Virus record (IMG/VR): IMGVR_UViG_3300045120_000353
Coordinates: 1-23,873 of that record
DNA: 23,873 nt
Source: a virus
Reading direction: 5' to 3' (one strand)
In this document: positions 1-23,873 of the stretch, piece by piece
Layout: every line of letters starts with the position of its first letter
Numbering within the stretch: the first letter of the stretch is position 1
Made by a program: the position numbers and the translations under genes
Notes under the pieces: model-generated
What the model was told of the DNA's origin: nothing
Database searches by the model: none
The model's input: only the letters and a program-made list of their open reading frames with translations

Positions 1-1
1 C

Positions 2-2005
2 TTCGTAGCCCCCTATTTCGCCCGCGACCTGGAGAACTGCTCGCGCTACTGCCACCAGTACCAGTTGACGGGCGGGGAGATCGCCAAGGGCATGGCGCTG
101 GGTGAGTTCCTGGAGCTCAAACTGCCGCGGCCGCCCATGACGGCGGATGACAACGACCGCAATTCCCCGCACTACATCGACGACCAGGCCGACCGGCGGG
201 TGCGTTCGTTGCATGACGAGGACGAGCTGTTCGACATCCTCGAGTACCACATCGACCTGAATCTGGCCGAAGGGGTGGACGAACTCGACGACGGGGGCTT
301 GACGCTGCCGTACATCGTCATCTGCGATAAGACCAGCCAGGAGATTCTGGCGGTGCGGCGCAACTGGAAGCAGAACGACGAGAACCGCAAGAAGCGCGTC
401 TGGTTTGCACACTACAAGTTCCTGCCCGGGCTGGGCTTCTACGGCTGGGGCTTCCTGCACGTCATTGGGAGCCTCGCGGAGGCCATCAGTGGGAGCGCAC
501 GGGCGCTGCTCGACTCGAGCCTCATGGCGACCGTCCAGGGCGGTTTCAGAGCCAAGGACGGGGCCAAGAAGGGCGGCTCGGTCGCGATTGAGCCGGGCAA
601 GTGGAAGGACATCGACTCGAGCTACGAGGAGCTCAGCAAGACGTTCTTCACCCCTCCGTTCAAGGAGCCGTCGACGGCGCTGCAGCAACTATTCCAGTCG
701 ATGGTCGCGGATGCGCGTCGCTTTGCCTCACTGACCGAGGTCCTGGTCGGCCAGGCGGACAACAAGGCGCCCGTTGGCACGACCCTTGCCCTGATCGAGC
801 AGTCGATGAAGCTGTTCACGGCGGTGCACAAGCGCATCTTCAACGCAGCGCGGGAGGAGTTCCGCATGCTGCGTGAACTCATCCACGACTTCAGCCCGCA
901 GGCGCAGTACCCGTACCACATGGAAGGCCAGTCCCAGATGGCCATGAAGGCCGATTTCGGGGACCACGTGTCCTTCGTGCCTGTCGCGGATCCGAACATC
1001 ATCAGCGACATCCAGCGCATCGCCCTGGCGCAGGCGGTCCTCGAGCTCGTCGACAAGCACCCGCAGTTGTACGGGCCGGAACAGCAGGTCGAGGCGCACA
1101 AGCGCTTCCTGCAGGCGTTGAAGGTGCCGGACTGGAAGAAGCTGGTGCCCAAACTGCCGCAGCCCAGCTACATCGACCCGGTGGGCGAGAACATGCTGAT
1201 GATGACCGGCAAGCCCGTGCGGGCGTACCCGGGCCAGCGCCACGACCTGCACAACCTGCTGCACGACCGCCAGGACCAGATCGCGCAGAACACGCTGCCG
1301 CCGGATCAGTACCAGATCGTGCATGCCGCGCTCATGTCGCACATTCGTGAACATTTGGCGTTACAGCAGTACGAACAGGTGAGCGCCGGCATGAAGGCCA
1401 GCCACAACGTGCCTCTGCCGCCCACGGACATCTACCAGGACAACGCGGCGCTGGATCCGCACATGGAGATGGCACTGTCGATCCTGGCCGCTCAGAACCT
1501 GCCGCCGGTGCCTCCACCGGTCCCCGGCTCGCAGGCCTCCACACAGGCGGGGGGTCCTCCGTCTGCCCAGGCGAATCCGCAGGTGGAGGCACAGCAGCAG
1601 GTCCAGGCCGACCAGTTGAAGACGGCCGCGGCCATCAAGGGCAAGGAAGCCGATACCCAGGCGAAGATCCAGCGCGATACGCACACGTTCACGGCGGACT
1701 ACAAGCAACGGGAGCTCGAGCACGAACAGAAGCTGCGGCATACGGAGGAAGAGCACCGCCAGCGCATGAAGCAGATCGACGATGAGACCGCGACCAGCAT
1801 CCTGCGCAAGCACGCAGCCAGCGTCGTGGAGCACAAGCACAAGCAGGTAGCGCACGTCTCGGCGCTCCAGTTCGACCGGCAGACCCACGATCAGGGGCTG
1901 CGGCACTCGAGGGCGACTAACCGGGAGTCGCTGCTGGCCAGTAAGGCGAAGCGATCGGCGATGAAGCCGAAGACCAACGGGGCGGCCCGGAAGAAAGCGG
2001 CATGA
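2..2005 (+). CDS. Portal protein, 5'-truncated by the window edge
   Basis: The reading frame is open from the first bases, and residues before the first TTG at 65 (FVAPYFARDLENC) read as normal coding sequence, so the gene starts outside the window. The visible 667 residues resemble large podovirus portal proteins, the dodecameric ring at the capsid vertex through which DNA enters and to which the tail attaches. Supporting stretches are the GLGFYGWGFLH and LLDSSLMATVQGGF segments, followed by a long helical region that typically lines the channel. After about visible residue 490 comes a Pro/Ala/Gln-rich linker. A highly charged predicted coiled coil follows (QRELEHEQKLRHTEEEHRQR region), with a Lys/Ala-rich end, comparable to the extended C-terminal barrels of some podovirus portals. 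The stop overlaps the next start (ATGA). Family assignment is by pattern recognition. Confidence 0.82.
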   Translation, partial: FVAPYFARDLENCSRYCHQYQLTGGEIAKGMALGEFLELKLPRPPMTADDNDRNSPHYIDDQADRRVRSLHDEDELFDILEYHIDLNLAEGVDELDDGGLTLPYIVICDKTSQEILAVRRNWKQNDENRKKRVWFAHYKFLPGLGFYGWGFLHVIGSLAEAISGSARALLDSSLMATVQGGFRAKDGAKKGGSVAIEPGKWKDIDSSYEELSKTFFTPPFKEPSTALQQLFQSMVADARRFASLTEVLVGQADNKAPVGTTLALIEQSMKLFTAVHKRIFNAAREEFRMLRELIHDFSPQAQYPYHMEGQSQMAMKADFGDHVSFVPVADPNIISDIQRIALAQAVLELVDKHPQLYGPEQQVEAHKRFLQALKVPDWKKLVPKLPQPSYIDPVGENMLMMTGKPVRAYPGQRHDLHNLLHDRQDQIAQNTLPPDQYQIVHAALMSHIREHLALQQYEQVSAGMKASHNVPLPPTDIYQDNAALDPHMEMALSILAAQNLPPVPPPVPGSQASTQAGGPPSAQANPQVEAQQQVQADQLKTAAAIKGKEADTQAKIQRDTHTFTADYKQRELEHEQKLRHTEEEHRQRMKQIDDETATSILRKHAASVVEHKHKQVAHVSALQFDRQTHDQGLRHSRATNRESLLASKAKRSAMKPKTNGAARKKAA

Positions 2006-2202
2006 GAGCACTCCCGCGCGTTCTGGCTCAGGGGTATCACCGCGAACTGTGGCAAGTGTTCCTGGCGGGTGACCTGCCGGACGCCTGCTGTGGGGAGTGC
2101 GCCGTCGGCAACACGGCTGACTGCGACGTCAACCCGCTGAAGCGACCGTTCACGCGGGGCGAGATTGCGCTGAAGCTGCTACAGGAGGGACTGACCCCAT
2201 GA
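2002..2202 (+). CDS. Small Cys-containing hypothetical protein (66 aa)
   Basis: This short ORF starts on an ATG that overlaps the portal stop (ATGA) and ends in another ATGA overlap with the next gene. Translational coupling on both sides argues that it is real. The product is soluble-looking, with a Cys cluster at residues 29-41 (CCGEC then a further Cys) that could bind metal, although no known zinc-finger spacing is evident. I do not recognise the family. Its place directly behind the portal suggests a virion-assembly or regulatory role, but that is inference from position only. Confidence 0.6.
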   Translation: MRALPRVLAQGYHRELWQVFLAGDLPDACCGECAVGNTADCDVNPLKRPFTRGEIALKLLQEGLTP

Positions 2203-2447
2203 GCCTGGATCTGCAGCAGCGCGTGCAGCCGTTCGGTCTGCTGCTGGTCAACCTGGGGGACCGCGTGCGCATCGGCTCACCTGGTCGGTACATCGATTTC
2301 GCGGACCGGAAGGCGGCCGAGGCGGCTGTCAGCCTGCTCGAAATGGTTTCGCCCGAACGGCGGGCCATCGAGCCGCTGCCGTTCAAGGAGCCATCGCCGG
2401 AGCTTTTCAGGCTGCTCGAGGAGACGCGCAAGCGTCACGACACATGA
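2199..2447 (+). CDS. Small hypothetical protein (82 aa)
   Basis: An ATG start overlaps the previous stop, and an AGGAGGG ribosome-binding sequence lies upstream at about 2181-2187. The product is a small mixed alpha/beta protein with a helical, charged C-terminus (LFRLLEETRKRHDT). No family is recognised. It sits second in a run of four tiny coupled genes between the portal and the structural genes and ends with another ATGA overlap at 2444. Confidence 0.6.
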   Translation: MSLDLQQRVQPFGLLLVNLGDRVRIGSPGRYIDFADRKAAEAAVSLLEMVSPERRAIEPLPFKEPSPELFRLLEETRKRHDT

Positions 2448-2713
2448 AGTACCACCCCCTCCCGGTGCGCTGTTCGTTGTGCGAGGTGTCCCTCGAGGAC
2501 TGCGCCGCGCGTCTCGCGCCCGCGTTCGTCTACACGCTGACCGTGCACCCCACGCAACTGGTCTGGACGCGGCAACTGCTCAAGAAGATGGGGGCCGCGG
2601 TCCAAGACAACCCCTTTGCGCCATACGTGAACGTCCTCACGGATGTGACCCTGGAGCGCGGGGAGTGGCACTTGAGCGACGGCAACGCGGCCGTGGGGAC
2701 GCTGGGCGTATGA
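2444..2713 (+). CDS. Small hypothetical protein (89 aa)
   Basis: The ATG overlaps the preceding stop, and the gene ends in an ATGA overlap at 2710. The N-terminus carries Cys10, Cys13 and Cys20, a CxxC-like pair plus a third Cys. The remainder looks like a small folded domain (FVYTLTVHPTQLVW). I do not recognise the family. The coupled arrangement and the coding-like composition are the evidence that it is a gene. Confidence 0.55.
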   Translation: MKYHPLPVRCSLCEVSLEDCAARLAPAFVYTLTVHPTQLVWTRQLLKKMGAAVQDNPFAPYVNVLTDVTLERGEWHLSDGNAAVGTLGV

Positions 2714-2931
2714 AGCACCGACCTACAGCCCAGGCGGCGCGCTCGTATCTGTTCCAGCGCCATCCGAACGGGTTCGGCATCAACCCGCACAAGTTTGCGG
2801 CCGCCAGTCACGAGACTGGAGCCTCGTTCGACGACCTGATCAAGTTCATTTCCCGCATGTACGCAGGCGGGGCCCAGCAATCCACCTTCCGCCAGCAGGA
2901 CATCTCTGCTGCTGCAGCCACAGGAGCCTGA
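2710..2931 (+). CDS. Small hypothetical protein (73 aa)
   Basis: A longer open frame exists upstream, but it lies inside the previous gene. The ATG at 2710 overlaps that gene's stop (ATGA), following the pattern of the three preceding genes, so it is taken as the true start. The product MKHRPTAQAARSY... has a probable helix around residues 38-53 (GASFDDLIKFISRMY) and an Ala-rich end. No function is recognised. It closes the run of coupled tiny genes behind the portal. Confidence 0.55.
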   Translation: MKHRPTAQAARSYLFQRHPNGFGINPHKFAAASHETGASFDDLIKFISRMYAGGAQQSTFRQQDISAAAATGA

Positions 2932-2933
2932 CG

Positions 2934-3305
2934 ATGACACGCGCGAACACTGAACGACCAGACAAGGGCGGCGGGCATACCGACGCGCTCGAGAGCGGGA
3001 TGCCGAGCGATCGCAAGAGCGAGGGTGCCGGTCCCGCAGGTGAGTACCAGGGCATCAAGCCCAGCAGCTCACCGAATCGCCTGGAGAAGGGCGACTACCC
3101 GGAGCCGGGCGACGACACCGCCGGCGGTGGGGCGCACAACCATCGGATTCTGCCGCCCCCCTCGGCCGAGGACGCTGGGGGTCGTGGCAGTGCGAACGCC
3201 AAGGGCGTCATCGGTGACGGCCGCGGTCTGTCGGGCAAGTTCTGCGGAACCATGGGCGACGGCGCCAAGGGTGAGCCGAAGGGCAAGGGGTACGTGGGCG
3301 GCTGA
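2934..3305 (+). CDS. Gly/Pro-rich disordered hypothetical protein (123 aa)
   Basis: An AGGAG sequence lies about 9 bases before the ATG. The product is rich in Gly, Asp, Pro, Ser and Lys, with almost no hydrophobic core, and reads as intrinsically disordered. Its C-terminus (KGEPKGKGYVGG) is basic and Gly-rich. Similar low-complexity small proteins occur near portal and scaffold genes in short-tailed phages, but no function can be given. The stop overlaps the next start (TGATG). Confidence 0.55.
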   Translation: MTRANTERPDKGGGHTDALESGMPSDRKSEGAGPAGEYQGIKPSSSPNRLEKGDYPEPGDDTAGGGAHNHRILPPPSAEDAGGRGSANAKGVIGDGRGLSGKFCGTMGDGAKGEPKGKGYVGG

Positions 3306-3586
3306 TGAGCGCAGAGCTCCCCATCCACGTGCAGATGCTGCTGGCCCTGAAGATTCAGGTGCAGACGCGGCAACGGGAGCACGAGCGACGGGTGGGTAAG
3401 GGGCTCGAGGACAGGGAGTACCAGCGCCACGTGGGGCGCATCGCGGAGTGCGAGGTCCAGGCCTCTGCGATCGACGAGATGCTGAAGACCGACCTGGACG
3501 ACGTATCGGACTACTTGGAGCAAGCGAAAAGTGACAACGAAGGGCAGCGCCGTACGACGCGCACTCGACGAGCTCAACGAACGTAA
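3305..3586 (+). CDS. Small helical hypothetical protein (93 aa)
   Basis: The start is coupled to the previous stop (TGATG at 3303-3307). The protein is predicted to be mostly helical and charged, from LLALKIQVQTRQREHERRV through a KTDLDDVSDYLEQAK segment, consistent with a small coiled-coil protein. Its last 56 bases overlap the next gene in another frame, and its tail (RRTTRTRRAQRT) is Arg/Thr-rich, as often happens when a terminus is constrained by an overlapping gene. No family is recognised. Confidence 0.55.
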   Translation: MSAELPIHVQMLLALKIQVQTRQREHERRVGKGLEDREYQRHVGRIAECEVQASAIDEMLKTDLDDVSDYLEQAKSDNEGQRRTTRTRRAQRT

Positions 3587-3965
3587 GAGCCTGCAGCCCA
3601 TCACCCAGGGCGAGATCAACGACCTGGGCCAGGTGGCGCTGTGGCGAATCCTGCTGGAGCCGTACGTCCCGCGGAAGCGCGGGATGATTGAGCGGCCTCC
3701 GGAGGTGGATCAGGCCGAGCGGATCATCTCGAAGGTGGGTCGCGTGGTGCAGGTGGGCTGCTTTGCGTACCACTCCAAAACGGCTTCCGGTCTGAACTTG
3801 GCGGATGCGCGGGAGAAGGCGGAAGTCGGCCAGTACTGGCTGCACGAGATGTACGCCGGCCAGGAGGTGCACCTGCGGTCGGGGCACATCCTGCGAATCA
3901 TGACCGAGACCGAACTGCTGATGCGGGTGAACGACCCGGATCTGATCAAAGGTTACGCAGAGTAA
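3531..3965 (+). CDS. GroES-like (chaperonin-10 fold) protein
   Basis: The GTG start has a GGAG about 10 bases upstream, inside the preceding gene. The 144-residue product has a helical N-terminal extension (residues 1-35). A segment patterned like GroES follows: a beta-strand ALWRILLEPYVPRK (37-49), a loop in the place of the GroES mobile loop, then GRVVQVG (70-76). It ends with VGQYWLHEMYAGQEVHLRSGH and ILRIMTETELLMRV, matching the order in GroES of a 'VGD-V-F--Y-G-EV' strand and a final 'Y-IL-E-DILA' strand. Phages such as T4 (gp31) encode co-chaperonins that help fold capsid protein, which fits a location just before the scaffold and capsid genes. The match is to the fold pattern rather than to exact residues. 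Confidence 0.5.
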   Translation: MTTKGSAVRRALDELNERKSLQPITQGEINDLGQVALWRILLEPYVPRKRGMIERPPEVDQAERIISKVGRVVQVGCFAYHSKTASGLNLADAREKAEVGQYWLHEMYAGQEVHLRSGHILRIMTETELLMRVNDPDLIKGYAE

Positions 3966-4001
3966 CCATCACACACACGGCTCTAGGGCCGGGGGTACGC
4001 A

Positions 4002-5336
4002 ATGGCTAAGGCCAAACGACGAAACGTGAAGACACATCCGAAAGTACGCGACGAGGAGGACACCGACACGTTCGTGGATCCCAGTCGCGAGGACCAGACC
4101 GCGGGCAATCCGGATGCCGGGCGCACGGAGGTTGTGAACATCTTCGGCGGGGATGAAGTCGTTGACACCGGCACCGTCGACATGAACTCTCAGGCCGAGG
4201 GCGATGCACGGAGCATGGCCCAGGAGGAGGGCAGCGATGGCGGCAACGATGTGGGCGGCAACGACAGCCGCCAGCGCGCTGATGTGGCTCAGCGAGCACG
4301 GAGTAATGCAGATTCGCGGCAAGAAGGCCGAAATGGTGATTCTCGACGATCTGCACGAGGAGATGGAGGCGAGGATGACGGCGCCTACTCCCAGAGAGTC
4401 CGCAAGCGGGTTGCTCGCGAGCGTGCTCTCGTCAATCGCGAACGTGCGCTCCGAGAGGCTACCCAGCGCGAACTCGGGGAAGAGCGGGCCGCGCGCCAGC
4501 AGCTTGCCGAACGCATTGCTCGGATCGAGCGTGCGCAGACAGAAGTCACTGGCCATGCAGATGTCAAAGCGCTGCAGACCGAAATTGCAGGTCTTGCGCC
4601 CCAGATTGCTGCGGCCACGGAAGCGGGGAACACCAGCCAGGCGCTAGCGTTGCAAATCAAGGTCGGCGAGCTCCAGTCGAAACTGGCCGTCCTTGAGTAC
4701 GACCTGCGGCAGAAGCAGGCGGCCGCTGCGGCCAATCCCGGGCGCCAGGAGCAGACGCAGGAGCGGCGCACCGACACCTCCAGTGAAGTAGCGCCTGAAG
4801 CTGCGGCCTCTGCCGAGGCCTTCAAGAAGGCCAACCGGCACTGGTGGAATCGCAGCGCCAATCGCAACGCCCGTGACGATGCGGTCACCATCGACCGCGA
4901 AATCCTCGAGGAGTTGCGCACCGGCGACCTGGACTTCGAGCCATACAGCGATGAGCACTGGGAGGAGGTGGCTAGGCGCCTGCATCAGACCTATCCGGAC
5001 TTGGAACTGCAGGACCTGGACGGGGAGGCCTACCAGTTTGACGAGGAGGAGAACGAGAACGTGGACGAACGAGGCGGCGGCCGACGCAACACCCAGCAGC
5101 AGCAGCGCGGACGCTCACCTACGGGCGCCCCTGGCCAGAACGGCCGGCGCAACCAGTCGACTCTCGACATGGCCCGACGCGGCCAAGTGGTCCTGGACCA
5201 GGAGGACTTCAACACCATGCGCACGTTCAAGATGGACACGAACGACCCGGTGGCGAAGAAGTACATGGCCAAAGAGAAGGCCCGTTCCATCCTGACCGGC
5301 GCGCGTACGTCCGGTGACTCACGAGGTAATCGCTAA
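4002..5336 (+). CDS. Scaffold-like capsid assembly protein
   Basis: This 444-residue protein has the build of a phage scaffold. It has an acidic, Gly/Asp/Ser-rich disordered N-terminal third (1-125). A long predicted coiled coil follows (about 126-240, RVARERALVNRERALREATQ and later repeats), then a short conserved-looking block (NRHWWNRSANRNARDDAVTI). The acidic region LELQDLDGEAYQFDEEENEN is followed by a basic, Gln/Arg-rich C-terminus. The end contains DTNDPVAKKYMAKEKARSIL, a type of segment I associate with scaffold C-termini that bind coat protein. It lies upstream of the capsid gene, as scaffolds normally do. A GGGGG sequence precedes the ATG, and a TAATG overlap joins it to the next gene. 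The function is inferred from composition and position. Confidence 0.6.
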   Translation: MAKAKRRNVKTHPKVRDEEDTDTFVDPSREDQTAGNPDAGRTEVVNIFGGDEVVDTGTVDMNSQAEGDARSMAQEEGSDGGNDVGGNDSRQRADVAQRARSNADSRQEGRNGDSRRSARGDGGEDDGAYSQRVRKRVARERALVNRERALREATQRELGEERAARQQLAERIARIERAQTEVTGHADVKALQTEIAGLAPQIAAATEAGNTSQALALQIKVGELQSKLAVLEYDLRQKQAAAAANPGRQEQTQERRTDTSSEVAPEAAASAEAFKKANRHWWNRSANRNARDDAVTIDREILEELRTGDLDFEPYSDEHWEEVARRLHQTYPDLELQDLDGEAYQFDEEENENVDERGGGRRNTQQQQRGRSPTGAPGQNGRRNQSTLDMARRGQVVLDQEDFNTMRTFKMDTNDPVAKKYMAKEKARSILTGARTSGDSRGNR

Positions 5337-6115
5337 TGGCCGCTGCAACCCGCGCGAAAGCGAAGCAAATCGGTCCCGCCCCAGTCGTGCTGCGCACCGT
5401 GGTGACCGGTCCCGACGATCCGACCCTGCCGCAGGCAGCCCCTCGAGGGCGTGACCAGCGCATCCGAGGGGATGCGGTCTCAGACGAGATCATTGAGGCT
5501 GCGGTGAGCCGGGCGGCCAGTGCGAAGGGCCGGGCCGAGACCGTCAAGCGCGAGAAGGCCACCCCGAAGCGCAAACAGACACATGCGGTGCACGAGGAAG
5601 ACGTGCACCAAGGAAACGAATCTGCTCGTCAGGTCGATGCGCGAGATGAAATCGACCGTGACAGTGAAGTGCCGAATGCCTGGCGCCCCCCCTCGAGACT
5701 CGATGCCCCGCCTGCGCGGTCGGGCTTCGTGAATCGGTGGGTGCGCTACCGGGCCGGCAACGATGAAGATGCCGAGCATTTTGAAGACATGCTCGATGAA
5801 GGCTGGCGCCCCGTGAAGCGTTCTCGCGTGCGACGGGTGCATGAACTGACGGCCAGCACTCATGGGAAGTACGGGCAGTACTACGTCAAGCGCGGGCTCA
5901 TCCTGATGGAGATGGCCGAGGTGCTGCAGTTGCAGCGCGATCGGTACTTCAAGCAGATGCAGAAGCAGATGAACCGCGGCGTCGACCAGAACCTATTCAA
6001 GATCAATTCCCGTGTGATGCCGCTGATGAAACCCGAGAGGAGTACTCGGGTGACACATGTGGCACGGCGGGGACGGCTCGAGGATGCGGTTCCGGGCGAG
6101 GAAGCGGACGCGTAA
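5336..6115 (+). CDS. Conserved phage head-region protein, unknown role
   Basis: The start overlaps the stop of the scaffold-like gene (TAATG). The first 115 residues are basic and disordered. The C-terminal part carries a motif set that I recall from many uncharacterised phage proteins next to capsid genes: RPPSRLDAP (117-125), FVNRWVR (131-137), a DEGWRPVK block (154-161), then RGLILMEMAEVLQLQRDRYF (186-205). It ends with VDQNLF and MPLMKPERSTRVT. Related proteins are usually annotated only as hypothetical or structural. A role in capsid assembly, perhaps together with the scaffold-like protein, is suggested only by the coupling and neighbourhood. Confidence 0.6.
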   Translation: MAAATRAKAKQIGPAPVVLRTVVTGPDDPTLPQAAPRGRDQRIRGDAVSDEIIEAAVSRAASAKGRAETVKREKATPKRKQTHAVHEEDVHQGNESARQVDARDEIDRDSEVPNAWRPPSRLDAPPARSGFVNRWVRYRAGNDEDAEHFEDMLDEGWRPVKRSRVRRVHELTASTHGKYGQYYVKRGLILMEMAEVLQLQRDRYFKQMQKQMNRGVDQNLFKINSRVMPLMKPERSTRVTHVARRGRLEDAVPGEEADA

Positions 6116-6157
6116 GCGGCCGTATTGACCCAATTCCAGTAACTGAACGGAGTACCT

Positions 6158-6733
6158 ATGGCTAACGTCAACGCACCCAACGGCTTCCAGGCCGTTAAAC
6201 ACCAGCGTGGCGGGACCGTGAACCGCCGCGTGCGATATCACATTGCGGGGGCTTACGGCACCGCTGTGTACAACGGCGATGCGGTCGAACCCACCACGAC
6301 CAGCAAGAACATCATCCGCCCCACGGCGGCCACGGATCGCCTGATTGGCATCTTCGACAACTGCTACTACCTGGATCCGAACCAGTCAGCACCGCAGTAC
6401 AACCGCGTCTGGCCGGCGGCTCAGGCGCTCGTCACCGGATCGGTGTGCGATGCCTGGGTGATTGATGACCCCAGCGCGCTGTTCGAGGTGCAGGTGTCGG
6501 CCGCGTTCGTGCTGGCGAACATCGGCTCGCTTGCAGACCTGGTCATCGGTACGGGCAACGCCTTTACCAAGACCAGCGGTGATGCCATCGACTCCACGAC
6601 CCTGGATGCCTCCGGGACCGTGTTCAAGGTGATGGACATCATCAATCGGCCTGACAACGCCGTGGGCTCGTTCGCACGAGTCCAGGTGATGATCAGCAAG
6701 CACTACCTCGCCGGCGCGATGACCGGAATCTAA
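6158..6733 (+). CDS. Probable capsid decoration/structural protein
   Basis: A GGAG sequence precedes the ATG at 6158. The 191-residue protein begins MANVNAPNGFQAVKHQRGG, an opening typical of small phage virion proteins (the 'NAPxGFxPV' start) encoded next to the major capsid gene. The rest is rich in short beta-strands (AVYNGDAVEPT, RLIGIFDNCYYLD, FEVQVSAAFVL, GTVFKVMDIIN), with a final ARVQVMISKHYL strand, consistent with a decoration or cement protein. It could instead be an alternative coat subunit. Family recall, not a search, supports the call. Confidence 0.6.
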   Translation: MANVNAPNGFQAVKHQRGGTVNRRVRYHIAGAYGTAVYNGDAVEPTTTSKNIIRPTAATDRLIGIFDNCYYLDPNQSAPQYNRVWPAAQALVTGSVCDAWVIDDPSALFEVQVSAAFVLANIGSLADLVIGTGNAFTKTSGDAIDSTTLDASGTVFKVMDIINRPDNAVGSFARVQVMISKHYLAGAMTGI

Positions 6734-6750
6734 GGGAGCACGCCATCTTG

Positions 6751-7650
6751 ATGAACCGCAGTGACTTTCGGCGTCAGCTCCAAGAGGGGTTGAACGCCGT
6801 TTTCGGTATGGAGTACGACCGCTACCCGGAAGAGTGGCGCGATATCTTCGACGTCGAGACGTCGCAGAAGGCGTACGAAGAGGACGTCCTGATGTACGGT
6901 CTGGGTGAGGCCCAGATCAAGGACGAGGGCGATGCAATCGCCTACGACGAGGGTGCGGAGTCCTACACCGCCCGTTACAACCACCAGACGATCGCGCTGG
7001 CGTTCGCCATCACGGAAGAGGCTGAAGAGGACGGCCTGTATGGGTCCATCGGCCAGAAGATGAGCCGCGGCCTGTCGCGCAGTTTCCTGCAGACCAAGGA
7101 GGTCTTCGGCGCCAACGTCCTGAACAACGGCCAGTCGGCGTCCTTTCCGGGCGGCGATGGTGTGGCGCTGTTCTCGGTGGCTCACCCGCTGGCCAACGGC
7201 TCGGTGCTCAGCAACACGCTGGCAACCCCTGCCGACCTGGCCGAGGCGGCCATGGAGGCCTTGCTCACGCAGATCAGTCAGTGGACGGACGAGCGGGGCA
7301 TCCCGATCAAGCCGGACATCCTGCGGCTGATCATCCCGACCCAGTTGCAGTTCGTGGCCACGCGCCTCTTGATGACCCCGTACCAGCCAGATACGGGCGA
7401 CAACAACATCAATGCGATCTTCAAACTGGGTTCGATCCGAGACGGCTTCTCGGTCAACCACCGGCTGACGGACCCGCGTAACTGGTTCTTCAAGACGAAC
7501 GTCCCGGATGGCTTGAAGCACTTCGTGCGTAAGGCGATCAGCGGCGGCGTCGAGGGGGACTTTGAGACCGGCAACATGCGGTACAAAAAGCGGGAACGTT
7601 ACAGTTTTGGCTGGACGGACTGGCGCGGCGCGGCTTCGGGAGGGCCATAG
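6751..7650 (+). CDS. Major capsid protein, Mu gpT-like
   Basis: The ATG at 6751 is chosen. An in-frame TTG directly before it (6748) would add one residue, and AAGGGAG at 6732-6738 could serve either. The 299-residue product matches the pattern of Mu gpT-like major head proteins: RDIFDVETSQKAYEEDVLM (30-48), the GLGEAQIKDEGDAIAYDEGA block, YTARYNHQTIALAFAITEEA (72-91), then EEDGLYGSIGQKM. A middle segment contains LFSVAHPLANG and a late NHRLTDPRNWFFKT. This family adopts the HK97 coat fold and forms the icosahedral shell. The gene ends in TAG and is followed by an intrinsic terminator, fitting a highly expressed gene at the end of a transcription unit. Confidence 0.85.
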   Translation: MNRSDFRRQLQEGLNAVFGMEYDRYPEEWRDIFDVETSQKAYEEDVLMYGLGEAQIKDEGDAIAYDEGAESYTARYNHQTIALAFAITEEAEEDGLYGSIGQKMSRGLSRSFLQTKEVFGANVLNNGQSASFPGGDGVALFSVAHPLANGSVLSNTLATPADLAEAAMEALLTQISQWTDERGIPIKPDILRLIIPTQLQFVATRLLMTPYQPDTGDNNINAIFKLGSIRDGFSVNHRLTDPRNWFFKTNVPDGLKHFVRKAISGGVEGDFETGNMRYKKRERYSFGWTDWRGAASGGP

Positions 7651-7702
7651 TTCTCGAGCAATCCCTAACCACGGTAATGAGACCCCGTGGGGTGGGTTTT
7701 GG

Positions 7703-7732
7703 CCCGGGCGGCGCAAGTCGCTCGGGTGTTTT
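7703..7732 (+). terminator. Intrinsic terminator after the capsid gene
   Basis: An 8-bp stem (CCCGGGCG 7703-7710 with CGCTCGGG 7719-7726, one G-U pair) has an 8-base loop and is followed by TGTTTT. Immediately upstream, ACCCC at 7682-7686 can pair with GGGGT at 7689-7693, followed by GGGTTTT, giving a second, tighter hairpin. Together they sit in the longest non-coding gap of the head region, between the capsid stop and the next ribosome-binding site. Confidence 0.65.
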
Positions 7733-7751
7733 AGCAACGGAAGGAGCACGC

Positions 7752-7949
7752 ATGCGCATTTCAATCTCCAAGAGCGGTGAGCGGGACACGGTTATTAAGG
7801 ACCTGTTGAGCGACACCAGTCCCGACACCCAGTCCATCAGCAAGGCCGTAGCGGATCACCTGCAAGAAAAGGCGGCGCCTGGGTCGGTCAGCGTGAGCAT
7901 CACCGGCTCGGTCCAGTACTCGCGGAGGCCTGCCGACGAGCAAGGCTGA
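7752..7949 (+). CDS. Small hypothetical protein (65 aa)
   Basis: The frame is open further upstream, but through the terminator hairpins. The ATG at 7752 has a strong GGAAGGAG sequence about 5 bases before it and is the clear start. The product MRISISKSGERDTVIKDLLSDT... is small and soluble, with one likely helix (QSISKAVADHLQEKA) and a final strand. No family is recognised. Being first behind the terminator, it probably opens a new transcription unit or depends on readthrough. Confidence 0.6.
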   Translation: MRISISKSGERDTVIKDLLSDTSPDTQSISKAVADHLQEKAAPGSVSVSITGSVQYSRRPADEQG

Positions 7950-7992
7950 GCGTCAATCCACTTAAGTCACTGACGCAGGTAGCCATTCCTGC
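7950..7992 (+). promoter_or_regulatory. Two overlapping hairpins in an intergenic gap
   Basis: GCGTCA (7950-7955) pairs with TGACGC (7971-7976). GCAGG (7975-7979) pairs with CCTGC (7988-7992). The two hairpins share bases 7975-7976, so they partly exclude each other. They fill the short gap before the ribosome-binding site of the next gene. There is no U-run, so this is not a standard terminator, and a regulatory role is only a possibility. Confidence 0.3.
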
Positions 7993-8008
7993 GGTTATGG
8001 AGCTGTCA

Positions 8009-8689
8009 ATGACCACTCGACACACGATTTCCCGGGCCGATACCCTGTTTTCCGGCTCGGCGTACTACCCACCGGCCAATGCGCTGCCAGGACTCCCCGT
8101 CGATATCCTGAACTACGTTGTCCTGGGCGCCGTGGCCTTAGCGTCCGCGAATGCCATTGCGACCAGCCAGGCGAGCTCGGGCGGCACCAATGCGCTGGCC
8201 ATCAACGGTGCACTGGCGACTGCCGGCGTGGCGACCATCCCGACCCCGCGCAACGTCGTGGCGGCCTGGACGACCACGGCCATCATGACCATCACCGGCA
8301 CGGACTATTACGGCCAGGTGCAGACCGAGGTGTCGGCGTCCGGTACCAGCCACACGGGCAAGAAGGCCTTCAAGACCATCACAGCGATCACCTTCAGTAC
8401 CGCAGTGACTGCGGCCACGGTCGGTACGGGCGTGGTGATTGGCCTGCCGTACCGCGTGGACAAGGGCGGCATGATCATCGCGAAGGTCGACAATGCGACC
8501 GATGCGGCGACTTTCGTCCCGGCCGACACGACCAGCCCGGCGACCACGACCACGGGCGACGTGCGCGGCACGGTGACCTTCGCCTCAGCCCCGGATGGGA
8601 CCAAGGTCTATAACGCGGTGATCATCATCGCGGACCGCACCGGTGGGGTGGGCAAGATCGTGGGCGCTTACGGCGTGACCCCTGTCTGA
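8009..8689 (+). CDS. Ig-like virion structural protein (226 aa)
   Basis: An in-frame ATG exists at 7997, but the ATG at 8009 has GGAG at a good distance (7999-8002) and gives the more natural start MTTRHTISRADTLF. The first 65 residues include a hydrophobic, Ala-rich stretch. The rest is a beta-sandwich-like domain with phage virion features: IPTPRNVVAAW, MTITGTDYYGQVQTEV, the GKKAFKTITAITF block and VVIGLPYRVDKGG. I recall this pattern from head-fibre, decoration or tail proteins of short-tailed phages. The exact location in the particle cannot be read from the sequence. Confidence 0.55.
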   Translation: MTTRHTISRADTLFSGSAYYPPANALPGLPVDILNYVVLGAVALASANAIATSQASSGGTNALAINGALATAGVATIPTPRNVVAAWTTTAIMTITGTDYYGQVQTEVSASGTSHTGKKAFKTITAITFSTAVTAATVGTGVVIGLPYRVDKGGMIIAKVDNATDAATFVPADTTSPATTTTGDVRGTVTFASAPDGTKVYNAVIIIADRTGGVGKIVGAYGVTPV

Positions 8690-8698
8690 AGTCTGAAC

Positions 8699-8728
8699 GC
8701 GGTGGCGGACCACCCGGTCCGCTGCTGC
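8699..8728 (+). promoter_or_regulatory. Strong hairpin abutting a ribosome-binding site
   Basis: Bases 8699-8711 pair with 8716-8728 around an ACCC loop. The core is seven perfect pairs (GCGGACC/GGTCCGC), extended by six more including three G-U pairs. No U-run follows. The ribosome-binding GGAG (8730-8733) starts two bases after the stem. It could be a processing site, a transcript stabiliser or a translation control element for the gene at 8742. Confidence 0.45.
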
Positions 8729-8741
8729 TGGAGAACGAGTC

Positions 8742-9278
8742 ATGCGTGAGAGCGTCACGGCCAGCGCCTTGGGCCCTTCGCCCTGGTTGCCAGTCAGCTA
8801 CTACCAGAATCCCTTCTCGGTGAGCCTCTTTGCCTCCCTGAGCCCCGATGCCAGTGGCATCACGTACAAGGTCCAGCACACCCCCGACAATCCGCAGGCC
8901 ATGCGCCAGCCGACCTCCGTCACCCGGGTGGGCACGGTGGCCACGGTCGTCGACCCCAACCATCGTCTGGCCACGGGCGACTGCGTGATGGTCTTCAATT
9001 CAGGCGATGCCAATCTCGACACCGTCGTAGGCCAGGGCGCCGATGTCACTGTCATTGACGTGAACTCGTACAGCTACGTGGTCGCGAACACGGGCGCGCT
9101 GGTCGCCAAGCCCACCGTGCAGATCATCACCCTGCGGGTGCTCGACCACCCGCTGATGGCCGGGACTACCCGCATGGACGGCAACTACGCCTTCCCCGTC
9201 ATGGCGGTGCGCGTGCGCATCACAGCCTTCACGGCCGGCAGCGTGAACCTGCGAGTCATTCAGGGCGCGGGGCGATAG
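8742..9278 (+). CDS. Virion protein with inserted E1-FCCH-like module
   Basis: A GGAG at 8730-8733 precedes the ATG. The 178-residue protein appears to have an outer beta domain in two halves: residues 20-50 (FSVSLFASLSPDASGITYKVQHT) and 135-178 (LDHPLMAG, GNYAFPVMAVRVRI, GSVNLRVIQGAG). This outer domain resembles small phage proteins predicted to be structural. Between the halves lies a module at about 64-125 with TVVDPNHRLATGD, then VTVIDVNSYSYVVA. Its pattern of turn, 'GD-V' and a final hydrophobic strand resembles the ubiquitin-activating E1 FCCH-type beta domain that is often annotated in phage proteins. A similar module occurs in the nozzle gene at 17094. No enzymatic role is implied. 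Confidence 0.5.
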   Translation: MRESVTASALGPSPWLPVSYYQNPFSVSLFASLSPDASGITYKVQHTPDNPQAMRQPTSVTRVGTVATVVDPNHRLATGDCVMVFNSGDANLDTVVGQGADVTVIDVNSYSYVVANTGALVAKPTVQIITLRVLDHPLMAGTTRMDGNYAFPVMAVRVRITAFTAGSVNLRVIQGAGR

Positions 9279-9281
9279 GCC

Positions 9282-9479
9282 ATGGCTAACGACACCGTCA
9301 ACCGGGGAGCCTCGGTGGCTCAGGAGCCCAGCGTCGTGGCGGCGGTACTGGGTGTGACGCGCGGGCCGGGCATCGTGTCCAACTGGTCCGGCAATGCCGT
9401 GTCTTTCCACATCCTCAGCCAGGGCGGGGACATGTTCGCGACCGAAGGCGGCGACCGGATCACAACGGAGGGGTCATGA
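9282..9479 (+). CDS. Small hypothetical protein (65 aa)
   Basis: The ATG follows the previous stop by three bases with only a weak ribosome-binding sequence, suggesting coupling. The stop overlaps the next start (ATGA at 9476). The product has a central GPGIVSNWSGNAVSFHILSQGG segment and ends in DMFATEGGDRITTEGS, where 'ATEGGD' and 'TTEG' look like an internal echo. Small proteins with such endings occur near phage fibre genes, but I do not recognise a family with confidence. Confidence 0.5.
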   Translation: MANDTVNRGASVAQEPSVVAAVLGVTRGPGIVSNWSGNAVSFHILSQGGDMFATEGGDRITTEGS

Positions 9480-10519
9480 AAGCGTTAAGAATCGTTCTAG
9501 GGCTGCTCGTGCTGGGTCTGATGGCCCGGTACGCCCATCCAGCCGACATCAAGATCAGCGCACTGCCGGACGGCGGCACTATCCAGACCACGGACCAGGT
9601 GCCGGTCAACCGGGCGGGCACTACCTCGCGCGTGGTCGTGGGAGCGCTGGCGGCCAAAACCCAGGCCAGCCTCACCGCCGATGTCACCGGCGTATTGCCG
9701 CTTGCCAACATCCTCACCTGTTCGACGGACCAGATCGTCTTCGACAGCGCGGGCACGCTGGTCTGCAATGCCGCGCTCACCTTTACGACGGCCGCCGGCA
9801 TTCAGGTGGCGATGGCTGAGCCGCGACTACGCCTGAGTGAGACGGATCAAGGGGCGGATCTGAAGAACTGGGACTGGGACGTTAATGCAGGGGTGGCGTG
9901 TCTACGAACTCGCACCGATGCGGACGCGGCCGGCGTCAATGTTTTGTGCATCACGCGCGGCACCGGAACTGCCATCACCAACATCACGCAGGGCAATGCG
10001 ACCAATAACCCCAGCTACACGCTGGCGGGCACGGGCAACCTCGGCATCGGCGGTGTGTACAACGGCGTCGGGGTCAACGTATCGGGCTCAGCCAGCGCTG
10101 CGCGGTACATCGTCACTGCATCCACGGTCCCGGCGAACGGCATCTATCTGCCCACTACGAATACCTTGGGATTCGCCACCAATACGACGGCCGTGGGCAA
10201 CGTCGATGCTACGGGGGATCTGAACTGGACCAAGGGGTTTGTTTCTATTGGCACTAAGCCCACCGTCACGGGCTGTACAAATTCCGGCACCCTGGGCGGT
10301 GCGGTCTCAGGCTCCTACGTGTCCGGCACTACCGGCACCTGCACGGTCACAATTCCGTTGCCGTCGGGACCTACAAATGCCTATGCGTGTTTCGCGCACG
10401 ACGACACAACCGCGGTGGATTACACCCAGTCAGCGATCGTCACTACGGTCACTACCCTCACGATCAGCGGCACCACCGTCACGGGCGACAAGATCGTGTG
10501 GGGCTGCATGGGGTACTAG
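9476..10519 (+). CDS. Fibre-like protein with N-terminal signal peptide
   Basis: The start overlaps the previous stop (ATGA), with GGAGGGG a few bases upstream. The first 23 residues look like a Sec signal peptide or membrane anchor: basic MKALR, hydrophobic IVLGLLVLGLMA, then RYAHPA with a plausible cleavage after Ala23. The mature part opens with IKISALPDGGTIQTTDQVPVNR, a motif common at the N-termini of phage fibre proteins. Long beta-rich, Thr/Gly-rich sequence follows, including NGIYLPTTNTLGFATNTT, and the C-terminal domain holds several Cys (TGCTNSGTLGG, TGTCTV, YACFAHDD, WGCMGY). It ends at a TAG codon in the same frame as the following spike gene. The product is probably an adhesin or fibre component. 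Why a virion protein would carry a signal sequence is unclear. Confidence 0.6.
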   Translation: MKALRIVLGLLVLGLMARYAHPADIKISALPDGGTIQTTDQVPVNRAGTTSRVVVGALAAKTQASLTADVTGVLPLANILTCSTDQIVFDSAGTLVCNAALTFTTAAGIQVAMAEPRLRLSETDQGADLKNWDWDVNAGVACLRTRTDADAAGVNVLCITRGTGTAITNITQGNATNNPSYTLAGTGNLGIGGVYNGVGVNVSGSASAARYIVTASTVPANGIYLPTTNTLGFATNTTAVGNVDATGDLNWTKGFVSIGTKPTVTGCTNSGTLGGAVSGSYVSGTTGTCTVTIPLPSGPTNAYACFAHDDTTAVDYTQSAIVTTVTTLTISGTTVTGDKIVWGCMGY

Positions 10520-10522
10520 CCC

Positions 10523-12064
10523 TTGCTCGACGAATGGGCACTGCCCTACCTGAATCCCCGCAAGCTCGGGGCGAAGATGGATGGGAGCACCGATGATGTC
10601 CCAGCCGCCACTACGTGCGTGGCTTACCTCGGCGGCAAGCCTGCAGCGCTCATGATCGACCAACCCATGCGTCTGGCCAGTGCGCACACCTGGCCGGCGA
10701 ATGTTCAGCTTCACTTCATGGGCGAGGGTCGGTTCATTTACGAGGCGCCTCTGACCCTCAACGGCGCCTTTCACGCGGGTCCGCAGCAAATCTTCATGCC
10801 CAGCGGTGTTTCGGCCTCTCTGGCCGGCCGACCGTTGATCCGGGGGGTGTATCCGGAATGGTTTGGCGCTCCTGTGAATGGCACTGATAGCGACGTGGCG
10901 GCGACCCAACTGGCGTTCCAACTGGCTGCGCTCGTCAATTACCTGCCCGTGTGCCTGCTCAACCGGGACTACCGCTGGGATGCGCAGGTGCTGGGTGGCG
11001 GTTCCACTGGGCAGAGCTTCAACGGCGTGGGGCTGCACGGCATACCCGGCACACGCATTCTATGCGCCGGTATCCCCCAGGTCGGCCCAGGCACGGCAGC
11101 GCTGCGGTATCGCGGCGGCTCAGGCCAGATGAGCAAGATTCGCGTGAAGGACATCGAGTGGCAGGGCGATGCCAATACCATCTGCGTCGAGTTCGCAGGC
11201 CAGGGTGGCGCCAAAGCGGTACGCAATCGGTTCGGACTGAGTGCCCGCGGATTGCGACTGCACAATCAGGACGTGAACTCCTTCACGGAGTACTGCACGG
11301 CAGAGGCGTGCCAGTTCGACAGCAATTGCGCGGTCGGCGTGGAGTACCTGGTCACGGCCGGTAAGGACTCCTTCCACGGTTCAGGTCTGACGCAGCGCTG
11401 TCGTGTGAACACCAACGGCGGGACCGTGGTGCGCATCGGGGCGGGGGCCAAGGTCTATAACGCTCCGCTGGATGTGCAGGTGTGGGCGACGGGAGCGGCT
11501 ACGCTGGTGCAGAACGACAGCACCAAGCCGACGCTGCTCGAGGGGAAGGTCACTTACGAGGTGACGGACCCCGATACCCTGGTGCTCGGGGCGGGCGGCT
11601 CCATTCCCTTCGCGGGCCCGATTGTGGGGACCGGCGAGGGCGTGAGCGCGGGCACGCTGTTCCAGGTGGATGCGGCTGTGATCAATTCCGATTCCACCAT
11701 CACCACGCTGGGCGGCCGTAAATCCTACGAAGCACTCATTACGACCGGCGCCAATACGCTACCGTCGTCCTTTGCCACCCGCCATCGACGTGTCTGGCTG
11801 CAGTTCGAAATGGCCAACTACGACTATCGCTTCGAAGGCATCGTCGACCACAACGGCTACGGGAATCCGGGCAAGTGGACTCAGACCTCCAACGACCTGA
11901 GCGTGAATGGCGCCGGCTTTGGCGCTCCGACCTTCGCGGTGGATACCAGCGGCCGATTGGTGGCCACCAATGCTGCATGGCCAGCCTCAGGCGTGCAGTG
12001 TGTCTACAGCGAGATCCCGATCGCCGGCGGCATGCTCCAAGACCACCACACCCAGGCTCTATGA
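10523..12064 (+). CDS. Beta-helix tail spike, pectate-lyase-like superfamily
   Basis: The TTG at 10523 is used because the downstream sequence LNPRKLGAKMDGSTDD reads as part of the protein. The ribosome-binding site is weak (GGGG 9 bases upstream), and the ATG at 10577 is an alternative. The 513-residue product shows LTLNGAFHAGPQQIF and then VYPEWFGAPVNGTDSDVAAT (109-128), a signature that opens many right-handed beta-helix tail spikes of the pectate lyase superfamily. Short repetitive strands follow (FNGVGLHGIPGTRIL, KIRVKDIEWQGDANTICVEF). Such spikes bind and often cut host surface polysaccharide. No catalytic residues can be assigned from sequence alone. Its frame is continuous with the preceding fibre gene across one amber codon. 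Confidence 0.65.
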   Translation: MLDEWALPYLNPRKLGAKMDGSTDDVPAATTCVAYLGGKPAALMIDQPMRLASAHTWPANVQLHFMGEGRFIYEAPLTLNGAFHAGPQQIFMPSGVSASLAGRPLIRGVYPEWFGAPVNGTDSDVAATQLAFQLAALVNYLPVCLLNRDYRWDAQVLGGGSTGQSFNGVGLHGIPGTRILCAGIPQVGPGTAALRYRGGSGQMSKIRVKDIEWQGDANTICVEFAGQGGAKAVRNRFGLSARGLRLHNQDVNSFTEYCTAEACQFDSNCAVGVEYLVTAGKDSFHGSGLTQRCRVNTNGGTVVRIGAGAKVYNAPLDVQVWATGAATLVQNDSTKPTLLEGKVTYEVTDPDTLVLGAGGSIPFAGPIVGTGEGVSAGTLFQVDAAVINSDSTITTLGGRKSYEALITTGANTLPSSFATRHRRVWLQFEMANYDYRFEGIVDHNGYGNPGKWTQTSNDLSVNGAGFGAPTFAVDTSGRLVATNAAWPASGVQCVYSEIPIAGGMLQDHHTQAL

Positions 12065-12071
12065 GGTACTT

Positions 12072-12812
12072 GTGACAACCAGCGGCACCTACACATGGGA
12101 TCCGAATTGCGCTGAGCTCCTGGACGAGTGCGTGGAGAACGCCGGCGTCGACCCGTCCGTGACCGGCGGCGCACACATCAAGAGCTTCTATCGCTCGCTG
12201 CGCCTGATGCTGAACTCGGAATGGTCGACCCTGGGCATTCGCAACTGGATGGTGACGGAGGAGACCTGGACGACCTCCATCGGAGAGCAGCAGTTCACCC
12301 TTCCCGCCGGCGGCCTGGACATCGTCGAGGCAGTCCTGCGCCGGCCGGGCACGGGTATTGCCACCGCGGCCGACGTCGAAATGTTCCTGATCAGTCGTAA
12401 TGACTGGTCCGTCATCGTCACGAAGCAAGACCAGGGGCGGCCGGATCGCATCTGGGTCGAGCGCTTGGCGAGCCCGCGCATCGCACACTACTGGCAGGCC
12501 GGCAGCAACACGACCGACCAGATTGTCTACAACATGTTCCGGCAGAACCAGGATGCGGATGGCACGCTGTCAGACACCTTGGGCTTGCCGTCGTTCGCCT
12601 ACGCGGCACTGGTGGCCGGCCTATCCGCTAGGCTCGCGCTGAAGTGGAACCCGCAGAAGTACCAACTGCTCCAGGCCATTTACGCAGGTCCAGACTGGGC
12701 GGCGAATCCCTTGAACCCAGGCGGGCTGCTCGGCCAGATGCGCTGCGAGGACCGCGAGCGCGGCGACATCGAGACCTACGCCGCCTTTGTCCCCCGCACC
12801 GGGAGACGGTGA
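12072..12812 (+). CDS. Head-tail adaptor-like protein (first of two)
   Basis: A long open frame extends upstream over the spike gene. The GTG at 12072 is preceded by GAGG at 12063-12066 and gives MTTSGTYTWDPNCAELLDECVENAG, a natural start, so it is taken as true. The 246-residue product looks like the helical adaptors that sit beneath the portal in podoviruses: an N-terminal helix, IKSFYRSLRLMLNSEWSTLG, a beta hairpin EEQQFTLP-like segment, and RPDRIWVERLASPRIAHYWQA. A C-terminal helical part contains LVAGLSARLALKWNP. A second protein with a comparable plan is encoded at 14824. The adaptor call is from family memory and context. Confidence 0.55.
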   Translation: MTTSGTYTWDPNCAELLDECVENAGVDPSVTGGAHIKSFYRSLRLMLNSEWSTLGIRNWMVTEETWTTSIGEQQFTLPAGGLDIVEAVLRRPGTGIATAADVEMFLISRNDWSVIVTKQDQGRPDRIWVERLASPRIAHYWQAGSNTTDQIVYNMFRQNQDADGTLSDTLGLPSFAYAALVAGLSARLALKWNPQKYQLLQAIYAGPDWAANPLNPGGLLGQMRCEDRERGDIETYAAFVPRTGRR

Positions 12813-13168
12813 TGTGCACTGCACGGCCGTGCAAATGCTCGATCGATCTGTGCAGAGTCGCTGACATTGATCATGCGCAGGGCTACATCCCGGGCGACTT
12901 CGAAATTGGGTACGTGAAGGACGGCGACTTGCGCTACCGCATGTTTTGGGTCGTGCTGCCGTGTGAGGGCGGCGAACTCCACGGATTGCCCATCAATGCG
13001 CCCGGCGAAGCGCTACCCGATGGCGTCGGCCGGCCGATGTGGACCTGGGACGGCAACGAGGAAAAGCCCACGCTGACCCCATCTGTATTGACTTGGCGCG
13101 GCAAGGTCGAGAATCGCCAGGAAGTCTGGCACGGCTTCATCCGCGCCGGCCGCGCGGAATCCTGCTGA
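12812..13168 (+). CDS. DUF6527-like small protein, apparently C-terminally short
   Basis: The ATG overlaps the previous stop (TGATG), with GGGAG upstream. The 118-residue product contains MWTWDGNEEKPTLTPSVL (76-93) and then VWHGFIRAGR (105-114), which matches the 'W-GN-EKPTL-PS' and 'CHGF--DGRI' ends of a phage and bacterial family that I know as DUF6527. In that family the sequence normally continues for about 15-20 more residues with an Asp/His-containing end. Here the frame stops almost at once (AESC), where the next gene starts. The function of the family is unknown. Confidence 0.5.
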   Translation: MCTARPCKCSIDLCRVADIDHAQGYIPGDFEIGYVKDGDLRYRMFWVVLPCEGGELHGLPINAPGEALPDGVGRPMWTWDGNEEKPTLTPSVLTWRGKVENRQEVWHGFIRAGRAESC

Positions 13169-14817
13169 TGGCCAAGAAATACGCAGAAGGGCGGCGCGCG
13201 TGGGGCATCTGTGCCAGGGGTGGCCACAAGCTGCTGCTGCGCGACATGGTTACAGATGGCAGATACCCGAACTTGCGCGTAGATCCAGCCTGGCGAGAGG
13301 ACCAACACCCGCAGGAGATGCTCACCAAAGTCGATGACCCAATCGCCCTGTATCGCGCTTCGCCAGAAGTGATCTTCGGTCCAACCCCGCCTGTGCTGGC
13401 GGTCGTACCCAGTGGCATCGCGCTGCGATTGACGTGGTCGCCTGCGGTCTCGGACATCACGGAGATTCTGAGCTACACCATTTTCCGCGGCGTGGATGGA
13501 GTGGCGCCGACGCAGTTCCTGGTGTGCAAGGTACTGCGGGACTTCCTGGGCGGCATCATCGGCATTGACCACTGCACGACAGCCCCAGTCGTGCCTGCCA
13601 GTGAGCCGAATGCGGACAAGACGCCTGTGCAGGACTCGCCGATCACCTTCATAGATACGACCGTCGTCATCTCGCACACGTACTGCTACTACGTGACCGC
13701 TCAGCCATTGGGTAACAACCAATCCATGGGGCAGGGACCTGCGTCCGCCCCCTCGAATACGGCTTGCGCGACGGCGGTGCGACCGGTAGCCACAACCCCT
13801 GTCCTGTCCGGATCCCTGGGCGTCTACCCGACCATCGTGCTTGATTGGACCGCATCGACCGTGAGCGGCGGGGTGATCACGAACTATCAGCTTTTCCGCC
13901 AGATCGACGGCGGCGCGTTCTCATCCCTGATCGTGCTGGGCAACGTGCTCGAGTACATCGACTCCCCGCCCGTCGGTCACCTGTACGGCTATTACGTGGT
14001 GGCTATCCCGAGTCTGGGTGACAACTCGCCCAACTCGAACATCGTGAGCGAGCCGCTGTCGAACGACCCCTTCTTTGCAAATGTGGTGCTGTTGTTGCAC
14101 ATGGACGGTACGCAAGGCAGCGCGTCGTTCATCGATAGCAGCAAATATGCGCATACGATGACGGTGGGAGGCGTGGCCACACTGGACACGGCCAGTCCGC
14201 ATTTCGGTAGCGCTGACGGGAAATTCCCCGATACCAGCAGTCCCTCCAACAACTTCGTACGCGTTCAAATCATCCAGGGCGGTGAGCTCGATATCCTGTC
14301 TGGCAGTCAGGACTTCACCATCGACTTTTGGGTGAGGCTACCGCCTCCGGCTGCGGCGTCATTCTTCGCTTTCGATTACGGATGCGACCAAGCGACGTTT
14401 AACGGGCCTGGTGGACTGCCTGCAGGCGTGGTCGGGCAAATCGGCGGTATGGGTCTAGGACCGCTACAAGCCAACGCCGAGGTCAATACGGCGATTCAGC
14501 GCAATCTCACAGGGGCTCAATGGGGGGCGACGGGAGGGACTGCACTTACGCTGAGTACCGATACTTGGTACCACTTCGCACTGGTGCGTACCGCTGGCAC
14601 ACCGATTGTTTTTCTCAATGGTGTGCAACTGGCTTTCAGCAGCAGCCAGTGGCTGGACTACGTCTTTCCACCAACGGCTTCCTACGTGACGGTGGGACGT
14701 ACCGCGACTGTCAACGGGAGCCAAGCCCCCGGATTTGTCGATGAGTTCCGCGTGACAGCGGGCATTGCGCGCTGGACTTCCAATTTCACTCCACCCACTG
14801 CACCCACGTCGCCGTGA
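13168..14817 (+). CDS. Tail fibre with FN3 repeats and C-terminal LamG-like lectin domain
   Basis: The ATG at 13168 overlaps the preceding stop (TGATG). A longer frame upstream is a shadow of that gene. The 549-residue protein starts with a short virion-attachment-like segment (RRAWGICARGGHKLLLRDMV, then DPAWREDQHPQEM and DDPIALYRASPE) that resembles the N-termini of small phage tail proteins. Two fibronectin-type-III-like domains follow, at about 72-205 and 208-297 (LTWSP---YTIFRG and LDWTAS---YQLFRQIDGG). Residues 303-540 look like a concanavalin/LamG jelly roll: LLLHMDGTQGSASFIDSSKYAHT, QDFTIDFWVR, TDTWYHFALVRTAGTPIVFL, DEFRVTAGIARW. LamG-like domains bind sugars, so this is a likely receptor-binding fibre. 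Confidence 0.7.
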   Translation: MAKKYAEGRRAWGICARGGHKLLLRDMVTDGRYPNLRVDPAWREDQHPQEMLTKVDDPIALYRASPEVIFGPTPPVLAVVPSGIALRLTWSPAVSDITEILSYTIFRGVDGVAPTQFLVCKVLRDFLGGIIGIDHCTTAPVVPASEPNADKTPVQDSPITFIDTTVVISHTYCYYVTAQPLGNNQSMGQGPASAPSNTACATAVRPVATTPVLSGSLGVYPTIVLDWTASTVSGGVITNYQLFRQIDGGAFSSLIVLGNVLEYIDSPPVGHLYGYYVVAIPSLGDNSPNSNIVSEPLSNDPFFANVVLLLHMDGTQGSASFIDSSKYAHTMTVGGVATLDTASPHFGSADGKFPDTSSPSNNFVRVQIIQGGELDILSGSQDFTIDFWVRLPPPAAASFFAFDYGCDQATFNGPGGLPAGVVGQIGGMGLGPLQANAEVNTAIQRNLTGAQWGATGGTALTLSTDTWYHFALVRTAGTPIVFLNGVQLAFSSSQWLDYVFPPTASYVTVGRTATVNGSQAPGFVDEFRVTAGIARWTSNFTPPTAPTSP

Positions 14818-14823
14818 GGGATC

Positions 14824-15486
14824 ATGCCTAATCTTGCTTGGACTTACACGACCCTGCTGCAGGCACTCCAGGACTGGGAGGTGCACAGCTCGGTCAAGTT
14901 CCTGGCCAACGTCCCGAACATCATCGGGCTGGGCGAGCGGCGCCTGTGGGGCGACCTCAACATCGAGGAGTACGACAAGACCGATAAAACGCTGCTCATG
15001 ACCATCAATAGTCGCTCCGTGGCCAAGCCTAGCGACGTCATCCAAGTGCGCACGGTGGGCTTTTACATCGGGACCGCGTTCAACTTCCTTGAGCAACGCT
15101 CAAGCGACTACTGCCAGCTTTTCGCACCGGATGCGACGGTGACCGGAGTGCCGCAGTACTACCACGAGATTTCGTTCGATCACATCGAAGTGGTACCCAC
15201 CCCGGCCGTGGCCTATCCGATGTACTACCGCTACATCGGCAACCCGCCTGAGTCGCTGAGCCCCACGACCCCGACGGTCTCGACCTGGCTGTCCCGGGCA
15301 GGTCCGGATGCGCTCTTTGCGGCCTGCCTCATGGAGGCTGAGCACTTCATCAAGGCGGACGACCGGTACCAGGACTACATGAACAAGTACGGCCAGGAAC
15401 TCCTGCCGCGGCTGCGCGCGGAGCTTCGCAAGTCGATCAGGGCTGGTGACTACAATCCCGTTAAGGCAGCGGCCACGACCGCGTAA
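14824..15486 (+). CDS. Head-tail adaptor-like protein (second of two)
   Basis: A GAGGG overlapping the previous stop precedes the ATG. The 220-residue product begins with a helix (YTTLLQALQDWEV), then VKFLANVPNIIGLGERRLWGDL, matching a pattern of SU10-type phage adaptors: an N-terminal helix followed by 'F--n-p-iI-lAE-Ri-reL'. It continues with EISFDHIEVVPTPAVAYPMYYRYIGNP, a strand pair seen in the same group. A helical C-terminus follows (LFAACLMEAEHFIKADDRYQDYMNKYGQELLPRLRAELRKS). Adaptors of this group form a ring linking portal and tail nozzle. Confidence 0.65.
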   Translation: MPNLAWTYTTLLQALQDWEVHSSVKFLANVPNIIGLGERRLWGDLNIEEYDKTDKTLLMTINSRSVAKPSDVIQVRTVGFYIGTAFNFLEQRSSDYCQLFAPDATVTGVPQYYHEISFDHIEVVPTPAVAYPMYYRYIGNPPESLSPTTPTVSTWLSRAGPDALFAACLMEAEHFIKADDRYQDYMNKYGQELLPRLRAELRKSIRAGDYNPVKAAATTA

Positions 15487-15495
15487 GGACGATCC

Positions 15496-17091
15496 ATGGC
15501 CGATACCTACAGTTCCAAGCTGCGCCTGCGCTACCAGGCCACGGGCGCGAACACGAACGTCTGGGGTGCGCTGCTCAATGCGGCTGTCTTCCAGCTACTC
15601 GAGGACTCCGTGTGTGGTCTGGTGCAGGTGCCTGTGTCTGTGGGCGATGTGACCTTGACGCAGGTCAATGGCGGTGCTGACCAAGCCCGCATGGCCATCA
15701 TCGACCTGATCGGCGCCCCGACGCTCGCCTTCAACGTCAATGTGCCGGCGCTCTCGAAGCTGTACCTGGTGCGCAATAACACCGGGCAGATTGCCACCGT
15801 GAAGACCGCAAGCGGCACGGGTATCCCGATCAATGCCGCCAACAACCAGTGGCTGGCCTGTGATGGCACGAACGTCATCGCGATTCAGGCCTCCTCGGTG
15901 GGTACGGTCACGAATTCCCTGCAACTGGGCGGCATCGTGGCGGCGAATTACGCGCGCCTGGACATCGCCAACCAGTTCACCGGCGGTAATGCGACCAGTT
16001 TCTCGAATCTGACGGACGCGCCGACCATCACCCTGAACGCGCTGCTGTCGAACTGCTTTTATTGCCTGCTGGCCGGCAATCGCACGCTGGCCATCACCAA
16101 CCCGGGCAACGGGCAACCCATTGAGATCTGGTTCCAGCAGGACGGCACGGGCTCCAGGACCATGACCTGGCCCGGCAACGTCGTCTTTGAGGGCGGCAGC
16201 ACGGGCACGCTCTCCACGACCCCGAACGCGACCGACCGCTTCCAACTCACCTACAACCTCACGCTCAACAAGTACATCGCGCGCAGCGCCATCGGGGCTG
16301 CGGTTACCGGTGCAACGCTCGTCATCAATGCGGCCAGTGTCGATGTGAGTGTCTTCGCCCTGGCCGGTTCACCGGGCGGTGTGGTCACGGTCAACGTCAC
16401 GACGCCTGCCGGTACCGTTTTAAGAGCGACCTCGGCGGTCACTCCCGCGCTGGACTTCTCAGGCTTCGCCAGCGGCTCGACCATCAACTGGACGAACCTG
16501 GGATACATCCAGGGCTGCGGTGGCGATGGTGCGCAGGGCGGCGAACTCGGGGCTGCAGGCTCCACGGTCACAGATTGGAGTGCCGGCAAGGCGGGGACGC
16601 CTGGGGGTCCTGCGGTCAAAGGACCCGGCACGGGTCGTAACTTCAACATCACGAACGCGGCCGGGTTTATCTGGGGTGGCGGGGGTGGCGGGGGTGGCGG
16701 CGGCGTGCAGGGTTCAGGTGCGCCCATGGCAGCCAATGGCGGGGGTGGTGGGGGTGGCGCTGGCGGTGGCCGGGGTGGCCTGGGTGGCTCAAGCGCGTCA
16801 TCGGCGAGCGTCATCGGCGGCAACGGCGTCTCGGGCGGTGCTGGCATCAATGGCGATTTCGGGGCTGGAGGCGCTGGCAATCACGGCGGCGGCACGAGCA
16901 GCGGCGGCGCCGGCGGCGCCGGGGGAACCTGGGGCACTGCGGGAGCCGCAGGCGTCACGGTCTCAGGAGCCGGCAACGTTGCGGCGGCGGGTGTGGGTGG
17001 GGCTGCGGGCAAGGCGATCGATGCGAACGGCGGCACGGTCTCCTTCGTCAGCGGCTCGGGCGGTCCCAACGTAAAAGGAGCTGTCGCGTAG
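15496..17091 (+). CDS. Tail fibre with glycine-rich (polyglycine-type) tip
   Basis: AAGGA precedes the ATG at 15496. Residues 1-140 resemble fibre N-termini: MADTYSSKLRLRYQATGANTNVWG, then NAAVFQLLED and a strand-rich segment. The middle is a beta domain (TLAITNPGNGQPIEIWFQQDG, TMTWPGNVVFEGG). From about residue 325 come GSTINWTNLGYIQGCGGDG and later NITNAAGFIWGGGGGGGGGG. Nearly 200 residues dominated by Gly, Ala and Ser follow. This pattern of 'N-GyI-G-GG' followed by Gly runs resembles the polyglycine-II helix bundles in tip adhesins of T-even-like phages such as S16 gp38, where the loops between the Gly runs contact the receptor. This is a likely host-range determinant. Confidence 0.7.
   Translation: MADTYSSKLRLRYQATGANTNVWGALLNAAVFQLLEDSVCGLVQVPVSVGDVTLTQVNGGADQARMAIIDLIGAPTLAFNVNVPALSKLYLVRNNTGQIATVKTASGTGIPINAANNQWLACDGTNVIAIQASSVGTVTNSLQLGGIVAANYARLDIANQFTGGNATSFSNLTDAPTITLNALLSNCFYCLLAGNRTLAITNPGNGQPIEIWFQQDGTGSRTMTWPGNVVFEGGSTGTLSTTPNATDRFQLTYNLTLNKYIARSAIGAAVTGATLVINAASVDVSVFALAGSPGGVVTVNVTTPAGTVLRATSAVTPALDFSGFASGSTINWTNLGYIQGCGGDGAQGGELGAAGSTVTDWSAGKAGTPGGPAVKGPGTGRNFNITNAAGFIWGGGGGGGGGGVQGSGAPMAANGGGGGGGAGGGRGGLGGSSASSASVIGGNGVSGGAGINGDFGAGGAGNHGGGTSSGGAGGAGGTWGTAGAAGVTVSGAGNVAAAGVGGAAGKAIDANGGTVSFVSGSGGPNVKGAVA
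16676..16763 (+). repeat. GGGGGTGGC-type low-complexity repeats
   Basis: Two clusters of GGGGGTGGC/GGCGGGGGT units, at 16676-16703 and 16739-16763, encode the polyglycine stretches of the fibre tip. They are simple coding repeats that could slip during replication and change the length of the glycine runs. Confidence 0.6.
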
Positions 17092-17093
17092 TC

Positions 17094-18095
17094 ATGGCCG
17101 GACCCCGTCAAGCGAACCTTATGGACGTGCAGGTGCAGCCCGGCATCTACATGCAGCGCTCATCGCGTCTGGCCGCGGCTCGCTACACCGACGGCGACAA
17201 TGTGCGCTGGTACCAGAACCTGCCGCAGAAGATGGGTGGCTTCGTCGAGGAGTCCCTCATCGACGGCAACACCGGCGCGCGCCAGTGGCTGCTGGGTCAC
17301 GCACGCAGCACGAAGCAGTGGGATTCACTCGACGGGCAGAACTGGATTGCGGTGGGGACCGAATTCAAGCTGTACGTGATCAACAACCACGTGCTCTACG
17401 ACATCACCCCGATCCGGTACACGAGCTCCATCACCAACGGCGTCACGACCGTAGCGGGCTCACTCGTCATCACCATCGTCGACCCCAACCACGGCGCGCA
17501 GTCCGGGGACCTGGTGACCTACTCCGGCGCGACTGCGGTAGGCAATGTGAACGTCAACGGCGAATGGATGATCGCCAACGTCATTGACCTGAACACGTAC
17601 ACCTTCCTGTACGGCGTGAAGGCCTCCTCGAGCGCCACGGGCGGCGGGGCGATGGTGGCCAATTACGATATCTCGAGCGGGCTGACCTCGGACGGCGCGC
17701 TGTACGGCTATGGCGTAGGTCCGTATGGGCTCGAGGGCTACGGGACCGGGCGCTCAGCCTCCACGTACGGCGGTTTCGCGCGCATCTGGTCGCTCGACAA
17801 CTGGGGCGAGGACCTGTTGGCCTCACCCAACGGTGAGGGGCTGTACTGGTGGGCCCGCAGTTCGGGACCGAATTCGCGCGCCATCCTCAGGCCCACCGCC
17901 CCGGGCAACATCGAGCACATGCTGGTGGGTCCGGATGACCGGCACGTCCTGGCCTTGGGGACCAATCTGCTGAGCGCTGATCTGGCGACAGTCACCGGGC
18001 AGCAGGACAAGATGTTCGTGCGCTGGTGCGAAGGCGATAACTTCGACCTGTGGGTTGAGGCGACCGCGCACCTCCATCGTGATCTTCTCCGATGA
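17094..18095 (+). CDS. Tail nozzle/hub protein, P22 gp10-like, N-terminal part (frameshifted)
   Basis: AAGGAG lies 13 bases upstream, inside the previous gene. The 333-residue reading frame begins like a podovirus tail hub: QPGIYMQRSSRLAAARYTDGDNVRWYQNLPQKMGGF, then QWDSLDGQNWIAVGTEFKLYVI. A beta module at 118-187 (IVDPNHGAQSGDLVTY, VIDLNTYTFLYG) is FCCH-like and appears inserted. The frame then resumes with RIWSLDNWGEDLLASPNGEGLYWW and KMFVRWCEGDNFDLWVEAT. After Thr323 (18065) the family pattern stops, and ten off-pattern residues lead to a TGA. The rest of the protein continues in the +1 frame (entry at 18055). The intact family member would be one protein of about 620-650 residues forming the nozzle below the adaptor ring. 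Confidence 0.65.
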   Translation: MAGPRQANLMDVQVQPGIYMQRSSRLAAARYTDGDNVRWYQNLPQKMGGFVEESLIDGNTGARQWLLGHARSTKQWDSLDGQNWIAVGTEFKLYVINNHVLYDITPIRYTSSITNGVTTVAGSLVITIVDPNHGAQSGDLVTYSGATAVGNVNVNGEWMIANVIDLNTYTFLYGVKASSSATGGGAMVANYDISSGLTSDGALYGYGVGPYGLEGYGTGRSASTYGGFARIWSLDNWGEDLLASPNGEGLYWWARSSGPNSRAILRPTAPGNIEHMLVGPDDRHVLALGTNLLSADLATVTGQQDKMFVRWCEGDNFDLWVEATAHLHRDLLR

Positions 18096-18939
18096 AGGCA
18101 TGTATTCCGTGTCGCTCATCGGCGGCAACGACGTCTACCAGATCCTGCCGATTGCGAATTCCGCCAAGATCATCAGCGCCAATGCGGCCGTGGATGTGAA
18201 CGGCGTCGTCTGGTTCATGGGCGAGAAGGGCTTCTACTACTACGACGGCACGGTTCATGACGTGCCATGTGACATCTCGGACTACGTCTTCGGGACGGAG
18301 AGCGACCCCACCTCGGGGCTGAATCGCCAGATGGCCGACAAGGTCACCTGTCGGGTGCGCCTGGCCTTCTTCGAGATTCACTGGAGCTTCACCAGCAAAA
18401 GCAGCGACGAGAACGACAGTACGGCCATCTACAACTGGCAGACGCAGTGCTGGACCAAATCCTCGATTCATCGCGAGTGCGGCCTCGACAAGAACGTGTT
18501 TTACGGGGTCCCTGTGGGCTTCAACGACACCGGCATGTACCTGGAGGAGACCGGGACGGATGTCGGCACCGAGGAAGGACTGTTCAACTTCCTGCTCACT
18601 TGGGAGGGGGAGGTCAGCATGACGTCCCAGCGTTCTGTTCCGCAGAACCAGACACTCTGGGGGAGCTCCGCGGGGTCCATGCTGATGTTGATCCACTCGC
18701 TGGTTCCGGACTTCAAGGAGCACATCGGCTCGTTGACCATTCAGTGCCGCGGCCGCGAGTTCACCAATGACCCGCTGGTTTATGGCGACGTGCTCACCAT
18801 CACCGCAGGTGTGACGGACCAGGTGGACCCGCAGTTCTGCCAGCGGCGCGTTGCGCTGTACCAGGAGTCCGTCGCCATGGGCGATTACTGGCGGATGGAT
18901 TACTGGCGCGCGATCGCCAGCCCCTTCGGCCGGCGCTGA
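18055..18939 (+). CDS. Tail nozzle/hub protein, C-terminal part (frameshifted)
   Basis: This frame has no convincing start of its own. The TTG at 18055 and the ATG at 18100 lack ribosome-binding sites, and the sequence from RTSIVIFSDEGMYSVSLIGG onward reads as the direct continuation of the preceding nozzle fragment. It contains NAAVDVNGVVWFMGEKGFYYYDG, a VPCDISDYVFG block, then FEIHWSFTSKSSDENDSTAIYN, which are hallmarks of podovirus hub proteins with beta-propeller blades. It ends VAMGDYWRMDYWRAIASPFGRR. Comparison with the usual layout suggests that about 20-25 residues between WVEAT and RTSIV are missing, together with the frame. The stop overlaps the next start (TGATG). Confidence 0.62.
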   Translation: MRRPRTSIVIFSDEGMYSVSLIGGNDVYQILPIANSAKIISANAAVDVNGVVWFMGEKGFYYYDGTVHDVPCDISDYVFGTESDPTSGLNRQMADKVTCRVRLAFFEIHWSFTSKSSDENDSTAIYNWQTQCWTKSSIHRECGLDKNVFYGVPVGFNDTGMYLEETGTDVGTEEGLFNFLLTWEGEVSMTSQRSVPQNQTLWGSSAGSMLMLIHSLVPDFKEHIGSLTIQCRGREFTNDPLVYGDVLTITAGVTDQVDPQFCQRRVALYQESVAMGDYWRMDYWRAIASPFGRR

Positions 18940-21161
18940 TGGCCAGCAAAACCCGTCAAGCGCTGGCCGAGCCGGACATCCAGTTCGACGACCCCAAGCT
19001 CAACCGGCTGGTCCAACTGGTGCGGCGGCTGACCGTCGAGGCGCAAAGGGTGCAGCAGATGGTGGCCGGCGGCGTGGCCGACCAGGTGCTGGTAAAGACC
19101 GGTAGCGGTGACTACGAGGCGGCCTGGGGCGCAGCGGAAGGAGGTGGCACGGTCACGGGTGCCAAGAACCTGGGTGCAGGCGATGGACTGTTCGTGAGCC
19201 TGCAGGGGTCGCTCCTCGCCTTCAAAGGCCTTTCGGCCGGCGCGAATATCGTGCTGGTGCCCACCAGCGACACCATCCAGATTGCGGTGACCGGTTTGCC
19301 CCCCGACGGTGTTGGCACGGTCACCTCCGTGGGCATCAACTCTGCGGACCTGGCTGTCACCGGCTCCCCCATCACCGATCACGGCAGCATCGAACTGGAG
19401 ATTAAGAACGGGGCGGTGACGTACGCGAAGATGCAGAGCAGCGCATCGGATGCCGTCGTGATTGGTCGGGGTTTCGGCGAAGGGACGGGTGTCCTTGAGG
19501 AACTCACCCTCTCGCAGGTCCTGGACTACCTCGGCAGCGCGGTGCAGGGCGACATCCTCTTCCGCGGGGCGATCAACTGGCAGTACCTGGCACCCGGCAG
19601 CATCGGCCAGTTTCTGGGTACGCAAGGTCCAGCGGCGGATCCGGCGTGGGCCTCAGTCGGCACGGCCACCACGCTGCTGGATCCGCTCATCTTAGGGCTC
19701 GACTACGACTTGGTGAGCAGTACGGGCTGGGCCAACGTCAGCATTGCCTGTCTGCTGCGCGCGGCACTGTTGACCAATTTGGCCACGTCCTGGAATTTCG
19801 GTCTCAACGTGACGCTGGGCCCGATGCTGGTGACCTCCTGCGTAGTCCGACGTGTCCTGCGGGACACGAACACCTACATCGACAGCACTCCGGTGACCTT
19901 CGGTGGCTCACTCACACCTACCTTGGTGACCGGGCTGAACGTCAGCGATGAGATCGCGGTCCCGGTCGATGACACCCACGACTACGTGATCGTGCTGCAC
20001 TTCGATGCGGCCGTGAGTGGCACGGCATCGCTGCCCTTGAGCGCAGGTGACGGCAGCGACCTGGCGAGTACTTCGGCAGTTGGCGATCACACCGCGGATG
20101 CCGACTACAGCGCGTTCAGCTTCGCGGTCGACAACAACGTCAGCTTCTATGGCGCCTGGGTCGTGCGTGGCAACGTGGGCAGCATCACCGCAGTCTGGCG
20201 GGCCGGATCTGGTGCCCCCTCGAACAGCCTCGGCGTCGATGGGGACTTCTACCTCGACAGCGTCCTGGGCGATGTCTACGAGAAGACCGGCGGCATTTAC
20301 GCCATCGTGGCGAACATCAAAGGTCCGGCTGGCACCAATGGGACGAACGGCACCAATGGGACCAATGGGGCGCCTGGTTCGGTCTGGCGTGATGGCACGG
20401 GCGTACCGTCCAATTCTCTGGGCATCGACGGGGACTACTACCTGGATGATGCGACGAATTTCGTCTACGCCAAGGCCGCAGGTGTCTACACCCACGTCGC
20501 CACACTGGGGTCCACTGGGGCCGGCGGAAATATCACGCCAGATACTCATCCAGCTTCTGCGGATGCAGCTGACGATGAGTTCGAGACAGGATCGTCTATC
20601 AACCTCAGTCAATGGACGTGGGTCGCGCAATCTACGGCGAGCACAGCCGTTGCAGCAGGCGCTTTGCGATTCAGCGGATCCGCTGGCGTGGGCATCAACG
20701 TCTCAATGCTGGTGCAGAACACAGTGGGATCGACGTGGGCATATACCTGCAAGGTTCTACGTCGCGGGTTCTCAAGCGGTCAGCACTGCGGTGCATTGGC
20801 TGTCAGGAATAGCGGCACCGGAAAGTTGGTGCTATTCGGGTTTGCAGATGCGGGACTTGCGGTCCAGCGGTTCAATAGCCCGACCTCTTTCTCAGCCAAT
20901 GGAACGGTGACTAGCGTCACATTCCCTACCGTCACCCTGGCGATCTCTCAGACTCAGTACTGGTATTTCCAGCTTGCATCGAACGGTACGAATTTGACGC
21001 TGGGCATCAGCCAGAGCGGCGTACCCGGTACTTTTGAGATATTCAGCACAGAACCCCTGGCATCCTTCATCACCTCTGTCGACCAAATTGCCTTGGCAAT
21101 CGACAACAACAGCGCCACTCAGGGCGTGCTGGTCTACGATTGGTTCCGGAAGACAGCATGA
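18939..21161 (+). CDS. Long tail fibre with collagen-like segment and lectin-like C-terminus
   Basis: The ATG overlaps the stop of the nozzle gene (TGATG). The 740-residue protein starts with a predicted coiled coil (PKLNRLVQLVRRLTVEAQRVQQMV, 17-40). A beta-rich shaft follows (GTVTGAKNLGAGDGLFVSLQG, GTVTSVGINSADLAVTG) and then DYLGSAVQGDILFRGAINW and YLAPGSIGQFLGTQGPAADP, a phrase common in phage and prophage fibres. Two 40-residue tandem modules flank a collagen-like Gly-X-Y stretch (462-480). From about residue 550 comes a separate beta-sandwich-like domain (DDEFETGSSINLSQWTWV, RGFSSGQHCGALAVRN, VLVYDWFRKTA) resembling lectin-like domains. It is likely a trimeric receptor-binding fibre. Confidence 0.7.
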   Translation: MASKTRQALAEPDIQFDDPKLNRLVQLVRRLTVEAQRVQQMVAGGVADQVLVKTGSGDYEAAWGAAEGGGTVTGAKNLGAGDGLFVSLQGSLLAFKGLSAGANIVLVPTSDTIQIAVTGLPPDGVGTVTSVGINSADLAVTGSPITDHGSIELEIKNGAVTYAKMQSSASDAVVIGRGFGEGTGVLEELTLSQVLDYLGSAVQGDILFRGAINWQYLAPGSIGQFLGTQGPAADPAWASVGTATTLLDPLILGLDYDLVSSTGWANVSIACLLRAALLTNLATSWNFGLNVTLGPMLVTSCVVRRVLRDTNTYIDSTPVTFGGSLTPTLVTGLNVSDEIAVPVDDTHDYVIVLHFDAAVSGTASLPLSAGDGSDLASTSAVGDHTADADYSAFSFAVDNNVSFYGAWVVRGNVGSITAVWRAGSGAPSNSLGVDGDFYLDSVLGDVYEKTGGIYAIVANIKGPAGTNGTNGTNGTNGAPGSVWRDGTGVPSNSLGIDGDYYLDDATNFVYAKAAGVYTHVATLGSTGAGGNITPDTHPASADAADDEFETGSSINLSQWTWVAQSTASTAVAAGALRFSGSAGVGINVSMLVQNTVGSTWAYTCKVLRRGFSSGQHCGALAVRNSGTGKLVLFGFADAGLAVQRFNSPTSFSANGTVTSVTFPTVTLAISQTQYWYFQLASNGTNLTLGISQSGVPGTFEIFSTEPLASFITSVDQIALAIDNNSATQGVLVYDWFRKTA
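20193..20501 (+). repeat. Tandem fibre module, two copies
   Basis: Two 120-base (40-codon) units, at 20193-20312 and 20382-20501, share 24 of 40 residues by direct comparison. The consensus is VWR-G-G-PSNSLG-DGD-YLD, followed by VY-K--G-Y--VA. They flank the collagen-like stretch, suggesting duplication of a module that ends a shaft segment. Confidence 0.75.
20322..20378 (+). repeat. Collagen-like Gly-X-Y repeat in fibre gene
   Basis: Six Gly-X-Y triplets and a following Gly (GPA, four GTN copies, GAP, G) lie at residues 462-480 of the fibre. They are encoded by 9-base units of the type GGNACCAAT. Such stretches form triple helices in phage fibres and vary in copy number. Confidence 0.8.
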
Positions 21162-21191
21162 CCGCCTGCTTAACTGAAGGAGAATCCCCGA

Positions 21192-21710
21192 GTGGCTGAT
21201 AAACGTGACGTCCAAATCCGGCCCGCGAGCCCGATGGACTCTGTGAACATCGTCAAGCTAATCAAGGCCGGTTGGAAGGAGACCCCCGCATCAAGCGTGG
21301 GCGAATTCAACGAGTCGGCCATGCTCGAGTACGTGAACACCACGCTGCGACATGCTTTCGCCATCGTGGCGGACCTGGAGGGGCGCCTGCTGGGCACGAT
21401 CGCCGTCGCCCCCATCCGCATGCCGTGGTACTCGAAGGTGATCCTGGCGGAATCCTGGTTTGCGGTCATCCCGCACGACCGGGCCAAGAAGGTGCCGGAG
21501 CAGCTACTCACGGAGCTCGAGCGCTTCCTGGATAAGCAGGGCTTACCCGCTTTACTCGGCACCCAGGTGCTCACCCCGGCGCGGCTGAATGCCGTCTTCA
21601 CGCCTGATCGCGGTTATGAGCCGTTGCGCGCCACGTTTGTCCGGCTGCCGTGCAGTCAGGTCGATACGAAAGGCCGGCCCGTGATGCCACCGAAGGCGGT
21701 GAGCGCATGA
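21192..21710 (+). CDS. GNAT-like acetyltransferase
   Basis: The GTG start has AAGGAG 9 bases upstream. The 172-residue product follows the GNAT fold order: an N-terminal strand and helix (VQIRPASPMDSVNIVKLIKAGW), strands AFAIVADLEGRLLGTIAVAPIR and ILAESWFAVIP, a helix (KVPEQLLTELERFLDKQG), and a C-terminal strand/loop with a GYEPLRATFVRL end typical of GNATs. The acetyl-CoA loop (R/Q-x-x-G-x-G/A) is replaced by DRAKKV, so activity is uncertain. The stop overlaps the next start (ATGA). Phage GNAT-like proteins next to fibre genes are common, and their substrates are mostly unknown. Confidence 0.6.
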   Translation: MADKRDVQIRPASPMDSVNIVKLIKAGWKETPASSVGEFNESAMLEYVNTTLRHAFAIVADLEGRLLGTIAVAPIRMPWYSKVILAESWFAVIPHDRAKKVPEQLLTELERFLDKQGLPALLGTQVLTPARLNAVFTPDRGYEPLRATFVRLPCSQVDTKGRPVMPPKAVSA

Positions 21711-22228
21711 GTATCGACTTCATGATCATCGGCGCCCCGCGCTCCGGCACGGCCTGGGCTGCGAACTGGTTCACAGACTCGCACACCGTCTGTCACCACG
21801 ATCCGTTATTCCAAAGCTCACTGGAGGCGCTGGATAGCCTGCCGTGTGACGGGCGACTCCTGGGTATCGCGGACACGGGCATTTGGATGTTTCCGGAGTA
21901 CTTGGCGGCTCACAAAGCACGCAAGGTGATCCTGCATCGAAATATCCTGGACGTGAATCAGTCACTGAGCCGGGCTGGACTGCCGTCACTGCCGGTTGAG
22001 ACAGAGGACAGGCTCTGGGATATCAACGGCGCACACTGCGATTGGCACACGCTGTTCGATAATCCCGGTTTCATCTACAGGAACCTTTTCGGCGTGGCCA
22101 TGCCGGATCCGTTGCGCCACTCGATGCTGTGCAAACTCAACGTGCAGGTGGACTTCGAGAAGATCGACCCGGATCCGGCCGTGACCGCGCGCCTGCTCGA
22201 GCGACTGGCCAATGGGGCGCGCGCATGA
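21707..22228 (+). CDS. Sulfotransferase-like P-loop protein
   Basis: The frame is open upstream inside the GNAT-like gene, but the ATG at 21707 overlaps that gene's stop (ATGA) and begins MSIDFMIIGAPRSGTAWAANWF, a standard start for the fold. GAPRSGTAW (9-17) matches the 5'-phosphosulfate-binding loop of sulfotransferases, and KVILHRNILDVNQSL (73-87) matches the second, 3'-phosphate-binding motif with Arg78 and Ser87. At 173 residues it is much shorter than typical enzymes (about 250-300), as some phage and bacterial members are. Such enzymes move sulfate from PAPS to sugars, proteins or small molecules, but nothing in the sequence identifies the substrate. A nucleotide kinase-like role is a weaker alternative. 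Confidence 0.6.
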   Translation: MSIDFMIIGAPRSGTAWAANWFTDSHTVCHHDPLFQSSLEALDSLPCDGRLLGIADTGIWMFPEYLAAHKARKVILHRNILDVNQSLSRAGLPSLPVETEDRLWDINGAHCDWHTLFDNPGFIYRNLFGVAMPDPLRHSMLCKLNVQVDFEKIDPDPAVTARLLERLANGARA

Positions 22229-22821
22229 AGTACTTACGCCCTCTCGCCGGACCGATGCCCGTCGAGCCGATTGTCCAGGAGCTCGCCGAGCACCCGGAAC
22301 TGTGGAATCGCTTCCAGATGCGCACTGGTTACGGTGACTCACCCCACCAGGTCGATGATATTTGGTGCCGATATCGCTCGTTCGACGACATCACGCTGAA
22401 GGGCATGGCGATACAGGAGTTCGTGGGCACCGAGCACGACAGCGTTTGGTACGACGCCATCGACGTGCTCCCCAACCTGCGGGCGTTCGTCTTCGAGACC
22501 TGCCGGTACTTCGAAGTCGAGCGGTTGGGCGGCGTCCTCATCACCCGCATCCCGCCAGGCGGGGAGGTGAAGTGGCACACGGACGCGGGCTGGCACGCAA
22601 ATTTCTACAGCAAGATAGCGCTGCAGATCAAAAGTGCACCGGGTCAGGCGTTCTGTTTCGAGGATGGGAAGTTCGAGTGTGAGCCCGGCACTGTGTACGC
22701 ATTCCACAATTCAGTGCCGCATCGAGTGATCAACCCCACCGACCAGGAGCGCATCACCCTGATAATGTGCGTCCGCTTGGATCAGAGGAAACCCCCGCTG
22801 TGGCAGTCGGAAGCTTCGTAA
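22225..22821 (+). CDS. Aspartyl/asparaginyl hydroxylase-like Fe(II)/2-oxoglutarate oxygenase
   Basis: The ATG at 22225 overlaps the sulfotransferase-like stop (ATGA). The 198-residue product has a double-stranded beta-helix core with a clear metal site: His118-x-Asp120 in GGEVKWHTDAGWH, a distal His166 in FHNSVPHRVINPT, and Arg176 in DQERITLIMCV as the probable 2-oxoglutarate anchor. The strand VLITRIPPGGEV before the first His and the IALQIKSAPGQAFCFE strand are typical of aspartyl/asparaginyl beta-hydroxylase-like proteins. Such enzymes hydroxylate amino acid side chains or small molecules using Fe(II), O2 and 2-oxoglutarate. Coupling to the two previous genes suggests a common pathway or target. 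The substrate is unknown. Confidence 0.75.
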   Translation: MKYLRPLAGPMPVEPIVQELAEHPELWNRFQMRTGYGDSPHQVDDIWCRYRSFDDITLKGMAIQEFVGTEHDSVWYDAIDVLPNLRAFVFETCRYFEVERLGGVLITRIPPGGEVKWHTDAGWHANFYSKIALQIKSAPGQAFCFEDGKFECEPGTVYAFHNSVPHRVINPTDQERITLIMCVRLDQRKPPLWQSEAS

Positions 22822-23360
22822 GAGCGCAGAAAGTCATCCGTGACGCGAAGGGCCACGTGCTCGGCTTCGTGCCGCGTACGGCCGAGGAGGTCTTGGCCTT
22901 CATCCTGGGCAACTCAGTTCGCGACAAGAAGACCGGCTGCTTGCTATCCAGACTGCGCAAGGACGAAAAGGGCTACGCCCGCGTCAACTTCGGCGGTGAG
23001 ATCCGTGTCCACCGCGTCGTCTTCTACAAAGGCCGTCCGGCCAAAGGCGCCCCGCAGGTACTGCACACCTGCGACGTGCGCCACTGCATCGAGGAAACCC
23101 ACCTCTACGCAGGTAATAACACCCAGAACATCGCTGACAAAGTCTCCCGTGACCGCTCCGGTAAGAAGCTCAACATCGCAAAGGTTCGGAGGATCAAGGC
23201 CATGCTTGCCGCGGGCAACTCGCAAAAACGCCTCGCTGAGAAATTCGGCGTTAATAGGTCAATCATCAGCCGGATCAAAACCGGCGTCCGCTGGGCTCAT
23301 GTCCAGTACAATCCAGGACCTGGTTCGGTGGCTAAGTCGCCATTAGAATCAGGTACTTAG
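22800..23360 (+). CDS. HNH endonuclease with C-terminal helix-turn-helix
   Basis: Two GTG starts are possible. The one at 22800 has AGAGGA about 10 bases upstream and is preferred over 22767. The gene overlaps the end of the hydroxylase-like gene by 22 bases. The 186-residue product has GYARVNFGGEIRVHRVVFY (59-76), VLHTCDVRHC (87-96), then HLYAGNNTQNIADK (101-114), the layout of phage HNH_3-type nucleases with His71, His89, Cys91, Cys96 and Asn110. A helix-turn-helix follows at 140-163 (NSQKRLAEKFGVNRSIISRI), as in homing-type enzymes that bind their target. It is probably a free-standing selfish endonuclease inserted between virion genes. Confidence 0.8.
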   Translation: MAVGSFVRAQKVIRDAKGHVLGFVPRTAEEVLAFILGNSVRDKKTGCLLSRLRKDEKGYARVNFGGEIRVHRVVFYKGRPAKGAPQVLHTCDVRHCIEETHLYAGNNTQNIADKVSRDRSGKKLNIAKVRRIKAMLAAGNSQKRLAEKFGVNRSIISRIKTGVRWAHVQYNPGPGSVAKSPLESGT

Positions 23361-23387
23361 ACGCCCTGGGGCGCGGCAATTGGGGCT

Positions 23388-23873
23388 GTGGGAGCCCTGG
23401 GTGCCGCGGAAATAAACAAGAGCTCGAAGACCGGCGGCAGTTCTTCATCGGACTCGCCTGAGACCATCCAGGCGACGAACCAGGCACTCACCGCGGGTGA
23501 GAACATCGCCAACCGGGCGTACACCCCCTACCAGGGCCAGGTCGTGCAGGGTCTGTCGGCCAATGAGCAGCAGGGTGTAGGCCAGGCCGCGCCCGACAGT
23601 GCGTTGAACACGCAGGCTTCCGGTGATTTGGCGGCGGCCGGCCAGTCCATCTCGGGCGTGAAGGACTACAACGCGGACAACCTCAAGTCGTACATGGACC
23701 CGTATGTACAGAGTGTGCTCACGCCGCAATTGACGCAGGAGAACACGGAGTACAACGCGCAGCGGTCCGCGTTGCTGAACAACAAGGCGGGGGCTTTCGG
23801 GGGCGATCGCTCCGCGCTCGAGGGCGGGCAACTGGACTATGCGCATAAGCAGGCCGTGTCCAGCATGGTGGGC
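23388..23873 (+). CDS. Tail/internal virion protein, 3'-truncated, start uncertain
   Basis: The frame is open from just after the HNH stop (TAG 23358-23360, same frame) to the window end. It contains TPYQGQVVQGLSANEQQG, MDPYVQSVLTPQL and then KAGAFGGDRSALEGGQLDYA. These match the pattern of large phage tail or internal virion proteins that begin with 'pYtG--va-ls--q' and 'GAFGGsR'. The only ordinary start upstream of the conserved part is GTG at 23388, with a weak ribosome-binding site. However, the codons directly after the HNH stop read as a typical N-terminus (PWGAAIGAVGALG) if the ACG at 23361 were the start. Either ACG is used, the start has been damaged, or the GTG is correct. Confidence 0.55.
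   Translation, partial: MGALGAAEINKSSKTGGSSSSDSPETIQATNQALTAGENIANRAYTPYQGQVVQGLSANEQQGVGQAAPDSALNTQASGDLAAAGQSISGVKDYNADNLKSYMDPYVQSVLTPQLTQENTEYNAQRSALLNNKAGAFGGDRSALEGGQLDYAHKQAVSSMVG

Follow-up and report, generated by a model that had tools for sequence, protein, structure and literature searches.

The question raised by this locus is what three coupled genes for putative modifying enzymes do among the virion genes of a phage, and whether they share a target. The window, by which we mean the whole stretch analysed, is the 23,873-base IMG/VR virus record IMGVR_UViG_3300045120_000353 (positions 1 to 23,873), and its gene set is of the podovirus type, with portal, capsid, tail adaptor, tail-stabilising relatives and fibre-like genes. 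An earlier reading made from the sequence alone had proposed that GNAT-like, sulfotransferase-like and hydroxylase-like genes are joined here by two ATGA overlaps. All three open reading frames were found at the positions given, on the plus strand, and both joins were seen. The order 3' of the fibre-like genes is GNAT, sulfotransferase-like, oxygenase, HNH and the 5' part of the gene for an ejection protein, as follows.

18939..21161, plus strand: fibre-like gene 5' of the cassette (open reading frame), with a short collagen-like stretch, (Gly-X-Y)x7
21177..21182, plus strand: Shine-Dalgarno AAGGAG of the cassette, seen in the sequence; the GTG start is 9 bases on
21192..21710, plus strand: predicted GNAT-fold gene, 172 aa, start GTG 21192, stop TGA 21710 (PHROG, fold model, alignment)
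21707..21710, plus strand: ATGA start/stop overlap between the GNAT and sulfotransferase-like genes, seen in the sequence; the 4-base overlap is also present in the related loci L014, L015, L016 and L110
21707..22228, plus strand: sulfotransferase-like P-loop gene, 173 aa (PHROG, motifs in a 20-row alignment, model)
22225..22228, plus strand: ATGA start/stop overlap between the sulfotransferase-like and oxygenase genes, seen in the sequence and found in relatives too
22225..22821, plus strand: Fe(II)/2-oxoglutarate oxygenase gene, Asp_Arg_Hydrox family, 198 aa (PF05118, invariant residues, profile matches)
22800..23360, plus strand: HNH homing-endonuclease-like gene with HTH (phrog_59, E=1e-21)
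23361..23873, plus strand: DNA-ejection protein gene, N-terminal part (TPWGAAIGAVG...), ending at the record end (translation, relatives' ejection profile)

The location of the cassette in the late (virion) region was borne out. It had further been placed behind the last fibre gene, and a fibre-like gene does lie 5' of it, but what stays constant among relatives is the ejection gene downstream of it. Pfam and PHROG searches with this fibre-like gene (18939..21161) gave no family above noise.

The first cassette protein is predicted to have a GNAT fold. It matches phrog_1249 (E=4e-8), and its match to the Pfam GNAT family is below the cut-off. Its AlphaFold model has low confidence (pLDDT 55), yet GNATs make up all of the leading structural matches, the best with a Z of 10.9. 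In the alignment the window departs from the acetyl-CoA motif [QR]-x-x-G-x-[GA], reading R97-A-K-K-V-P102; the sixth position is Pro in five homologues and the Arg is gone in L165. Since the motif is degenerate, cofactor use is doubtful and the +42 chemistry uncertain. A tblastn search with this protein gave no match among phage records, and profile methods were needed to find its relatives.

The GAPRSGTAW loop picked out earlier corresponds to residues 9-17 of the second protein, which matches phrog_10855, a family named "hydrolase" (E=1e-37), and Pfam Sulfotransfer_1 below the cut-off (E=0.008). A PAPS-type P-loop, PRSGT (residues 11-15), is present, with P11, R12, S13, T15 and W17 invariant in the 20 rows of the alignment, and so is a 3'-phosphate-type R78-x7-S86, in which R78 is invariant and S86 is kept in at least 90% of the rows. 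The model (pLDDT 87) gave a best Z of 9.5 with the sulfotransferase domain 4gox, followed by TPST1 (9.3) and P-loop kinases (9.0), and the top Foldseek matches were mostly sulfotransferases (E ~1e-3). The fold cannot part sulfotransferases from P-loop kinases at these values, but the motifs do, namely a PRSGT without the Walker lysine and the Arg...Ser pair. An ATP kinase or NTP hydrolase, as the PHROG label implies, was rejected since the Walker A motif GxxxxGK[ST] does not fit GAPRSGTA, which has no Lys before the Thr. On inspection of the sequence, the C-terminal RKGxxGDWK of cytosolic SULTs is absent, and the length is 173 aa against ~290. We do not claim a cytosolic SULT; judged by its sequence, the protein is sulfotransferase-like with both PAPS-type motifs kept.

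The third protein matches PF05118 above the curated cut-off (E=6e-7, 29.9 bits against 22.6) and shares with human AspH and L-proline cis-4-hydroxylase, both members of that family, the domain match and the pattern of H...H and Arg+10. The H118-x-D120...H166 motif noted earlier was found; H118, D120, H166 and R176, the last ten residues after H166, are invariant in 20 diverse relatives, and they would provide both an HxD...H metal site and a 2-oxoglutarate-binding Arg. The metal site of human AspH consists of two histidines only. The window enzyme is unlike human AspH in having HxD, in being a single short domain and in having no EGF-like substrate in the window; an AspH-type EGF substrate was rejected since the consensus was found in none of the window's ORFs. 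When compared with solved structures, the family profile gave a stronger match to L-proline cis-4-hydroxylase (E=2e-7) than to AspH (E=6e-4), and the protein had no match in NCBIfam.

To follow the genes elsewhere, an oxygenase-driven scan of viral contigs confirmed at least 560 stretches, the best 80 of which were kept as the locus set. A sulfotransferase-driven scan gave a second set of 78 loci, and a GNAT-driven scan gave five loci besides the window. The succession GNAT, sulfotransferase-like and oxygenase with 4-base overlaps was also found in L014, L015 and L016 (contigs of 64.8-68.6 kb), whose cassette proteins are 37-58% identical to those of the window. L110 has the GNAT and sulfotransferase genes in the same order with the 4-base overlap up to the contig end, and L165 has the triple with one extra gene before the oxygenase. 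The sulfotransferase is therefore next to the GNAT in 5/5 of the GNAT relatives, and the oxygenase follows in the 4/4 with enough sequence. Chance does not account for the arrangement, given that diverged phages have the same order and overlaps. This supports the earlier suggestion that the genes are made together by translational coupling, and the co-occurrence of the triple in other phages, which it had named as a check, is real, although confined to a small clade.

Every locus was also searched with profiles of five families (oxygenase, sulfotransferase, GNAT, cupin, ejection protein). Among the best 80 of the at least 560 oxygenase-driven stretches, 74 encode an ejection protein no more than 1.8 kb from the oxygenase, and in 68 its gene is next or next-but-one after the oxygenase. 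In the same best 80 of at least 560, the partner just upstream, again within 1.8 kb, is a cupin in 47 and a sulfotransferase in 15, and the two were never found together (0/80). The one exception came from the sulfotransferase-driven set, where L196 has a cupin between the sulfotransferase and ejection genes. In that set (n=78) the oxygenase is the next gene in 16 loci and the ejection gene is next, without an oxygenase, in 17, while about half of the loci are other phages with the gene by tail-tip, lysis or DNA-metabolism genes. Within one sulfotransferase group (26 loci at >=60% identity linkage) the oxygenase is present in six, while 16 lack it and have the ejection gene as neighbour, and the oxygenase tree requires at least eight changes between sulfotransferase and cupin partners. 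The partner changes and group counts together mean that the slot persists while the genes in it are exchanged. The cassette is thus one filling of a conserved late podovirus slot, which is bounded by the tail/fibre genes and by the gene for the DNA-ejection protein. The other fillings are oxygenase with cupin, the sulfotransferase-like gene alone, and sulfotransferase with oxygenase; GNAT, sulfotransferase and oxygenase, as in the window, is the richest filling among the loci examined. Prophages carrying the slot were found in Variovorax (five genomes), Rhodanobacteraceae, Ramlibacter, Undibacterium, Paraburkholderia and metagenome bins.

Since close sulfotransferase relatives occur with and without the oxygenase, and the oxygenase is more often with a cupin, the genes are separable occupants rather than parts of an obligate pathway. 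The single shared target that the sequence-only reading had proposed is not supported in that form, given this separability and the more frequent cupin partner. We had also considered that the sulfotransferase is always tied to the oxygenase, as indicated by a first tree in which just one switch separated linked from free genes, but that set was biased by its collection and the sulfotransferase-driven scan disproved it. The same fluidity raises the possibility that the genes are unrelated passengers, gathered independently at a late insertion-permissive site with no common substrate. The interchangeable content (cupin, sulfotransferase, oxygenase, GNAT, HNH and, in L150, methyltransferase genes) and the gain or loss of the oxygenase among close sulfotransferase relatives would fit such an origin, but enzyme-only pairings recur with overlapping or abutting genes, and the near-exclusion of cupin and sulfotransferase (0/80 of the best 80 of at least 560; L196 the one exception) also speaks against it, so that we regard it as unlikely.

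The slot also holds other genes. A small family with a DDLxD motif (HxWDDLIDKD), which had no Pfam match, lies behind the sulfotransferase gene in L145 (3494-3970), L150 (4185-4658) and L151 (3495-3953), and the L150 slot also houses a methyltransferase. In four siphoviruses (L094, L096, L098, L172) the sulfotransferase-like gene lies at another late site, between tail-tip genes of the NlpC/J-like region.

Annotated phages hold few counterparts. The slot is widespread, with at least 560 oxygenase-bearing viral stretches, yet only nine annotated phage records had a match to the oxygenase, six of them distant cyanophage relatives and the others MW202665, Pseudomonas phage PfAn1 and Limnohabitans phage DC33. 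In PfAn1 and MW202665 the oxygenase adjoins ejection proteins. Its partner in PfAn1 and in DC33 (where it is ORF8) is a GNAT from PHROG 1249; these are two of the window's families, here side by side, and in PfAn1 the pair lies just before the ejection protein. These pairs differ from the window in having the oxygenase first, no sulfotransferase and only 20-26% identity, and in DC33 the pair lies between terminase and portal. The 39-kb DC33 record with a terminase (L012, PQ492659.1) is assigned in its taxonomy to Inoviridae, evidently a misclassification. Bordetella phage BPP-1 has a GNAT, bbp24 (phrog_1249), followed by bbp23, a relative of the slot cupin (phrog_12032). Unlike the window, this pair lies between terminase and portal with neither oxygenase nor sulfotransferase, and the GNAT motif is canonical (R-P-G-G-A-G). 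The bbp23 gene (L126, 3962-4881) is annotated as a short tail fiber protein yet is a cupin relative, so the PHROG 12032 label may mislead.

Full-length relatives of the second protein (~35-42% identity, 95-98% coverage) are the phrog_10855 proteins of Pseudomonas, Xanthomonas, Stenotrophomonas and Variovorax phages, including PaMx25, PaMx11 and phiH1. They keep the P-loop (PRSGT/PRSAT) and R-x7-S and are annotated as "putative nucleotide triphosphate hydrolase" or "similar to sulfotransferase", but unlike in the window their genes have DNA-metabolism or lysis genes around them, and neither an oxygenase nor a GNAT accompanies them. Such settings bear on the possibility of a role in auxiliary metabolism or counter-defence, in which the enzymes would have metabolites (free amino acids, nucleotides or defence molecules) as substrates. 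The PaMx25 relative lies among denV, nrdJ and helicase genes, among solved structures the oxygenase profile best matches proline hydroxylases, whose substrate is free proline, and DC33 ORF8, named aspartyl/asparaginyl beta-hydroxylase, was handled as a metabolic gene by its describers (PMC12195039). We nevertheless give this a small chance, as the oxygenase gene, almost without exception, keeps to the late virion region next to one structural gene (best 80 of at least 560).

The explanation that we favour as a whole, tentatively and at somewhat less than an even chance, is a swappable late slot holding co-made tailoring enzymes, with residues of virion proteins as the likeliest target. The three proteins would be produced together late in infection via translational coupling. 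They would act as separate small soluble enzymes, drawing on host PAPS, on host 2-oxoglutarate, Fe(II) and O2, and perhaps on acetyl-CoA. During assembly they might then alter residues of the virion proteins being synthesised in parallel, with the ejection or fibre proteins as the leading candidates. Virion-protein tailoring is preferred since one virion gene recurs as the neighbour of the cassette. Caution is called for by the siphovirus sulfotransferase relatives and by the interchangeability of the slot; the former lack an ejection protein, which weakens that protein as the target of the sulfotransferase-like enzyme. The site of the DC33 pair, between terminase and portal, and the lack of an EGF-like AspH site in the window's ORFs also count against the favoured explanation, and the late-operon position may signify late timing alone.

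The hydropathy of the three cassette proteins gave no membrane segments, which suggests cytosolic action. This counts against modification of the host surface, in which lipid A, O-antigen or other envelope molecules would be tailored late, limiting superinfection or the loss of progeny on debris. Such a role could be expected from the family of the oxygenase, since PF05118 also holds lipid hydroxylases (LpxO), from glycans being common sulfotransferase substrates, and from the position near fibre genes, which is comparable to that of serotype-conversion genes. However, no glycan or lipid genes lie near the cassette, and the oxygenase, without an NCBIfam match, has its best solved relatives among enzymes acting on proline or protein Asp/Asn, making host-surface modification improbable.

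A more specific form of virion-protein tailoring is combinatorial, with interchangeable late podovirus enzymes (sulfotransferase, hydroxylase, acetyltransferase-like, cupin) tailoring ejection or fibre proteins and thereby tuning infection. We consider this rather unlikely, if still a real prospect; if true, virions with hydroxylated, sulfated or acylated residues would be expected. A collagen-like fibre as the target was rejected: Gly-X-Y repeats lie upstream in 9/17 sulfotransferase loci against 1/66 others, but only one independent contrast supported the link, and in the second sulfotransferase set the repeats occurred only in two phages already counted. Were phage virion proteins sulfated or hydroxylated, these would, to our knowledge, be virion modifications of a new kind. 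The ejection protein beside the slot is a concrete candidate substrate, and the PfAn1 isolate or the Variovorax lysogens are workable material. We found no literature on the cassette, a phrase search found no paper on a phage sulfotransferase, and two papers on podovirus ejection and structural genes (PMC8954989, PMC10386132) make no mention of such modification or enzymes.

Three further features of the window were observed. Successive parts of phrog_3287 are matched by two overlapping ORFs in different frames (17094-18095 and 18055-18939), and the counterpart is a single ORF in L014 and L015; the split is a frameshift in the window, either real or a sequence error. The HNH gene, with a C-terminal HTH, overlaps the 3' end of the oxygenase gene by 22 bases and separates it from the ejection gene. 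Since it is absent from the closest relatives, L014-L016, it is probably a homing insertion in the window. The ejection protein beyond it matches the profile built from its relatives, which belong to phrog_598 / phrog_4287. It seems to start at ACG in the window (ACG-CCC-TGG, in the region 23355-23400) and in L015 (ACG-CCA-TGG, in the region ~6684-6700), whereas L014 has GTG and L016 ATG. A similar AGAATCAGG-ACTTA leader lies ahead of the start in the window and L015, and the ACG is possibly a conserved non-AUG start.
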